The notes under the pieces were generated by a model, which was not told the origin of the DNA, made no database searches, and saw only the letters and a list, made by a program, of their open reading frames with translations. Positions 1 to 64,000 of a stretch of 64,000 nt of DNA are shown in pieces. Numbering within the stretch: the stretch's first letter is position 1; each line of letters starts with the position of its first letter. The position numbers and the translations under genes are program-made. This stretch comes from Parafrankia sp. EUN1f (lineage in GTDB: Bacteria; Actinomycetota; Actinomycetes; Frankiales; Frankiaceae), in contig NZ_ADGX01000042.1 of NCBI RefSeq assembly GCF_000177675.1, positions 1-64,000 on the forward strand, read 5' to 3'.

Positions 1-91
1 GGAACCGCGGGACCCTGGGACGGTAGGTGTCGTGGGGCTGCCGTGGTGTTTGCTGCCGGGACCGTCACGCGCCCGTCGGCTGCGGGTGGTG

Positions 92-119
92 TTACGTCAG
101 GCCTGTTGGAACGTACCCT
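92..119 (+). promoter_or_regulatory. Possible secD promoter
   Basis: A TTACGT at 92-97 and a TACCCT at 114-119 are 16 bp apart and sit about 70 bp before secD. The TANNNT form of the -10 fits actinobacterial housekeeping promoters; the -35 is weak. The rest of 1-188 shows no gene. In related genomes yajC usually lies just upstream, but nothing of it is seen here. Confidence 0.3.
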
Positions 120-188
120 CGGTGACACTCGTTCGGAATCGTTGGGCGCCGCCGAGATCGGTGACGGTGTGTGAGGAAGGACCTGGCA

Positions 189-2327
189 TTGGCACGTCGC
201 TCGGCACGAGCGTCGGGAGGCATCTCCGTCGGCGCCCGGCTCGGAGCACTTGGTGCTCTGCTCGCCATCCTCTTCGGCCTCATGGCTGTCACCGGCACCT
301 GGACGCCCAAGCTCGGCCTTGACCTCCAGGGCGGGACGAGTGTCATCCTCACGCCACGGTCGGTGACCGGTGGCTCGATCGACGACTCGGCGCTGAACAA
401 GGCCGTCGACGTCATCCGCAGCCGGGTCGACGGCCTCGGTGTCGCCGAGGCGGAGGTGCGCCGCACCGGCGGCACCATCGAGATCTCGGTGCCCGGCCGC
501 GGCCGCAACGACGTCGTGGCGCTGGTGGGCCAGACGGCCGAACTGCGGTTCCGTGAGGTTGCCGGGTCGGCTGCCGCGCAGTCCACGGCTACGCCGACCC
601 CGTCGGCGACCGGCAGCCCGTCCGCGACGACGGCGCCGTCCGCCACCCCGTCCACGGGAGCGGCCGCGAACCCGACCCCAGCGGCGGCTCCGGCCACCGG
701 CTCGCCGGCGCCGGCCGCGACGAGCGCGCCGGCCACCCAGAAGCCGGCGGCGCTGGGTCTCCCCGGAGCTGACAGCGGGTCCGGCCTCACGCTCCAGCCG
801 GCGGCGTACATCGCGCCGGCGGGTGCGGGCGGGGCACGCATCCAGCTCGCGGCGGCCACCAACGCGACCAGCCTGGCGGCGAGCACGCTCGCGGCCGCGA
901 CGACGAGCTCACCTGCCGCTGCGGCCTCACCGGCGGCCTCCGCCGCGACGGGCCAGCCGAGCGCTGCCGCCACGACGCCCGCGGCACCCGCCGCGTCCGC
1001 GTCGCCGTCCGCCGACCAGGCCGCGAGCGGCACCAGCGCGGACGCGACGACACCGCCTGCCGATGTCCAGGAGAAGTTCGCCAACCTGACCTGCACGGCC
1101 AGCGGGGTCCGCGGCTCCGCGGTGAGCCTGGACCGCCCCGAGGACTGGACCGCCGCCTGCGACCGGGACGGCACGACCAAGTACCTGCTCAAGCCCGCGG
1201 CCCTGGTCGGGACGGACGTGAAGTCGGCCTCGGCCGGCCTGCTCAGCGGTGGCGGCACGACGAGCGTGACCACCGGCCAGTGGGTCGTCAACGTCGACTT
1301 CACCGGCAACGGCCAGAAGAAGTTCACCGCACTCACGGAGAAGACGGTCGGCAGCCAGGTCGCGATCGTGCTCGACGGTGTCGTCCAGTCCGCGCCGCAG
1401 ACCAACGAGCGCATCTCGGGCTCGGCGCAGATCTCGGGGGACTTCTCCCAGTCCGAGGCGCAGGACCTCGCCGACGTCCTGCGGTTCGGCGCGCTGCCGC
1501 TGGCCTTCGAGCGTTCGCAGGCAGAGTCGGTGTCCCCGACGCTCGGGCGTGAGTCGCTGCACGGCGGCCTGCTGGCCGGCGCCATCGGTCTCGGTCTCGT
1601 GGTGATCTACTCGTTCCTGTACTACCGTGCGCTCGGCGTCGTCGTGATCACCTCGCTCGCGGTGAGCGCCGCGCTGAACTACGCCGCGGTCACGCTGCTC
1701 GGGGATGCGATCGGCTTCACCCTGACGCTGGCCGGTATCGCCGGTCTCATCGTCTCGATCGGTGTGACAGCCGACTCGTTCGTCGTCTACTTCGAACGGA
1801 TCAAGGACGAGGTCCGTGCCGGCCGGAGCGTGCGGACGTCCGTCGACCGCGCCTGGCCGGCGGCCCGGCGGACCATGCTCTCCGCCGACACGGTTTCCTT
1901 CCTCGCCGCGGCGGTGCTGTACATCCTGTCGGTCGGGTCCGTGCGTGGATTCGCGTTCACCCTCGGCCTGTCGACCCTGGTCGACGTGCTGATCATGTTC
2001 ATCTTCACCCGTCCGCTTGTCACGGCGCTGGTCCGCCGGCCCCTGTTCAGCACCAGCCGGTACTCCGGGCTGACGGTGCGTTCGGTGGGCGGCGCGTCGC
2101 AGCCGCGGTCTCCGCGGCTGTCCAAGCGCACCCCAGGGCCGGGCCGTCCGGCCGCCGCCGGCGCGGGTGCCGGTGACGACGTGGACCCCGGCTCCCTGGA
2201 CGGGGACGGCGACCAGGCGGATGACGGCGGGTCAGGCCCGCCGAACCAGGCTCCCCGGCTCACGAAGTCGGGGCCGGCGCGGCAGGGAACGGGCCGGCGC
2301 ACTGCCGGGCAGAGGCGGGAGCACTGA
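189..2327 (+). CDS. secD: Protein translocase subunit SecD
   Basis: SecD is an inner-membrane RND-like subunit that works with SecF to pull proteins through SecYEG using the proton gradient. The protein has an N-terminal membrane segment, the family motif DLQGGT near residue 42, a P1-like extracytoplasmic domain, and a C-terminal block of membrane helices. That block begins after the conserved stretch around GALPLAFE and contains the SIGVTADSFVVYFERIKDE motif. A Ser/Ala/Pro/Thr-rich low-complexity insert occupies roughly residues 130-300 of the extracytoplasmic part and makes the protein longer (712 aa) than usual for SecD. The TTG start at 189 is chosen because GAGGAAGG (173-180) lies 8 bases before it; a GTG at 171 in the same frame is the alternative but has no good ribosome site. 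secF follows after one base, so the two are surely co-transcribed. Confidence 0.93.
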   Translation: MARRSARASGGISVGARLGALGALLAILFGLMAVTGTWTPKLGLDLQGGTSVILTPRSVTGGSIDDSALNKAVDVIRSRVDGLGVAEAEVRRTGGTIEISVPGRGRNDVVALVGQTAELRFREVAGSAAAQSTATPTPSATGSPSATTAPSATPSTGAAANPTPAAAPATGSPAPAATSAPATQKPAALGLPGADSGSGLTLQPAAYIAPAGAGGARIQLAAATNATSLAASTLAAATTSSPAAAASPAASAATGQPSAAATTPAAPAASASPSADQAASGTSADATTPPADVQEKFANLTCTASGVRGSAVSLDRPEDWTAACDRDGTTKYLLKPAALVGTDVKSASAGLLSGGGTTSVTTGQWVVNVDFTGNGQKKFTALTEKTVGSQVAIVLDGVVQSAPQTNERISGSAQISGDFSQSEAQDLADVLRFGALPLAFERSQAESVSPTLGRESLHGGLLAGAIGLGLVVIYSFLYYRALGVVVITSLAVSAALNYAAVTLLGDAIGFTLTLAGIAGLIVSIGVTADSFVVYFERIKDEVRAGRSVRTSVDRAWPAARRTMLSADTVSFLAAAVLYILSVGSVRGFAFTLGLSTLVDVLIMFIFTRPLVTALVRRPLFSTSRYSGLTVRSVGGASQPRSPRLSKRTPGPGRPAAAGAGAGDDVDPGSLDGDGDQADDGGSGPPNQAPRLTKSGPARQGTGRRTAGQRREH

Positions 2328-2328
2328 C

Positions 2329-3564
2329 ATGTCGATGCTGGGGCGTCTCTACCGCAGCGAGTTCCACGTCGACTTCGTCGGCCGCCGGCGGGTCTGGTAT
2401 GTCGTGTCCGGAGTGCTGCTCACGATCTGTGTGCTGAGCATGATTGTCCGCGGGTTCACGCTGGGTATCGAGTTCAAGGGCGGGGCCGTCTTCCAGTTCC
2501 CGGCGAACGGCGGCACCGTCGAGCAGGTCAAGGATGTCCTCAGCGACAGCGGGGTCGACGCCTCCGACAGCGTCGTCCAGCAGCTCGAGACGTCCAAGCA
2601 GTTCCGGGTCCAGACACCCACGCTGTCCGACGAGGAGACCGCGCGGGTGGAGGACGCCCTCGCGAAGCGTTTCAACGTCGCGAACCCGGACGAGAACATC
2701 GCGGTCTCGACCGTCGGGTCATCCTGGGGATCCACCATCACGAACAAGGCGATCAAGGGTCTGATCGTCTTTCTCATACTGGTGATGATCTATCTGTCGG
2801 TGCGGTTCGAGTGGAAGATGGCCGTGGCCGCGATGGCGGCACTCGTCCACGACCTCGTCGTCACCATGGGTATCTACTCCCTGGTCGGCTTCGAGGTCAC
2901 CCCGTCCACGATCATTGCTGTGCTGACCATTCTCGGTTTCTCGCTGTATGACACGGTCGTGGTCTTCGACCGGGTACGGGAGAACACCGCCGGAATGGCG
3001 ACGTCGTCGCGGCGGACCTACGCGGAGGCGACCAACGACGCGCTCAACGAGACGCTGGTCCGGTCGCTCAACACATCACTGATCGCGCTCATCCCGGTGG
3101 CGTCGCTGCTGTTCGTCGGCGCCGGGCTGCTGGGTGCCGGCACGCTGAAGGACCTCGCGCTCGCCCAGTTCGTCGGTATCGCCTCCGGCACCTACTCCTC
3201 GCTGTTCTTCGCGACCCCGCTGCTCGTCGACCTCAAGCGCAACGAGTCGGATGTGCGCGCGCTGGACGCGCGGGTGGGGCGGGCCCGGGCGAGCCGGGCC
3301 AAGGCGGCCCGCGCCGCCGAGACCGGGCAGACCAGCCGGTCGGTGCGGTCCCGTCAGGGTGCGGACCCGGCCGGCCTGGACGCCGACGTGGACGAGCCGG
3401 ACGTGCGCGAGCCCGGCGACGCCGTGGGTGTTGCCAGTGGGATGCGCACCGCCTCGGCGGCAGCCGCGGCTGGACATGTCGGTGTTCCGTCCGCGCAACG
3501 GCGTGGCCCGCGGTCGAAGCCGACCCAGCCCCGGCGCTCCGGTGGTAAGAAGCGTTCGCGCTAG
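2329..3564 (+). CDS. secF: Protein translocase subunit SecF
   Basis: SecF is the partner of SecD in the inner-membrane SecDF complex. The 411-residue protein begins MSMLGRLYRSEFHVDFVGRR. It has the first membrane helix at about residues 22-42, then the GIEFKGG motif. Later come the typical five-helix bundle and the cytoplasmic signature LGFSLYDTVVVFDRVREN. The C-terminal 100 or so residues are an Arg/Ala-rich tail ending in basic residues (GKKRSR), which is longer than in E. coli but common in actinobacteria. The ATG at 2329 is one base after the secD stop, which supports this start over the longer open frame reaching back to 2167. The next gene, apt, is 188 bp away and probably has its own promoter. 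Confidence 0.93.
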   Translation: MSMLGRLYRSEFHVDFVGRRRVWYVVSGVLLTICVLSMIVRGFTLGIEFKGGAVFQFPANGGTVEQVKDVLSDSGVDASDSVVQQLETSKQFRVQTPTLSDEETARVEDALAKRFNVANPDENIAVSTVGSSWGSTITNKAIKGLIVFLILVMIYLSVRFEWKMAVAAMAALVHDLVVTMGIYSLVGFEVTPSTIIAVLTILGFSLYDTVVVFDRVRENTAGMATSSRRTYAEATNDALNETLVRSLNTSLIALIPVASLLFVGAGLLGAGTLKDLALAQFVGIASGTYSSLFFATPLLVDLKRNESDVRALDARVGRARASRAKAARAAETGQTSRSVRSRQGADPAGLDADVDEPDVREPGDAVGVASGMRTASAAAAAGHVGVPSAQRRGPRSKPTQPRRSGGKKRSR

Positions 3565-3631
3565 GGGGACGCGGGTCCGCCGCGCGTAAGGCAGGGCGAG
3601 GCCGGTGCGGAGCCGGGCGAACTGTGCGAAG

Positions 3632-3637
3632 TATCAT
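3632..3637 (+). promoter_or_regulatory. Candidate -10 box for apt-rel
   Basis: TATCAT stands in a locally A/T-rich stretch (about 3625-3670) of the 188-bp secF-apt gap and resembles a sigma-70-type -10. No convincing -35 lies 16-18 bp upstream. It would give apt a leader of about 110 nt that contains the inverted repeat at 3704-3721. Confidence 0.35.
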
Positions 3638-3703
3638 GAACTAGATGTAAGGCATGTAAGACGCGAAACGGAATGAAACCGGCACGGCATCGGCGTGGAC
3701 ACG

Positions 3704-3721
3704 GTCGCCCGATCGGGCGAC
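3704..3721. promoter_or_regulatory. 18-bp perfect inverted repeat upstream of apt
   Basis: GTCGCCCGATCGGGCGAC is a perfect palindrome without a loop, 31 bp before the apt start. With no spacer it looks more like a protein operator than an RNA hairpin. Its core CCCGATCGGG recurs upstream of cutA (9798-9807), also in an intergenic palindrome. No binding protein can be named. Confidence 0.45.
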
Positions 3722-3752
3722 GACGAAATTCTGAAGCGGAGAGGTCACCACG

Positions 3753-4307
3753 ATGACGAGCGTCGAAAGCGGGCCGGCTCTGGGCGCGGCAGCGGAGGTG
3801 CTCGCCGCCCACGTCCGCGATGTCCAGGATTTCCCCAAGCCTGGAGTCGTCTTCAAGGACATCACCCCGCTGCTGTCCACCCCGGCGGCGTTCGGGGTGG
3901 TCATCGGTGCCCTGGCGGATCTCGCGCGAGACCTGTCGGTCACCACGATCGCGGGGATCGAGGCGCGCGGATTCCTGCTGGCGGCACCTGTCGCCGACCG
4001 GATCGGCGCGGGCCTCGTGCCGGTGCGCAAGGCGGGCAAGCTGCCGGGGGCGACCCGCCGCGAGACCTACGACCTGGAATACGGCACCGCCACCCTGGAG
4101 ATCCACCAGGACGCGGTGGCCGCGGGGGAGCGGGTCCTGCTCGTCGATGACGTGCTCGCCACCGGTGGAACCGCCGCCGCCGCGCACAACCTGCTGCGTG
4201 GATGCGGCGCGGATGTGGTCGGTCTCGCGGTCCTGATGGAGCTGAGTTTCCTGGCCGGGCGCGACCGGACGGGTGCGCTGCCGGTCACCTCGATCATGAC
4301 TCTCTGA
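3753..4307 (+). CDS. apt: Adenine phosphoribosyltransferase
   Basis: Apt salvages adenine by joining it to PRPP to give AMP in the cytoplasm. The 184-residue protein shows the family hallmarks: FPKPGVVFKDITPLL near residue 28, IEARGFLLA near residue 69, VRKAGKLPG near residue 91, and the PRPP-binding loop VLLVDDVLATGGT at about residues 128-140. The length is normal. The ATG at 3753 has GGAGAGG about 8 bases upstream. Its position between secDF and rel is the conserved actinobacterial order and ties purine salvage to (p)ppGpp metabolism. No odd features. Confidence 0.95.
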   Translation: MTSVESGPALGAAAEVLAAHVRDVQDFPKPGVVFKDITPLLSTPAAFGVVIGALADLARDLSVTTIAGIEARGFLLAAPVADRIGAGLVPVRKAGKLPGATRRETYDLEYGTATLEIHQDAVAAGERVLLVDDVLATGGTAAAAHNLLRGCGADVVGLAVLMELSFLAGRDRTGALPVTSIMTL

Positions 4308-4365
4308 TCGGCTGAGCCGGTCCGGCGTCACCACGTTCCGCTGGGTGGCAGGTGTTCGAGGGGTG

Positions 4366-4395
4366 TGGCGCGCCACGGCCACCTGCGTGTGGCCG
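4366..4395. repeat. Adjacent inverted repeats in the apt-rel gap
   Basis: TGGCGCGCCA (4366-4375) is a 10-bp palindrome. It is directly followed by CGGCCAC (4376-4382), a six-base loop and GTGGCCG (4389-4395), a 7-bp hairpin stem. There is no T-run, so it could be a weak attenuator or terminator after apt, or an operator. A TAACCT at 4444-4449 could be a -10 for rel. Confidence 0.35.
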
Positions 4396-4509
4396 CCGCG
4401 GGGTCTGCCCGGGGTTGCGGAAGGCCGCGCGGACCAGCAGCGTTAACCTCGATGTCAGGAGCCTTTCGCACATCCGTGCCATGGCCGAAGCGCAACGCAG
4501 GAGCGGCCC

Positions 4510-7083
4510 GTGCCCGAGGCGCCGCCGGTGACCACCGGAGCTGTGCCCGCGGCCGCGTCATCCGTCGGGGAGACGCGGCCGTTGTCGGCTGCCCTGAGCG
4601 CGGAGGGGTCCGTCGCACACGGCGAGGCCGGCCACGGTGAGGTGACTCAGGCCGCGGCCGGCGGGTCCCAGGCCGTGCCCGCGCCGCCCGCGGTGTCGAT
4701 GGTGTCCGCGACGGCGGGCGGTGAGGACGACGCGGAAAGCGGGTCCCCGGTGGTGCCACGGCTGGGCCACGAGTCCCCACCACTGCCCCGTCGGGTGCGG
4801 GGGCGCTTCTCGCGCCTCGGTACTCATCGGGCCACGCCGCCGTCGTCGTTGGACCCGGTGCTGCGCGGGCTCGTCGCGAACCATCCGCGGGCTGACATCG
4901 CGCCGGTTCAGCACGCCTTCGAGGTGGCCGACGCGGCGCACGCCGGCCAGGTCCGCTTCTCCGGGCACCCGTACATCACCCATCCGATCGCGGTCGCGAG
5001 CATCCTTGCCGACCTCGGGATGGACATCCCGACCCTCTGCGCCGCGCTGCTGCACGACACCCTGGAGGAGACGGACCTCCCGCCCGAGACGATCGAGGCC
5101 GAGTTCGGCCCGCAGGTGCTGCAGATCGTCGACGCGGTCAGCAAGCTCAACCGGGTCAAGGTCGGCGAGGCGGCGCAGACCGAGACCATCCGTCGCATGG
5201 TGGTCGCGATGGCCCGCGACCCGCGTGCGCTGGTGGTGAAGCTCGCGGACCGGCTGCACAACATGCGGACGCTGCGCTTCCTGCCCGAGCACAAGCAGGA
5301 GCGCAAGGCCCGCGAAACCCTGGAGATCTACGCGCCACTGGCCCACCGCCTCGGGATGAACTCCCTCAAGTGGGAGCTGGAGGACCTGGCGTTCGCCGCG
5401 CTGTACCCGAAGCGTTACGACGAGATCGTCCGGCTCGTCGCGGATCGCGCGCCCAGCCGGGACGTCTACCTCACGGAGACGTCCACGCAGGTCCAGGCGC
5501 AGCTCGCCGAGGCGCGGATCAAGGCCGTGGTGACCGGCCGGCCCAAGCACTACTACTCGATCTACCAGAAGATGGTCGTGCGCGGCCGGTCGTTCGAGGA
5601 CATCTACGACCTGGTGGGCATCCGGGTCCTGGTCGACTCGGTCCGGGACTGCTATGCCGCGCTGGGCACGGTCCACGCGAACTGGAAGCCCATTCCGGGC
5701 CGGTTCAAGGACTACATCGCGATGCCCAAGTACAACATGTACCAGTCGTTGCACACGACGGTCATCGGGCCCGAGGGCAAGCCGGTCGAACTGCAGATTC
5801 GCACCCATTCCATGCATAACCGGGCCGAATACGGCATTGCGGCGCACTGGAAGTACAAGGAGGACGGCACCGGCTCGCGCTCCGGCGGCTCCGGCTCCGG
5901 CGGCTCCGGCCGGCGCGGGGGAGCCAAGGCCGCCGGGGGCGCCGGCGGGACCGATCCGAACCTGCACAACTGGCTGCGCCAGATCCTGGACTGGCAGCGT
6001 GAGACCGCGGATCCGGGGGAGTTCCTCGACAGCCTGCGCTTCGACGCCGCCGCCGACGAGGTCTTCGTCTTCACGCCGAAGAGCGACGTCATCCCGTTGC
6101 CGCTCGGTTCGACGCCGATCGACTTCGCCTACGCGGTGCACACCGACATCGGCAACCAGTGCGTAGGCGCCCGGGTCAACGGCCGGCTGGCCGCCCTGGA
6201 CACCGAGCTGGAGAACGGCGACGTGGTGGAGGTCTTCACCTCCCGCGCACATTCCGCCGGGCCCAGCGAGGACTGGCTGATGTTCGTGCGCTCCACCCGG
6301 GCCCGGACGAAGATCCGCCAGTGGCACGCGCGGGAGCGCCGCGAGGACGCGATCGTCGCCGGCCGGGACGCGATCGGCCGGGCGATGCGCCGCCATGGCC
6401 TGCCGCTGGCCCGGCTGATGGCCGGCGACGCGCTGCTGACGCTGGCGAAGGACATGCGTTACGCCGACGTCGCGGCTCTGTATGCGGCGGTCGGCGAGAA
6501 CAACGTCAGCGCGCAGGCGGTGGTGAACCGGCTGCTGCAGAGCCTGGGCGGCCCGGAGAGCGCCGAGGAGGACGCGGCCGAGACCGAGCTGCCGATCCGG
6601 GCGCTGCGCCGTTCCGGCGGCGATCCGGGTGTGATCGTCACAGGTGCGGCGGACGTCTGGGTGAAGCTCGCGCGGTGCTGCACCCCGATGCCCGGCGACG
6701 AGATCGCCGGCTTCGTGACCCGGGGCAAGGGCGTCTCGGTGCACCGCACCGACTGCGTGAACCTCGTCAGCCTGCGCGGCGGCCCGCACGACCGGACCGT
6801 CGCGGTGGAGTGGGCGCCGTCATCCGGCTCGGTGTTCCTGGTGGTGATCCAGGTCGAGGCCCTCGACCGGACCAGGCTGCTGTCGGATGTGACCCGGGTG
6901 TTGTCCGATCACCACGTCAACATCCTCTCCGCGTCGGTCACCACGACCCGGGAGCAGGTGGCGGTCAGCCGTTTCACCTTCGAAATGGGTGACGCCAAGC
7001 ATCTCGGCCACATTCTCGACGCCGTCAGATCCACCGACGGCGTGTACGACTGTTTCCGGGTCACCTCGGACGTACAGAGCTGA
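4510..7083 (+). CDS. rel: RelA/SpoT-family (p)ppGpp synthetase/hydrolase (Rel1)
   Basis: A long-form RSH protein of 857 aa that makes and/or degrades (p)ppGpp in the stringent response. Domain order: a disordered N-terminus of about 115 residues, HD hydrolase, synthetase, TGS near residues 510-580, and an ACT domain at the C-terminus. The synthetase keeps [10 protein letters not shown] (residues 343-352), the YDLVGIR motif, and E427 in VELQIRT, so synthesis should be intact. The HD site has H182 D183 and the DRLHN motif. However, the usual Glu-Asp pair reads Glu-Glu (HDTLEET, residues 182-188), a conservative change that could lower hydrolysis. A short Gly/Ser-rich loop follows the synthetase. 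The GTG at 4510 has AGGAG 6 bases upstream. The second rel begins 23 bp after the stop. Confidence 0.92.
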
Positions 7084-7106
7084 CTGCGAGCGCGAGGGGG
7101 CACGCC

Positions 7107-9719
7107 GTGAATGCTGAGGCCGCGGGAGCGGGTCTGCCGGCGGGCGGCTTCTCGCCCGCGCTGTCCCGAGCGGACGGCGACGACGGTGACTCGCGGACAG
7201 TCATCGCGGCCCGCCAGGCCAGCCTCCGGCTGGCGCACCTGGCCCGCCGGATGGCCGCGCCGCGAACCCCGCAGGTGCCCCCCGAACTGCGTGATCTCGT
7301 CGAGGCACACCGGGACTTCCACCCGAAGGCCGACATCGCCGCGGTGATCCGCGCCTACTCGGTGGCGGAGCGCCTGCACGCCGGCCAGACCAGGCGTAGC
7401 GGCGACCCGTACATCAGCCATCCGCTCGCGGTCGCGGAGGTCCTCGCCGAGCTGGGCGTCGACACCACGACCATCATCGCGGCACTGCTGCACGACACCG
7501 TCGAGGACACCGGCTACTCGCTCACCGCCGTCACCGCGGAGTTCAGCGGTGAGGTCGCCAACCTGGTCGACGGCGTGACCAAGCTGGACAAGATGCGTTT
7601 CGGGGAGGCCGCGGAGGCGGAGACCCTGCGCAAGCTGATCGTCGCGCTCGCCCGCGACTACCGGGTCCTCGTCATCAAGATCGCCGACCGGCTGCACAAC
7701 ATGCGCACGCTGGGGTTCATGTCGCCGGCCAAGCAGCAGAAGATCTCGCGGGTCACGCTGGAGGTCCTGGCGCCGCTGGCGCACCGCCTCGGAGTGAGCG
7801 TGATCAAACGCGAGCTGGAGGACCGCGCGTTCGCCGTTCTCAACCCCGAGGAGCACCGCCGGATCTCCGGCCTGGTGGACGACTTCACCGCCGCGGAGCG
7901 GGCCAGCGGCACGGTCTCCGGGTTGGTGGACCAGCTACGGACGGCACTCGCCGAGGCCAGGGTCGACGGGGCGGTCTCTGTCCGGATCAGCCACATCTTC
8001 TCGATCTTCAAGCGGGCACAGGAGCGTGGCCGCCCGCCGCGGGACTACACGGACATCGTCCGCGTACTCGTCCTCGTGGACGACATCACGGACTGCTATG
8101 CCGCGCTCGGTGTCATCCACGGTGTGTGGCGCCCGGTGCCGGGGCGGCTGCGCGACTTCGTCGCGACCCCCAAGTTCAACATGTACCAGAGCCTGCACAC
8201 GTCCGTGACGGACGACTCCGGGCGCACCGTCGACATCCAGATCCGCACCCCGTCCATGCATCGGCTGGCCGAGACCGGCATCGTGGCGAAGCCGGTCGGG
8301 CCGGGCGCCGACGGCGCCCGCCTCGAAGGCCTGTCCTGGCTGCACAGCCTGCTGGACTGGCAGGTCGACACGGTCGACCCGGGGGAGTTCCTGGAATCGC
8401 TGTCCTCGGACCTGAACTCCGACGAGGTGCTGACCTTCACCCCGAAGGGCAAGATGATCGCGCTGCCCGCGCGCTCCTCACCGGTCGACGTGGCCTACGC
8501 GGTGCACACCGATGTGGGGCACCGCGCCATCGGTGCCCGGGTGAACGGCCGGCTGGTCCCGCTGCACACCCGGCTGCGCAACGGCGACGTCGTCGAGATC
8601 CTCACCTCGAACCTGCCGGGAGCGGGGCCGAGCGAGGACTGGCTTGACTTCGTGCGGACATCCCGGGCCCGGGTCCGGATCCGCAAGCGCCTGGCCCGGC
8701 AGCGCCGGGACGTCCACGGTCGGTCACCACACGGCATCGCGAGCGGCCTGACCTGGCCGCTCGGGCACTCGGGCGACCCAGCCCGGCGTGATGGCGAGAC
8801 CCGGCCGGCGGTTGGGCCGTGGATCAGGCCGGACGTCGGAGCGCCGGGCGTCGGAGCGCCGGGCGGGACCGGGAGGATCACACCCGGGCCGGTCGAGCGG
8901 CCTGGCCAGGCCGCCGTGACCACCCACGGTGCCGGGAGTCCGGCCGACGCGACCCCGGACGCCCAGCCCGTGGACGTCGGCGTACCGCAGACCGCACCGG
9001 CGGCGGCGCAGGCCGCGCTGACAGGGCAGGCTGTCCCGACGGCGGCAGTCGCCCTCGGCGGCACCACCGTGCCGACCGCTCCTTCCGAGCCCACCGCTCC
9101 TGCCGCGGCCTCGCATGGCGGGGCCTCGCGTGGCGCCCGGCGGGTGCGGCGTTCCGTGCCGGGAAAGCAGGGCGAGCGATCGGGCGACGCCGGTGGTCTC
9201 GCGGGCCGCGAAACCGCCGGGGAGGTCGCGGCACGGGGCGCCGCCCGCCGTGGAACGCAGAACTGGGCGGGCTTCGCCGAGATCGAGGGCACGGATGTGC
9301 CAGTGCGTCTCGCGCGATGTTGTCTTCCGCTCCCCGGAGACAAGGTCGTCGGTTTCACGACGCACAGCAGTGCTGTCTCGCTGCATCGTCGGGAATGCGC
9401 GAACGTCGCCTCCTCGGCGTCATCACGCGAGCAGGTGACCGTGGCGGGATGGGCCGCTGCGGAGAGTCAGACCTTCCCCACCGAAATCGCGGTTGAGGCC
9501 TTCGATCGTTACGGCCTGCTGGCAGATATAACCGAAGTTCTCTCCGACACCTCCGCGTCGGTGCGTGCGGCGTCGACCTCGACTTCGGAGGACCGGGTGG
9601 CGCACGCCCGCTTCACGATTGAGGTCACCGGCCCCGAACAGCTCGATCGGGTGCTGGCGGCGGTACGCAGCGTTGGCGGTGTCTACGACTGTTACCGGGC
9701 CTGCCAGACGATCGTGTGA
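7107..9719 (+). CDS. Second RelA/SpoT-family protein (Rel2), synthetase site altered
   Basis: A tandem paralogue of Rel1 with the same long-form architecture (870 aa): HD hydrolase, synthetase, TGS (about residues 440-500), then a long Ala/Pro/Gly/Thr-rich linker (about 540-710), and a zinc-finger-like segment and ACT domain at the end. The HD site is textbook (HDTVEDT, H129 D130 E133 D134; DRLHN later), so hydrolase activity is expected. The synthetase is altered: the [10 protein letters not shown] motif reads VRISHIFSIF (residues 292-301), so the essential Gly and Lys are gone. GIR becomes RVL, and the catalytic Glu of the EIQIRT motif is Asp (D376). I infer a hydrolase-dominant enzyme. The GTG at 7107 has a GAGGGGG site 6 bases before it and is read in the same operon as Rel1. 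Confidence 0.88.
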   Translation: MNAEAAGAGLPAGGFSPALSRADGDDGDSRTVIAARQASLRLAHLARRMAAPRTPQVPPELRDLVEAHRDFHPKADIAAVIRAYSVAERLHAGQTRRSGDPYISHPLAVAEVLAELGVDTTTIIAALLHDTVEDTGYSLTAVTAEFSGEVANLVDGVTKLDKMRFGEAAEAETLRKLIVALARDYRVLVIKIADRLHNMRTLGFMSPAKQQKISRVTLEVLAPLAHRLGVSVIKRELEDRAFAVLNPEEHRRISGLVDDFTAAERASGTVSGLVDQLRTALAEARVDGAVSVRISHIFSIFKRAQERGRPPRDYTDIVRVLVLVDDITDCYAALGVIHGVWRPVPGRLRDFVATPKFNMYQSLHTSVTDDSGRTVDIQIRTPSMHRLAETGIVAKPVGPGADGARLEGLSWLHSLLDWQVDTVDPGEFLESLSSDLNSDEVLTFTPKGKMIALPARSSPVDVAYAVHTDVGHRAIGARVNGRLVPLHTRLRNGDVVEILTSNLPGAGPSEDWLDFVRTSRARVRIRKRLARQRRDVHGRSPHGIASGLTWPLGHSGDPARRDGETRPAVGPWIRPDVGAPGVGAPGGTGRITPGPVERPGQAAVTTHGAGSPADATPDAQPVDVGVPQTAPAAAQAALTGQAVPTAAVALGGTTVPTAPSEPTAPAAASHGGASRGARRVRRSVPGKQGERSGDAGGLAGRETAGEVAARGAARRGTQNWAGFAEIEGTDVPVRLARCCLPLPGDKVVGFTTHSSAVSLHRRECANVASSASSREQVTVAGWAAAESQTFPTEIAVEAFDRYGLLADITEVLSDTSASVRAASTSTSEDRVAHARFTIEVTGPEQLDRVLAAVRSVGGVYDCYRACQTIV

Positions 9720-9795
9720 CGACGGGGGCGGGACCCGGGAGACTTATGCGCTCCGTGTCGCTATGGTCCCGGAAGTCGCTTTTCAACATTCCCCG

Positions 9796-9809
9796 GGCCC
9801 GATCGGGCC
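9796..9809. promoter_or_regulatory. 14-bp perfect inverted repeat upstream of cutA
   Basis: GGCCCGATCGGGCC is a perfect palindrome in the 196-bp rel2-cutA gap. It shares the core CCCGATCGGG with the repeat before apt. It lies about 65 bp upstream of the candidate cutA -10, a position suited to a regulator or to a termination hairpin after rel2. Confidence 0.4.
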
Positions 9810-9873
9810 GTGTACCGAAAGAATCACCCGTGGTCATCGGTGAAAAAACGCCGGCGCCGACGGCGGTCCGATG

Positions 9874-9879
9874 TAGAGT
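9874..9879 (+). promoter_or_regulatory. Candidate -10 box for cutA
   Basis: TAGAGT matches the TANNNT actinobacterial -10 and lies 36 bp upstream of the cutA start, after an A/T-richer stretch (9830-9850). The same hexamer precedes the helicase gene at 11893. Confidence 0.4.
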
Positions 9880-9915
9880 ATCTCGCATCGCCATCGGTTA
9901 TGGGTGGGAGTACGC

Positions 9916-10245
9916 GTGGGATTCCTTCAGGTCATCACGAGCATCGACTCACCAGACGCAGCGGACCGTATCGGCAGGGCGCTCGTCGAGCGGCGCCTTG
10001 TTGCCTGTTTCCAGGTGGTCGGGCCGATTCGGAGCACTTACCGGTGGAACGGCGAGATCGAGCAGTCGGAGGAATGGCTCTGCCTCGCCAAAACAACGAG
10101 TGAACGGCTGGCCGACCTGATCGCGGAGATCACCGCCGCGCACCCATACGAGACGCCCGAGATCATTGCGACCCCTATCGTGTCGGGTCACACGGACTAT
10201 CTCGACTGGATCACGGCGGAGACCGCCCCGTCGATCCGGAGCTGA
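9916..10245 (+). CDS. cutA: CutA1 divalent-cation tolerance protein
   Basis: A small cytoplasmic trimeric protein of the CutA1 family, linked by family history to divalent metal tolerance; its biochemical role is unsettled. The 109-residue sequence fits: an N-terminal strand (FLQVITSI), the motif LVERRLVACFQVV, then IRSTYRWNGEIEQSEEWLCLAKT and the C-terminal HPYETPEIIATPI. The GTG at 9916 is preferred over the in-frame GTG at 9904 because GGTGGGAG ends 5 bases before it. It converges on the XRE regulator with only 10 bp between stops. Confidence 0.9.
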   Translation: MGFLQVITSIDSPDAADRIGRALVERRLVACFQVVGPIRSTYRWNGEIEQSEEWLCLAKTTSERLADLIAEITAAHPYETPEIIATPIVSGHTDYLDWITAETAPSIRS

Positions 10246-10255
10246 CGCTCCGGCC

Positions 10256-11725
10256 TTACACGAGCGCGCGAAGCTGCTCGTCGAGATCCCGGACGGCCTG
10301 GGTGTTCTGCCAGGGCCGCAGATGCTCCCGGACCCGCCGGATCCTGGTGAGCCCCAGTGAGAAGTCGGTTGCCGCGACGATGGCCAGCGACTCGGCCGCG
10401 TACTGGGTCGCGGCGTCGATCTCCCGCCGCTGAATGTGCACCTCGGCGACATCGCCGAGTAACAAGGAGCGCTTCTTGGTGCCGCTGTGCGGAGATGTGG
10501 CACGCAGCGCCTCCGTCGCTGCGGCGTGGGCGGCGGCCGGCCGGCGCAGCCTCGTGTAGGTCGTGACCTTGATGCCGTCAAGCCGGCTACGGTCGAAGAA
10601 CTGGGTCCAGACCCGGTCGCCGTCGTCGGCGCGGTCGAAGGCCTCCTGAGCGCGGTCCAACGCGGCCAGTGCCGCCCGCCCCTCGCCGCGGGCGGCCTGT
10701 TCCTCGGCCTCCCGCCCAGCCAGCCACGCCCGGGTCATGATGGTGCTCGCGCCCGCGGCGCGGCGCTGCGCCTCTGCCAGCAGCGCGCAGGCCTGGTCGT
10801 GACGACCGAGCCCGGCGCTGTGGTAGCTCTCGTAACCCAGCACGCAGGCCCACAGCGCGCTGTCGTCGGCTTCCCGCGCCGCCTCGATCGCGACCCGGTA
10901 GTACGCCAGGGCGCCCGGGACGTCGTTCATGTCGAACGCGAGCCAGCCGGCCAGCGCCGCGGTCTCGCCGGCGGTCGCCGCGAGGTCGCGGCGTGCCGAC
11001 GATCGGCCGCTGGACTCCAACAGCTGTGTGAGCGTCCCAAGATGACCGGTGACCCTGGGGAACAGGGCCCGGGCGGGAACGCGCTCCTCCAGGCTGTACA
11101 GGCCCGCCGTGCATCGGCTCAGCTCGTCCGTCAGCTCCGGGGTGACGGTGGTGCGCCGGCGCAGCGCCGCGGACAGCCGCTCCCACGGCGCGTTGTCGGG
11201 CCCGGCCGTGCCCAGCGGGACGACGGCGACGCCACCCGCGGCGGCGAAAAGCCGCAGGAACCCGCGGCGCTCGACGGGAATGTCACCGGACGGTTCAGCC
11301 CCGGCCTCTGCCTGGATGAGAACGGTTCCGGCCGGGCCGATGCCGTGGGAAAGCTTGTCCGTGGCGGCGGGGAGCCGGCCGGCCAGGCCGGTGCTGGGGT
11401 CGTCGTCGACGAAGCCGAGTTCAGCCGAGGAGCGCTCGAACAGCGCGCGCAACAACCGCTGGTAGCGAAGGCTGGGCTTTTTGTCGCCCTTCTCCCACTT
11501 GCAGATCATATTTCCGGTGACACCGGCCTCGCGGCCCTCGTGGATGACGGAGAAGCGTCGGATCTCGCTCGCCAGGCGTTCCTGCGACCAGCCGCGTTCC
11601 TCTCGACTGGTGCGAAGCCGAACGTTCGGAGTACGGGCCGGGCCGGCGGTGGCCGGCCTGGGGTCGTTTGGTCGCATGCTCCTTGGCGAGGTGTGACCCG
11701 CCGACGTTCCTGCCGGGCGCTCCAT
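10256..11725 (-). CDS. XRE-family transcriptional regulator with TPR-like C-terminus
   Basis: A 489-residue DNA-binding regulator. The N-terminal helix-turn-helix is seen at about residues 37-95 (LRTSREERGWSQERLASEI... ICKWEKGDKKPS...RLLRALF). The remainder is an Ala/Arg/Leu-rich helical array with features of TPR repeats, a plan common in actinobacterial regulators that sense peptides or partner proteins. The ATG at 11725 has GGAGGT 4 bases upstream. A perfect inverted repeat (11737-11752) overlaps its promoter region and may be its own operator. It is divergent from the helicase gene. The ligand and targets cannot be told from the sequence. Confidence 0.82.
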   Translation of the reverse strand: MERPAGTSAGHTSPRSMRPNDPRPATAGPARTPNVRLRTSREERGWSQERLASEIRRFSVIHEGREAGVTGNMICKWEKGDKKPSLRYQRLLRALFERSSAELGFVDDDPSTGLAGRLPAATDKLSHGIGPAGTVLIQAEAGAEPSGDIPVERRGFLRLFAAAGGVAVVPLGTAGPDNAPWERLSAALRRRTTVTPELTDELSRCTAGLYSLEERVPARALFPRVTGHLGTLTQLLESSGRSSARRDLAATAGETAALAGWLAFDMNDVPGALAYYRVAIEAAREADDSALWACVLGYESYHSAGLGRHDQACALLAEAQRRAAGASTIMTRAWLAGREAEEQAARGEGRAALAALDRAQEAFDRADDGDRVWTQFFDRSRLDGIKVTTYTRLRRPAAAHAAATEALRATSPHSGTKKRSLLLGDVAEVHIQRREIDAATQYAAESLAIVAATDFSLGLTRIRRVREHLRPWQNTQAVRDLDEQLRALV

Positions 11726-11736
11726 CGGGACCTCCG

Positions 11737-11752
11737 AGTCAAGCAGTTGACT
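11737..11752. promoter_or_regulatory. Inverted repeat upstream of XRE regulator
   Basis: AGTCAAGCAGTTGACT has perfect 6-bp arms and a 4-bp spacer. It starts 12 bp upstream of the XRE start codon and partly covers the space where its promoter and ribosome site must be. Symmetry and place suggest an autoregulatory operator; this is inference. Confidence 0.5.
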
Positions 11753-11892
11753 TCAGGAGCTTAACCGTGTGTTAGCAAAGGCGGTGATACCCCTCGTGTG
11801 GTCCTTCGGTGACAAGAAACAGGCAAATCATCGAACGGGCGACCGCGCTCCGTGACGGCACGCGGCGTCATCGTCTCGCCGGTGCGTCACCA

Positions 11893-11898
11893 TAGAGT
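11893..11898 (+). promoter_or_regulatory. -10 box of a likely leaderless helicase transcript
   Basis: TAGAGT lies 7 bp before the GTG at 11906. With the usual 6-8 bp between -10 and transcription start, the mRNA would begin at or beside the start codon, and no ribosome binding site is seen. Leaderless GTG/ATG starts are frequent in actinobacteria. Confidence 0.45.
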
Positions 11899-11905
11899 CT
11901 GGTGT

Positions 11906-13708
11906 GTGAGAGCTGGTCCTCTGCCCCCGAGCCCCCGTGGCCCACGCGCGCGCGTCCAGGCCCGGCCGCTGCGGGAGTGGCAACGCGCCGCCCTGGAGAT
12001 CTACCGCTCGCGCACCGCCTCGGGCGGGCGGGACTTTCTGGCGGTGGCGACGCCGGGTGCGGGCAAGACGACCTTCGCCCTGGAGATCGCCGCCGAGCTG
12101 CTGGCCGCCGGTGAGGTCCGGGCGGTGACGGTGGTGGCCCCGACGGACCACCTGAAGCGGCAGTGGGCCGGTGCGGCCTCGGCCGTCGGCATCGATCTGG
12201 ACCCGACGTTCCGCAACTCCGCCGGTGCGACCGCGTCCGACTACACGGGTGTGGCCGTCACCTACGCTCAGGTCGCGGCGCATCCGGCGCTGCACCGGAT
12301 GCGTACGGCGGCCCGGCGCACCCTGGTGATCCTCGACGAGATCCACCACGCGGGGGACTCGCTTTCCTGGGGTGAGGCGGTGCGTGAGGCGTTCACGCCG
12401 GCCGCCCGTCGGCTGGCGCTCACCGGAACACCGTTCCGGTCGGATGTCAGTCCGATTCCCTTCGTCACCTACCTGCCAGACGCGGAGGGCGTCACCCGCA
12501 GCGTCGCGGACTCCAGCTACGGCTATGCGGACGCGCTGCGCGATGGTGTGGTCCGCCCCGTGCTCTTCCTGGCCTATTCCGGCGAGATGTCGTGGCGGAC
12601 GAGCGCGGGTGCCGAGCTGAGCGCGCGGCTCGGTGAGCCGCTGAACAGCGAGCAGACCGCCGCGGCGTGGCGTACCGCGCTCGACCCGCAGGGCAACTGG
12701 ATGCCGGCGGTCCTCGCGGCGGCTGACACCCGGCTCTCCCAGGTGCGCCGGGGCGGCATGCCGGACGCCGGCGGCCTGGTCATCGCGACCGACCACACCA
12801 CCGCCCGCGCCTACGCCGGCCTGCTGCGGCGGATCACCGGGACGTCTCCGGTCGTGGTCCTCTCCGACGACCCCACCGCGAGCTCGAAGATCGCTACCTT
12901 CCGGGAGTCGACGGACCGCTGGATGGTCGCCGTCCGGATGGTCAGTGAGGGCGTCGACGTCCCCCGGCTGGCGGTCGGCGTGTATGCCACCTCTGCCTCG
13001 ACACCGCTGTACTTCGCGCAGGCGGTCGGTCGGTTCGTCCGCGGCCGCGGCCGCTCGGAGACGGCGTCGGTCTTCCTGCCGAGTGTGCCCGCACTGCTTG
13101 CGCTGGCCGGTGAGATGGAGGTCCAGCGCGACCACGCGCTGGACAAGCCGATGCGCGAGCCGGACGCCTTCGACGACGACGCCCTGCGGGAGGCGAACCG
13201 CCGCCGGGACACGCCGGACAAGCCAGACAGCCCGTTCACCGCGCTCGGATCGTCCGCCCAGCTGGACAGGGTGATCTTCGACGGTGGTGAGTTCGGGACC
13301 ACGGCCCAGGCCGGATCGCCGGAGGAGGAGGACTTCCTCGGCCTGCCCGGGCTGCTCGAACCCGATCAGGTCGCGACCCTGCTGCGGCAGCGTGAGGCCG
13401 CGCAGCGGGCCGCCGCGGCGAAGGCCTCCGCGGCTGCCGCCGCGTCCACCGAGCCGGTGGTCCCGGCGGCCAGGCAGGGCGAGGCGGCGGGGGAGGCAGA
13501 GGCGGCCGACCGTCCGGTCCACGAGCGGATCGGGGAGCTGCGCAAGGAGCTCAACAAGCTGGTGGCCGCGCACTACCACCGGACCGGCAAGCCCCACGGG
13601 ATGATCCACGCGGAGCTGCGCAGGTCCTGCGGTGGCCCCCCGAGCGCGCAGGCCAGCGCCGCGCAGCTACAGGCGCGGATCGACACCGTCCGCCGCTGGG
13701 CGGGCTGA
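11906..13708 (+). CDS. DEAD/DEAH-box (SF2, UvsW/XPB-like) helicase
   Basis: A superfamily-2 nucleic-acid-dependent ATPase of 600 aa. It has a Q-like motif (REWQRAALEIY), Walker A TPGAGKTTFALEIAAELL, a DEIHH Walker B (motif II), motif III LALTGTPFRSD, and a C-terminal helicase domain with VSEGVDVPRLAVG and the motif-VI region AVGRFVRGRGR. The C-terminus (from about 500) is a charged Ala-rich segment not seen in the core family. Its role is probably DNA repair or branch processing, judged only by family. The GTG at 11906 is chosen for the leaderless promoter signature; an in-frame GTG at 11852 would add 18 residues without domain support. It is convergent with the cyclophilin gene across a strong hairpin. 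Confidence 0.85.
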   Translation: MRAGPLPPSPRGPRARVQARPLREWQRAALEIYRSRTASGGRDFLAVATPGAGKTTFALEIAAELLAAGEVRAVTVVAPTDHLKRQWAGAASAVGIDLDPTFRNSAGATASDYTGVAVTYAQVAAHPALHRMRTAARRTLVILDEIHHAGDSLSWGEAVREAFTPAARRLALTGTPFRSDVSPIPFVTYLPDAEGVTRSVADSSYGYADALRDGVVRPVLFLAYSGEMSWRTSAGAELSARLGEPLNSEQTAAAWRTALDPQGNWMPAVLAAADTRLSQVRRGGMPDAGGLVIATDHTTARAYAGLLRRITGTSPVVVLSDDPTASSKIATFRESTDRWMVAVRMVSEGVDVPRLAVGVYATSASTPLYFAQAVGRFVRGRGRSETASVFLPSVPALLALAGEMEVQRDHALDKPMREPDAFDDDALREANRRRDTPDKPDSPFTALGSSAQLDRVIFDGGEFGTTAQAGSPEEEDFLGLPGLLEPDQVATLLRQREAAQRAAAAKASAAAAASTEPVVPAARQGEAAGEAEAADRPVHERIGELRKELNKLVAAHYHRTGKPHGMIHAELRRSCGGPPSAQASAAQLQARIDTVRRWAG

Positions 13709-13741
13709 CCACAGCGCCCACCGCGCCCACCGCGGCCACAG

Positions 13742-13789
13742 CGCCCACCGCGGGCCTGGCCGGCGATGCCGCCGGCCTCGCGGTGGGCG
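13742..13789. terminator. Two-tier hairpin between convergent genes
   Basis: CGCCCACCGCG (13742-13752) pairs with CGCGGTGGGCG (13779-13789). Inside it GGCCGGC (13758-13764) pairs with GCCGGCC (13771-13777). The long GC stem lies between the stops of the helicase and the cyclophilin gene and could terminate both transcripts. There is no U-run, as is common in actinobacteria. Short repeats of GCGCCCACCGCG precede it. Confidence 0.6.
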
Positions 13790-13829
13790 ATGCTGGACCG
13801 GTGTGGTGCTGGACCGGCGCCGGGCGGGT

Positions 13830-14693
13830 TTACTGCTCCTGGTTGATCTCGATCGACCGGATCTGGGCCTTGCTGGCCGGGGTGCCGTCCGAGCCACCGC
13901 CCTCGATGCCCGGGGAGGTCAGCTTGTCCAGCACGTCGAGGCCCTCGGTGATGTGGCCGAAGACGGTGTAGCCACCGGCCAGCGCCGACGCGCCGTCCGC
14001 GGTGGGATCGGCGTAGTTGATGAAGAACTGGCTGCCGTTGCTGTCCGGCTGGCTGCTGTGCGCCATCGCCAGCACGCCGCGGTTGTAGTTCACGCCCTCG
14101 GTGTTCTCGTTGGCGTACCCGAAGCCGGGGCCGCCCGTGCCGGTCGCCGTGGGGTCGCCGCACTGCAGGACGCTGATGCCGGCGTCGGCACCGCCGGTCT
14201 GGCGGTGGCAGGCGGTGTCGGTGTAGAACCCCGCCTCGGCGAGGGAGCGCAGCGCGTTGACGGTGCAGGGAGCCTTGTCCGCGTCCAGCGCGGCGGTGAT
14301 CGTGCCCTGGTCGGTGGTGATGACCATCGTGGCCGGGTTCTTGTTCACCGTCGCGGCGGCGGTGGGCAGCGAGACCTGGCGCGAGGGCGCCTCGCCGGTC
14401 GACGTGTAGACGCAGTCGCCGACCTTGCTGGTCTGGCCGGCTGGCAGCGCCGAGGTCTTCGGCGTGGTGGCCGTCTGCGTGGGCGCGGTCGAGGTGAGCT
14501 CGTTGTTGTCGTCGGAGCCACCACTGAGCAGGACGCTCGCGATCACCGAACCCACGATCGCGACCACGACCACCGCCGCGATGACGGTGATGCGCTTGCG
14601 CTGTCGCAGGTGGGCCTCACGCCGCCGCTGTGCCTGGCGCGCCGCCCGCGCGGCGGCGAGCTCTCGCTGCCGCCGTTCCCTCGTGCTCGACAC
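13830..14693 (-). CDS. Membrane-anchored peptidyl-prolyl cis-trans isomerase (cyclophilin)
   Basis: Catalyses proline isomerisation, here outside the membrane. The 287-residue protein begins with about 35 Arg/Ala-rich cytoplasmic residues, one membrane helix (about 36-58: ITVIAAVVVVAIVGSVIASVLL), a Ser/Thr linker, then the cyclophilin domain. Active-site features seen are CHRQTGG (Arg), the LQCGDP stretch, a GYANEN loop and the QFFI motif in GSQFFINY. The GTG at 14693 starts the basic segment; the open frame runs further upstream but that part lies on top of the serS region and has no domain. It is divergent from serS across 481 bp. Confidence 0.88.
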   Translation of the reverse strand: MSSTRERRQRELAAARAARQAQRRREAHLRQRKRITVIAAVVVVAIVGSVIASVLLSGGSDDNNELTSTAPTQTATTPKTSALPAGQTSKVGDCVYTSTGEAPSRQVSLPTAAATVNKNPATMVITTDQGTITAALDADKAPCTVNALRSLAEAGFYTDTACHRQTGGADAGISVLQCGDPTATGTGGPGFGYANENTEGVNYNRGVLAMAHSSQPDSNGSQFFINYADPTADGASALAGGYTVFGHITEGLDVLDKLTSPGIEGGGSDGTPASKAQIRSIEINQEQ

Positions 14694-15174
14694 CGTCGCC
14701 GGCCTCCCGCTTCTGTTGTCCCGTGACCGCCGGATGGTCCTCAGGCGGTCGATGTGCCGTCCACGTCCCCGTCGCGGACGAGTCTGTCGAGGTGGCCTGT
14801 GGACGACCTGTGAGAAGGCGGGCGACCGGTGGGCCGGACGCGTGCCGTCGATCTCGGCCGCGGCGCGGCCCGGCAGGACGCGGCCCTCGGGGATCTGACC
14901 TTGGCCACTTTCGTCACACAGGGTACTCGCCGGGATCGTGGCGGAATCCGGTGCGCAGGATTCGGTCGCGGTGTCGTGTGACGTGTCGTGTGACGTGTCG
15001 TGTGAGGTGCGGGCGCGGGGCCGCGGGCGCCGGTGTGCTGCGGGCACAGCGCTGTGCGGGGGCCCGGTCGAGTCGCGCCGTCGAGGTGGACATGGCGCTT
15101 GAAGGAAGAGGGCCCCTCGGGTGCGGCTGATAGCGTCTTGGCTCAGGACCCGACGCGAAGGCTGACACGAATTC
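14694..15174. other. 481-bp gap between cyclophilin and serS
   Basis: No gene is supported here. It contains a 12-bp tandem repeat (14971-15006) and a TAGCGT at 15131-15136 preceded by TGA, an extended -10-like element 38 bp before serS. No T-box signature (such as AGGGTGG with a terminator) was found. Confidence 0.5.
14971..15006. repeat. 12-bp tandem repeat, three copies
   Basis: GTGTCGTGTGAC is repeated directly at 14971-14982 and 14983-14994, with a third copy differing at the last base at 14995-15006. It is in the gap upstream of serS and is likely variable in copy number; no function is evident. Confidence 0.7.
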
Positions 15175-16437
15175 ATGCTCGACAAGCGCTTCATCCGGGA
15201 CAATCCCGACGCCGTTAAGGACGCCGTACGGCTCAAGGGTGTCGATCTCGACGTGGACGAGCTGCTTGCGCTCGACCAGGAGAACCGCAAGCTGCAGTTC
15301 GAGGTCGACGAGGCACAGGCGCGCCGCAAGTCCTTCGCCAAGCAGTTCGCCAAGGCGGACGAGGCCCGTCGCGCCGAGCTGCGCGCGGAGCACGTCGAGT
15401 TCGACCGGCAGCTGCAGGACCTGCGCGAGCGGCTGGCCCAGACCAGCGCCCGGCTGTCCGAGCTGATGCTGCTCGCGCCGGGCATTCCCTGGGAGGGCGC
15501 GCCGGTCGGGCCGGACGAGTCCGCGAACGTGGTCATCCGCACCGTCGGGACGCGCCCCGAGTTCGACTTCCCGCCGCTTGACCACACCGAGCTCGCGGAG
15601 AAGCGGGGCTGGGCCGAGTTCGCCCGCGCCCGCAGGGTCGCCGGCGAGCGGGCGTACGCACTGGTCGGTGACATGGTCATGCTGGAGCGGGCGGTGCATT
15701 CCTATGCGCTGGACCTGCTGCGCGAGCGGGACTTCACCCCGGTCGCGGTGCCCGCGCTGGTCAAGGAGGCACCGCTCGTCGGCACCGGGATGTTCCCCAA
15801 GGGCCGGGACGAGATCTACGAGATTCCAGCCGACGACGCGTTTCTCGCCGGCACCGCCGAGGTCGCCCTGGTGGGGCTGCATTCCGGGGAGATCCTCGAC
15901 GCCGGCCAGCTGCCGATCCGGTATGCCGGTATCTCGCCGTGCTTCCGCCGGGAGATCGGCAGCGCCAGCCGCGACGTCCGCGGGCTGCTGCGGGTCCACC
16001 AGTTCGAGAAGGTCGAGCAGTTCGTCCTGTGCGTGAACGACCCGGCCGAGTCCGCCCGCTGGCACGCCGAGCTCCTCGCCACCGCGGAGCGCATCCTGAC
16101 CGATCTCGGCCTGCACTACGAGGTCGTCGAATGCGCGACCGGGGACATGGGCCTGGGTAAGTTCCGCATGAACGACATCAACACCTGGTTTCCCACGCTC
16201 GACCGTTTCCGGGAGACCCACAGCTGTTCGACGCTGCATGACTGGCAGGCCCGGCGGGCGAACCTCCGTTACCGCGACTCAGGTGGGAACATCCACTTCG
16301 CGCACACGCTGAACAACACCGCGGTGGCGACACCCCGGCTGCTGGCCGCGATTCTGGAGAACTTCCAGACCGCCGACCAGCAGGTTCGCGTACCGGAGGT
16401 GCTGCGGCCCTACCTGGGCGGGCGCGACCTGCTCTGA
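15175..16437 (+). CDS. serS: Seryl-tRNA synthetase
   Basis: Charges tRNA-Ser (and tRNA-Sec where present) with serine in the cytoplasm. At 420 aa it has the normal length. The N-terminal long coiled-coil arm spans about residues 30-100. The class II core has motif 2 as SPCFRREIGSASRDVRGLLR and motif 3 near the end (HTLNNTAVATPRLLAAILEN). The ATG at 15175 begins MLDKRFIRDNPDAVKDAV, typical of SerRS. The ribosome site is weak. The last 28 bp overlap the 3' end of the convergent phytoene synthase gene. Confidence 0.95.
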   Translation: MLDKRFIRDNPDAVKDAVRLKGVDLDVDELLALDQENRKLQFEVDEAQARRKSFAKQFAKADEARRAELRAEHVEFDRQLQDLRERLAQTSARLSELMLLAPGIPWEGAPVGPDESANVVIRTVGTRPEFDFPPLDHTELAEKRGWAEFARARRVAGERAYALVGDMVMLERAVHSYALDLLRERDFTPVAVPALVKEAPLVGTGMFPKGRDEIYEIPADDAFLAGTAEVALVGLHSGEILDAGQLPIRYAGISPCFRREIGSASRDVRGLLRVHQFEKVEQFVLCVNDPAESARWHAELLATAERILTDLGLHYEVVECATGDMGLGKFRMNDINTWFPTLDRFRETHSCSTLHDWQARRANLRYRDSGGNIHFAHTLNNTAVATPRLLAAILENFQTADQQVRVPEVLRPYLGGRDLL

Positions 16438-17483
16438 CCGGGCGCCCTGCTCTGATCGAGCGACCTGTGCTGATCGGGCGCCCTGTTCTCACCGGCTGCC
16501 CGGTCGCGCCGTGAGTACGCGGCCCGGACGAGACCGGGTGCCGCGACACCGAGGCGCCGGCCCAGCCCGACTGACACCCGCCGGTCGAGGATCTGGTAGT
16601 CGGCGCGTTCGATCTCGTCCAGGATTCCGCTGTACAGCCGGAACGCGGTCGACACGCAGTCCCGGGACGTCGGATGCAGCAGCCGGATGCCCGGGCGGGC
16701 GGAACGGAACAGCTCCCGCGCACGGGCTATCTCGAACGCCAGCAGGCGGCGCACCGGGCCGTCGGCCACCCCCGTGGCGAGGTGATCCCAGGTCACCCCG
16801 AACAGGTCCAGCGAGCTCTGCGGCAGGTATACGCGCCCGCGCCGCAGGTCCTCACCGATGTCCCGGATGAAGTTCGCGAGCTGGAAGGCGATACCGAGAT
16901 CGCGGGCGTAGGGTTCCGCCGCGGGGTTCACCGGCTCGAGAATGGGCAGCATCTGCAGACCGATGACCACCGCCGAGCCGTGGATGTAGACCATGAGGTC
17001 ATCCCAGGTGGCGTAGCTGGTGATCGTCAGGTCCATGGCCATGGACGCCAGGAAGGTCTCGAAATAGCCGACCGGCAGATCGAACCGCCGAATCGTGTGC
17101 AGCACGGCGGGCAGCACCGTCGCCTCAGCATCGGCGGCCTCAGCATCCGCGGCCTCACCTTCAGCCGATGCGCCGGTTTCCGCCGCCGTGACGTCGGCTC
17201 CGGCGGCCAGTGAGGTCACCAGGGTGCTGCCCCACCGCCGCAGCCACTGTGCCTTCGCCTCGTCGGTCAGCGTGGAGTCGAGATCGTCGACGATCTCGTC
17301 GGCATAGCGCGCGAAGCCGTAGAGGGCGTGGACATGAGGCCGTTTCCACTTCGGCAGCAGGAGAGTGGCCAGGTAATAGGTGCGCCCGTGCGCCGCGTTG
17401 AGTTCCCGCGCCCGGCGGTAGGAGGCACGTAGCCGCTCATCAGTGACGCCGGCGGCGTCCAGTTCGCCGCGGAGACCGCCCAC
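16410..17483 (-). CDS. crtB: Phytoene/squalene synthase
   Basis: Head-to-head prenyl synthase, expected to join two geranylgeranyl-PP into phytoene, the first carotenoid step. The 357-aa protein has the first Asp-rich motif YADEIVDDLD near residue 40, the family pattern of LLPKWKRPHVHALYGFARYAD, and the second Asp-rich motif in FQLANFIRDIGEDLRRGRVYLP. An Ala/Glu/Asp-rich insert (about 105-125) and a C-terminal tail rich in Arg/Gln/Ser are unusual. It shares a 28-bp 3' overlap with serS. Other carotenoid genes lie at 20.8-31.1 kb on the same strand. Squalene synthase activity cannot be excluded without a phylogeny. Confidence 0.85.
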   Translation of the reverse strand: MGGLRGELDAAGVTDERLRASYRRARELNAAHGRTYYLATLLLPKWKRPHVHALYGFARYADEIVDDLDSTLTDEAKAQWLRRWGSTLVTSLAAGADVTAAETGASAEGEAADAEAADAEATVLPAVLHTIRRFDLPVGYFETFLASMAMDLTITSYATWDDLMVYIHGSAVVIGLQMLPILEPVNPAAEPYARDLGIAFQLANFIRDIGEDLRRGRVYLPQSSLDLFGVTWDHLATGVADGPVRRLLAFEIARARELFRSARPGIRLLHPTSRDCVSTAFRLYSGILDEIERADYQILDRRVSVGLGRRLGVAAPGLVRAAYSRRDRAAGENRAPDQHRSLDQSRAPGQSRSRPPR

Positions 17484-17520
17484 ACCAGCCAGAGTAGTCG
17501 AAGTCGCCTGAGCAGCGGGT

Positions 17521-18480
17521 TCAGGGCAGCCGTGAGGAGAAGGCCAGGGAGAGCGCCGCCGCGGCCAGACCGAGACCGAGGGAAAGACCGATGAACCAGG
17601 ACGTTATCTCACGGTATTCGGTGCGATACCCGATGGAGCTGCCCAGGCCGCGGTAAACGGACTGCAGCTCGTCACCGGTGGTCGCCCGGTGGTAGGAGCC
17701 ACCGGTCTGCTCGGCCAGCTCGCGCAGCGCGTCCTCGTTCACGGGGACGGGAATCTGCTGCCCGCCGACATCGAGGGTTCCGTCCGAGGTGCCGTAGGCG
17801 ATGGTGTCGACCGGAACCTCGGCGTCCCGCGCGGCGGTGGCGGCCTGGGTGTTCGGCCGGCCGCGGGTCGTCTCGCCGTCGGAGAGCAGGACGATCGCGG
17901 CGGGCGGTGGTGGCTGGCCCTCGTCCGACATCCGCTCGCCGGCGGTGGTGATCGCCTGCAGTGAGGCGAAGATGCCCTCACCGACCGCGGTCGCGGGGCC
18001 GAGCTGCAGGCCGCGGATGCCGGACCGGACCGACTCCCGGTCGGTGGAGGCCGGGACCAGCACGGCCGCCGACCCGGCGAACGAGACCAGACCGAGGTTG
18101 ATGCGGGGCGGCAACTGGTCGACGAACGCCTGGGCGCCCTGCTTCGCGGCTTCGAGGCGGGTCGGCTGGATGTCGGTGGCCGCCATCGAGTTCGACACGT
18201 CGATCGCCAGGATGATGGTGGCGCGCTCGCGGGGAACCCGCTCGGCCCGCGCCGGTCGCGCCAGCGAGATCACCAACCCGGCCAGGGTGAGCAGCAGCAG
18301 TGCCGCCGGCACATGGCGGCGCCACCACTGCGGCCGCCGCGGCAGCACGCTGGACAGCAGTGCCGTCGAGGACAGCCGCGCCGCGTAGACCCGCCGGCGC
18401 ATCGACACCACGATGTACGCCGCCGCCAGCGCGGCCACCGCGACGAAGAGCCACAGCCAGTGGCCCGCGAGGAAGCTCAC
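17521..18480 (-). CDS. VWA-domain membrane protein (BatA-like)
   Basis: A 319-residue protein with two membrane helices at the N-terminus (about 6-25 and 55-75), an extracytoplasmic von Willebrand A domain, and a C-terminal helix at about 292-315. The metal-ion-dependent adhesion site is seen as DVSNSMA (DxSxS) at about residue 94. It is the last gene of the MoxR/DUF58/VWA set; its ATG overlaps the DUF58 stop by four bases. Families of this kind help assemble or protect envelope proteins, but the client is unknown. Confidence 0.85.
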   Translation of the reverse strand: MSFLAGHWLWLFVAVAALAAAYIVVSMRRRVYAARLSSTALLSSVLPRRPQWWRRHVPAALLLLTLAGLVISLARPARAERVPRERATIILAIDVSNSMAATDIQPTRLEAAKQGAQAFVDQLPPRINLGLVSFAGSAAVLVPASTDRESVRSGIRGLQLGPATAVGEGIFASLQAITTAGERMSDEGQPPPPAAIVLLSDGETTRGRPNTQAATAARDAEVPVDTIAYGTSDGTLDVGGQQIPVPVNEDALRELAEQTGGSYHRATTGDELQSVYRGLGSSIGYRTEYREITSWFIGLSLGLGLAAAALSLAFSSRLP

Positions 18481-19484
18481 GCGCCCGCACCCACCGGTGG
18501 CCGCCGGGCCGCGCCACGGGTCACCCGCGCCGCCGACACGTACCGGACGATGTCGACCAGCCAGTCCGAGTCCGTGCGCAGCACCAGGTGCCCGGCTCCC
18601 ACCCGGCGCAGCGTCAGCGCCACCTGGGCACGGTGCTCGGCCGCGGCCCGGCTGTAGCGCTCGCGGACCCGCCGCGACGAGGTGGGTACCTCCAGCACCG
18701 CGCCGGTCTCCGCGTCCACGACGGAGAGCAGCCCGACGGACGGCAGGGCCAGCTCGGCGGGGTCGAGGACCTCCACGGCAAGCAGCTGATGGCGTGCCGC
18801 GAGTGCCCGCATCGGCCGCTCCCAGCCCAGGTCGGTGGAGAGGAAGTCGCTTATGACCACGGCGAGGCCACGGCGGCGGCGCGGCCGGTCCATCGCGGCG
18901 ACCGCCGCGGCGAGGTCGGTGGCCGCGGAATGGTCAGGCCGCCGCACGGGACGGTCGTGAGCCGCCTCGGGAACGGACAGGAGCGCCCGCAGCAGGGTCC
19001 GCAGCCCCTGGCGGCCCGGTCGGGCTGGAATCAGCTGCGGCCCGGTCGGGGTCAGGGCGAGGGCGCCCATCCGGTTGCCGGTGCGGGCGGTGAGGAAGCC
19101 GATCGCGGCCGTGGCCGCGATCGCCAGCTCCCGCTTGCGGATCGAGGTGGTGCCGAACTCCTGGCTGGCGGTGAGATCCACCAGCGCCCAGGTCTCCAGC
19201 TCCCGGTCGGCGACAAGGTCGTGCACATGCGGGACCGTCGTCCGCGCGGTCACGGCCCAGTCCATCCGCCGGACGTCGTCGCCGACGTGGTACTCGCGGC
19301 TTTCGGCCTTCTCGGTCCCCTGACCAGGCAGGAGACCGAGGTGGTCACCGAGGAGCATGCCGTCCAGGCGGCGGTTGACGGCGAGTTCGAGGCCGCGCAG
19401 CGTCCGCTCCACCGACGGTGAGGTCGCCGGTGGCTGGGAGATCACCTGCGGCGTGGTCGCGCCGGTCCGATCGGACCGTTTCAC
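18477..19484 (-). CDS. DUF58 domain protein
   Basis: A 335-aa protein of the DUF58 family, which is a VWA-like fold partner of MoxR ATPases. The signature SREYHVGDDVRRMDWAVTAR is present near residues 60-85, followed by a VWA-type core (WALVDLTASQEFGT). No membrane segment is evident. It overlaps moxR upstream and the VWA gene downstream by four bases each (ATGA), so the three are translationally coupled. Confidence 0.85.
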   Translation of the reverse strand: MKRSDRTGATTPQVISQPPATSPSVERTLRGLELAVNRRLDGMLLGDHLGLLPGQGTEKAESREYHVGDDVRRMDWAVTARTTVPHVHDLVADRELETWALVDLTASQEFGTTSIRKRELAIAATAAIGFLTARTGNRMGALALTPTGPQLIPARPGRQGLRTLLRALLSVPEAAHDRPVRRPDHSAATDLAAAVAAMDRPRRRRGLAVVISDFLSTDLGWERPMRALAARHQLLAVEVLDPAELALPSVGLLSVVDAETGAVLEVPTSSRRVRERYSRAAAEHRAQVALTLRRVGAGHLVLRTDSDWLVDIVRYVSAARVTRGAARRPPVGAGA

Positions 19485-20656
19485 CGCGCCGGCCCGCCGT
19501 CGAAGTACTCGGGGAAGCCGGTCCGCGGATCGGTGTGCCAGCGCCCGGAATGGGTCGGCGGCGGTGAACGGTGCCCGTTGCGCAGGCCGTGCTCGGCCGC
19601 GTTCTGCTGGCGGGGGGCGATCTGGGGAGGCGGCAGCGCGCCGAGGATGCGCCGAGCGATCTCCTCGGCGGTAAGCCCTTCGGCAAGAGCCTCGTAGGAG
19701 AGCACCAGGCGGTGCGGCAGCACGTCGAGTGCCACCGCCGCGACGTCGTCGGGGACGACGTAGTCACGTCCGCGCAGCAGCGCCAGCGCCCGCGCGGCGG
19801 AGATGAGCCCGAGCGACGCGCGCGGTGAGGCACCGTAGGCCAGATGCCCGCCGAGCTCGGGCAGGTTGACCTCGGCCGGCGAACGGGTGGCGAGCACCAG
19901 GCGGACGGCGTATTCGGTGATCGCGTGGTGGACGAACACGTCGTCCGCACGGTTCTGCAGGCGGATGAGCGCGTCCGGGTCGAGGACGGTCTCCGCGGTG
20001 GGTGGACGCACCCCCATCCGCCGGACGATCTCCAGCTCCTCGGCCGCGTTCGGATAGGGAACCGTCACCTTCATGAGGAAACGGTCACGCTGCGCCTCCG
20101 GCAGGGGATACACGCCTTCGGACTCGATCGGGTTCTGCGTCGCGAGAACGAGGAAGGGGAGCGGCAGCGGATGGGTCACCCCGCCCAGGGATACCTGCCG
20201 TTCCGACATGACCTCCAACAACGCCGACTGGACCTTGGCCGGTGCACGGTTGATTTCGTCAGCGAGAACGAAGTTGGCGAACACCGGGCCGAGCTCTATA
20301 TCGAACGTCTCCCGGCTGCCGCGGAAGATCCGCGTCCCGATGATGTCGGAGGGGACCAGATCGCTGGTGAACTGGATCCGCACGAAGGAGCCACCGACGA
20401 CTGTCGCCAGCGTCTGCACGGCCAGCGTCTTCGCGACGCCGGGCACGCCCTCCAGCAGGCAGTGCCCGCGGGCGAGCAGCGCGACCAGCATGCGCTCGAC
20501 CATGTGGTCCTGACCGACGATGACCTTCTTGACCTCGAAGAGCGCTCGTTCCAGCAGCGCGGCGTCGGCGGCCACGTCGTGGGCCGGCGGATCGGCGGGC
20601 GTCCGGGCCTCGACGTCGGATGCCGCCACGCCGGGATCGGTCGTCCACTCGTTCAT
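19481..20656 (-). CDS. MoxR-family AAA+ ATPase
   Basis: An AAA+ ATPase thought to act as a chaperone for the neighbouring DUF58 and VWA proteins. The 391-aa protein has Walker A GVPGVAKT, Walker B LADEINRAPAKVQSALLEVM, a sensor-1 like ATQNPIESEGVYPLPEAQRDRF and the lid domain. The C-terminal 50 residues are a polar tail. The ATG at 20656 is preceded by GGGAGG, 9 bases away. It heads the module moxR-DUF58-VWA and is separated from crtI by 139 bp with no clear terminator. Confidence 0.88.
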   Translation of the reverse strand: MNEWTTDPGVAASDVEARTPADPPAHDVAADAALLERALFEVKKVIVGQDHMVERMLVALLARGHCLLEGVPGVAKTLAVQTLATVVGGSFVRIQFTSDLVPSDIIGTRIFRGSRETFDIELGPVFANFVLADEINRAPAKVQSALLEVMSERQVSLGGVTHPLPLPFLVLATQNPIESEGVYPLPEAQRDRFLMKVTVPYPNAAEELEIVRRMGVRPPTAETVLDPDALIRLQNRADDVFVHHAITEYAVRLVLATRSPAEVNLPELGGHLAYGASPRASLGLISAARALALLRGRDYVVPDDVAAVALDVLPHRLVLSYEALAEGLTAEEIARRILGALPPPQIAPRQQNAAEHGLRNGHRSPPPTHSGRWHTDPRTGFPEYFDGGPAR

Positions 20657-20795
20657 GAGTCCATCCTCCCAGACAACAGACGGAATCGAGGGCCCGAGGA
20701 CTCGGGACAGTGTGGTCGGAAGCCTCTTCTAAGGCGCTCTTCAGGAACTCCGTCATCTGATGGCGGCGGGCAATCCTGGTGAACACACGGTGGAA

Positions 20796-22316
20796 TCACG
20801 GAATGTCGACCAGCGCCCGGGTGCGGTAACCGCGATCACGGCCGAGGACCCGCTCCGCCGCCAGTCGGCCTGAAATCAACACCATGGGCACCCCCACCCC
20901 GGGCCGGGTGCCACTTCCGGTGAAGATCACGTTGTCGAGGCCGGGTGCCAGGTTGCCGGGCCGGAACGGCCCCGTCTGGGAGAACGTGTGCGCCGCGGCG
21001 AACGGAGCTCCCGCGGCCATGCCGCGGCTGCGCCAGTCCGCCGGGGTGGTGATCTGCTCCACCTCGACCGCCGAGCCGAAGTCGGCGTAGCCGGCGCGCT
21101 CGAGGACGGCGACGACCTCGTCGCGATAGCGGGGGCCGAGGACCGACCAGTCCAGCGGCGCGGTGAGGTTCGGAGTGGGGAACAGGACGTAGTAGCTGTG
21201 CGCGCCGGCCGGTGCCGCCGCGGGCTCGGTCACCGACGCTGTGCTCACAAGAAACGACGGGTCGCTCATCAGCTCGCCGCGACTGATGATCTCCTCGAAG
21301 GTGCGCCGCCAGGCCTGCCCGAAGTGGATCGTGTGATGCGTCGCCTCGGGATGGGCGACACGGGCGCCGGCGAGCAGCAGGAAGCAGGACGGCGAGAAGC
21401 GCAGCCGGGCCAGCCGGGCCGGCGCGACCGACGGGGGAAGCAGATCGCGGTAGGCCACCGGAAGATCGGGATTCAGGATCACCACGTCCGCCGGCACCCG
21501 CTCACCGTCAGCCGTGTGCACGGCCACCGCCCGCCCGCCACGCACCTCGACCCGGCTCACCTCGGACCCGTAGCGGAAGACCGCCCCGTGCCGGGCCGCC
21601 GCGTCCGCCATGGCCGTGGCCACGGCATGCGGGCCGCCGTCGACGTGGTAGACCCCGGCCACCGAATCCATGTAGGAGATCACCGCGTAGAGCGCCAGCG
21701 CCCGGTGCGGATCGAGACCGGCGTACATCGCCTGGAAGGAGAACAGCCGTCGGGTCCGCGGGTCGCGCAGGTACCGCCCGACCACGGTGTCGAGGCGCCG
21801 GAAGCCACCGAGCGCGGCGACCCGGGCCAGGGACGGGCGCAGCAGCGCCAGCGGCGAGTCGACCTGGGCGTCGATGAAGTCCCGCATCTCGGCCCGGAAC
21901 ATGCGGGTGGCGAAGTCGGTGAAACGGCGGAAGCCCGCGGCCTCCGCGGGCCCGCACAGGTCCCGCACCCCCTGTTCGGTGTCCGCCGGGTCGGCCCGGA
22001 CGTCCAGGACGGAGCCGTCGGCGAACCGTGCCCGGTACATCGGGTCGAGTCGGCGCAGGGTCAGCCACCTGTCCAGGTCCTCGCCCACGGAGTCGAACGC
22101 GTCGGCAATCAGCTCCGGCATGGTCAGCACGGTCGGACCGGTGTCGAAGCGGTAGCCGCCCAGCCGCAACGACCCCGCCCGACCGCCAGGGGAGTCCTCC
22201 CGTTCGAGCACGGTCACCCGTCGGCCGGCACCGGTCAGCCGCAGCGCGGCTGACAGCCCACCCAACCCCGCCCCGACGATCACGACGTGCTCCGCCGGTC
22301 CGGTCACTGTTCGCAT
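20796..22316 (-). CDS. crtI: Phytoene desaturase (CrtI family)
   Basis: FAD-dependent desaturase turning phytoene into lycopene or a close product at the membrane. The 506-aa protein shows the Rossmann motif VVIVGAGLGGLSAALRL near residue 10, the CrtI pattern GGRAGSLRLGGYRFDTGPTVLTMP, and the C-terminal cofactor motif GSGTRPGVGVPMVLISGRLAAERVL. The start ATG at 22316 gives MRTVTGPAEH, the usual distance before the dinucleotide motif; longer open frame upstream to 23171 is antisense to another gene and is rejected. It lies between the moxR module and the divergent DUF4097 gene. Confidence 0.88.
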   Translation of the reverse strand: MRTVTGPAEHVVIVGAGLGGLSAALRLTGAGRRVTVLEREDSPGGRAGSLRLGGYRFDTGPTVLTMPELIADAFDSVGEDLDRWLTLRRLDPMYRARFADGSVLDVRADPADTEQGVRDLCGPAEAAGFRRFTDFATRMFRAEMRDFIDAQVDSPLALLRPSLARVAALGGFRRLDTVVGRYLRDPRTRRLFSFQAMYAGLDPHRALALYAVISYMDSVAGVYHVDGGPHAVATAMADAAARHGAVFRYGSEVSRVEVRGGRAVAVHTADGERVPADVVILNPDLPVAYRDLLPPSVAPARLARLRFSPSCFLLLAGARVAHPEATHHTIHFGQAWRRTFEEIISRGELMSDPSFLVSTASVTEPAAAPAGAHSYYVLFPTPNLTAPLDWSVLGPRYRDEVVAVLERAGYADFGSAVEVEQITTPADWRSRGMAAGAPFAAAHTFSQTGPFRPGNLAPGLDNVIFTGSGTRPGVGVPMVLISGRLAAERVLGRDRGYRTRALVDIP

Positions 22317-22662
22317 GGGCCGTCCTCTCCGCCGCGCCTCTGCTCCGCCGCGCCTCTGCCGCAGGTCCAGCGTTTCACCAGGACGGACGGCGGTGCGGCC
22401 GGGACCACCTCGGTGGGTTCCGGGCGGAGCCCGCCCTGAGACGACCGTGGCGGGGAATCGTCGTTTCGACCTGTACCGGTCCGCCGACCTGCTGATCTGC
22501 CACCAGGTCGTGGCGCCGCCGGGGGAGCCGTGCATCTCACCACCCGCCGGGCCGTCCGGCCCGGTCCGACCGGCTGGGAAACCGGTAGCGTTCGACCGTC
22601 CCGATCTGTGAACCGCGTGCCGTCCGTGTTCGCGGTTCGCGGCTCCCACGCCCGGAGGTGTC
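22317..22662. other. 346-bp divergent gap between crtI and the DUF4097 gene
   Basis: No gene is supported. It holds a direct repeat of CCGCCGCGCCTCTGC at about 22329-22360 near the crtI start. A TAGCGT at 22586-22591 could be a -10 for the rightward gene. Nothing else stands out. Confidence 0.4.
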
Positions 22663-23349
22663 GTGTCCGATCTGGTGGTCGTTGCGCTCGGCATCATGCT
22701 GCTTCTGGTCGCCGGCAGCGCCTTCGCCCTGCTGCGCATGCCGCCGGAGCGGCTGGAGAGCACGGTTGACGGGGTGGGGGCCGTCGAGGCCCGGCTCGCC
22801 GCCGGCCGGGTGGAGATCGGTGAGTACGACCGTTCGAACGTCCGGGTCGAGATCCTCGCGCGCCGCCGGCCGGGGCGGACCCGGCCGGTGCTGACCCGCG
22901 CGGGCGACGTGCTGCGCCTGGACGGCACCTCCAGCGACGCGGTCGTCCGGCTGAAGCTGCCGCGAGGGACGAAGGGCCGGGCGGAGGTCAGAACCGGAGA
23001 GATCACGCTCTGGGGATCTGCCGGTGACCTGCTTCTGGTCACCGAGAGCGGCGGGATCACCGGTCGCGAGCTCACAGGTGGCCGGATCAATGCCCGTAGC
23101 CGCAGCGGCGACGTCAACCTGCACTTCGATGCGCCTCCGGACAACCTGTCCGCGGTAAGCGAGGAGGGCATGGTGATCCTCGTTCTTCCCGACGGCGACT
23201 ACGAGGTGGAGGTGGAGACCGGCAACCCGCAGCTGGCGTCGGTCGAGCTGCCCAACGTGCCCGCGGCCCGCCGGCGGGTGTTCGCGCGCAGTGTCGCCGG
23301 CAAGATCTGGATCAAGCGTGCCTCCGAGCAGGGGCCGGTCCGCATCTGA
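22663..23349 (+). CDS. DUF4097-like membrane-anchored protein
   Basis: The 228-aa protein has one N-terminal membrane helix (about residues 3-24: [21 protein letters not shown]), then a repetitive beta-strand pattern typical of DUF4097/adhesin-like putative extracytoplasmic proteins (for example [27 protein letters not shown], quoted in part). Function is unknown. The GTG at 22663 has GGAGGTG close upstream. It precedes metF by 86 bp and shares a 16-bp tandem repeat at its stop. Confidence 0.75.
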
Positions 23350-23375
23350 GCGGGGCGGAATCTGAGCGGGGCGGA
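23344..23375. repeat. 16-bp perfect tandem duplication
   Basis: ATCTGAGCGGGGCGGA occurs twice back to back (23344-23359 and 23360-23375). The first copy carries the stop codon of the DUF4097 gene, so the duplication lies in the gap before metF and does not change either protein. Confidence 0.8.
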
Positions 23376-23404
23376 CCCGGTCCGGGCCTCCGTCACTGCG
23401 GGAC

Positions 23405-23410
23405 TACGCT
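23405..23410 (+). promoter_or_regulatory. Candidate -10 box for metF
   Basis: TACGCT fits TANNNT and is 26 bp before the metF ATG. No clear -35 is seen. Confidence 0.3.
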
Positions 23411-23435
23411 CGTATCCCATGACGGGGTTCCACGC

Positions 23436-24338
23436 ATGACAGCAGTCGGGAACGCGGCGAGGACGACGGCCAGGACGGTGGCGGAGTGCCTGGCCTCGGG
23501 GCGGACGTCGTTCTCCTTCGAGTTCTTTCCGCCGAAGACGGCCGAGGGTGAGCGGCAGCTGTGGACGGCCCTGCGTGAGGTCGAGGCGTTGCAGCCGAGT
23601 TTTGTCTCCGTCACCTACGGCGCCGGTGGTTCGACGCGGGACGGAACCATTCGGGTCACCGAGCGGATCGCCACCGAGACGACCCTGACGCCGATCGGCC
23701 ACCTCACCGCGGTGAACCACTCCGTGGCCGAGCTGCGGCAGGTCATCGGGGGCTATGCCGGTGCTGGTGTACGTAACGTTCTGGCGCTGCGTGGTGACCC
23801 TCCGGGTGATCCTCAGGCGGAGTGGGTGCGTCATCCCGACGGTGTCGCGTATGCCGAGGATCTCGTCCGGCTGCTCCGTTCACTGGGGGACTTCTGCGTC
23901 GGCGTCGCGGCCTTCCCGGACAAACATCCCCGGTCTCCTGACCTGGAGACGGACGCGCGTTTTCTGGTCCAGAAACTGGACGCCGGCGCGGACTTCGCGA
24001 TCACCCAGTTCTTCTTCGGTGCCGACGACTATTTCCGGCTGGTCGAGCGCGTTCGTCGGCTGGGTTGTGACGCGCCGATTATTCCCGGTGTCATGCCTGT
24101 CACCAACGTTGCGCAGATCGTGCGTATGGCGCAGCTGTCCGGGGCTGAGTTTCCGGCCGATCTCGCCGCTCGGCTGCAGGCTGTGGCCGATGATCCGGCC
24201 GCTGTTCGCGCCATCGGGATCGAGGTGGCCACCGAGCTCTCCGAACGGTTGCTGGCCGGCGGAGCACCAGGGATTCACTTCATCACGCTGAACCGCTCCG
24301 GTGCGACGCGGGAGATCTATCGGGCGCTCAACGGCTGA
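23436..24338 (+). CDS. metF: 5,10-methylenetetrahydrofolate reductase
   Basis: Reduces 5,10-methylene-THF to 5-methyl-THF for methionine synthesis, with FAD in a TIM barrel. The 300-aa length is normal. Signatures are [18 protein letters not shown] near residue 28, [13 protein letters not shown] near residue 59, ALRGDPPG near residue 116, and [19 protein letters not shown] near residue 190. The ATG at 23436 has GGGG 8 bases upstream. A strong hairpin follows 18 bp after the stop. It is a stand-alone unit as in many actinobacteria. Confidence 0.95.
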
Positions 24339-24356
24339 AACCCGGCAGCGCAACGA

Positions 24357-24383
24357 CTGGGCGGCCGGGCGCCGGCCGCCCAG
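24357..24383 (+). terminator. Intrinsic terminator hairpin after metF
   Basis: CTGGGCGGCCGG and CCGGCCGCCCAG form a perfect 12-bp stem with a 3-base loop, beginning 18 bp after the metF stop. There is no U-tract. Between here and 24570 nothing else is supported. Confidence 0.65.
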
Positions 24384-24570
24384 GGACGTCGGCGGTCAGG
24401 CGCGCAGCCACCCGGTCTGGCTCCGCCCCATCGGCTGCCGACCCCACCCGTCGCCGGGCCCGATCCGGCCGAGCCTTCGGTCCGGTCCGGCGCGCCCGGA
24501 GCGGGCCGAAGTGGGCGCGGCGGCCGGGTCTGTCAGTGCGGCGGTACCGATCCCCGGGTGTCGAGTCGGC

Positions 24571-24822
24571 TCAGTCCTGGTCCTCGTAGGCGTCAAAAAC
24601 GCAGAGTAGCCATTCGTCGCGGAACGTCTGCTCCCGTACGAGAGCGAATCCGGCGTGGTTCGCCGCGTCGACCACGGCGGTAACCAGACCGAGATCGAGA
24701 GTGTTGAACACCTGGGTGATTCGCACGGCGAGGACCACCTGGTCGCGATGGGCGCTGAAAGCGTGATCCGGGTCCAAATCCTCAATGGACTCGACGACAC
24801 CGGTCGGCTGGTCGGATACCAC
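24571..24822 (-). CDS. Small hypothetical protein
   Basis: I do not recognise this 83-residue acidic protein. It has no membrane helix or signal. The C-terminal half (VFNTLDLGLVTAVVDAAN, then a stretch ending LLCVFDAYEDQD) looks like a compact alpha/beta unit. Its codons are less GC-rich at third positions than those of its neighbours, but still show codon bias. The GTG at 24822 is 25 bp from the start of the divergent CDP-alcohol phosphatidyltransferase gene, so the two share a promoter region. Confidence 0.55.
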   Translation of the reverse strand: MVSDQPTGVVESIEDLDPDHAFSAHRDQVVLAVRITQVFNTLDLGLVTAVVDAANHAGFALVREQTFRDEWLLCVFDAYEDQD

Positions 24823-24847
24823 GACGGAACTCTACGGCGCGGGCACG

Positions 24848-25591
24848 ATGGATGACGTGCGTACCCGAGTTCCTGATCGAGAGACCTACCTGGTCGAATG
24901 GGCCGCGTTGCACGGTGGGTACGACCCCCGGACAGGCTCGGGGATGGTCCGTTTCTGGCTTGGGCTGACATATCTCCTGGCCAGGCCACTGGCCGCGGCG
25001 GGAGTGGCGCCGGGAGCGGTGACGGCGGCGACGGTGATCGCCGCCGCGCCGGTGATTCCCGCCGCATGGGCGGGGGCCCGTTGGGTGCTGGTCTGCCCGG
25101 TGGTTGTGATCCTCAGCGGGCTTCTGGACAACCTCGACGGCGCGGTTGCCATCCTGCGGTGCAGGGTGACGGGCTGGGGCTATCTGCTCGACTCGGCCAC
25201 GGACCGGGTCTGCGACATCGGCTACCTGGTCGCGTTCTGGCTGGTCGGCGCGCCGGGCGCGCTGGTGGCCGCGGCGGGTGCCGCCGCCCTGATGCTCGAG
25301 TATCTGCGCGCCCGCGCGGCCGGGGCCGGTCATGGCGAGATCGGTGTCGTCACGGTCGGGGAGCGACCCACCAGGATCATCCTTGCGGCTGTCGGTCTGG
25401 CGGCGGCGGGGCTGCTGCCGGCGCACGCGGGAGCGGCCGCATCGGCGGGCGCCGCCGCGACTCTCGCCGTGTGCGCGGTCGGGCTGGTCCAGTACCTCGT
25501 GTCGGTGCACGGGGCGTTGACAGCCGCCACCCCGGACGTGCCGGGGCCGAGCGCACCCGCACCAGGTGACGAGCGCACCCGCACCAGGTGA
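24848..25591 (+). CDS. CDP-alcohol phosphatidyltransferase family protein
   Basis: A membrane enzyme of phospholipid synthesis that moves a phosphatidyl group from a CDP-linked donor to an alcohol; substrate unknown. The 247-aa protein has several hydrophobic helices and the family motif at DNLDGAVAILRCRVTG to GYLLDSATD. It matches D-x2-DG-x2-A-x-x8-G-x3-D-x3-D, except that the usual Arg after Ala is Ile. The ATG at 24848 is taken because it begins just before the conserved region and avoids overlap with the divergent gene; an ATG at 24785 in frame would overlap that gene by 38 bp. Confidence 0.75.
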   Translation: MDDVRTRVPDRETYLVEWAALHGGYDPRTGSGMVRFWLGLTYLLARPLAAAGVAPGAVTAATVIAAAPVIPAAWAGARWVLVCPVVVILSGLLDNLDGAVAILRCRVTGWGYLLDSATDRVCDIGYLVAFWLVGAPGALVAAAGAAALMLEYLRARAAGAGHGEIGVVTVGERPTRIILAAVGLAAAGLLPAHAGAAASAGAAATLAVCAVGLVQYLVSVHGALTAATPDVPGPSAPAPGDERTRTR

Positions 25592-25622
25592 GACAGGCGG
25601 ATGAGGCCTGCCGTGGGGTGCG

Positions 25623-27167
25623 TCAGGCCGGTCCGACCAGATCGGTGACGATCTTCGCGGAGAGGGTGACGAGTGGCAGGCCCCCGCCGGGGTGGGCCGA
25701 GCCACCGACCAGGAACAGCCCCGGTACCGGGGACTGGTTACGGGGCCGCAGGAAGGCCGACCGGGGTCCGTTGGAGGAGACGCCGTAGATCGAACCGCCC
25801 GGAGCACCCGTCCGGCGGGCCAGATCGGCCGGGGAGATCGTCTGGTACCAGCGCACCCGCTCGCGGACATCGAGGCCGCGGGCGGCGAGAACGTCGAGGA
25901 TCCGGCGGGCGTAGGCGTCGACGAGACCAGGTCGGTCCCAGTCCAGACCAACACGCGCCTCTGCCTCACCGCCCGAGCTACCCGAGGCGCTGTGTGGGCT
26001 GGCGTTGACCAGCACGAACCAGGCCTCGTCACCGGGTGGGGCTGTGGCGGGGTCGTCTGGTGACGCTATGTAGACGGTGGGGTCCCACGGCAGCCTGCCG
26101 CCGAAGACGGCGTCGAACTCGGCGTCGTAGTCGGCGGGGAACAGCACGTTGTGATGGGCCAGCCCGGACGTCCGGCCCCGCAGCGCCAACAGCAGGACGA
26201 AGCCCGACAGCGAGGGCGCGAGCCGGCGCACCCGTCGGCGGCTGGCCGGATGCTCGACGAGCGGTCGGGTGCCCCGCCGCCCCGGATGCTCCGCGGACGG
26301 AGGCGCACCGTCGTAGAGACGCGTCGCGTCGACGTCGGAGACGACGACGTCGGCCGGCAGCACGACACCGTCGGTGAGACGGACGCCGTCCACCCGCCCG
26401 CCGGGGGTCAGCGAGATCCGTGCGACCGGGGTGCCGGTGCGGATCACCGCCCCGCACTCGGTCGCCCGCGCGGCGATCGCGTGCCCGAGCAGACGCAGCC
26501 CACCCGGGATGTACCAGCCGCCGAAGCGGCGCTCGACGTGCGGCACCGTGACCAGGGCCGCGGGAGCTCGCCGCGGATCCGATCCGGTGTAGGTCGCGTA
26601 GCGCTCCAGCATCATGCGCAGCCGCGGGTCGGTGAGGTGGCGGCGGCCGAGCCCGCGCAACGTGGACGCGGGCGCGACGGTCGCCAGCGCGCCCGGCCGG
26701 CGCACGGCCATCCGGGCCAGTGCCCGCAGGGACACCGGGCTGCGCAGGAACGGCTGCTCCGACACCCCCCAGACACGCGCGGCCCGATCGTCCAGACGGC
26801 GCCATTCGTCGCCGGCCCCGGGGGCGAGACGCGCGTCCAGAGCGGCGAGGAACGCGGCTTCGTCGGCGTGTGCGTCCAGCATGGTCCCGTCGGCGAAACG
26901 GTAGGAGGCGATCGGGTCCAGACGGCGCAGGGTGAGGACGTCGCCGATCGGGCCGCCGGTGGCGGCGAACAGGTCCTCGAAGACCTCGGGCATGGTCAGC
27001 AGGGAGGGGCCGGTGTCGAATCCGTAGCCGTCGCGTTCGTACCAGCCGAGCTTGCCGCCGATCTGGTCGGCGGCCTCGCACACGGTGACCCGGTGGCCGG
27101 CGGCGGCCAGCCGGGCGGCTGCGGCGAGCCCGCCGACACCCGCTCCGACCACGACCACCGTCGCCAT
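25623..27167 (-). CDS. CrtD/CrtI-family carotenoid desaturase
   Basis: A second FAD-dependent carotenoid oxidoreductase (514 aa). It shows VVVVGAGVGGLAAAARL at residue 4, the GGKLGWYERDGYGFDTGPSLLTMP motif (quoted in part), and the C-terminal motif LFLVGGSAHPGGGLPLV. This C-terminal form resembles CrtD-type 3,4-desaturases rather than the first CrtI here (GTRPGVG). With CruF and a GT2 gene upstream in the same operon I infer 3',4'-desaturation of a 1'-hydroxy carotenoid. The start at 27167 places the dinucleotide motif correctly; a TTG at 27245 would overlap the upstream gene's stop and adds only a basic tail. Confidence 0.78.
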   Translation of the reverse strand: MATVVVVGAGVGGLAAAARLAAAGHRVTVCEAADQIGGKLGWYERDGYGFDTGPSLLTMPEVFEDLFAATGGPIGDVLTLRRLDPIASYRFADGTMLDAHADEAAFLAALDARLAPGAGDEWRRLDDRAARVWGVSEQPFLRSPVSLRALARMAVRRPGALATVAPASTLRGLGRRHLTDPRLRMMLERYATYTGSDPRRAPAALVTVPHVERRFGGWYIPGGLRLLGHAIAARATECGAVIRTGTPVARISLTPGGRVDGVRLTDGVVLPADVVVSDVDATRLYDGAPPSAEHPGRRGTRPLVEHPASRRRVRRLAPSLSGFVLLLALRGRTSGLAHHNVLFPADYDAEFDAVFGGRLPWDPTVYIASPDDPATAPPGDEAWFVLVNASPHSASGSSGGEAEARVGLDWDRPGLVDAYARRILDVLAARGLDVRERVRWYQTISPADLARRTGAPGGSIYGVSSNGPRSAFLRPRNQSPVPGLFLVGGSAHPGGGLPLVTLSAKIVTDLVGPA

Positions 27168-27240
27168 GTGGTCGACCCTATGCGCGGGCCCCGTCCCGTC
27201 TGCTCTGGTCGCTCTGTCCCTTCCTGCTCGGGTCGCCGTC

Positions 27241-27290
27241 GTCAAGGCCCGTCAAGGCCCGTCAAGGCTCGTCGAGGCCTGTCGAGGGCC
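27241..27290. repeat. 10-bp tandem repeat at the end of the GT2 gene
   Basis: Five imperfect copies of GTCAAGGCCC (later copies GTCAAGGCTC, GTCGAGGCCT, GTCGAGGGCC) span 27241-27290. They encode the C-terminal Arg/Ala/Leu tail of the glycosyltransferase and contain its stop. Copy-number change would alter only that tail. Confidence 0.7.
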
Positions 27291-28480
27291 CGTCCAGCGG
27301 GCGTCCGGTGGTCGGGCCCGTCCAGGAGTCGTCCCTTCCAGCGGGCGGTGCCCCGCCGGCGCCGCCACCACGACAGCGCGGTGAGCTGGCCCAGCAGACC
27401 CACGGACACCGGGTGGGCCAGCGCGTCCGGCCAGCTGCGGCTGCCGGTGCGCCGGGCCGCGACGACCCGGCCCGCCACCCCGGCCAGATAGCCGACCAGA
27501 CCGAGCCGGGAGCCGCGCAGGGCGGCCACGGCCGGAACGACGAACAGCCAGGCCAGGCCGGCCAACTGCCCCAGACTGGCGGCGGGGTTCCCGCCTGCCG
27601 CCCACAGCGATTTGGCGTACCCGTCGCGCAGCGGCGCCCAGCCGTCGTACATCCAGGTGGTTGCGAGATCGGTGCCGTCGGCCACCACTCCCCGCCCGCC
27701 GGAGCGCTTGACCGCGCGCAGCAGTGCCAGGTCGTCGAGGACCGCGCCACGCACGGCCGCATGCCCGCCGGCCCGGGCGTAGGCCGCCGCGTCCACGCAC
27801 AGGAACTGGCCGTTGGCCGCGGTCAGCGACGGCCGCGCGGAGCGTTCCGCGGCGCGCAGTGGCAGCAACGCCAGCCACGACCACTGCAGGAGCGGCTGGA
27901 CGAGCCGTTCGGGCACCGAGACGGCCACCTGGCGGGGGTAGGGCGAGACGAGGTCGAGCCCGGCGCCGCGCAGGAGGCCGACAGCGCGGGCCACCCCGTG
28001 CGGTGCCACCGTGACGTCCGCGTCGACGAAGACGATCACCGTGCCGGTGGCCTCGCGGGCGGCCCGGGCGCAGGCGTGCGGCTTTCCCAGCCAGCCTGGC
28101 TCCGGTTCGGGCCCGGTCAGGACCCGCAGGCGTGGGTCCTCGGCGGCCAGCTTGCGCACGATCGTGTCCGTCCCGTCGGACGACTGGTCGTCGTAGACGA
28201 GCACCTCGAGGTCGGCGACGTCCCGGGAGGCGAGCAGGGCTGTCAGACAGGTGTGGACCCGGTCGGCCTCATCCCGGACCGGCAGCACCACGCTGACTCG
28301 CTCCCGGACGGGGGCGCTGCCCGCCGGGTTGCGCAGCAGCCACGCGTTCACCGCGGTGTGGGCTGCGACAACCAGCGCGCCGACGGCGCCGGAACGTGCC
28401 ACAGCCCGGGCCACCGCCCGCGGCGGGGAAGGCGTGATGCGGTGGTCTGCCTGTCGTCTCCTGGTCCGGCCTGTGCTCAC
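27242..28480 (-). CDS. GT2 family glycosyltransferase (CrtQ/CruG-like)
   Basis: A membrane-associated family-2 glycosyltransferase of 412 aa. Motifs: VSVVLPVRDEADRV with nearby acidic residues, VYDDQSSDGT (first Asp motif), VFVDADV (the DxD-like DAD), and LDDLALLRAVK. The C-terminal half has hydrophobic helices (LAGLAWLFVVPAVAALRG; VGLLGQLTALSWW). In the operon crtA-GNAT-cruF-GT2-crtD it probably glycosylates the hydroxyl set by CruF. The GTG start at 28480 overlaps the CruF stop (GTGA), so it is translationally coupled; the longer frame (to 29689) reads antisense to cruF and is not real. Confidence 0.78.
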   Translation of the reverse strand: MSTGRTRRRQADHRITPSPPRAVARAVARSGAVGALVVAAHTAVNAWLLRNPAGSAPVRERVSVVLPVRDEADRVHTCLTALLASRDVADLEVLVYDDQSSDGTDTIVRKLAAEDPRLRVLTGPEPEPGWLGKPHACARAAREATGTVIVFVDADVTVAPHGVARAVGLLRGAGLDLVSPYPRQVAVSVPERLVQPLLQWSWLALLPLRAAERSARPSLTAANGQFLCVDAAAYARAGGHAAVRGAVLDDLALLRAVKRSGGRGVVADGTDLATTWMYDGWAPLRDGYAKSLWAAGGNPAASLGQLAGLAWLFVVPAVAALRGSRLGLVGYLAGVAGRVVAARRTGSRSWPDALAHPVSVGLLGQLTALSWWRRRRGTARWKGRLLDGPDHRTPAGRALDRPRRALTGLDGP

Positions 28481-29448
28481 GCTTCGGAGCGTGCCAGGTT
28501 CCCGTGATGGGCGGCGCCACGGCGGCCTGGCAGCACGCCGAGCCCGAGGAGGGCGCCCATCGCCACCCCGCCGACCAGGGCGACCCCGGGACGCCCGAAG
28601 AAGGCCAGGTTGGCCAGCACCGAGGAGAGGTAGGTCCAGCCCAGCAGCGTCATCGGCAACCGGTCTCCGCCTGTGTGGCTGGTGGCTGTGGGACCGGTGG
28701 CTGTGGGAGCGGCGGTGGAGCGGCCGGCGGTCGCGCGGTCGGGCAGCGCGGCGAGCGCACCGGTGAGGACGGTTCCCACAAGCATCCATCCGGCGGCGTT
28801 GCTCACCGGGATGCCGTTGATCGCTGGACCGCCGGACGACCACGACCAGTAGCCTTCGGCCACCATCTGAGGGTCCAGGAAGAAGTCCCAGGCCGTGAGG
28901 GTGGCGCCGCCGACCAGCGCCGTCACGGCCCATCGCGTGCCGGCGCCTGCTCTGGCACGCAGACGCGCGGCGCAACGCAGGCCGAGGGCCAGTGCCGGCA
29001 GGCCCATCATCGTCCACGCGAGCGGGACCACGACCGGGACTCCGACCAGCTTCGGGCCGAGCGCTCCGCCGTAGGCGTAGTCCCCGAACGGCCAGCCGGT
29101 GTGGACACCGACCGACTCGGCGATCAGGCCGGTCGCGCTCGCCACGGACGCCGCTGCCGCCGCCCGGCCGAGGCCGTGCGCGGCTGCGGCGGCGCCTACC
29201 GACGCGGTGCAGAAAGCCAACACGGAGAGCACGGTGACGGCTGCGCGTTGATCCCCTGACGTCAGGGGATAGCAGATCTGGAGCCCGATGGTCGCCACTG
29301 CCGCCAGCCAGGGCAGCGCGGTGCTGCCGCCCGGCCAGGCTGGGCGGGAGACACCGGGACGCCACACCACCCCACGACGAAGCTTGAGGCCGGTGTGCCG
29401 TGGGTCGGGACGGTGCGGGTCGGAGCCGGTTGGTGCCGACCGGCTCAA
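28477..29448 (-). CDS. cruF: Carotenoid 1',2'-hydratase/hydroxylase, CruF/DUF422 family
   Basis: A polytopic membrane protein of 323 aa that adds water across the terminal double bond of an acyclic carotenoid to leave a 1'-hydroxyl. Family signatures seen are ESVGVHTGWPFGDYAYG and WDFFLDPQMVAEGYWSW, separated by membrane helices, with NGIPVSNAAGW following. The TTG start at 29448 shares TTGA with the stop of the upstream GNAT gene. It supplies the substrate for the next gene, a GT2 glycosyltransferase. Confidence 0.75.
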   Translation of the reverse strand: MSRSAPTGSDPHRPDPRHTGLKLRRGVVWRPGVSRPAWPGGSTALPWLAAVATIGLQICYPLTSGDQRAAVTVLSVLAFCTASVGAAAAAHGLGRAAAAASVASATGLIAESVGVHTGWPFGDYAYGGALGPKLVGVPVVVPLAWTMMGLPALALGLRCAARLRARAGAGTRWAVTALVGGATLTAWDFFLDPQMVAEGYWSWSSGGPAINGIPVSNAAGWMLVGTVLTGALAALPDRATAGRSTAAPTATGPTATSHTGGDRLPMTLLGWTYLSSVLANLAFFGRPGVALVGGVAMGALLGLGVLPGRRGAAHHGNLARSEA

Positions 29449-30056
29449 GGCACCTGGGCCGGTTGCCCGGTTGTGGTATGTGCGGACGAGGTATGTACGG
29501 CCGGCCCGGACAGATCCTTACCGAGCACGGCGTACTCGGTGTAGCTGCCGGGAAAGCGGAAGTGCGACAGCAACGGCACGAAGCCCTCGCTGGCGTACAG
29601 GCGGCGGGCGCGACTGCCGGGCAGTTCGAGCGCGGACAGTGCCGCCGTGCGCTGCGGGACGTCGCGCAGCAGCTCCTGCAGCAGTTCACGGCCGATCCGG
29701 CGGCCCTGGTAGCCGGGCAGCACGTGGAGCTCGACCACCTCCATGCAGTCCGCGAGCCAACGGACGGCGTCGTCGGGCGGGAGCGCGGCGGCGACCACGT
29801 CGTGCCACCACTGGCCGACCTTGCCGGGCAGCCCGTAGGTCATGCCGACGACCTGGTCGTCCGGCGTGAGCGCGACGACGGCGCGCAGGTCATCGCGGTC
29901 GAAGTGGCGTCGGGCATGGGTCGCGCGGTCCCGCGCGGCCCGCACCGGGTCGTCCTCGTGCTCGTCGAGAAAAGCCGCCTTGTAGACGCCGATGACGTCG
30001 TCAAGTCGAGCCCGCATCCGAGCCGGTGACCACCGCACGATCCGGACGTCGGTCAC
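29445..30056 (-). CDS. GNAT family N-acetyltransferase
   Basis: An acyltransferase using acetyl-CoA; substrate unknown. The 203-aa protein has the motif A region VVELHVLPGYQGRRIGRELLQELL (Q-x-x-G/R pattern; about residues 105-128) and a later LYASEGFVPL segment. The GTG at 30056 is supported by AGGAGG, 8 bases upstream. It lies inside the carotenoid operon, overlapping cruF by four bases, which hints at modification of a carotenoid or of a sugar on it, but this is inference. Confidence 0.75.
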   Translation of the reverse strand: MTDVRIVRWSPARMRARLDDVIGVYKAAFLDEHEDDPVRAARDRATHARRHFDRDDLRAVVALTPDDQVVGMTYGLPGKVGQWWHDVVAAALPPDDAVRWLADCMEVVELHVLPGYQGRRIGRELLQELLRDVPQRTAALSALELPGSRARRLYASEGFVPLLSHFRFPGSYTEYAVLGKDLSGPAVHTSSAHTTTGQPAQVP

Positions 30057-30147
30057 GAGCCTCGCCTCCTGTCGCACCGGGCCATCCGACGATAACGCGC
30101 CGCGGACGCTCGTTGCCCGTTGGCGGGGACCGGTCTGGCGAACAGTG

Positions 30148-31053
30148 CTATTGCGACCCGCCATCAGCGGCGTCGGCCGTACGCGGAGCATCCGCCCCAT
30201 GCTCGTCTGTGTGCTCCCCGCCGCGCTCCGTCGCGTCATCCGTCACATGTGCCGTCGGCAGGCATGCCACCGCCCCGAGGCGGCCCGCGCAGGGGTCCGT
30301 GCCCCGGACCGTCCCGTGTGAGCCGAGCACGGCGAAACGGGCGAACAGCTCCTCCGCGTACCAGCGCTCCCGGGGAGTTCGCCGGACCACCGCCGCGTGG
30401 GCCCGCCCCTGGTAGGCGAAGGCGCGCAGGGCGGCGCTGTCCCGCCACACGCTGAAGGTGCCCTGGTAGCCGATCGGGGCCTCGCCGATACCGGCGGTGA
30501 ACAGCAGCCCGTCGGCGCCGCGGAGTTCCGCCGCCACCGGCGGTACGGCGCGCCAGAAGAGCGCGGCCCGCCGCGGCGCGAGCCGGGCCCGGGTGAGGGC
30601 CACCACCGGCGTGTCACGCGCCGGCGTGTCGCCTGCTGGTGCGTCGCCTGCTGGCGCGGCCACCGGTGCGTCGTGGCGGTCGTGTACCGGTGGGCGACCC
30701 GAGCCGGCGCCGGGATGTTGCCCGAACGGGGCCTGCCCTGACCACAGCCCTCGGGAGTGCAGCGGACGCAGGTCGACCCGCCAGCGCTCGTCGGCCAGGC
30801 GTGCCCAGGCGCGGATCGTGCTCGACCGTTCGAACGCCCGCGCCGCCGCGGGTGTGTCCCACACGGCCAGCAGGGCCCACCGGGACGGGTCGGCGTCGAG
30901 AGGGGTGAAACGGCGGCCACTGCCGGTACCCAGCAGCCTGCTGAAGGTCAGCCCGGACGTCCGCCGCAGCCGTGGACGGTCGAGCGCCATGCGGGCCGCC
31001 GCCTGGGCCGCCCGGCGCCTCGGGACATGCCAGAGGTCGAAGGTGACGAACAT
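30148..31053 (-). CDS. crtA: CrtA-like (spheroidene monooxygenase family) carotenoid monooxygenase
   Basis: A haem-dependent-type carotenoid oxygenase that, in the family, introduces keto groups at C-2 of acyclic carotenoids. The 301-aa protein shows FVTFDLWHVPRR at the start, LLGTGSGRRFTPLDADPSRWALLAVWD, and LRPLHSRGLWSGQAPF. A Pro/Ala/Asp repeat (DAPAGDTPARDTP) interrupts the middle. The C-terminal tail is Asp/Glu-rich. Start: ATG at 31053 with GAAGG 5 bases before it; an ATG at 31074 would add 7 residues. Its 5' end faces the SOS promoter of the mutasome cassette across about 80 bp. Confidence 0.75.
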   Translation of the reverse strand: MFVTFDLWHVPRRRAAQAAARMALDRPRLRRTSGLTFSRLLGTGSGRRFTPLDADPSRWALLAVWDTPAAARAFERSSTIRAWARLADERWRVDLRPLHSRGLWSGQAPFGQHPGAGSGRPPVHDRHDAPVAAPAGDAPAGDTPARDTPVVALTRARLAPRRAALFWRAVPPVAAELRGADGLLFTAGIGEAPIGYQGTFSVWRDSAALRAFAYQGRAHAAVVRRTPRERWYAEELFARFAVLGSHGTVRGTDPCAGRLGAVACLPTAHVTDDATERGGEHTDEHGADAPRTADAADGGSQ

Positions 31054-31132
31054 GCGGGCCTTCACCGCCTCCATCGATCTGTCGGTCGCCTCGCCTCGCC
31101 GCCCGCGGCCTGATGGTGTGCCGCGCCGGCGG

Positions 31133-31161
31133 TTGACGTTCTGTTGGGCCACTACTATATT
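31133..31161 (+). promoter_or_regulatory. Sigma-70-type promoter of the mutasome cassette
   Basis: TTGACG (31133-31138), a 17-bp spacer and TATATT (31156-31161) form a near-consensus promoter in an otherwise GC-rich stretch. Its -10 abuts and shares one base with the LexA box, so LexA would block polymerase here. It reads toward the HEPN gene. Confidence 0.75.
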
Positions 31162-31176
31162 CGAACGTGTGTTCGA
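31161..31176. promoter_or_regulatory. LexA binding site (SOS box)
   Basis: TCGAACGTGTGTTCGA is a perfect match to the actinobacterial SOS consensus TCGAACN4GTTCGA. It overlaps the end of the -10 and covers the expected transcription start, a classic repressor place. This makes the HEPN-imuA'-imuB-dnaE2 genes part of the DNA-damage regulon. Confidence 0.85.
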
Positions 31177-31230
31177 CGTCCGAATGGGTGGGCTGACGTC
31201 CGAGAGGCCGGTACCTGAGAGGTGATCCCC

Positions 31231-31902
31231 ATGGGCGCGGTTCGAAGGAACACCGTCGACGGGTACGCGGCGGTTGGTGGCGAGCACGACGGTGGCCGGG
31301 GCGGCAGGGAATCTGATGGCCGGAGCCCGGCGGGTGGTGGCGCACCGGTGAGCGTGCCCGGTGGCGTTGGCCGGCCAGGTTCATCCAGTGCCGCGGTGGC
31401 TTCTCGCGGGGGCGCGCCGACCGCTCCCGGGCAGGTGCCCGGGCGGCCTGCTGGTCGAACCATGCTCCCCGCCGCGGGGTTGCCGCGGCGTTCCCGGGAC
31501 GAGCTTCTCGCCTCGGCGCGGCGTGGGCTGGCCGAGGCGGCCTTCGCGCGTCGGCCTGGCGAGCGTTACGCGCTGGCGCATCTGGCCGCGCTGCGGGTCG
31601 CCGCCGCCGTTCTCGCCGCCCGGGCCCAGCCCCGTCCGGGGCATCGGGGCCGCCCGGCGAGTGCCTGGCAGCTGCTGGCGGTGGTGGCTCCGGAGCTCCA
31701 GGAGTGGGCGGCGTTCTTCGCCGAGGGTGCCGGCCGGCGCGCGGCGGCCGAGGCCGGCCTCGCCGTCGTGACGGCCAGGGATGCTGATGATCTTGTCCGT
31801 CAGGTGGAGATCTTCCTCGGGATCGTCGAGGCGGCGCTGGGTGTGCCCTCCCAGCCGTCGTTGACGCAGGTCGAATCCTCCGAGGGGTGGACGTGGCGCT
31901 GA
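31231..31902 (+). CDS. SAV_6107-type HEPN domain protein
   Basis: The first gene of the SOS operon. The N-terminal 90 residues are Gly/Ala/Ser-rich and probably disordered. The C-terminal part is helical and resembles the HEPN family seen beside DnaE2 cassettes in Streptomyces and relatives, with the stretch ERYALAHLAALRVAAAVLAAR. This contains an R-x4-H pattern typical of HEPN RNases, though in a helix different from the usual one, so activity is uncertain. The ATG at 31231 is chosen over GTG 31222 because GAGAGG lies 8-9 bases upstream. The stop overlaps imuA' by 10 bp. Confidence 0.7.
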   Translation: MGAVRRNTVDGYAAVGGEHDGGRGGRESDGRSPAGGGAPVSVPGGVGRPGSSSAAVASRGGAPTAPGQVPGRPAGRTMLPAAGLPRRSRDELLASARRGLAEAAFARRPGERYALAHLAALRVAAAVLAARAQPRPGHRGRPASAWQLLAVVAPELQEWAAFFAEGAGRRAAAEAGLAVVTARDADDLVRQVEIFLGIVEAALGVPSQPSLTQVESSEGWTWR

Positions 31903-32597
31903 GCGCGCTTCAGCAGATCGTGGCCCATCCGCCGGCGGCGCGGGTCGGTGTGGCGCGGGCTGGTACGGGCGGTGAGCGGCTTCTCCCGGTGCTGCCGGCG
32001 TTGGCCCGGGTGCTGCCCGCGGGCGGTCTGCGGCGAGGCACGACGGTCAGCGTCAGCGGGTCGTCCTCGTTGCTGTTGACGTTGTTGGCCGAGCCCTCCC
32101 AGGCGGGTGCCTGGTGCGGGGTGGTGGGGCATCGGTCGCTGGGGATGCTGGCCGCCCTCGAGGCGGGAGTCGTGCCGGAGCGGTTGGCCGTGGTGGCGGA
32201 TCCCGGGCCGCGGTGGCCGGTGGTCGTCGCGGCCCTGCTCGACGCGATGGACATCGTGGTCCTGCGGCCGCCTCGGGGCGGGAACGGTGCTGACGCCCGC
32301 AGGCTCGTGGCCCGAGCCCGGGAACGGGGCGCCCTGTTGCTGGTGGCAGGCGACTGGGAGGCGGCCGACCTGCGGCTGTCGGTGGTCGCCCGGCGCTGGA
32401 GCGGGTTGGGGCAGGGCCATGGGCACCTGCGCAGCCACAGCACCCTGGTCCGGGTGGAGGGCCGGGGGGCGGCCAGCCGGCCACGGCAGGTGTGGCTGGC
32501 GGGGCCGGGGCATCTGGTCGGGCCGGCTCTGCCGGGCATGCCCGCGGAACTGGCGGAGACGGTGGCGGTGCTGCCGATGGCCGCGGGGTCGGGATGA
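31893..32597 (+). CDS. imuA': ImuA'-like mutasome accessory protein (RecA-like fold)
   Basis: Part of the damage-induced mutagenesis machinery together with ImuB and DnaE2. The 234-aa protein has a RecA-like core but the Walker A is degraded: VSVSGSSSLLLTLL lacks GKT. Other blocks are AGAWCGVVGHRSLGMLAALEAG and MDIVVLRPPRGGNGADARRL. The GTG at 31893 has GAGGGG 5 bases upstream; the GTG at 31887 would sit inside that ribosome site. The stop overlaps the imuB start (ATGA). Confidence 0.75.
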   Translation: MALSALQQIVAHPPAARVGVARAGTGGERLLPVLPALARVLPAGGLRRGTTVSVSGSSSLLLTLLAEPSQAGAWCGVVGHRSLGMLAALEAGVVPERLAVVADPGPRWPVVVAALLDAMDIVVLRPPRGGNGADARRLVARARERGALLLVAGDWEAADLRLSVVARRWSGLGQGHGHLRSHSTLVRVEGRGAASRPRQVWLAGPGHLVGPALPGMPAELAETVAVLPMAAGSG

Positions 32598-34324
32598 GGC
32601 CCGTGCCGACTCGGATGCTCGCGGTGCACATCCCGGACTGGCCCGCCGTCGCGGCCGGCCGGTGGCCGGGTGAGGCGGTGGCTGTCCTCGCCGCCAACCA
32701 GGTTCACAGCGCCGGCCCGGCGGCCCGGGCCCGCGGGGTGCACCCGGGGCTGCGGCGGCGGGAGGCACAGGCACGCTGCCCTGACCTGGTCCTCGTGCCC
32801 GCCGATCCGGACCGGGACGCCCGGGCTTTCGAACCGGTCGTGGCGGCTGTCGAAGGCGTGGTGCCCGGAGCGGAGGTGGTGCGGCCCGGCGACTGCCTGG
32901 TCCGTTCCCGAGGCGCCGCCCGCTACTTCGGGGGGGACGGTGTGGCGGTCGCCCAGGTGCGGGGCGCGGTCGAGGCGTGCCTTGAAAGCGCGGATCTTCA
33001 GGCGGTCGTCCGGGTCGGTGTCGCCGACGGTCCGTTCGCCGCGCTGGCGGCCGCCCGCCTGGGGCGGATCGTCCCTCCCGGCGGTACTCCGGGCTTCCTC
33101 GCCCCGCTGCCCGTGGAGCTGCTCGACCGGCCGGAGCTGGTCGACGTCCTGCGTCGGCTCGGCCTGGCCACGCTCGGCGCCTTCGCGGGGCTGCCCGCGG
33201 CCGACGTGCTGGCGCGGTTCGGTCCGGATGGCGCCGTGGCGCACCGGCTTGCCCGAGGGGAGGACGAGCAGCCGCTCACGCCCCGTGAGCGGCCGGTCGA
33301 CCTGAGCGTGTCCGTGGAGTTCGAGGCGCCCGCGGAGCGGGTGGAGCAGGCTGCCTTCGCAGCACGCCGGCTTGCCGAGCAGGCCCAGGAGCGGCTGCGT
33401 GACAGCGGCCTCGCCTGCACGCGGATCGTCATCGAGGCGGAGACGGAGCACGGGGAACGGCGGCAGCGGGTCTGGCGGCACGACGGGCCGCTGTCCGTCG
33501 CAGGCATCACCGACCGGGTCCGCTGGCAGCTCGACGGATGGCTGACCGGCACCGCACAGGAGCCGGGCCCCGCCGGGCGGCCGACATCCGGGCTGGTGCT
33601 CGTGCGGGTCACCCCGGAAGGGCTGCTGCCGGGGGATGGTCGTCAGCTCGGGCTCTGGGGCGAGCCCGGGGCCGCGTCCGGCCGGGTGGATCGGGCTCTG
33701 ACCCGCGTCCAGGGGTTGCTCGGTCCGGGCGCGGTCACCATCCCCGTGGTCGAGGGCGGGCGTGATCCGTCCCGGCGGGTGCGGCTGGTTCCCTGGGGGG
33801 AGCCCCGGGAGCCTGCGGAGCTACGGGAACCTGGCGAGTCCCGGGAACCGGCGAAGCTGCGGGAACCGGCGGACTCGCGGGAACCGGCGGACTTGCGGGA
33901 ACCGGCGAAGGCCGGCCGGCCTCGCGGTCACGGCGGAGGCCCGCGTATCCGTGGTGGGCGCCCGGGCGGCTGCGGCAGGGCCCGTGGAGAGGGGGCTCCG
34001 CCCTGGCCGGGAGCAGTTCCCGCGCCCGCACCGGCCACGGTGCACGACGAGCCGCTGCCCGCGCTCGTCCTCGACGAGGGCGGAGAACCCGTCGGAGTCA
34101 GCGGGCGCTGCACGGTGACGGCCAGCCCGGCCTGGCTGTCGGTCGACGGAGCCGCACCCACCCGGATCACGGGCTGGGCGGGCCCATGGCCGGTGGACGA
34201 GCGCTGGTGGGATCCGGCCGTCGGTCGGCGCCGTGCCCGCTTCCAGCTGGTGGCGGCGGACGGGTCAGCGTCCCTGCTCTTCGTGGAGATCGGCCGCTGG
34301 TGGCTGGAGGCCACCTATGACTGA
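32594..34324 (+). CDS. imuB: ImuB, catalytically inactive Y-family polymerase homologue
   Basis: A Y-family scaffold that brings DnaE2 to the sliding clamp in the mutasome. The 576-aa protein aligns with DinB, but the catalytic acids are missing: the VDMDAFF region reads AVHIPDWPAV and the SLDEAF region is lost. The beta-clamp motif QLGLWG is at residues 351-356, close to the known place in mycobacterial ImuB. A repeat array REPA(E/K/D) of about 38 residues (nucleotides 33797-33910) separates the polymerase-like part from the C-terminal tail. ATGA coupling to imuA'; dnaE2 starts inside its 3' end. Confidence 0.85.
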   Translation: MRPVPTRMLAVHIPDWPAVAAGRWPGEAVAVLAANQVHSAGPAARARGVHPGLRRREAQARCPDLVLVPADPDRDARAFEPVVAAVEGVVPGAEVVRPGDCLVRSRGAARYFGGDGVAVAQVRGAVEACLESADLQAVVRVGVADGPFAALAAARLGRIVPPGGTPGFLAPLPVELLDRPELVDVLRRLGLATLGAFAGLPAADVLARFGPDGAVAHRLARGEDEQPLTPRERPVDLSVSVEFEAPAERVEQAAFAARRLAEQAQERLRDSGLACTRIVIEAETEHGERRQRVWRHDGPLSVAGITDRVRWQLDGWLTGTAQEPGPAGRPTSGLVLVRVTPEGLLPGDGRQLGLWGEPGAASGRVDRALTRVQGLLGPGAVTIPVVEGGRDPSRRVRLVPWGEPREPAELREPGESREPAKLREPADSREPADLREPAKAGRPRGHGGGPRIRGGRPGGCGRARGEGAPPWPGAVPAPAPATVHDEPLPALVLDEGGEPVGVSGRCTVTASPAWLSVDGAAPTRITGWAGPWPVDERWWDPAVGRRRARFQLVAADGSASLLFVEIGRWWLEATYD

Positions 34325-37300
34325 GAGGCTGGTTGAGAAGCTGGCTGCGAAGCCCCAGGTACCGGTGGTGCGCTACGCGGAGCTGCACTGTCATTCGGCG
34401 TTCAGCTTCCTGGACGGCGCCAGCCAGCCAGAGGACCTGGTCGCGGAGGCCGTCCGGCTCGGCCTGTCCGCCCTTGCGCTGACCGATCACAACGGGATGT
34501 ACGGCACTGTCCGGTTCGCGGAGGCGGCGGCGGCCGCGGGGCTGCCCACCGTGTTCGGCACGGAGGTCTCGTTCGGATCCCCGGCCCCCGCGACGGGGCG
34601 GCGGATCCCGACGCGACCCACCTCGTCATCCTCGCCCGGGACGCCGAGGGGTACCGCCGGCTGTCCCGGGCGGTGTCCGACGCGCATCTGGCCGGCGGGG
34701 AGAAGGGAATCATGATCGCGGAGGTGGAGGCCTTCGCAGCGGCCAGCGGAGGGCACTGGCAGATCCTCACCGGCTGCCGCAAGGGCGCTGTCCCGCGCGC
34801 GCTGGCCGCGGGCGAACCGGCCGTGGAACACGAGCGGGGGATGGCCGTGGCCGAGCGGGGGGTTGACGCGGCCCGCCGTGCCCTCGACGAGCTCGTCGGT
34901 CTGTTCGGCCGGGAGAACGTGGCCGTCGAGCTGTGGGACCGCGCCGCCCCGCTCGACTCGGCCCGCAACGACGCCCTCGCCGAGCTCGCGCGGGACGCCG
35001 GGCTGCCGGTCGTCGCCACCGGCAACGTCCACTTCGCCACGCCGGCGTCGGCGCGGCTGGCCGCGACCATGGCGGCCGTGCGGGCCCGGCGGTCCCTGGA
35101 CGAGATGGACGGCTGGCTGCCCGCGGCCGGCACGGCTCACCTGCGGTCCGGCCCGGAGATGGCCGCCCGGTTCGGGCGCTATCCGGGGGCGGTCGATGCC
35201 GCGGCCCGGATCGGCGCGGAATGCGCGTTCGGTCTCGACCTGGTCGCGCCGCGGCTGCCGGACTTCCCGTTCCCCCGGGCATGACGAGGCGAGCTGGCTG
35301 CGGCTGCTGACCATGCAGGGCGCCGTCCGCCGCTACGGCCCCGCGCAGGCCGAGCGGGTCGCGGGGGCCTACGACCAGCTTGTCCACGAGCTCAAGGTGA
35401 TCGAGCAGCTGGGTTTTCCAGGTTATTTTCTGATTGTCCATGATATTGTCGAGTTCTGCCGGAGAAGTGACATTCTCTGTCAGGGGCGCGGCTCGGCGGC
35501 GAACTCGGCGGTCTGTTACGCGCTTGGCATCACCAATGTGGACGCGGTCTCCTTCGGCCTGCTGTTCGAGCGATTTCTCGCGCCTGAACGGGACGGCCCT
35601 CCGGACATTGACATCGATATCGAGTCGGGGCGCCGGGAAGAGGTCATCCAGTACGTCTACGGGCGCTATGGCCGGGATCGGGCCGCGCAGGTCGCGAATG
35701 TGATCACCTATCGGCCGCGGTCCGCGGTGCGTGATGTCGCCCGCGCGCTGGGTTTCTCGCCCGGCCAGCAGGACGCCTGGTCACGGCAGATCGACCGGGG
35801 GATGCCGCGCCCCGCTCATCCCGCCGATCGGCCCGACACCAGGGCCGATGCCGATGCCGATGCCGATGCCGGCGCTGGCGCTGGCGCCGGCATCGAGGCC
35901 CCCGACACGTCGGCGGGGATTCCGGCCGAGGTGCTTGATCTGGCGGGCCAGCTTCTCGGGTTCCCCCGCCATCTGGGGATCCATTCCGGTGGGATGGTCA
36001 TCTGTGATCGTCCGGTCGCGGAGGTGGTCCCGGTCGAGTGGGCCCGGATGCCGGGGCGCACGGTGGTGCAGTGGGACAAGGACGACTGCGCCGCGGCCGG
36101 GCTGGTCAAGTTCGACCTGCTGGGCCTGGGCATGCTGTCGATGCTGCACGGTGTCTTCGACCTCATCCGCACGCATCACGGCCGGCAGCTCGATCTCGGT
36201 TCGATACCGCCGGAGGATCCAGCGGTCTACGACATGCTGTGCGCGGCCGACTCCGTCGGGGTCTTCCAGGTGGAGAGCCGTGCGCAGATGTCGACCCTGC
36301 CCCGGCTGCGTCCGCGGCGGTTCTACGACCTGGTCGTCGAGGTCGCCCTCATCCGGCCGGGGCCCATCCAGGGCGGCTCGGTGCATCCGTACATTCGACG
36401 CCGCAACGGGGCGGAGGAGGTGGTCTACCCGCATCCGCTGCTGCGCCGTTCACTGGAGAAGACGCTCGGGGTGCCCCTGTTCCAGGAGCAGCTCATGCAG
36501 ATGGCGATCGACGTGGCCGGGTTCACCCCCGCGGAGGCCGACCAGCTCCGGCGGGCCATGGGGGCCAAACGCGCCACGGAGCGCATCGACCGGCTGCGGA
36601 CCCGTTTCTACGCGGGAATGGCGGTGAACGGTATCACCGGGGCGGTGGCGGACGATCTGTACGCCAAACTCGCGGCCTTCGCGGACTTCGGTTTTCCGGA
36701 GAGCCATTCCGTGAGTTTCGCGTTCCTCGTCTATGCCAGCTCCTGGGTGAAACTGTATTATCCGGCGGCTTTCTGCGCCGCGTTGCTCAACGCGCAGCCG
36801 ATGGGTTTCTACTCGCCGCAGAGCCTGGTCGCCGACGCACGTCGGCATGGCGTCGTCGTGCATGGGCCGGATCTCAACGCGTCCGAGGCGGGGGTGACCC
36901 TGGTCGGCTCGCCTGCGGCGTTGCGGCTCGGTCTGGCCGGGATCCGGCGGCTGGGTGACGCGCTGGCCGAACGCATCGTCGCCGAACGCCGCGCGTGCGG
37001 TCCGTACCAGGACATGAGCGATCTGGTGCGCCGGGTGGGGCTGCGGACCGAGCAGATCGAGGCCCTCGCGACGGCCGGGGCGTTCGGCTGTTTCGGGCTG
37101 GCCCGGCGGGAGGCGTTGTGGGCGGCCGGGGCGGTCGCCCAGGCTCGTCCGGGCCGGCTCGACGGCATGGTGTTCGGCGCGGACGTGTCGGCTGTCGCCG
37201 CCGCGCTGCCGGGGATGACCACAGCGGAGACCGTGGTCGCCGACCTGTGGGCGACCGGGATAACCCCGGGCTGCTATCCCACCGAGCTCGTCCGTGGCCG

Positions 37301-37628
37301 GCTGGACGAGCTGGGAGTCGTGGTCGCCCGGCGGCTGCGGGATCTCGGCGGGGGCCGGCGGGTGCTCGTAGCCGGAGTGGTGACGCACCGGCAGCGTCCG
37401 CAGACCGCGGGGGGCACGACCTTCCTGAGCCTGGAGGACGAGACCGGCCTGGTGAACATCATCTGTTCTCGTGGGGTGTGGGCCAGGCACCGGTCGGTGG
37501 CCCGGTCGGCGCCGGCCCTGATCGTGCGGGGCCGGCTGGAGAGCGCGCAGGGTGTGGTGAACGTGATCGCCGAGAGCCTGCGGCCGCTGCCACTGGCCGT
37601 GGGCCGGCGGTCCAGGGACTTCCGATGA
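34317..37628 (+). pseudogene. dnaE2: Error-prone DNA polymerase III alpha, frame broken twice
   Basis: The SOS C-family polymerase of the mutasome, about 1100 aa if read through. The PHP start (RYAELHCHSAFSFLDGASQ), the GRGSAANS motif, the catalytic PDIDIDIE, and the C-terminal OB-fold are present. Two single-base frame changes occur. Near the C5 tract at 34585-34589 one base is missing, and near the C5 tract at 35272-35276 one base is extra. Between them the protein continues well conserved in another frame without stops. Either both are sequencing or assembly errors at homopolymers, or the gene is recently inactivated. The ATG at 34317 overlaps imuB by 8 bp. Confidence 0.8.
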
Positions 37629-37729
37629 CGGCGCGACTCCGGCCGGCACAGCCCTTGCATACAGTCACAGACTCAGTCACCATCAGTTACTTTCGCGAGC
37701 GGGGTGATTACCGAGAGTGGTGATGTCTG

Positions 37730-37882
37730 GTGGCTGTGACTCGTATGGACGACCGGCGGGCGGTAGCGGAAGCGAAGAGCCCTCTGCTGCGACAGCGAAA
37801 CACCTGGCTGCGGAGGCTGGCCGGGCTGTCGGCCGGGGGGCTCCTCCTCGGCCTGATCATCGGTCTGCTGCTGCCGCGCTAG
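37730..37882 (+). CDS. Small single-pass membrane protein (new small ORF)
   Basis: A 50-residue protein: polar N-terminus MAVTRMDDRRAVAEAKSPLL, then LRRLAGLSAGGLLLGLIIGL forming one membrane helix, ending LLPR. Third positions in this frame are about 82% G/C, versus about 56% for the frame of a proposed DinB N-terminal extension over the same bases, which supports coding here. The GTG at 37730 or ATG at 37745 could start it. It sits between dnaE2 and dinB and may be coupled to dinB. Function unknown. Confidence 0.5.
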   Translation: MAVTRMDDRRAVAEAKSPLLRQRNTWLRRLAGLSAGGLLLGLIIGLLLPR

Positions 37883-37890
37883 GGCCGGGC

Positions 37891-39075
37891 CTGCCGGAGT
37901 GCCCCATCCTGCACGTGGACATGGACGCCTTCTTCGCCTCGGTGGCGGTGCGGGACACTCCCGGGCTGCGCGGGCGACCGGTGATCGTCGGGGGCGGTGA
38001 CCGGGGCGTCGTGCTGTCCGCGACCTACGAGGCCCGAGCCTTCGGGGTACGCAGTGCCATGCCGATGGCGCAGGCGCGCCGGATGTGCCCGGCGGCGGTC
38101 GTCGTCCCCGCCGATCACGGGCGCTACCGCGAGGCCTCTCGTGCGATCATGGGCGTCTTCCGCGACCTGACCCCGCTCGTCGCCCCCGTCTCCCTGGACG
38201 AGGCGTTTCTGGACGTCGCCGGAGCGCGGCAGCTGTTCGGCGGCCCGGTCGACATCGCGCGGGCGATCCGGGCGCGCATCGTCGCGGAGCAGGGGCTCAC
38301 CTGTTCGATCGGCGTGGCCCCCTCGATGTTCGTCGCGAAGATCGCATCGACCCGCTGCAAGCCGGACGGACTGTCGGTGGTGCGTCCTGAGGAGGTGCTC
38401 GCCTTCCTGCACCCGCTGCCGACGGCGGCGCTGTGGGGAGTGGGGCCGCGCACCGAGGATACGCTGACCCGGCTGGGGCTGCGCACCATCGGCGACATCG
38501 CACGGACTCCGGCGGACACTCTGCGGCGGGCGCTGGGAGCGGGTGCCGCCGATCATCTGATCGCGCTTGCGCACGGCCAGGACGACCGCCGGGTCGACCC
38601 GGACCGCACCGAGGTGTCGATCGGCGCGGAGGAGACCTTCCCGACGGATCTGGCCGAGCCCGAACCGCTGGCACGCGAGCTGCTCCGGCTCTGCACCCGG
38701 GTCGCCGGCCGGCTGCGCGGGCGTGGCCAGGTCGCGCGCAACATCTCGATCAAGGTCCGCTACGCCGACTTCACCACTGTCACCCGGGCGCGTACGCTGC
38801 GCGAGCCGACCGACGTCACCTGGCTGGTCTACCGTGCCGCCCGGGAGCTGTTCGACGAGCTGTGGGGCACCCAGCGGCCACGGGTAAGGCTGGTGGGGGT
38901 GCGGGCGTCCGGCCTGTCGGCGGCCGCGCGGGCGGGGCGTCAGCTGACCTTCGACGGACAACCGGCACGCTGGGCGGACGTGGACCGGGCTACCGACGGG
39001 GCACACCGGCGGTTCGGGGACGGATCCGTCCGGCCCGCATCACTGCTGGCTTCTCCGTCCGAACAGGAACGGTGA
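37891..39075 (+). CDS. dinB: DNA polymerase IV (DinB), Y-family
   Basis: Translesion polymerase. The catalytic Asp pair is intact (ILHVDMDAFFASV) and so is the SLDEAFLDV motif. The rest (GVAPSMFVAKIAS, the WGVGPRTEDTL helix-hairpin-helix and the C-terminal little-finger domain) is normal; 394 aa with this start. Start choice: a CTG at 37891 gives MPECPILHVDMDAFF, typical of DinB, and has AGGG (37881-37884) 6 bases upstream. ATG 37723 or GTG 37717 in frame would add about 60 residues whose codon pattern is non-coding and which overlap the small membrane ORF. No own SOS box is seen in the 101 bp before 37730. Confidence 0.82.
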   Translation: MPECPILHVDMDAFFASVAVRDTPGLRGRPVIVGGGDRGVVLSATYEARAFGVRSAMPMAQARRMCPAAVVVPADHGRYREASRAIMGVFRDLTPLVAPVSLDEAFLDVAGARQLFGGPVDIARAIRARIVAEQGLTCSIGVAPSMFVAKIASTRCKPDGLSVVRPEEVLAFLHPLPTAALWGVGPRTEDTLTRLGLRTIGDIARTPADTLRRALGAGAADHLIALAHGQDDRRVDPDRTEVSIGAEETFPTDLAEPEPLARELLRLCTRVAGRLRGRGQVARNISIKVRYADFTTVTRARTLREPTDVTWLVYRAARELFDELWGTQRPRVRLVGVRASGLSAAARAGRQLTFDGQPARWADVDRATDGAHRRFGDGSVRPASLLASPSEQER

Positions 39076-39229
39076 TGATCGTCCGCCTGTGATCAGTAGG
39101 ATGGGCCTGGCATGAACGCAGCCGGCCCGGGCAAGACGCCAGTACGCCGAATCGCTCTGGTCGGTAAGGGTTCGAACCTGCTTGGACACAGCATGACCAG
39201 TTGCCTACCGCCTCGGCCCCGCACATGCC

Positions 39230-39235
39230 TATTCT
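39230..39235 (+). promoter_or_regulatory. Candidate -10 for the DUF3040 gene
   Basis: TATTCT, 50 bp before the DUF3040 start, lies in a locally A/T-richer part of a 210-bp gap after dinB. No matching -35 with 16-18 bp spacing was found. A GGTTCGAACC at 39172-39181 resembles a tRNA T-loop but no tRNA can be built. Confidence 0.35.
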
Positions 39236-39285
39236 TGGGTGTCAGGTTCCGTCCGGCGGGCCTGAAGGTCGTGGGAGGAGCGTCG

Positions 39286-39708
39286 ATGCCGCTCTCGGAA
39301 AACGAGCAGCGCCTACTGGAGCAGATCGAGCGCGCTCTCGTCGAGGACGATCCGAAGTTCGCGAGCACGGTCCGTTCGACGAATCCCCGGACTTACCTGC
39401 TCCGGCGGGTTCGGCGCAGTGCGGGGGTGTTCGTCCTCGGTCTCGTCGTCCTTGTCGTGGGGGTTGTCCTCAACCAGGTGCCTCTGACGGTCATCCTGGG
39501 GATCCTGGGGTTCGCGATGATGCTCTTCGCGGCTCTTCGGGGCGCTGCGGACCTGCGGCGGATGAGCGGGCGTGGGCCTGACACCGGGCGTCGTACCCCG
39601 GGGGTGAGAGGCAGGCCCGGCGGCAGGCAGCGCCAGCCTCGCTCGTCCTCGTCGTTCATGGAGCGGGTCGAGGAGCGGTGGCGCCGGCGCTGGGAGGACG
39701 GCTCCTGA
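39286..39708 (+). CDS. DUF3040 domain membrane protein
   Basis: A 140-aa actinobacterial protein of unknown role. It begins MPLSENEQRLLEQIERALVE, the DUF3040 signature, then has two membrane helices (about residues 45-65 and 68-88), and a basic Arg/Ser C-terminal tail. The ATG at 39286 has GGGAGGAG upstream. Its position before the mraZ region is conserved in actinobacteria. It ends 4 bp from the convergent transglutaminase gene. Confidence 0.85.
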   Translation: MPLSENEQRLLEQIERALVEDDPKFASTVRSTNPRTYLLRRVRRSAGVFVLGLVVLVVGVVLNQVPLTVILGILGFAMMLFAALRGAADLRRMSGRGPDTGRRTPGVRGRPGGRQRQPRSSSSFMERVEERWRRRWEDGS

Positions 39709-39712
39709 GCCG

Positions 39713-42121
39713 CTAGGACCCCTCGCGGGGTCCGCTGCCGGTTGCCGCGAGGACAGGTCTGTCGTCCTGGCCTGGCGTGATCCGTCGCAGCACGGACGGC
39801 GGGGCCACGGTCGCCATCGCCCGCCGCCCACGCGGCGTGACAGACCACAGCACCCTACGCGCCAGTGCCAGATCGGTCAGCAGAGCAGGGGAGAACGCGA
39901 TCGTCCCCGGTGGGGCGTAGCGGGCCCGTTCCTGGGCCGTGGCCAGCCTCATCAGCGCGTCCCGCGCCGCGAGGATCTCCGGCGATCCGGCCTCGGGCCC
40001 GGCCTCCAGGAACGAGATCAGGCGTTGCGCGCCGGATCGCGGCGAGTCGCTGCTTCGCAACCGGATCCCGAGGTCGGCAGCGATGTCGACAAGCTCGGCC
40101 CAGACGGCGTGGACCCGTGCGACCAGCTCCGCGTCCGTCGGAGCCGCCGAGCCCGCACTGCCGTGCGGGCCCGCGGCCATGCGGCGCCGTCGCAGCACGA
40201 GCCGGGTCAGCGCCGGCACGCTGAGCAGCCCCAGAACGCCGAGCCCCAGCCCGGCCCAGGGCAGCCACGGGGGCGGGAACGAATGCGTCCGGGCACCCTT
40301 GGCGGCCGACCCCACCGGTTGCTCCGGCTCCTCATCGATGGCGCCCGGGTCCGCGGGAACGGGCGTCACGACCGGGGTGGGCTCGACCCCGACCGCCTCG
40401 TCCGCCTCGGGGGCCGACGACGCTCCCGCGTCATCGGCCGGGTCGGTGGACGGTGCGTAGTCCGGTGCGGGGGTGCTCCCGTCGGTGCGGCGGGTTGGCT
40501 CGAAGGGGATCCAGCCCAGCGTCGGGAACCAGACCTCGGGCCAGGCGTGTGCCTGCTTGTTGGTGATCAGCCAGCTGCCGTCGGACTGCTGCGTTCCATG
40601 TGTGAAACCGATGGCGACCCGGGACGGCAGGCCGAGCAGCCGTACCAGCACGGCCATGGCGGAGGCGAACTGCTCGCAGTACCCACGCCGGCTGGAGAAC
40701 AGGAAGTCGGCGAGGGCGCCGTCCTGAGCCGTGGGCGCCCCGGTCAGGTCGTAGGTGAAGTCCGGGCCACGCAGATAGTTCTGGATGGCGACGACCTTCG
40801 CGTACCCGGGTACGGCGCCGGCGGTGACCCGGTCGAGCAGCGCCGGTAGCCGGGGATCGAGGCCGGTGGGCAGGGCGGTCACGACGCCCATGGAGTCGGG
40901 CACGGCACCGGTGGCGGCCCTGATCTGCTCGGAGGTCGGATCGGGGACCTCGGCCTGCACGGTGTAGCGCAGCCCGGCGGTGGAGGTGCGGGTGGAGAAC
41001 ACCGTGCCGGTCGGCTCGGCGAGGCGCCAGTCGCCGACCAGGCCGTCGAAGCGGGTGGGGATACCCGGGACGGGAAGGTACCTTTCGGTCATCTCTTTAC
41101 TTATCGTCACGGTCGCTTCCGCCGGAACGGTACGGACGTCCGCCTCGGGTCCCGGCAGGCCCTCGCTGACCCGGGCGTCCTTCGTCGCGTTCAGCGTCCG
41201 GAGCGTGAAGCGCTGGCCGTCGAAGTTCTCCAGCGCGGTGAGCCGCAGGTAGTTGGGGGTGGCGGTGGACACCCGCAGCAGCGGGACCTCGCGTTCGTTG
41301 TGGATCTGCTGGGACAGCGAGACGATGGGCTGGATGACGCTGGCCGAGCTGCGGCCCTCGCTGGCCCCGGTCGCATTGCCTCTGTTGACCACGCCCCGCC
41401 CGTCCAGAGACGGCAGCACCAGCGGCACGACCGCCGCGATCACCAGGCAGCCCGCGGCGATCTGTGCCCCGAGCCCGCCCAGCCCGTTGCTGATCATTCT
41501 GGGGGAGCGGTCACCCGTCAGGCGTCCCCACCTGGTCACCATGCGGTTGCCGTCCAGCAGCATCAGTGCGACGAAACCGATCGCGCCCAGCACGAAGGGC
41601 AGGGTGCCCACGCCGGCGGGGAGGATGGCGGCCGGGACGAGGAAGAGCGCGAGCAGCGGGATGCCCGCCAGCGCCGGCCGGTCGACGACGACGACCAGCA
41701 GATCGACGGCCATGACGACCACGTAGGTGGCGACGAGGATGAGGACGACCAGGCCCGGTTGCTCCGGCACCGGTACCGCGAGCTGCCGGATCTCGTCCCT
41801 GATCGGCGTGGCCAGGTCGTACAGGGCCGACGTCGAGGCAGGTGTGGGGATCACACCGAGCAACGCGGCGTCGTGGGCGCCCACCGCGGTGACGGACGTG
41901 CACAGGCCGACGAGGCTAAGGCAGAAGCCGGTCAGCGCGGGGTGCCGGATCGACCTGCCGACATGCCGGCCCAGGACGGCCGTGCCCACTCCCACCACTG
42001 TCGCGATCAGGACAGGCCGGAGCCACCAGATGGTGCCGGCGAACAGCGGTGCCATGGCGGTGCTGGCGAGCAGACAGGCCGCGCCGCCGAACACGGAGGC
42101 GATCGGCCGTGGGGTCACCAC
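39713..42121 (-). CDS. Transglutaminase-like membrane protein (DUF3488/TgpA-like)
   Basis: An 802-aa protein: several N-terminal membrane helices (about the first 220 residues), an extracytoplasmic transglutaminase-like domain, then a last membrane helix and a cytoplasmic tail. The catalytic triad is suggested by RRGYCEQFASAM (Cys), QAHAWPEVWF (His) and the following acidic residue near FEPTRR. Third member of the module moxR-DUF58-transglutaminase; its start overlaps the DUF58 stop by 7 bp. The role is thought to be envelope protein handling; substrate unknown. Confidence 0.85.
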   Translation of the reverse strand: MVTPRPIASVFGGAACLLASTAMAPLFAGTIWWLRPVLIATVVGVGTAVLGRHVGRSIRHPALTGFCLSLVGLCTSVTAVGAHDAALLGVIPTPASTSALYDLATPIRDEIRQLAVPVPEQPGLVVLILVATYVVVMAVDLLVVVVDRPALAGIPLLALFLVPAAILPAGVGTLPFVLGAIGFVALMLLDGNRMVTRWGRLTGDRSPRMISNGLGGLGAQIAAGCLVIAAVVPLVLPSLDGRGVVNRGNATGASEGRSSASVIQPIVSLSQQIHNEREVPLLRVSTATPNYLRLTALENFDGQRFTLRTLNATKDARVSEGLPGPEADVRTVPAEATVTISKEMTERYLPVPGIPTRFDGLVGDWRLAEPTGTVFSTRTSTAGLRYTVQAEVPDPTSEQIRAATGAVPDSMGVVTALPTGLDPRLPALLDRVTAGAVPGYAKVVAIQNYLRGPDFTYDLTGAPTAQDGALADFLFSSRRGYCEQFASAMAVLVRLLGLPSRVAIGFTHGTQQSDGSWLITNKQAHAWPEVWFPTLGWIPFEPTRRTDGSTPAPDYAPSTDPADDAGASSAPEADEAVGVEPTPVVTPVPADPGAIDEEPEQPVGSAAKGARTHSFPPPWLPWAGLGLGVLGLLSVPALTRLVLRRRRMAAGPHGSAGSAAPTDAELVARVHAVWAELVDIAADLGIRLRSSDSPRSGAQRLISFLEAGPEAGSPEILAARDALMRLATAQERARYAPPGTIAFSPALLTDLALARRVLWSVTPRGRRAMATVAPPSVLRRITPGQDDRPVLAATGSGPREGS

Positions 42122-43671
42122 CCGCGGCCTGCCGAAGTGGCCGGTCCGCCCGTGGTGGCCGCGGTGGGGGAGGGCTCATACGGCGAGCCGGGTCGATAGA
42201 GCGGCCCGGTGGGTGCCGGGGCCGGGGTGGGTGTCGCCCCCGATGCCGTTCCGGGTGCCGGACTCGGGCCTGATGCCGAGCCCGGCACGGGAGTTCGCGG
42301 CCCGGCACCGGGCGGCCGTGCGCCTGGCCGCGGCGTGTTGTTGCCGCCGACGCCGGCGGCACCGCCGCCAACACCGGCTGCGCCAGGCGCGGCACCGGCA
42401 CCGAAACCGCCGAGGCGCGAGTGCGTTCGCCCGCCGCCCGCCCCAGGACGGAAGATCCGCGGCCAGGTGTCCGCCAGCCGTGTCGTGCGGTCCGCGACCA
42501 GCACGGTCCACCCGTGCCTGGTCAGGATGTGCCGGGACATCTCGACGGTGTTGGCGGCGGTCGATTCCTCGGCGCTCCACTGCGCGATGTCGGTCAGCAC
42601 GGCGATCGCCGGTGCCTTCCGTGGCCGGGCACCGGCGATCAGGGTGGCAGTCGCCTGGTCGACCCGTCCGAGCACGACGACCACCATGCCGGAGTGCTCC
42701 GCGGACCGCAGGCTTGCCAGCGCCGGGTTCAGCAGGGCGGACGGGCTCGGCTCGATGACCGCGAGCTGGTCGAGCAGCGCGCCGACGGCGTTGCCGGGGC
42801 CGGTGGCGGCCACCCGGCTGCCGGTGAGCAGCCGCACCCCGTAGCCGCTGCGGGCGAGGTTGACCGCGATGGAGCCCGCCGCGCTGACCGCCCACGAGAA
42901 CGGGCCGTCGGGATGGTCCGGGGGCCAGGAGTCGGCCCGGGTGTCGAGCAGCACGGTGGCCGCACCGGTGAGCGGCCGCTCGCTTCTGCGTACCGTCAGC
43001 TCACCGAGCCGGGCCGTGGTCTTCCAGTGGACCTTGCGTAGGTCGTCTCCGGATCGGTAGGGCCGGGTCGTCGATTCGTCGTCACCCGCCCGCGCGGAGG
43101 AACGGCGCACCGCGTTGTTGAGCGTCGACAGCCCCACGGAGGGCACCAGCGGCATGCGTTCGAGCGCGGGCGCAACCGTGAGGTTGTCCTTGCCGCGGAA
43201 GCTGCGTTCCAGCTCGCACAGGCCGAACGGATCGGTCAGCCGGATGGTCAGCGGCCCGACCTGGTACCGGCCGCGGGTCTGGGCCCGCATGGAGTACGAC
43301 AGGTCACGCGAGCCGCCCGGCTCGATGCGGTCCACCACGAAACGTGCCCGGTGGCCGAGATGGGACGTCACGTCCTCCACGAGCAGGACGGACGAGCGCA
43401 GCCGGGAGACGTTGTCCAGCCGGATCCGCACCGCGACGCTCTCCCCGGCGGTGACCCGGGGTGGGTCGAGCCGGCGCGTACAGGCCAGGCGGTAGCGCGT
43501 CCGGGCGACGAACGCGGCCGCGACCAGGGGGAACATCAGCAGCAGGAGGGCGACGGCGAGCAGGTCCTGCTCGCCGATGATCGCGGCCGCGGCGATGCAC
43601 GCTCCACCGGCGGCGAGGAAGGAGCATCCGCGCACCGTCAGCCCGCGCAGTGCGGCGATGTAGTCGTGCAC
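42115..43671 (-). CDS. DUF58 domain membrane protein
   Basis: A 518-aa DUF58 protein with two membrane helices at the N-terminus (about 12-50). The family signature RPYRSGDDLRKVHWKTTARLGE is near residue 197, then the VWA-like core. The C-terminal 120 residues are Gly/Pro/Ala-rich. Compared with the DUF58 at 18.5 kb it is longer and membrane-anchored. GTG start 43671. Lies 7 bp from the MoxR gene upstream, in one operon. Confidence 0.83.
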   Translation of the reverse strand: MHDYIAALRGLTVRGCSFLAAGGACIAAAAIIGEQDLLAVALLLLMFPLVAAAFVARTRYRLACTRRLDPPRVTAGESVAVRIRLDNVSRLRSSVLLVEDVTSHLGHRARFVVDRIEPGGSRDLSYSMRAQTRGRYQVGPLTIRLTDPFGLCELERSFRGKDNLTVAPALERMPLVPSVGLSTLNNAVRRSSARAGDDESTTRPYRSGDDLRKVHWKTTARLGELTVRRSERPLTGAATVLLDTRADSWPPDHPDGPFSWAVSAAGSIAVNLARSGYGVRLLTGSRVAATGPGNAVGALLDQLAVIEPSPSALLNPALASLRSAEHSGMVVVVLGRVDQATATLIAGARPRKAPAIAVLTDIAQWSAEESTAANTVEMSRHILTRHGWTVLVADRTTRLADTWPRIFRPGAGGGRTHSRLGGFGAGAAPGAAGVGGGAAGVGGNNTPRPGARPPGAGPRTPVPGSASGPSPAPGTASGATPTPAPAPTGPLYRPGSPYEPSPTAATTGGPATSAGRGW

Positions 43672-43678
43672 GTGTCTT

Positions 43679-44707
43679 CTAGCGACCGCGCCGCGGCGGC
43701 CGCGGTTGCGCCTGCCGGGCGACCGGGATCCGGGCGATCAGGTCGGTGACGATCCGCGCCGCGATGTCGTTCGTCGGCTCACCGGAGAGCGTGATCTCCG
43801 GGTGCAGCAGGAGGCGGTGCGCGAGCACCGCACTGGCCAGTGCCTGGACGTCGTCGGGGAGCACGTAGCCGCGCCGGTCGATGGCCGCGTGTGCCCGCGC
43901 GGTGCGGATGAGGTGCAGGGCCGCCCGCGGTGACGCCCCCAGCGTGATCTCGGGATGTCGCCGGGTGGCGCCGACCAGGTCGACGATGTACTGCCGGACC
44001 TCGTCCGAGACGTGCACGGAGCGGACCAGGCCGGCGAGCTTGGCCACCTCGGCCGCGCTGGTCACGGGCGTGACACCGGTCAGGGGATCGTTCTGCCCGT
44101 GGTTGTCGAGCATCGCCAGCTCGGCGGCGGGGGAGGGGTAGCCCATCGAGACCCGGGCGGTGAACCGGTCGCGCTGGGCCTCCGGCAGCGCCCGGGTGCC
44201 GTCCATCTCGATCGGGTTCTGGGTGGCGATGACCATGAACGGCGGCTCGAGGCGGTAGGTGACACCGTCCACGGTCACCTGGTGCTCCTCCATGCATTCC
44301 AGGAGCGCCGACTGTGCCTTCGGCTCCGCACGGTTGATCTCGTCGCCGACCACGATGTTCGCGAAGACCGGGCCGGGCCGGAACTCGAAGTCGCGGGTTC
44401 CCTGGTTGTAGACGCTCACCCCGGTCACATCGCTCGGCAGCAGGTCCGGGGTGAACTGGATCCGGCGGACCCGGGCGTCGATGGAGCGGGCGAGCGCCTT
44501 GGCCAGCATGGTCTTGCCGACGCCGGGCACATCCTCGATCAGCAGGTGACCCTCGGCGAACAGGACGACCAGCGCGGTGCGGATCACATCTGACTTGCCG
44601 TCGATGACCGTCTCCGCGGAGCGGCGCACCCGGTCGGCGACCTCGGACAAGTGATCTATGTCGGCCGCGGGGTCATGCCAACGCAGAACTCCCGGCTCCG
44701 TCACCAC
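43679..44707 (-). CDS. MoxR-family AAA+ ATPase
   Basis: Second MoxR ATPase (342 aa). Walker A is IEDVPGVGKTMLAKALARS, Walker B VGDEINRAEPKAQSALLECM, sensor ATQNPIEMDGTRALPEAQRDRF. The GTG at 44707 has GAGGGAGG 8 bases upstream. Together with the DUF58 and transglutaminase genes it forms a module parallel to moxR-DUF58-VWA at 17.5-20.7 kb. It is divergent from mraZ across 538 bp. Confidence 0.88.
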   Translation of the reverse strand: MVTEPGVLRWHDPAADIDHLSEVADRVRRSAETVIDGKSDVIRTALVVLFAEGHLLIEDVPGVGKTMLAKALARSIDARVRRIQFTPDLLPSDVTGVSVYNQGTRDFEFRPGPVFANIVVGDEINRAEPKAQSALLECMEEHQVTVDGVTYRLEPPFMVIATQNPIEMDGTRALPEAQRDRFTARVSMGYPSPAAELAMLDNHGQNDPLTGVTPVTSAAEVAKLAGLVRSVHVSDEVRQYIVDLVGATRRHPEITLGASPRAALHLIRTARAHAAIDRRGYVLPDDVQALASAVLAHRLLLHPEITLSGEPTNDIAARIVTDLIARIPVARQAQPRPPRRGR

Positions 44708-45245
44708 GGTGTCGGCCTCCCTCGGATCTCGTGCCCTGGCCGCTGCCACCGTTACGGGAATGTTGTCCCGTGGCGTCCCGGTCGTCTCACGGGTCCCCCC
44801 GCTACACCGCCCGGACATGACCGCGACGTGTCCTGCTCCCCTCTGAGTGTGACATCCGTTCGGGGGTGCCCGGGGCGACTGGTCGTCGTTGGTCCTTGCT
44901 GGGCCGGCGGTGGGTGATGGAGCGCGGTCTCGGCTCGCACCGTGATGCGCATTCGTAACATTTGCCGATTGCGCTCTGTGATCAATCAATCGCCAATTAG
45001 CCGCTTTATACCACCTTCGTAGTGGCGAACAACCGCTGCTCCCGTCCGGAGTGGGGGAGGTGGGGCCTAGCGGGGTGTCATGGGGGTGTGAGGTGGGGGG
45101 GAGTGGAGTAGAGTGGCGCGCAGTGGGGGAGGGGAGCTTGCGGCGCCTGTAGTCGACGTCTGGTGAACAGCTGCCGTCGGGTGAACCAACCGTCGTCTCT
45201 GGTGGCCGGGGCGCGTCTCGGTCGGAGCCAGGCGGGGAGGTGCCG
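44708..45245. other. 538-bp divergent control region of moxR2 and mraZ
   Basis: No gene supported. It holds an A/T-rich island at about 44945-45030, unusual in this genome, with a TATACC at 45007-45012 that could be a -10 for the division operon. It also has the four-box array at 45093-45126. The mRNA leader before mraZ would be about 200 nt. Confidence 0.5.
45093..45126 (+). promoter_or_regulatory. MraZ operator, four GTGG boxes at 10-bp spacing
   Basis: GTGG occurs at 45093, 45103, 45113 and 45123; the last three are within AGTGG. MraZ is known to bind direct repeats of this type (three or four boxes one helical turn apart) upstream of its own gene. The array lies about 120 bp before mraZ, so MraZ likely autoregulates the whole dcw operon. 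A further GTGG-rich stretch lies near 45050-45065. Confidence 0.75.
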
Positions 45246-45677
45246 GTGTTTCTCGGCAGCCACACGCCGCGGCTGGACGACAAAGGGCGACTGACGCTGC
45301 CGGCGAAGTTCCGGGAAGAGCTGGAAGGGGGGCTAGTGATCACAAAGGGGCAAGAGCGTTGTCTCTACGTGTTCCCTCTGGCGGAGTTCGCCCGGATCAG
45401 TGAGTCCCTTCGTACGGCTCCGGTCACGGCAAAGGCGCTCCGTGACTACAGCCGTGTGTTCTTCTCCTCGGCGGCGGACGACGTTCCCGACCGGCAGGGG
45501 CGGATCACTATTCCCCCTGCGCTACGCACTTATGCCGGGTTGTCCCGCGAGTGTGTGGTGAACGGCGCCAACACCAGGGTCGAGATCTGGGACTCCACCC
45601 GATGGGAGACCTATCTGGCGGACCAGGAGGAGACCTTCGCCGAGCTGTCGGAGGAGGTTCTGCCCGGAGTCATCTGA
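45246..45677 (+). CDS. mraZ: Transcriptional regulator MraZ
   Basis: SpoVT/AbrB-like DNA-binding protein that represses the dcw operon. It begins [22 protein letters not shown]. The second half repeats the fold ([20 protein letters not shown]). 143 aa is normal. Start GTG 45246 because GGGGAGG lies 5 bases before it; GTG 45240 would overlap that site. Its own boxes are upstream. rsmH follows after 300 bp. Confidence 0.92.
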
Positions 45678-45977
45678 GTTTTCGCAGGCACGATGTGACC
45701 ATCGGTCGTCTGTCGAGGTCTCCCCCCGCTCCCACCGGGCGCCACTTCCCCGGCGTCCGGCGGAACGAGCGGGGCGGGACCTGGGTGTACGACCCCATCG
45801 GCCGTTCCCCTGCCGAGCCGTTCCCGTCGTCGGCGCGAACTCGCGGCATCCCTGACCCGTGCACCGTGAGATGGAAAAGGATCACAGCGCGCCGGCGGCG
45901 GCGCGCCCGGCGTCACCTGAACCGGCGTGACCGTCCGGGGGATGTTCCAGTTTTCGACAAGGGCCGAGGGGTTGGCA
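45678..45977. other. 300-bp mraZ-rsmH gap
   Basis: I see no gene, strong promoter or terminator here. The sequence is GC-rich; the short ATG/GTG frames lack codon bias. The gap is longer than usual between these two genes. Confidence 0.4.
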
Positions 45978-46961
45978 GTGGACGTCACGCACACGCCGGT
46001 GCTGACCGAGCGCGTCGTCGAGCTGCTCACTCCCGCCATGCAGGCGCCCGGGGCGATCGTGGTGGACACGACCGTGGGGCTGGGTGGGCATTCCCTGGCC
46101 CTGCTTGAGGCATTTCCGCGGGCCCGGCTCATCGGGCTTGACCGCGATCCGCGCGCCCTCGCCTACAGCCGCCACCGGCTGGCCGACCTCGGTACCCGGG
46201 TCGATCTGGTGCACATGGTCTACGACCAGCTTCCGGACGCCCTTTCCGGGTTGGGCGTCGCCGAGGTGAACGGGATTCTGTTCGACCTCGGTGTCTCCTC
46301 CATGCAGCTCGACATGGATGAACGCGGATTCGCTTACTCGCGGGACGCGCCGCTGGACATGCGGATGGACCAGGAGCGCGGGCCGACCGCGGCCGACGTG
46401 CTTAACACCTACGATGTCGACTCCCTTACCCGCATCCTGCGGAACTACGGCGAGGAGCGCTTCGCCCGCCGGATCGCGCAGGCGGTGGTGAGCGCGCGGC
46501 AGACGGCCCCGTTCACCACATCCGCGCGGCTGGTGGACCTCATCCGCGATGCCATTCCGGCGGCGGCCCGGCGCACCGGCGGGAATCCCGCGAAGCGAAC
46601 CTTCCAGGCATTGCGTATTGAGGTGAACACCGAACTGGATGTGCTCGAGCGGGCGCTGCCGGCCGCATTCGACGCGCTGGCGGTGGGCGGCCGGCTGGTG
46701 GTGCTGTCCTACCACTCCCTGGAGGACCGGCTGGTGAAACGCTCGCTCGGGCCGCGGGCGGTTCCAGCCGTACCGCCGGATATGCCGGTGATTCCCGACG
46801 AGGCCCGCCCGACGCTGCGGTGGCTGACCCGTGGCGCCGAGCCGGCGTCCGACCAGGAGATCGAGCGGAACGCGCGGGCCGGATCCGTCCGCCTGCGTGC
46901 CGTGGAACGCGTGGCGGCCGAGCCGGGCCGTGCACAGAACCCGACCGGAGGTGTCCGATGA
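45978..46961 (+). CDS. rsmH: 16S rRNA (cytosine(1402)-N4)-methyltransferase
   Basis: Methylates N4 of C1402 in 16S rRNA using SAM. The 327-aa protein has [13 protein letters not shown] at the start, the SAM loop [23 protein letters not shown], and the conserved [22 protein letters not shown] at 45978 has GAGGGG 6 bases upstream. Its stop overlaps the ftsL start (ATGA). Confidence 0.95.
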
Positions 46962-48508
46962 CCGCACCCGCGCACCCGCTGCCCCGTGGCGGTCGCGCCC
47001 GTCCGGCTCGTCGCGCGTCCGGTTCCGCGGGCCACGGGACGGACCCGGCCGGCGCCGAGTTCCGCCGCGCCGAGTACGTCTATGACAGCACCGCATACGA
47101 CCGGGCCGACGACGACGAGGGCGCATACGACGGCAGCGCGTATGCCGATGCCGCATACGACCGGGCCGGTCAGGCCACCGTGACGCACGACCAGTCCGTC
47201 GAGCCCGTCGAGGCGTACGGCCAGGTCACCGGGTCGTACGACGAGGCCACCGGGCAGCGCGGCCGTAGTGGCGTGATCCTGCAGCGGGACGACTCGGCGT
47301 CCGGGTCGGTCGGGCGCGATCGGAGCGCCGGCTCCGGACGGGCCCGCTCGCGCGGCCAGAACCACGAAGGTGCCGGCGTCGACATCGCCGGTTACGCCGA
47401 CATGGAAGACCAGACGATGGACGGAACCGGAACGCGTCCCGCCGCGACGAGGGCAGCTCGCGCGGGCACGGCGGCCCCGCGTGCCCGCGGCGGTGCGGGC
47501 TCGGGCGCGGCGGGCAGCGGCACGGTGCGGTCGGGTGCTGGCCGGTCCTCCGTAGCCCGGGGAGCCGGTGCCGCCCGCGCGACCACGAGCCGATCCGGCG
47601 CGTCCGCGACCAGGTCCGGCGCGGGCACGACCCGCGCGGCCGCGACGCCTGCGGCGACTCGTTCCGGTGCGGCGGCGAGCCGTTCCGGTGCGACGGCGCG
47701 TTCCGGTGCGACGGCGCGGTCCAGCGCGGCGCGGCCGGGATCCGGCCGGCTGGCCGCGTCGATGGCGGGCGGTGTCACGAGCGCGCCGCCCCTGGGCTCG
47801 CCGCTGCTGCGCCCGGACTGGCCACGGCTGTCGTCCTGGCGGCTTCCGGGGCGGTCGAACGCGCCGCGTGGTCCGTTCGTCGCCCTTCTGCTCGTCCTGA
47901 TGGGGGCGGGCCTGCTGTCTCTGCTTCTGCTCAACATCGCGCTCATGGAGCACGCGTTCCATGCGGACGAGCTCGAGCAGGAGTCCGCCACGCTGACCCG
48001 TCAGGAGCAGGAGCTTTCGCTCCAGCTCGACGAGCAGTCGGACCCGGGCCAGCTCGCCGCGCGGGCCACCCAGCTCGGAATGGTCTCCGGCGAGGTGCCC
48101 GGGTTCATGCCGACGGACGCACCGCTGCCGCCAGGCGCGCGGGTCCTCACTCGCGAGGCGGGTAGCGGGATGCTGCTGGTGGTGGTCCCGTCGACGGCGG
48201 CCAACGGATCGGCCTCGACCGGATCCGCCGCGGCCGGAACGACAGCCGCCGGCACGACAGCGGCCGGAACCGGCGCCGGTCAGGTCACGACGGGCACCGC
48301 TGGGACGACCGCGTCCGCGGGAGCCGGCACATCCGCGGGAGCGGGTAGCGCCGCCGGGACCGGCACGGCAGCGCAAGGCCAGGGCCAGGCTCAGGCACAG
48401 GGATCCGCATCGGCGGACGGTCAGGCCACGAGTGGTGACGGGGCGGCCGCGGGTGGCGAGCCCGCGGCCGCTGCCCAAGCCGGTGGAGAGGCGGTAGCCG
48501 GTCAGTGA
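46958..48508 (+). CDS. ftsL: FtsL-like cell division protein with very long N-terminus
   Basis: Bitopic septal protein. Of 516 aa, the first about 305 residues are cytoplasmic and low-complexity (Tyr-Asp-Ala-rich repeats such as [12 protein letters not shown], then Ala/Arg/Ser/Gly). One membrane helix follows (about 307-330, [20 protein letters not shown]), then a short coiled coil ([20 protein letters not shown]) and [11 protein letters not shown], typical of FtsL/FtsB. An Ala/Gly/Thr tail ends it. ATG coupled to rsmH with GGAGGTG upstream. The N-terminus is much longer than in typical actinobacterial FtsL. Confidence 0.8.
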
Positions 48509-50919
48509 GCTCGACGGGTCGCGGGCCGGCGTCCGGCCGTGGACGTTCCCGGCTGCGTCTCGTCACCAGCTCGCCCGCGGAACCGAGTTCGAACAGCGAC
48601 GACCTGCTCGACCCGGCGGTGCGCCGGTTCTCCGGCCGCGATCCGGAGCAGGAGCGCCCGCGGGTGCCTCCCGCCCGTCGGGTGCCCCCGCGCGGTGCCC
48701 CCGCTCGCCGACCACCAGTCCGTCGGGATCCCGATCCGGTCGAGGACGACTGGTTCGACGACTACACGGATGCCGAGGTCAACGGCGTCGAGACGATCAC
48801 CGGCCCGCGGGCGACGCCGGGATCCGTGCCCGCGCGCGGCGACCGGCGCACGTCCGCCGGCGGCACGTCGACCCGTGGCCGCTCGGCTGACCGTGGCCGT
48901 TCGGCGGAGCGAGGCCGTTCGGCGGAGCGAGGCCGGTCGGTGGAGCGCGCCGGGTCCTCGGTCCGGGGTGCCTCCTCGGCCAGGAGCGGGACGTCAGGGG
49001 CGAGCCGTCAGCCGGCGCGTTCCACCGCCCGCGGTACGGCGGGGGCTACCAGGACCAGGCCCGTCCGGGCCACGCCTGTCCGTGGGGCGGCTCGGAGCCG
49101 GTCCGGGCCGGGCGGGCGGCGTCCGCCGGCGCGGCGCGGGCTGGACGGCTCCGCCACGCGTGCGCCACTGCCGTTCGTGCTCGCGAGCCCGCGGCGGCGG
49201 ATCCGGGCGTCCGTCGTCCTGATGGTCGCCGTGCTGGTCGTGATCGCCGGCCGGCTCGCGCAGCTGCAGGGCTTCGGGTCGTCGGCCTACGCGGAGGCGG
49301 CGCACCAGCAGGTCCTGCGCAAATCGGTGCTGCCTGCCGACCGTGGAATGATCACTGATCGGCATGGCTACCCGCTGGCACGGGACATCGAGCAGCGCGC
49401 CGTCTACGCGGACCCGTTCGTGATGTCCGAGGTCGACGTCCTCACGGCCGCGCGCAAGCTCGCTCCCGTGATCGGCAGGTCCGAGAACGAGCTGCGGAAG
49501 CTGATGGCGGCGAACGGCGAGGCGCGGTTCGTCTATCTCGGCCGGGGGTTCCAACGGTCGGTCGGCGACGAGGTCACCAAGCTGGACCTACCCGGCATCG
49601 GCGTCCTGGACGAGCGGGGGCGCAGCTATCCCGCGGAGACCCTCGGCTCGAACTTCGTGGGCTTCACCAGCCGCGGTGACAACGACGTCCTCGAGGGCCG
49701 CGCAGGGCTCGAGCAGGCCTATGACGATGTGCTGCACGGCACGAACGGCCGCCGCCAGATCGAGGCGGACCCGTCCGGGCGTGAGATCCCGTCCGCGCAG
49801 AGCATGGAGAAGGAGCCGGTCGACGGTTCGACGGTTCGCCTCACCATCGAAAGGGACATCCAGTGGGAGGCGCAGCGAGCGATCGCTGAGGCGGTGCGGA
49901 ACTCCGAGGCCGACGGCGGGACCATCGTGGTGATGCAGCCGAAGACGGGCGACCTGCTGGCCTTGGCCGACGCTCCCCAGTACGACCCGAACAACATCAC
50001 CGAGCGGGACCAGGACGCGATAGGTAACCGCTCCACCGGCCAGGCCTTCGAACCGGGCAGCGTCAACAAGGTCATCACGATGGCCGCGGCGCTCGACCGC
50101 GGCCTGATCGACGCGACGACACCGATCACCGTTCCGTCGTCCATCGAACGGGGCGGGGTCAGGATCGCCGACTCCGAGCCGCACGGGACGGAGCATCTGA
50201 CCGCGGCCGGCGTGCTCGCGCGGTCGAGCAACATCGGGACCGTGGAGATCGCCGAACGGGTGGGCAGCGCCAACCTGGAGGAGATGATGCGGGCGTTCGG
50301 TCTCGGTGAGAAGACCGAGCTCGACTTCCCGGGTGAGACGGCGGGCATCCTGCCGGCGGCGTCGGACTGGTCGGGCAGCCAGGCGGCGACCATCGCCTAC
50401 GGCCAGGGCATGTCGGCGACCGCGATCCAGATGGCCTCGGTCTACGCGACGGTGGCGAACGGTGGCCTGCGGGTCGCGCCGCGGCTGGTGGACGCGATCA
50501 TCGGCCCGGACGGGGTCGCGCAGGAGACAGCGCGGGAGCCCGAGCGCCGGGTGATCTCGACCGAGACGGCGGCCACCCTCACCCGCATGCTCGAGGAGGT
50601 GGCCACGGACCAGGGCACCGCCCCGGCCGCCGAGGTCACCGGCTACCGGGTCGCGGGCAAGACCGGTACCGCCAAGCGGTACGACGCGGCCAGCGGGGGT
50701 TACAAGGGCTATGTCTCGTCGTTCATCGGCTTCGCCCCGGCGGACGATCCGCAGGTCGTCGTCGAGGTCGTGCTCGACAACCCGCAGAAGGGTGCCTACT
50801 ACGGCGGCGAGGTCGCCGCGCCCGTCTTCTCCAAGGTGATGAGTTTCGCGCTCACGACCCTGGGGGTGCCGCCGCCGGGCACCAAGCCTGAGTCGCTGGT
50901 CCTCAGTCTGGACCGCTAG
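48505..50919 (+). CDS. ftsI: Septal peptidoglycan transpeptidase FtsI (PBP class B)
   Basis: Crosslinks septal peptidoglycan. 804 aa: a disordered Arg/Ser-rich N-terminus of about 230 residues with RGRSAER repeats (about 125-150), membrane helix (about 232-255), dimerisation domain, and transpeptidase domain with SxxK at S519-K522 (EPGSVNKV), SxN at 574-576 (SSN) and KTG at K719. GTG overlaps the ftsL stop (GTGA). The long N-terminus exceeds the usual length. Confidence 0.92.
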   Translation: MSSTGRGPASGRGRSRLRLVTSSPAEPSSNSDDLLDPAVRRFSGRDPEQERPRVPPARRVPPRGAPARRPPVRRDPDPVEDDWFDDYTDAEVNGVETITGPRATPGSVPARGDRRTSAGGTSTRGRSADRGRSAERGRSAERGRSVERAGSSVRGASSARSGTSGASRQPARSTARGTAGATRTRPVRATPVRGAARSRSGPGGRRPPARRGLDGSATRAPLPFVLASPRRRIRASVVLMVAVLVVIAGRLAQLQGFGSSAYAEAAHQQVLRKSVLPADRGMITDRHGYPLARDIEQRAVYADPFVMSEVDVLTAARKLAPVIGRSENELRKLMAANGEARFVYLGRGFQRSVGDEVTKLDLPGIGVLDERGRSYPAETLGSNFVGFTSRGDNDVLEGRAGLEQAYDDVLHGTNGRRQIEADPSGREIPSAQSMEKEPVDGSTVRLTIERDIQWEAQRAIAEAVRNSEADGGTIVVMQPKTGDLLALADAPQYDPNNITERDQDAIGNRSTGQAFEPGSVNKVITMAAALDRGLIDATTPITVPSSIERGGVRIADSEPHGTEHLTAAGVLARSSNIGTVEIAERVGSANLEEMMRAFGLGEKTELDFPGETAGILPAASDWSGSQAATIAYGQGMSATAIQMASVYATVANGGLRVAPRLVDAIIGPDGVAQETAREPERRVISTETAATLTRMLEEVATDQGTAPAAEVTGYRVAGKTGTAKRYDAASGGYKGYVSSFIGFAPADDPQVVVEVVLDNPQKGAYYGGEVAAPVFSKVMSFALTTLGVPPPGTKPESLVLSLDR

Positions 50920-51092
50920 CACCGTGCCGGCCTGTGACCGTCCCGCCGAGCCGCGCACGCCCTCCGTGTCCGGGGTGGCGCGCGCTGTTCTGGCTGGCGG
51001 TTCGCCGGTGAGCTGCCCGAAGACAGCCGGGTCGTCCCGGTGGACCACCGACGTCCACGACGCCCGTGCGGATCCCCTGACCGCCCGCCCAC

Positions 51093-51098
51093 TAAGGT
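51093..51098 (+). promoter_or_regulatory. -10 box of a likely leaderless murE transcript
   Basis: TAAGGT lies 7 bp before GTG 51106, with no ribosome site at that start. It suggests an internal promoter in the 186-bp ftsI-murE gap, giving a leaderless murE mRNA. Confidence 0.45.
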
Positions 51099-51105
51099 CG
51101 TGTCC

Positions 51106-52689
51106 GTGACCTCCCCGGCACTACGTCCGGCAGCGCCGTCACCGCGGTCGCTGGCCGCTCTGCCTGGCGTCCTGCACCCCGTCGCCGTCGCGTTCGAGCC
51201 CTCCGGTGCGCCTACCCCCTCTGGTGCGCCCGGCCCCTCTGGTGCGCCCGGCCCCGGCGTGCGCCTGGATGACGTCCGCGTCACCGGCGTCACCCATGAC
51301 TCGCGTGCGGTGATCCCCGGCGATCTGTACGCGGCCCTGCCCGGCGCGAACGTGCACGGCGCCGACTTCGCCGTCGGTGCCGTCGCCGCGGGGGCGGTCG
51401 CGGTGCTCACCGATCCGTCCGGTGCCGCCCGGCTGGCCGGCCGGGTCGCGGTCCCCGTGCTGGTGACCGACGACCCGCGCCGTGATCTGGCCCCGGTGGC
51501 CGCCTGGGTTTACGGCCATCCTTCGCAGGCGCTGACGCTGCTTGGTGTCACCGGAACCAACGGCAAGACCACCACCGCGTTCCTGCTGGACGCCGGCCTG
51601 CGGGCCGCCGGCCACACCACCGGCCTGCTCGGCACGGTGCAGACCCGCATCGGCGGCACGGTCGTCCCGTCGGTGCGGACCACGCCCGAGTCGAGCGACC
51701 TGCAGGCCCTGTTCGCGACGATGGTCGAGCGCGGGGTCACCGCGGCGGTGATGGAGGTCTCCAGCCACGCGCTGGCCCAGCACCGGGTCGACGCGCTGCG
51801 GTTCACCGGCGCCGCCTTCACGAACCTCAGCCAGGACCATCTGGACTTTCATCCGACGATGGAGGACTACTTCGCCGCCAAGGCGACGCTGTTCGAGGCC
51901 GGGCGCAGCAAGGACGCGGTGATCTGCGTCGACGACGACTGGGGCCGCCGTCTCGCGCGGCAGCGCCCGGACGCGCGCACCTACTCCGTCACCGGTGCCG
52001 ACGCCGACTGGTGGCCGGAGGATGTCGTCGCCGGCCCGGCCGGCACGGTGTGCCGCGTGCTCGGCCCGGACGGGGCCAAGGCGGACCTCTCGGTGACGCT
52101 GCCCGGCCGGTTCAACCTGGCGAACGCCCTCGGCGCGCTGGCCCTGCTGGCCGCGACCGGCGTCCCGCTGGAGGTGGCGGCGGAGGGGATCTCCTCGCTG
52201 ACCGGCGTTCCCGGCCGGATGGAGCGGGTCGACGGGGGCCAGCCCTTCCTCGCCGTCGTCGACTTCGCGCACACCCCGGACGCGGTCGTCACGCTGCTCG
52301 AGGCGGTCCGCCCGCTGGTGACCGGGCGGGTGATCGTCGTGCTGGGCTGCGGCGGTGACCGGGACCGCGGGAAACGGCCGCTGATGGGCGCCGCCGCCGC
52401 CCGGCTCGCGGACCTGGCGGTGTTCACCAACGACAACCCCCGGTCGGAGGACCCGGCCGTGATCCTCGACCAGATCGTCGCCGGCGCCCGCGAGGTGGCC
52501 GGCGCGGGCCGGTTCGTCGTCGAGCCCGACCGGGCGGCGGCGATCGCGCTGGCGGTCGCCGCCGCCGGGCCGGCCGATGCCGTGGTGGTGGCGGGCAAGG
52601 GGCACGAGACCGGGCAGAACGTCGCCGGTGTGATCACGCCGTTCGACGACCGTGAGGTGCTGGCGGCGGCGCTGCGGGCCGCCCGGTGA
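51106..52689 (+). CDS. murE: UDP-MurNAc-tripeptide synthetase (meso-DAP-adding)
   Basis: Adds meso-diaminopimelate to UDP-MurNAc-L-Ala-D-Glu. The ATP loop is GVTGTNGKTTT, then the GRFNLANALGALALL (Asn motif), and the DAP-binding DNPR motif (TNDNPRSEDP), which points to DAP rather than Lys. 527 aa; near the start an 18-bp DNA repeat makes the SGAP repeats. GTG 51106 chosen for the leaderless signature; GTG 51100 is the alternative. murF overlaps its stop. Confidence 0.94.
   Translation: MTSPALRPAAPSPRSLAALPGVLHPVAVAFEPSGAPTPSGAPGPSGAPGPGVRLDDVRVTGVTHDSRAVIPGDLYAALPGANVHGADFAVGAVAAGAVAVLTDPSGAARLAGRVAVPVLVTDDPRRDLAPVAAWVYGHPSQALTLLGVTGTNGKTTTAFLLDAGLRAAGHTTGLLGTVQTRIGGTVVPSVRTTPESSDLQALFATMVERGVTAAVMEVSSHALAQHRVDALRFTGAAFTNLSQDHLDFHPTMEDYFAAKATLFEAGRSKDAVICVDDDWGRRLARQRPDARTYSVTGADADWWPEDVVAGPAGTVCRVLGPDGAKADLSVTLPGRFNLANALGALALLAATGVPLEVAAEGISSLTGVPGRMERVDGGQPFLAVVDFAHTPDAVVTLLEAVRPLVTGRVIVVLGCGGDRDRGKRPLMGAAAARLADLAVFTNDNPRSEDPAVILDQIVAGAREVAGAGRFVVEPDRAAAIALAVAAAGPADAVVVAGKGHETGQNVAGVITPFDDREVLAAALRAAR
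51199..51252. repeat. 18-bp tandem repeat inside murE
   Basis: Three copies of CCCTCTGGTGCGCCCGGC (the first with three changes) encode the SGAPxP repeats in the non-catalytic N-terminus of MurE. The last two copies are identical, suggesting recent expansion. Confidence 0.75.
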
Positions 52690-54218
52690 TCGCGCTGAGC
52701 CTCGCCGAGGCGGCGGCGGCGACCAGGGGCCGGCTCGCCGACTGCGCGGGCGTCGACCCGGCGGCCCCGGTCACCTCGGTGGTGATCGACTCCCGGCAGG
52801 TCGCCCCGGGCTCGCTGTTCGTGGCGTTGCCCGGGGAGCGGGTCGACGGGCACGACTTCGCCGCCGCGGCCGTCGGGGCCGGCGCGCTGGCGGTGCTGGC
52901 GGCCCGGCCGGTGGGCGTGCCCGCGGTCATCGTCACCGATCCGGCGGTGGGCCTGGCGGCACTGGCCGCAACCGTCCGCGACCGCTACACGGCCACGGTG
53001 ATCGGAGTGACGGGGTCGGCGGGTAAGACCACCACGAAGGACCTGCTGGCCGACCTGCTCGGCGGGCACGGCGAGGCCGGTGGGCCCGGTGGGCTGGGCG
53101 CCACGGTCGCAGCGATCGGATCGTTCAACAACGAGATCGGCCTGCCGCTGACCATGCTCCGCGCGGAGCCCGAGACGCGCTTCGTGGTGCTGGAGATGGG
53201 CGCTCGCGGCATCGGGCACATCGCCACGCTGTGCGCGCTGGCCCGTCCGCAGGTCGGGCTCGTGCTCAACGTCGGGTCGGCCCACGTCGGTGAGTACGCC
53301 GACGGCCGCCGCGGCATCGCCGTCGCGAAGGGCGAGCTGGCCGAGGCGGCCAGCGAGCTGGTCGTGCTCAACGCGGACGACCCCCTGGTGGCGTCGATGG
53401 CGGCCCGGGTGCAGGCATCGGCGAAGGTCGTGCTGTTCGGTACCGGCGCCTCGGCGGACGTCCGGGCCGAGCGGATCGAGGTGGACGCCGCCGGGCGGGC
53501 CGCGTTCGACCTGCTGGCCTCGGGCGAGTGCCACCGGCTGCGGCTGGGGCTGGTCGGGGCACACCAGGTCGCCAACGCGCTGGCCGCGGCCGCCGCGGCG
53601 ATCGGGCTCGGCCTGGCACCGGCCGACGCCGCGGCGGCGCTGGAACGGGCCCGGCCGCGCAGCCGGTGGCGGATGGAGGTCACCACCACCCCCGGCGGTG
53701 TCGTGGTGCTCAACGACGCCTACAACGCGAATCCGGAGTCGATGCGTGCCGCGCTGGCGGCGCTGCTGGACATCCGGGGCGACGGGCGGGCGTGGGCGGT
53801 GCTCGGCCCGATGGGTGAGCTCGGCGCCGGCGCGGCCGAGGCCCATCGCGAGCTCGGCCGGCTCGTCGCGAGTCTCGGCGTGCCGCGGCTGGTCGCGGTC
53901 GGGCCGGGCGCCCTCGGGGTGCACGAGGCCGCCCGGGAGGACGTCGCCTGGGCGGGCGAGTCGACCTGGGTGTCCGGTGTCGACGAGGCCGTGGCCTTCC
54001 TGGGAGGGCAGGTCCGTCCCGGCGATGTGGTGCTGGTGAAGGCGAGCCGGTCGTTCGGGCTCGAAGCAGTGGCGGCGGGGCTGGCAGCGGGGCCTGTCAC
54101 GGGCAGCGGTGCCAGTCAGGAAGATCGAAAGGACGGCGTCGCGGGCGCCGCGATCGAGGGGACCGAGTACACGTGGAATACGGTGGGGCACTCCGGCGAA
54201 CCTGGCACGCGCGGGTGA
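52686..54218 (+). CDS. murF: UDP-MurNAc-pentapeptide synthetase (D-Ala-D-Ala adding)
   Basis: Joins D-Ala-D-Ala to the UDP-MurNAc-tripeptide. ATP loop [36 protein letters not shown]; the [18 protein letters not shown] motif. 510 aa; about 35 unusual polar residues at the C-terminus. GTG overlaps the murE stop (GTGA); ends 7 bp before mraY. Confidence 0.93.
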
Positions 54219-54225
54219 CATTCGC

Positions 54226-55293
54226 GTGAGAGGCGTTCTCGTCGCCGCGCTGGTCGCGCTGGTGGTCTCGCTGCTCGGCACCCCGTCGGTGATTCGTTTC
54301 TTCCGACGCCAGGGCTATGGGCAGGAGATCCGCGAGGACGGCCCGTCCAGCCACCTGACCAAGCGAGGCACGCCCACCATGGGCGGCACCGTCATCATCC
54401 TCGCCACACTGGTCGGCTATTTCGTCGCGCATCTGGTGGCCGGCATCGGCCTCACCGCGTCGGGTCTGCTGGTGCTGATGGTGATGACGGGCCTGGGCGT
54501 GGTCGGCTTCCTGGACGACTACATAAAGATCCGCAAGCAGCGCAGCCTGGGCCTCACGGCGCGGACCAAGTTCGCCGGCCAGGCGGCGGTCGCGCTGGCC
54601 TTCGGTCTGCTGGCCGTCCGGTTCAAGAACGACGCCGGCCTGCTGCCGGGCTCGACGTTCATCTCGGTGGTGCGTGACACCGGCTTCTCGGTCGGGCTGA
54701 TCGGGTTCCCACTGCTGGCCTGGATCATCATCGCCGCGACGTCGAACGCGGTGAACCTGACCGACGGCCTGGACGGGCTCGCGGCCGGCACCTCGGCGAT
54801 GGTCTTCGGTGCCTATGTGGTCATCTCGTTCTGGCAGTTCGGCAACATCTGCGAGGCCGGCGCGCTCACCCAGGGCTGCTACTACGTGCGTGACCCGCTG
54901 GACGTCGCGCTGGTGGCCGCCGCGGCGATGGGTGCGTGCTTCGGCTTCCTGTGGTGGAACGCCAGCCCGGCCAAGATCTTCATGGGTGACACCGGTTCGC
55001 TCGCGCTCGGCGGGGCCTTCGCCAGCATCGCGATCGTCAGCCGCACCGAGCTGCTGCTGTTCGTGCTGGGCGGCCTGTTCGTGATCGAGACCCTGTCGGT
55101 GATGATTCAGGTGGCCTTCTTCAAGGCGACGAAGAAGCGGGTGTTCAACATGGCGCCCATTCACCATCACTTCGAGCTTGCCGAATGGCCCGAGACTACT
55201 GTGATCATCCGCTTCTGGATTGTTTCCGGACTGGCGGTCGCGTTCGGGCTGGGGCTGTTCTACGCCGAGTTTCTCTCCCATGGGGGCGGTTGA
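54226..55293 (+). CDS. mraY: Phospho-MurNAc-pentapeptide translocase
   Basis: Polytopic membrane enzyme that makes lipid I. About ten helices; conserved [16 protein letters not shown] (residues near 44), the GFLDDYIKI motif, [10 protein letters not shown], and [10 protein letters not shown] near the end. 355 aa is normal. GTG 54226 begins the first helix; the longer frame back to 54109 overlaps murF. murD begins 2 bases after the stop. Confidence 0.94.
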
Positions 55294-55295
55294 CG

Positions 55296-56960
55296 ATGAG
55301 TAGGTCCGGATCGCGGCGCGGCGGAGAGGCGGACATCGCTTCCGGGGGGGCCGCGGGCGCGACGAACGATCCGGACAGCACACGAGGGCCGACGACGCCG
55401 GGACCGACGACGCCAGGACCGATGACGACGGGACCGGTCCCGTCGGGAGGCGCCGAGATCCTGGACGCGTCCGAGCTGGTCGGAAGGCCGGTTCTGGTGG
55501 TCGGGGTCGGTCTTTCCGGCGTCGCGGCGGCCGAGGCGCTGGCGGCCCGCGGGGCGCGGGTGACGGCCGTCGACGCGGCCGACGGCCCCGGCCAGCACAC
55601 GGCGGCCCACCGGCTGCGCCAGCACGGAGTCGAGGTCCGCCTCGGCGGGCTCCCGGCGGGCCCTGGAGAGGCCGCACTGGTCGTGACGTCGCCAGGCGTG
55701 CCACCCACGACGCCGCTGCTTCGGGCCGCGGTGGCCGCCGGTGTTCCGGTGTGGGGGGAGGTCGAGCTCGCCTGGCGCTGGCGCGGGCTGTCCCGCTGGC
55801 TCGCGATCACCGGAACCAACGGGAAGACCACGACGACCGAGATGCTCGGCGCGATGCTGCTCGCCGGTGGCCGGCGGGCCATCACGGCCGGCAACATCGG
55901 CACGCCACTGGTGACGGCGGTCGACGCCCGCCCGCCCTACGACGTCCTCGCGGTCGAGCTGTCGAGCTTCCAGCTGCACTACACCCAGACCGTCGCGCCG
56001 CGCGCCGCCGCGGTGCTCAACGTGGCGCCGGACCACCTGGACTGGCACGGTGGGGCCGCGGCCTACGCGGCGGCCAAGGCACGGATCTGGGCGGCGCCGC
56101 AGACCGTGGCGGTGGGCAACGCGGACGATCCGGCCAGCCTGGAGCTGCTGGCGCGGGCACCCGGCCGGCGGATCACGTTCGGCCTGGACCCGAACGGCAG
56201 CCCGCGGCCCGATCTCACCGTGGTCGGCGGCTATCTGGTCGACCGTGCCTTCTCCGGCGGTCGGCTGATCGCGGTCGCCGACCTCGGCGCGGCCGGCCAC
56301 TCACCGGGGCGCGGCTCAGGTGCCGCCGGTCGGGTGGCAGCCGGCCGGGGCGCGAGTGTCGACCAGGCCGTGCGTGCCGAGCCGGGCGGGCTGGCCGCCA
56401 GCTCGCTGCCCACCGTCGGCGCCGACCTCGGCCGCCACAACATCGCCAACGCGCTCGCCGCGGCGGCGCTCGCCCGGGCCGACGGCGTGGACCCGGCCGC
56501 CATCGGCGCCGCGCTCGCGATGTTCCGCCCCGGAGCCCACCGCAACGCCACCGTCGGGCTCCTGCGCGGTGTCCGCTACGTCGACGACAGCAAGGCCACC
56601 AACCCGCACGCGGCTGCGTCGTCGCTGCGCGCATACCCGTCGGTGGTATGGATCGCGGGAGGCCTCAACAAGGGCCTGGAATTCGACGATCTCGTGGTCA
56701 CAGCCCGGCCTACCCTGCGCGCGGTGGTGCTGATGGGCCGGTGCGCCGACGAGATCGCGGCGGCTCTCGCCCGACACGCCCCCGATGTCCCCGTGGAACG
56801 CGCCGGCGGCATGGACGATGCGGTGGAGGCCGCCATGAAGCTCGCGGCACCGGGCGACACGGTGCTGCTCGCCCCCGCGGTGGCCTCGATGGACATGTTC
56901 CGTGACTACGCGGAGCGCGGTGACCTGTTCACCGCGGCCGTGCGGGCACGGGAAGGCTGA
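55296..56960 (+). CDS. murD: UDP-MurNAc-L-alanine:D-glutamate ligase
   Basis: Adds D-glutamate to UDP-MurNAc-L-Ala. 554 aa with a disordered N-terminus of about 60 residues (TTPGP repeats). VVGVGLSGVAAAEAL (dinucleotide-like), ATP loop ITGTNGKTTTTEM, the [14 protein letters not shown] motif, and the C-terminal DDSKATNPHAA block. A polar insert is near 330-370. ATG 55296 is 2 bases past mraY. Confidence 0.93.
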   Translation: MSRSGSRRGGEADIASGGAAGATNDPDSTRGPTTPGPTTPGPMTTGPVPSGGAEILDASELVGRPVLVVGVGLSGVAAAEALAARGARVTAVDAADGPGQHTAAHRLRQHGVEVRLGGLPAGPGEAALVVTSPGVPPTTPLLRAAVAAGVPVWGEVELAWRWRGLSRWLAITGTNGKTTTTEMLGAMLLAGGRRAITAGNIGTPLVTAVDARPPYDVLAVELSSFQLHYTQTVAPRAAAVLNVAPDHLDWHGGAAAYAAAKARIWAAPQTVAVGNADDPASLELLARAPGRRITFGLDPNGSPRPDLTVVGGYLVDRAFSGGRLIAVADLGAAGHSPGRGSGAAGRVAAGRGASVDQAVRAEPGGLAASSLPTVGADLGRHNIANALAAAALARADGVDPAAIGAALAMFRPGAHRNATVGLLRGVRYVDDSKATNPHAAASSLRAYPSVVWIAGGLNKGLEFDDLVVTARPTLRAVVLMGRCADEIAAALARHAPDVPVERAGGMDDAVEAAMKLAAPGDTVLLAPAVASMDMFRDYAERGDLFTAAVRAREG

Positions 56961-57006
56961 ACGCGTCGGCGCGACCGTCCCCACCGGTGCGTCGGGGAGG
57001 GGGAGT

Positions 57007-58458
57007 GTGAGCGAGCGCATGACCGGCGCGCGTACCACGCGGGCAGGGGGCCACGGGCGCGCCACCGGCTCCGCGTCCGGTTCCGCCGGGGCATCCGGGG
57101 CGTCCAGAGCGGCGTCCAGGGCGTCCGTGGCCGCCACGGCCGCCACCATCGCCACGGCGGGTCCCGGGCGACCCGGTCGCGGTGATCCGCCGGCGCCGGA
57201 CGAGGCCGGCGAGTCCTGGGTGGACGACCCGCGCACGCCGATTCTCGACCGCCCGATGGCGTCGTACTACCTGCTGCTCTCCTCCGCCGGGCTGCTGTTG
57301 CTGCTGGGCCTGGTCATGGTGCTCTCCGCGTCCAGCGTGCGGTCCCGTCAGGACTTCGGTTCGTCCTACACGCTGTTCCTGCGGCAGGCGACCTGGGCCG
57401 GCATCGGGATCCCGCTGCTGGTGATCGCCAGTCGCCTGCCGGTGCGGGTCTTCCGCGCGGCCGCGTACCCGCTGCTGGGCATCACGGTGGTGCTGCTGAT
57501 GGCGGTGCTCGTGCCTGGGATCGGGCATGTCGAGAACGGGTCCAGACAGTGGATCCCGGTCGGTCCGTACACCCTGCAGCCCAGCGAGTTCGCGAAGATC
57601 GCGCTGTTGCTGTGGTGCTCGGACGTCCTCGTCCGCAAGCACCGCCTGCTGGTCGACTGGAAACATCTGATCATCCCGGTGGTGCCCGGCTTCCTGTTCG
57701 TGGACCTGCTGCTGATGCTGGAGCCCGATCTCGGGGGCTCCATCTGCGTCACCGTCGTGCCGCTGGCCGTGCTCTGGGTCGTCGGGACCCCGCTGCGGAT
57801 CTACGCCGGCCTGCTGGGCGGCATGGTCGCCGCCGCCACCGTCCTGGCGATCAGCGCGCCGTACCGGCTGGAGCGGCTGATGTCGTTCCGTGATCCGTTC
57901 GCGGACGCCAGCAACACCGGGTTCCAGGCCGTCCAGGGCATCTACGCGCTGTCATCCGGTGGCTGGTGGGGGGAGGGGCTGGGGGCGTCCAAGGAGAAGT
58001 GGCCGGACCTGCTGCCCGCCGTCCACACCGACTTCATCCTCGCGATCATCGGCGAGGAGCTGGGCCTGCTGGGCAGCCTGGTGACGGTCGGCCTGTTCGG
58101 GGTGATGGGCTACGCCGGTCTGCGCATCGCGCACCGCACCGACGACCTGTTCATCCGGCTCGCCGCCGCGGGGGTGACCGCGTGGCTCATCGCGCAGGCC
58201 GTCGTGAACATGGGCGCGGTCGTCGGGCTGCTGCCGATCACCGGGGTGACCCTTCCGCTGGTGTCGTTCGGCGGGTCGGCGCTGCTGCCGACGATGGGGG
58301 CGCTCGGCATGCTGCTGGCCTTCGCGCGGGCCGAGCCCGACGCCGCCCAGTACCTGGCGCAACGCGCCGAGGCGCGCCGGGAGGGCCGGGCGAACCGGGT
58401 CTGGCTGCGCCGGCGCCGCCGCTCCGCCGCCGCTCCTCTCGCGCAGGACCCGGCCTGA
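57007..58458 (+). CDS. ftsW: Lipid II polymerase/flippase FtsW (SEDS family)
   Basis: Septal glycan polymerase. The N-terminus (about 75 residues) is Ala/Gly/Ser-rich, then ten membrane helices. SEDS signatures: [27 protein letters not shown], and [23 protein letters not shown] 57007 with GGAGG 6 bases upstream; ATG 57019 alternative. A strong hairpin follows before murG. Confidence 0.93.
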
Positions 58459-58539
58459 CCCGGGCGGACCCGAAGCGATCCGAACCGACCCGAGCAGACC
58501 CGCCCCGGCTCGGACATGGCCCGGACTGGGCCCGGACGG

Positions 58540-58568
58540 GCAGGCCCGGCGAGCCACGCCGGGCCTGC
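58540..58568 (+). terminator. Strong hairpin between ftsW and murG
   Basis: GCAGGCCCGGCG and CGCCGGGCCTGC form a perfect 12-bp stem with a 5-base loop, 82 bp after the ftsW stop. No U-tract. It may terminate or attenuate part of the dcw transcript before murG. A short 10-bp CCGAA/CCGAC-type repeat precedes it (58463-58500). Confidence 0.5.
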
Positions 58569-58618
58569 GACCGACCATGTTGTGTGCGGCCGGTGCCGAT
58601 GTGGAATCGTCAGGGCCG

Positions 58619-59749
58619 ATGTTGCGAAGTGTGCTGCTCGCCGGCGGCGGAACTGCCGGCCACGTGGAACCGGCGCTCGCGGTGGCCGACGCGCTGCGTG
58701 CGGACAACCCGCGGATCCGGGTGACCCTGCTGGGCACCGAGACCGGCCTGGAGGCGAAGCTGGTACCCGCGCGCGGGTACCAGCTGGCCACCGTGCCGAA
58801 GGTGCCGATGCCCAGACGCCCGACACCGGCGCTGCTGACCGTGCCGAACCGGCTGCTGGCCGCGGTCGGCGCGGCCCGCGCGGCGATGCGGGAGGTGCGT
58901 GCGGACGTCGTCGTCGGCTTCGGCGGGTATGTCGCCGTGCCGGCCTACCTCGCGGCGCGCCGGGCGGGGGTGCCGATCGTCGTGCACGAGGCCAACCCGC
59001 TGCCGGGCCTGGCCAACCGGCTGGGCGCGCGCCTCACCTCGTTCGTCGCCACGTCCTACCCCAGCACCCCGCTGCGGGGCGCCACGCTGACGGGGATCCC
59101 GCTGCGGGAGGAGATCCTCACCCTGGACCGCTCGGTGCCGGCCGCCCGGGACGCCCGGGCCCGCTACGGCCTCGACCCGCACCGGGCGACCCTGCTGGTG
59201 TTCGGCGGCTCGCAGGGCGCCCGCTCGCTGAACAGCGCGGCCGTCGGTGCCGCCCGTGCCCTGACCGGCGCGGGCATCCAGGTGCTGCACGCCACCGGGC
59301 CGAAGAACCACGACGAGGTCGTCGCCGCGCTGCCGCCGGGCCTGCCCGCCCCGTACCGCGTGCTGCCCTACCTGGACCACATTCCGTCCGCCTACGCCGC
59401 GGCTGATGTGAGCCTGTGCCGGTCCGGCGCGATGACCTGCGCGGAGCTCGCCGCCGCCGGTCTGCCGGCCGTGTACGTCCCGCTGCCACACGGCAACGGC
59501 GAGCAGCGGCGCAACGCGCTTCCCACGGTCGAGGCCGGTGGTGGGCTGCTGGTGGAGGACGCCGAGCTGAGCCCCGAGTGGCTGGCCGCCAACCTGCTGC
59601 CGCTGCTGACGTCACCGGAGCGGCTGGGCAAGATGTCCGCGGCGTGTGCGGGCAGCGGGCACCCGGACGCCGCCCGGACGATCGTCGAGATGATCAGACG
59701 GGCGGAGGCGACCCGCCGCCATTCGGGCCCCCGGCACGCGGCGGGCTGA
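58619..59749 (+). CDS. murG: UDP-GlcNAc:lipid I GlcNAc transferase
   Basis: Makes lipid II at the cytoplasmic membrane face. 376 aa; the start [20 protein letters not shown] carries the Gly-rich loop; later [25 protein letters not shown], and [24 protein letters not shown] 58619; a longer frame from 58577 adds 14 residues without support. murC follows after 13 bp. Confidence 0.93.
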
Positions 59750-59762
59750 GGACTCCGGCGTG

Positions 59763-61265
59763 ATGGCGCGCGATCTTCCCGAGGGATGGCGGCGGGTCCA
59801 CCTCGTAGGCATCGGCGGAGTCGCCATGAGCGGTCTCGCGCGGCTGCTGGTCGCCCGGGGCGCGGTGGTGTCCGGGAGCGACGCGGTCGAGTCCCGCCAG
59901 CTGGCGCAGTTGCGGGCGCTGGGTGTTCCGGTCACGGCGGGTCGTGATCCGGCCGGCTTCGACCCGGGCGGCCTGGACGGCGTCGATCTCGTCGTGGTGG
60001 CGCCCGCGGTGCCCGCCGAGGATCCCGAGCTGGCCGAGGCCCGCCGGCGTGAGCTGCGGATCCTGACCCGCTCCGCCGCACTCGCCGGGCTGATGCAGGG
60101 GCATCGGGGCGTCGCGGTCGCGGGCTCGCACGGGAAGACGACCGTGGCGATGATGCTCACCGCCGCGTTGCAGGCGTGCGGGGAGGACCCCACTTTCGCC
60201 GTCGGGGGGGATCCCGGCGAGGCGGGGTCACAGACCCATGCGGGCAGCTCCGATCTGATGATCGTCGAGGCCGACGAGGACGGCGGCGCGTTCTGGCAGC
60301 TCCAGCCGCACGGTGCGGTGCTCACCGGGGTGGCCGACGAGCATCTGGACTTCTACCGGACGGTGCCCGCCCTGCGCGCGTCGTTCGCGACCTTCCTGCA
60401 CCGGGTCGAGCCCGACGGCCTCCTGGTCGCCTGCGTGGACGACGAGGCCGCCTGGAGCCTCGCCGCCGAGGCGGCACGCCAGGCCGCCAGAGCCGCCGAG
60501 GCCGCCGGCACCGGCCTCGGGGTCGGCACCGGGGTCGCTGGCAGGTCCGGCGGGCGGGGGCCGTGGCTGACCGGGTACGGGTTCGGGCCGTCCGCGGACG
60601 TTCGCGTCGTCGCGGCGGAGGTCTCCACCGCGGGCACCAGCGCCGAGATCATCGCTCACGGCGTACGCCTGGGCCGGATGTCGCTGCGGGTGCCCGGCCG
60701 CCATCACCTGCTGGACGCCGCGGCCGCGCTGGCGACGGGGCTCGCCCTGGGGGCGCCCGCGGACGGCCTGCTCGCCGGGCTGGCGTCGTTCGCCGGGGTC
60801 CGGCGCCGGTTCGAGCCGCTGGGCTCGGCCGCCGGGGTCCGGGTCGTCGACGACTACGCCAACCACCCGGACCGGGTCACCGCCGCGATCTCCACCGCGC
60901 GGGCGCTCGCCGGCGGTGGACGGGTGGTCGTCGCGTTCCAGCCGCATCTGTACAGCCGCACCGCGCTGCTCGCCGAGCGGCTGGGCGAGGCGCTGCGGTC
61001 CGCCGACTCGGTCGTCGTGATGGACGTCTACGGCGCCGCCCAGGCACCCGAGCCTGGAGCCGGCGGTGCGCGGGTCGCCCTGGCGGCGCGCGGCGGGCAG
61101 GCCGAGGTCGACTACGAGCCGTCCTGGTCGGCGGTTCCGGGCCGGCTGATGGACCGGGCCCGCCCGGGGGACGTCGTCCTGACCCTGGGCGCCGGTGACG
61201 TGACGCAGATCGGCCCTGAGCTGCTGCGCCTGCTGACCGCACGCGCCGCCACCCACCGCGGATAG
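59763..61265 (+). CDS. murC: UDP-MurNAc:L-alanine ligase, dcw copy, diverged
   Basis: Position in the cluster and the fold name it MurC (500 aa). The dinucleotide loop VHLVGIGGVAMSGLARLL, ATP loop GSHGKTTVAMML, EADEDGGAF and VVDDYANHP are seen. But several Mur residues differ: the usual TNxExDH is TGVADEH, GxHNxxN is GRHHLLD (the second Asn is Asp), and the HHPTE block reads NHPDR. Either an unusual but active MurC or a changed one. A more canonical MurC lies at 62-63.7 kb on the other strand. ATG 59763; GTG 59760 is adjacent. Confidence 0.8.
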   Translation: MARDLPEGWRRVHLVGIGGVAMSGLARLLVARGAVVSGSDAVESRQLAQLRALGVPVTAGRDPAGFDPGGLDGVDLVVVAPAVPAEDPELAEARRRELRILTRSAALAGLMQGHRGVAVAGSHGKTTVAMMLTAALQACGEDPTFAVGGDPGEAGSQTHAGSSDLMIVEADEDGGAFWQLQPHGAVLTGVADEHLDFYRTVPALRASFATFLHRVEPDGLLVACVDDEAAWSLAAEAARQAARAAEAAGTGLGVGTGVAGRSGGRGPWLTGYGFGPSADVRVVAAEVSTAGTSAEIIAHGVRLGRMSLRVPGRHHLLDAAAALATGLALGAPADGLLAGLASFAGVRRRFEPLGSAAGVRVVDDYANHPDRVTAAISTARALAGGGRVVVAFQPHLYSRTALLAERLGEALRSADSVVVMDVYGAAQAPEPGAGGARVALAARGGQAEVDYEPSWSAVPGRLMDRARPGDVVLTLGAGDVTQIGPELLRLLTARAATHRG

Positions 61266-61339
61266 CGGCACCTTCCGCGGCAGGCGCTGCGGCCTTGCCG
61301 CGTTCCGTCGGCGAGCCCTCCGAGCGGGTCGGCGAGGCC

Positions 61340-61879
61340 TCAGCGCAGCGGCGCGAGGATGACGACGGGGATCTCCCGGGTGGTCTGCTCCTGGTGGGAG
61401 CGGATCCCCGGCATGCCCTCCACGAGCGCCTCGTACAGCCGTTCCCGCTCGGCACCGGTGGCGGTGGAGGCGTGCGCGTCGAACCGGTCGGTGTCGACCT
61501 CGACCGTGACCTTCGGCTGTGCCAGCAGGTTGCGGTACCACTGCGGATGCCCGCCGGCGGCCATGTTCGAGGCATAGACGACCAGCCGGCGGGATTTCGA
61601 GCCCTCCGACCGGTCGGCCTCGCCGGAGCTGCCAGCCGCGTCCGTGGAGTCGTCGGCCGCGTCGGCCGCGTCGGCCGCGTCGGACTCGTCCGGTACGTAG
61701 CCGAGCGGCGTGGTGTGTGGGCGTCCGGTGGTCTCACCGACCGTGGTCAGCAGCAGCAGGCGTGAGCCGGCCAGGGTCTTCTCCAGCTTCCCGCCGGTGG
61801 CCCGGTACTCGTTGATCACCGCCTGGTTGACCACCCTGAAGTCGAATTCACGACTCTGTGCGGGCCGCGTCTCGGTCAT
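61340..61879 (-). CDS. Deazaflavin (F420)-type nitroreductase family protein
   Basis: A 179-aa DUF385/Ddn-like protein. The family signature GETTGRPHTTPLGYVPD near residues 46-62 and ASNMAAGGHPQWYRNLLAQP near 108-127 are present. A low-complexity Asp/Ala/Ser insert (about 63-95) is unusual. F420 use is inferred by family. It lies between convergent murC and the co-directional murC2; a 121-bp gap with a direct repeat precedes its ATG. Confidence 0.8.
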   Translation of the reverse strand: MTETRPAQSREFDFRVVNQAVINEYRATGGKLEKTLAGSRLLLLTTVGETTGRPHTTPLGYVPDESDAADAADAADDSTDAAGSSGEADRSEGSKSRRLVVYASNMAAGGHPQWYRNLLAQPKVTVEVDTDRFDAHASTATGAERERLYEALVEGMPGIRSHQEQTTREIPVVILAPLR

Positions 61880-61920
61880 CGTCGATCCTCACCCTCGCCG
61901 TCGGAGCAGCCGGTGGGGCT

Positions 61921-61955
61921 GTCACGCGGCCACTCACCGACGATTGTCACGCGGC
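61921..61955. repeat. Direct repeat upstream of the reductase
   Basis: GTCACGCGGC at 61921-61930 and 61946-61955, 25 bp centre to centre. They lie 42-76 bp upstream of the reductase start and could be binding sites; no regulator can be named. Confidence 0.35.
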
Positions 61956-62000
61956 GCAGTCAACCATTCACGCAGGGAACTGCCCGGCAGGGAAGGCCTG

Positions 62001-63722
62001 TCAGGCCGGTCGCGTCCTGGGGATCTGTCCCATCGTGTCTGGAATGGGGGTCCGGTCGTGCTCGCCGGGGCGGCGGAGCCGATCCAGCAGGAGCGGGCCG
62101 ACAGTGGTGATCGTGCCGGCGCCCAGAGTGAGGAGCAGAACGCCCGGGTCGACCTGGTCGTCCTGGACGTCGTCCTCCGCCGCGTCCAGGTCCGCGAGGA
62201 GCCGGTCGAGCAGGTCGGGCCAGCTCACGTAGGCGCTGCGCCGCGGCCGGCTGATCCTCTTGGCCAGATCGGTCGCGTGCAGGCCGAGGTCGTCCGTCTC
62301 GCGTGCGGCGTAGATGTCGGTGACGTAGACGCGGTCGGCGTCCTCGAAGGCCGTCGCGAAGTCGTCGAGCAGCGCGGCGAGCCGGCTGAAGGTGTGCGGC
62401 TGGGTGACGGCCCAGACCTGGCGCCCCGCCGCCCGGTCGCGGGCGGCCCGCAGGGTGGCCCGGATCTCCGTCGGATGGTGGGCGTAGTCGTCGACGATCT
62501 CGACGGCGGTTCCGCCCGCCGTGCTCGCCTGGCCGACGGTGTCGAAGCGCCGGGCCGCGCCGGAGAACGTCCCCAGCGCCCGCAGCGCGGTCTCTGGCGC
62601 CACCCCCAGCTCCGCCGAGGTGGCGAGGGCGGCGAGGGCGTTCAGGGCGACGTGCGGGCCGGGGAGCGCCAGCGCGAGCTCACCCACCTCGACGCCGTCG
62701 TGCCACACGGTCGACACCGAGCCGCCGCCGGGCCGAGGCGCGTAGCCGACGGCCTGCCAGGACCGCCCCGCCGCGAAGCCGTAGTCGACGACCCGCGCCC
62801 GCGCCGCCGAGCCGGGCTGTTCGGGTGCGGGCCCCGGCTGGTCGGGTGCGGTGCGGGGCTGTTCGGGTGCGGGCTGCCCGGGTGTGGAGCGGGGCTGGTC
62901 GCGCGCGGTGCGCGGCTGGTCGGGTGCGGCGGCGCGCTGGTCGAGCCGGGCGAGCACGGCGGCGACCCCGGGATGGTCGCCGCAGACCACGAGCCGCCCG
63001 CCCGGGCGGACCCGCGCGGCGAAGTCGGTGAACACCGCGTGGACCGCCGCCTCGTCCGGGAAGAGGTCCGGGTGCTCCCACTCGACATTGGTGATCACGG
63101 CGAGCTCGGGGTCGAGCCCGGCGAACGCGCCGCCGTACTCGTCCGCTTCCAGCACGAACACATCGCTCGTCCCGGCCACCGCGCTGCCCCCCAGCTGGGC
63201 CACCTCGGCGCCGATGACGGCGGTGGGGTCCACCCCGGCGGCCCGCAGCACGAGGGTGAGCATGGCGGCCGTCGTGGTCTTGCCGTGCGAGCCGGCGACG
63301 GCGACCAGCCGGTAGGCCGCGGTCAGCTCCGGCAGCCAGTCGGAGCGACGCATGACGGGGATGCCGAGCGCGCGGGCCGCGACGATCTCGGGGTGGTCGT
63401 CCCGCAGCGCGCTCGAGGCCACGATGACATCCGCCCCGCGCAGCTCGGTGGCCAGCGCCGCCGGGTCGGCGGGCGGCCCGACGCGAACCGCGATCCCCAG
63501 CGCCCGCAGCATGGCGACCCGGGCCGAGTCCTCCTGGTCGCTGCCCGAGACCTCCCCGCCGCCGGCCAGGTGGATCTGGGCCAGGGGCGACAGGCCGGAA
63601 CCGCCGATGCCGAGAAAGTGCACCCGTTTCGCCCGATCGGGCCGCGGCCGGGAAGGGGTGACGAAGGACGCCGGCCCGGCCGTCTGCGCGGCCGCGGGTC
63701 CTGCGGAGTTCTGACCGGTCAC
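62001..63722 (-). CDS. Second UDP-MurNAc:L-alanine ligase (MurC2)
   Basis: A canonical-looking MurC of 573 aa: VHFLGIGGSGLSPLAQIH, ATP loop GSHGKTTTAAML, EADEYGGAF, the ITNVEWEHPDLF and VDDYAHHPTEIRATLRAARD motifs. The EADEY/TNVEW.HPD style resembles MurC forms of other phyla more than that of actinobacteria. A Pro/Gln-rich repeat (APDQP, APEQP) at about residues 265-305 splits the domain. GTG 63722; the frame to 63998 is antisense to the edge region and rejected. Likely transferred or retained while the dcw copy diverged. Confidence 0.82.
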   Translation of the reverse strand: MTGQNSAGPAAAQTAGPASFVTPSRPRPDRAKRVHFLGIGGSGLSPLAQIHLAGGGEVSGSDQEDSARVAMLRALGIAVRVGPPADPAALATELRGADVIVASSALRDDHPEIVAARALGIPVMRRSDWLPELTAAYRLVAVAGSHGKTTTAAMLTLVLRAAGVDPTAVIGAEVAQLGGSAVAGTSDVFVLEADEYGGAFAGLDPELAVITNVEWEHPDLFPDEAAVHAVFTDFAARVRPGGRLVVCGDHPGVAAVLARLDQRAAAPDQPRTARDQPRSTPGQPAPEQPRTAPDQPGPAPEQPGSAARARVVDYGFAAGRSWQAVGYAPRPGGGSVSTVWHDGVEVGELALALPGPHVALNALAALATSAELGVAPETALRALGTFSGAARRFDTVGQASTAGGTAVEIVDDYAHHPTEIRATLRAARDRAAGRQVWAVTQPHTFSRLAALLDDFATAFEDADRVYVTDIYAARETDDLGLHATDLAKRISRPRRSAYVSWPDLLDRLLADLDAAEDDVQDDQVDPGVLLLTLGAGTITTVGPLLLDRLRRPGEHDRTPIPDTMGQIPRTRPA

Positions 63723-63881
63723 GCCACGCAGTACACACCACCCGGCACATGTGCGGTGCCGGCGGCCGGGCGAGCCGGTACCGGTGTGACGAAGGGGACG
63801 TGAATCCCATCCGTGTGACGCGCCGGCAGCTTCCTTGACCACTGCCGAAGCCGTGCCTACTGTCCGATCCACAGTCGGAAG

Positions 63882-63990
63882 TTGACATAACTGTAACCGT
63901 CTAGCTGACGGTGAAGGTTGAGGCTGCTCGGCTGCTTCCCCGCTCCATCGGTCGCAAGACCGCGGGCTCCGGAGCCGGGGAGCCCCCTGC
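63882..63990. promoter_or_regulatory. Regulatory-looking sequence at the window edge
   Basis: TTGACATAACTGTAACCG (63882-63899) and a hairpin CCGTC/GACGG (63897-63911) stand in A/T-richer DNA. Then CGGTC-GCAA-GACCG (63949-63962) is a GNRA-loop hairpin, and GGCTCCGGAGCC (63965-63976) is a palindrome. It resembles the conserved stretch before ftsZ in actinobacteria, but the gene it would serve is outside the window. Confidence 0.4.
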
Positions 63991-64000
63991 CTGCCCACCT

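Follow-up and report, generated by a model that had tools for sequence, protein, structure and literature searches.

Four GTGG boxes interleaved with the putative mraZ promoter of Parafrankia sp. EUN1f form a probable MraZ operator

The four GTGG boxes found upstream of the mraZ gene of Parafrankia sp. EUN1f are best explained as an operator of MraZ placed over the dcw core promoter, where an oligomer of the protein would occlude RNA polymerase and thereby exert negative autoregulation. A probability of roughly 0.8 is assigned to this reading, which is founded on sequence comparison. An MraZ operator had been proposed in the first-pass annotation of this DNA and is well supported by the adjacent mraZ gene, by the conservation of the boxes and by their loss in relatives devoid of mraZ. 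The window, i.e. the whole stretch of 64,000 nucleotides that was analysed (contig NZ_ADGX01000042.1, positions 1 to 64,000), carries the boxes on its forward strand about 120 nt upstream of the true mraZ gene. The same annotation had described a fourfold GTGG with an exact 10-bp period, and this is borne out at all four positions (Table 1). Such an array is defined by at least three GTGG copies repeated directly every 10 bp, and four exact ones are present. When all the spacings from 5 to 20 were scanned in the region, a run of at least three GTGG was obtained only at 10. No hairpin better than those of shuffled sequences was detected in the box tract (z 0.21).

Table 1. Features of the mraZ region and their coordinates in the window
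Feature	Coordinates	Strand	Remarks
-35 position, TGTGAG	45087..45092	+	not recognisable; TTGAC in most relatives
MraZ box 1 (GTGG)	45093..45096	+	exact in 22/22 own-family rows
MraZ box 2 (GTGG)	45103..45106	+	direct read, pattern search and own-family rows
Probable -10 hexamer, TAGAGT (class consensus TAnnGT)	45109..45114	+	conserved class register
MraZ box 3 (GTGG)	45113..45116	+	GT doubles as end of the -10 hexamer
MraZ box 4 (GTGG)	45123..45126	+	near the expected transcription start, itself a predicted position
mraZ	45246..45677	+	ORF listed from GTG 45240; TIGR00242, PF02381
mraW-RNA-like element RF01746, between mraZ and rsmH	45700..45802	+	45.4 bits, E 1.5e-8 (permissive search)
rsmH (mraW), first gene after mraZ	45927..46961	+	TIGR00006, 309.6 bits

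The most direct indication of the function of the boxes comes from a natural knock-out. In the class sample, complete genomes lacking MraZ are found mainly in a single family, designated f14, which we take to be Streptomycetaceae (Streptomyces kin), partly on the basis of the lack of mraZ. The mraZ-negative genomes outside f14 were left uncounted, being mostly incomplete, and those searched gave no rsmH. The MraZ-less genomes of the family of the window (G011 and G429) yielded no rsmH either, so that the knock-out comparison does not extend to the inside of this family. The f14 sample comprises 61 genomes from 17 genera, with MraZ present in 28 and absent in 33; these rows correspond to 60 rsmH-bearing genomes and G430, G606 being left out for want of an rsmH match. 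The f14 promoter was located by its -35 and -10 elements only and not by the boxes, upstream of mraZ or, when this gene is missing, upstream of rsmH; one letter, a T, is common to the -10 test and box 3. A promoter within one mismatch was obtained for 56 of the 61 rows. The rows dropped, all mraZ-less (G134, G584, G589, G598 and G600), display no promoter with at most one mismatch in 450 nt; that of G598 is found at 462 nt and is accompanied by eroded boxes (1, 0, 1 and 3 mismatches, respectively).

The two groups of 28 genomes thus obtained are separated completely by the state of the boxes: all those with mraZ show at most one mismatch over the 16 letters of the boxes, and all those without it show 2 to 10. 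Box 1 is exact in 28/28 genomes with mraZ versus 0/28 without, box 2 in 28/28 versus 20/28, box 3 in 28/28 versus 3/28 and box 4 in 20/28 versus 3/28, and the box array is kept in none of the 28 mraZ-less genomes. An exact TTGAC is found in 28 of the 33 mraZ-less rows and in 26 of the 28 mraZ-bearing ones. The loss of mraZ in these relatives, in which the promoter stays and the boxes decay, suggests that the boxes serve MraZ. The RsmH tree implies three changes of mraZ state, of which two or more are forced by well-supported branches. As there are only two independent losses in f14, both with eroded boxes (sign test on independent pairs, p 0.5), the evidence from this family is suggestive and not statistically proven; the low Fisher value on the f14 counts treats related genomes as independent and is not usable as a probability. 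The losses concern all 10 genomes of genus g20 and the clade formed by g283, g284, g291 and g294. Among sister families possessing mraZ, f103 (1 genome) keeps boxes 1 to 3 and f104 (14 genomes) boxes 2 to 4.

Conservation in the presence of mraZ was assessed in the family of the window and in the class. Four exact boxes are present in all the 22 rows of the own family (Frankia kin), which represent 21 distinct genomes since L028 and L052 are one and the same, and when 12 sequences are aligned, conservation within the intergenic region is highest over the boxes. The closest named relatives according to MraZ are Frankia, Pseudofrankia and Candidatus Frankia, as judged from the best 80 of at least 579, a set biased to close relatives. 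The mraZ promoters of the class follow a common plan, TTGAC[C/G]-GTGG-n6-GTGG-nnTAnn-GTGG-n6-GTGG. Rows were registered on boxes 2 and 3 and on the TA, which was possible for 227 of the 233 rows and left 6 without registration; boxes 2 and 3 are therefore conserved by construction in the counts that follow. Four exact boxes are displayed by 116 of the 227 registered rows and at least three by 180. The 233-row count keeps the rows common to two genome collections (L028/L052, L050/L157, L081/L212 and L106/L190). Box 4 is often deviant and is exact in no row of families f19, f98, f16 and f4. One genome of family f11, G339, gives two mraZ matches (L183 and L184), both of which have a separate set of four exact boxes and a TTGACC.

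The first-pass annotation had held that three boxes are common in well studied species, and E. coli does have three. Its companion statement, that four boxes occur in fewer species, fails in the class, given the 116 four-box rows; a four-repeat site has also been published for Burkholderia cenocepacia. The four-box arrangement is ordinary for the actinomycete class.

The rarity of the pattern was considered as well. A single exact match to the four-box pattern is present in the window; when as many as two mismatches are tolerated, the pattern produces four matches, three of which overlap at the array, compared with 0.31 expected from 100 dinucleotide shuffles. When the surrounding 300 nt were subjected to 20,000 dinucleotide shuffles, no four-box array was generated; a three-box array was generated in 3 of 5,000. 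In the whole 9.35-Mb genome (396 contigs), the exact four-box pattern is found once and a reversed control pattern seven times. Rarity was consequently rejected as an argument: in a G-rich genome where the reversed pattern is the commoner one, the bare four-box pattern is not special and constitutes no proof. A more specific form, made of three boxes with GTA in the second spacer and allowing up to two mismatches, is encountered genome-wide only at the array site, its reversed control giving 0, and no other MraZ target site was found in the genome with this specific pattern. The bare three-box pattern has 15 other matches in the genome. The significance of the array rests on its place and conservation, not on the bare pattern.

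As regards place, the boxes are interleaved with the promoter elements. In the class layout, the 16 nt between -35 and -10 are taken up by boxes 1 and 2, the last two letters of the -10 element (TAnnGT) are also the GT that opens box 3, and box 4 is close to where transcription is expected to start. At the locus of the window, the position 16 nt upstream of the -10, where a TTGAC of the sigma-A type would be expected, reads TGTGAG, and a generic consensus promoter scan found no promoter there; the promoter itself is for these two reasons a putative one. A -35 within one mismatch of TTGAC is found in 0/21 own-family rows versus 151/205 other rows. As judged from these alignments, the Frankia family has kept the boxes and lost a recognisable -35, a loss that is not unique to it since families f19, f86, f16 and f4 also possess the boxes and lack TTGAC. 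A G-rich repeat, GGGGTGT n4 GGGGTGT, is located at 45072-45089 just before box 1 and is conserved in several own-family genera; it occupies the place of the -35 of other families and is a possible activator site. In the mraZ leader, a near-identical pair, CGTCTGGTGAAC (45157-45168) and CGTCGGGTGAAC (45175-45186), is also observed, its members being 18 bp apart.

The gene downstream of the array is a genuine mraZ. TIGR00242 matches 45240-45677 with 126.9 bits (cut-off 98.35), the Pfam MraZ model PF02381 matches as well, and the solved structures related to the protein are the MraZ entries 1n0e, 9qlr, 9qlg and 9sx6. The GTG at 45246 would be preferable as a start to the GTG at 45240, because it is a better fit to the ribosome site GGAGG at 45236-45240. 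Beyond mraZ, the gene order is rsmH, ftsL, a peptidoglycan transpeptidase gene at the ftsI position, murE, murF, mraY and murD. The reading frames of mraZ and rsmH are separated by a gap of 249 nt that contains the mraW-RNA-like element. It was detected by a permissive search: its score is below the gathering score of 50, at which RF01746 gave no match in the window, and the element exceeds this score in the relatives L025 (55.9) and L032 (77.0). The mraW RNA is a further cis element of this operon, situated upstream of rsmH, and differs from the boxes in being an RNA structure and not an operator. Owing to its presence in the gap, the operon probably has a second control point. The earlier claim that the whole cell-wall operon is under its own first gene is accordingly retained in part: autoregulation is plausible, and 'whole' is too strong a word with such an element between mraZ and rsmH. 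Internal promoters may also be present in the operon.

On the opposite strand, divergent genes encode a MoxR-type AAA ATPase, a DUF58 protein and a transglutaminase with a TgpA domain. The ORF listed for the MoxR-type ATPase (43679-45343, minus strand) extends across the mraZ promoter as far as mraZ itself; translation must actually begin well within the listed ORF, perhaps at a GTG near 44705. The motif TTTATACCA at 45005-45013 is conserved in several Frankia relatives and reads TATAAA on the other strand, where it could possibly be the -10 element of the divergent MoxR/DUF58/transglutaminase operon.

Comparison with the MraZ systems already described reveals a common core with a different placement. 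According to the available text of PMC8475190, MraZ represses its own dcw operon in E. coli and division genes in M. genitalium. In E. coli K-12 (NC_000913), three GTGGG boxes start 8 nt past an apparent -10 element (TTGACA, 18 nt, TAAACT). This site and that of the window are alike in their GTGG(G) direct repeats, 10-bp period and location upstream of mraZ; E. coli, however, has three boxes downstream of the -10, whereas the actinomycete array is shifted upstream into the -35/-10 spacer. The MraZ of B. cenocepacia binds a fragment with four 7-nt repeats separated by 3-nt spacers downstream of the -10 (PMC7761207, available text). Four repeats and a 10-bp period are common to this site and to the window, but the B. 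cenocepacia site overlaps the transcription start, whereas boxes 1 to 3 of the window are upstream of the expected start. In Mollicutes, the site in the mraZ promoter is made of AAAGTG[T/G] direct repeats (Fisunov et al. 2016, as cited in PMC8475190), which have the GTG core in common with the window boxes and differ from them in the flanking letters. These repeats are described in the accessible part of PMC8475190 as unique in the M. genitalium chromosome, just as the specific form of the window pattern is unique in its genome.

The simplest mechanism would be promoter occlusion by an MraZ oligomer. Starting from boxes whose register with the -10, conservation and erosion upon mraZ loss appear from comparison, we infer that the MraZ of the window binds them and represses by occlusion around the predicted start site. 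With a 10-bp period the boxes follow one another along the same face of the helix, where the oligomer would contact them in turn; once bound, it would cover the -35/-10 spacer, the -10 and the surroundings of the start and keep RNA polymerase off. As a result, mraZ would repress itself together with rsmH, ftsL, ftsI, murE, murF, mraY and murD, with a reach along the operon extending as far as transcription continues.

A doubtful alternative is that MraZ binds the boxes but activates, or both activates and represses, as befits a family promoter without recognisable -35. The four boxes are indeed perfect in the own family in spite of the total absence of near-TTGAC sequences from its 21 rows, and overexpression of MraZ in M. 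gallisepticum was accompanied by more FtsZ (PMC8475190, available text). However, the overlap of box 3 with the -10 favours occlusion, the protein acts as a repressor in E. coli and M. genitalium according to the same text, and the other box-bearing families f19, f86, f16 and f4 are also devoid of TTGAC.

It is improbable that the boxes are part of the promoter, contacted by RNA polymerase or sigma, and not a repressor site. Their fixed register with -35 and -10 would agree with such a role, as would the survival of box 2 in 20 of the 28 f14 genomes without mraZ. Nevertheless, the 28 of 33 mraZ-less f14 rows with exact TTGAC keep the -10 too while boxes 1, 3 and 4 decay, and the own family retains the boxes without the -35; these reverse situations indicate that promoter and boxes vary separately. 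Equally improbable is the possibility that the G-rich tract acts as a DNA G-quadruplex of the mraZ promoter and not as a protein operator. The box tract of the window is G-rich, and the text available of PMC11796246 describes, for S. aureus, a G-rich region located downstream of the mraZ promoter and containing a G-quadruplex motif, together with conserved motifs of this type in other mraZ promoters. A G-quadruplex needs neither the T of GTGG nor a strict 10-bp period, yet conservation extends beyond the G-tracts to both of these (boxes 1 to 3 are exact in 28/28 mraZ-bearing f14 genomes), and the boxes decay along with the loss of the mraZ gene. The G-tracts of the other mraZ promoters could in turn be MraZ boxes. 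Least probable of all is the binding of a different cell-wall gene regulator, for instance the response regulator MtrA, which binds the mraZ promoter in Dietzia (PMC9602371), since the state of the boxes matches the presence of mraZ without exception in the 56 f14 genomes counted and no GTGG-type motif is named in the accessible portion of PMC9602371. The presence of MtrA at the Dietzia promoter implies that further regulators may act at that of the window.

A broader proposal combines an actinomycete operator built into the core promoter, where a single oligomer bound to the four boxes would simultaneously seal the -35/-10 spacer, the -10 and the start, with a Frankia-family MraZ that would be a dual regulator, exerting positive and negative autoregulation and aiding polymerase at a weak promoter. 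The second part is prompted by the loss of the -35 in the Frankia family while the four boxes and the third spacer stay frozen, and the combination is considered unlikely. A literature search, conducted mostly among sources outside subscription journals, retrieved no article dealing with actinomycete MraZ sites that have four boxes or are embedded in the promoter, and few MraZ studies in the phylum. The operator reading and the class layout give a defined prediction, namely four boxes interleaved with -35 and -10. The mraZ-loss comparison provides a control for the proposal that G-quadruplexes govern mraZ promoters. With at least two losses of mraZ, this natural experiment would tie a widespread and little-understood regulator to its actinomycete site.
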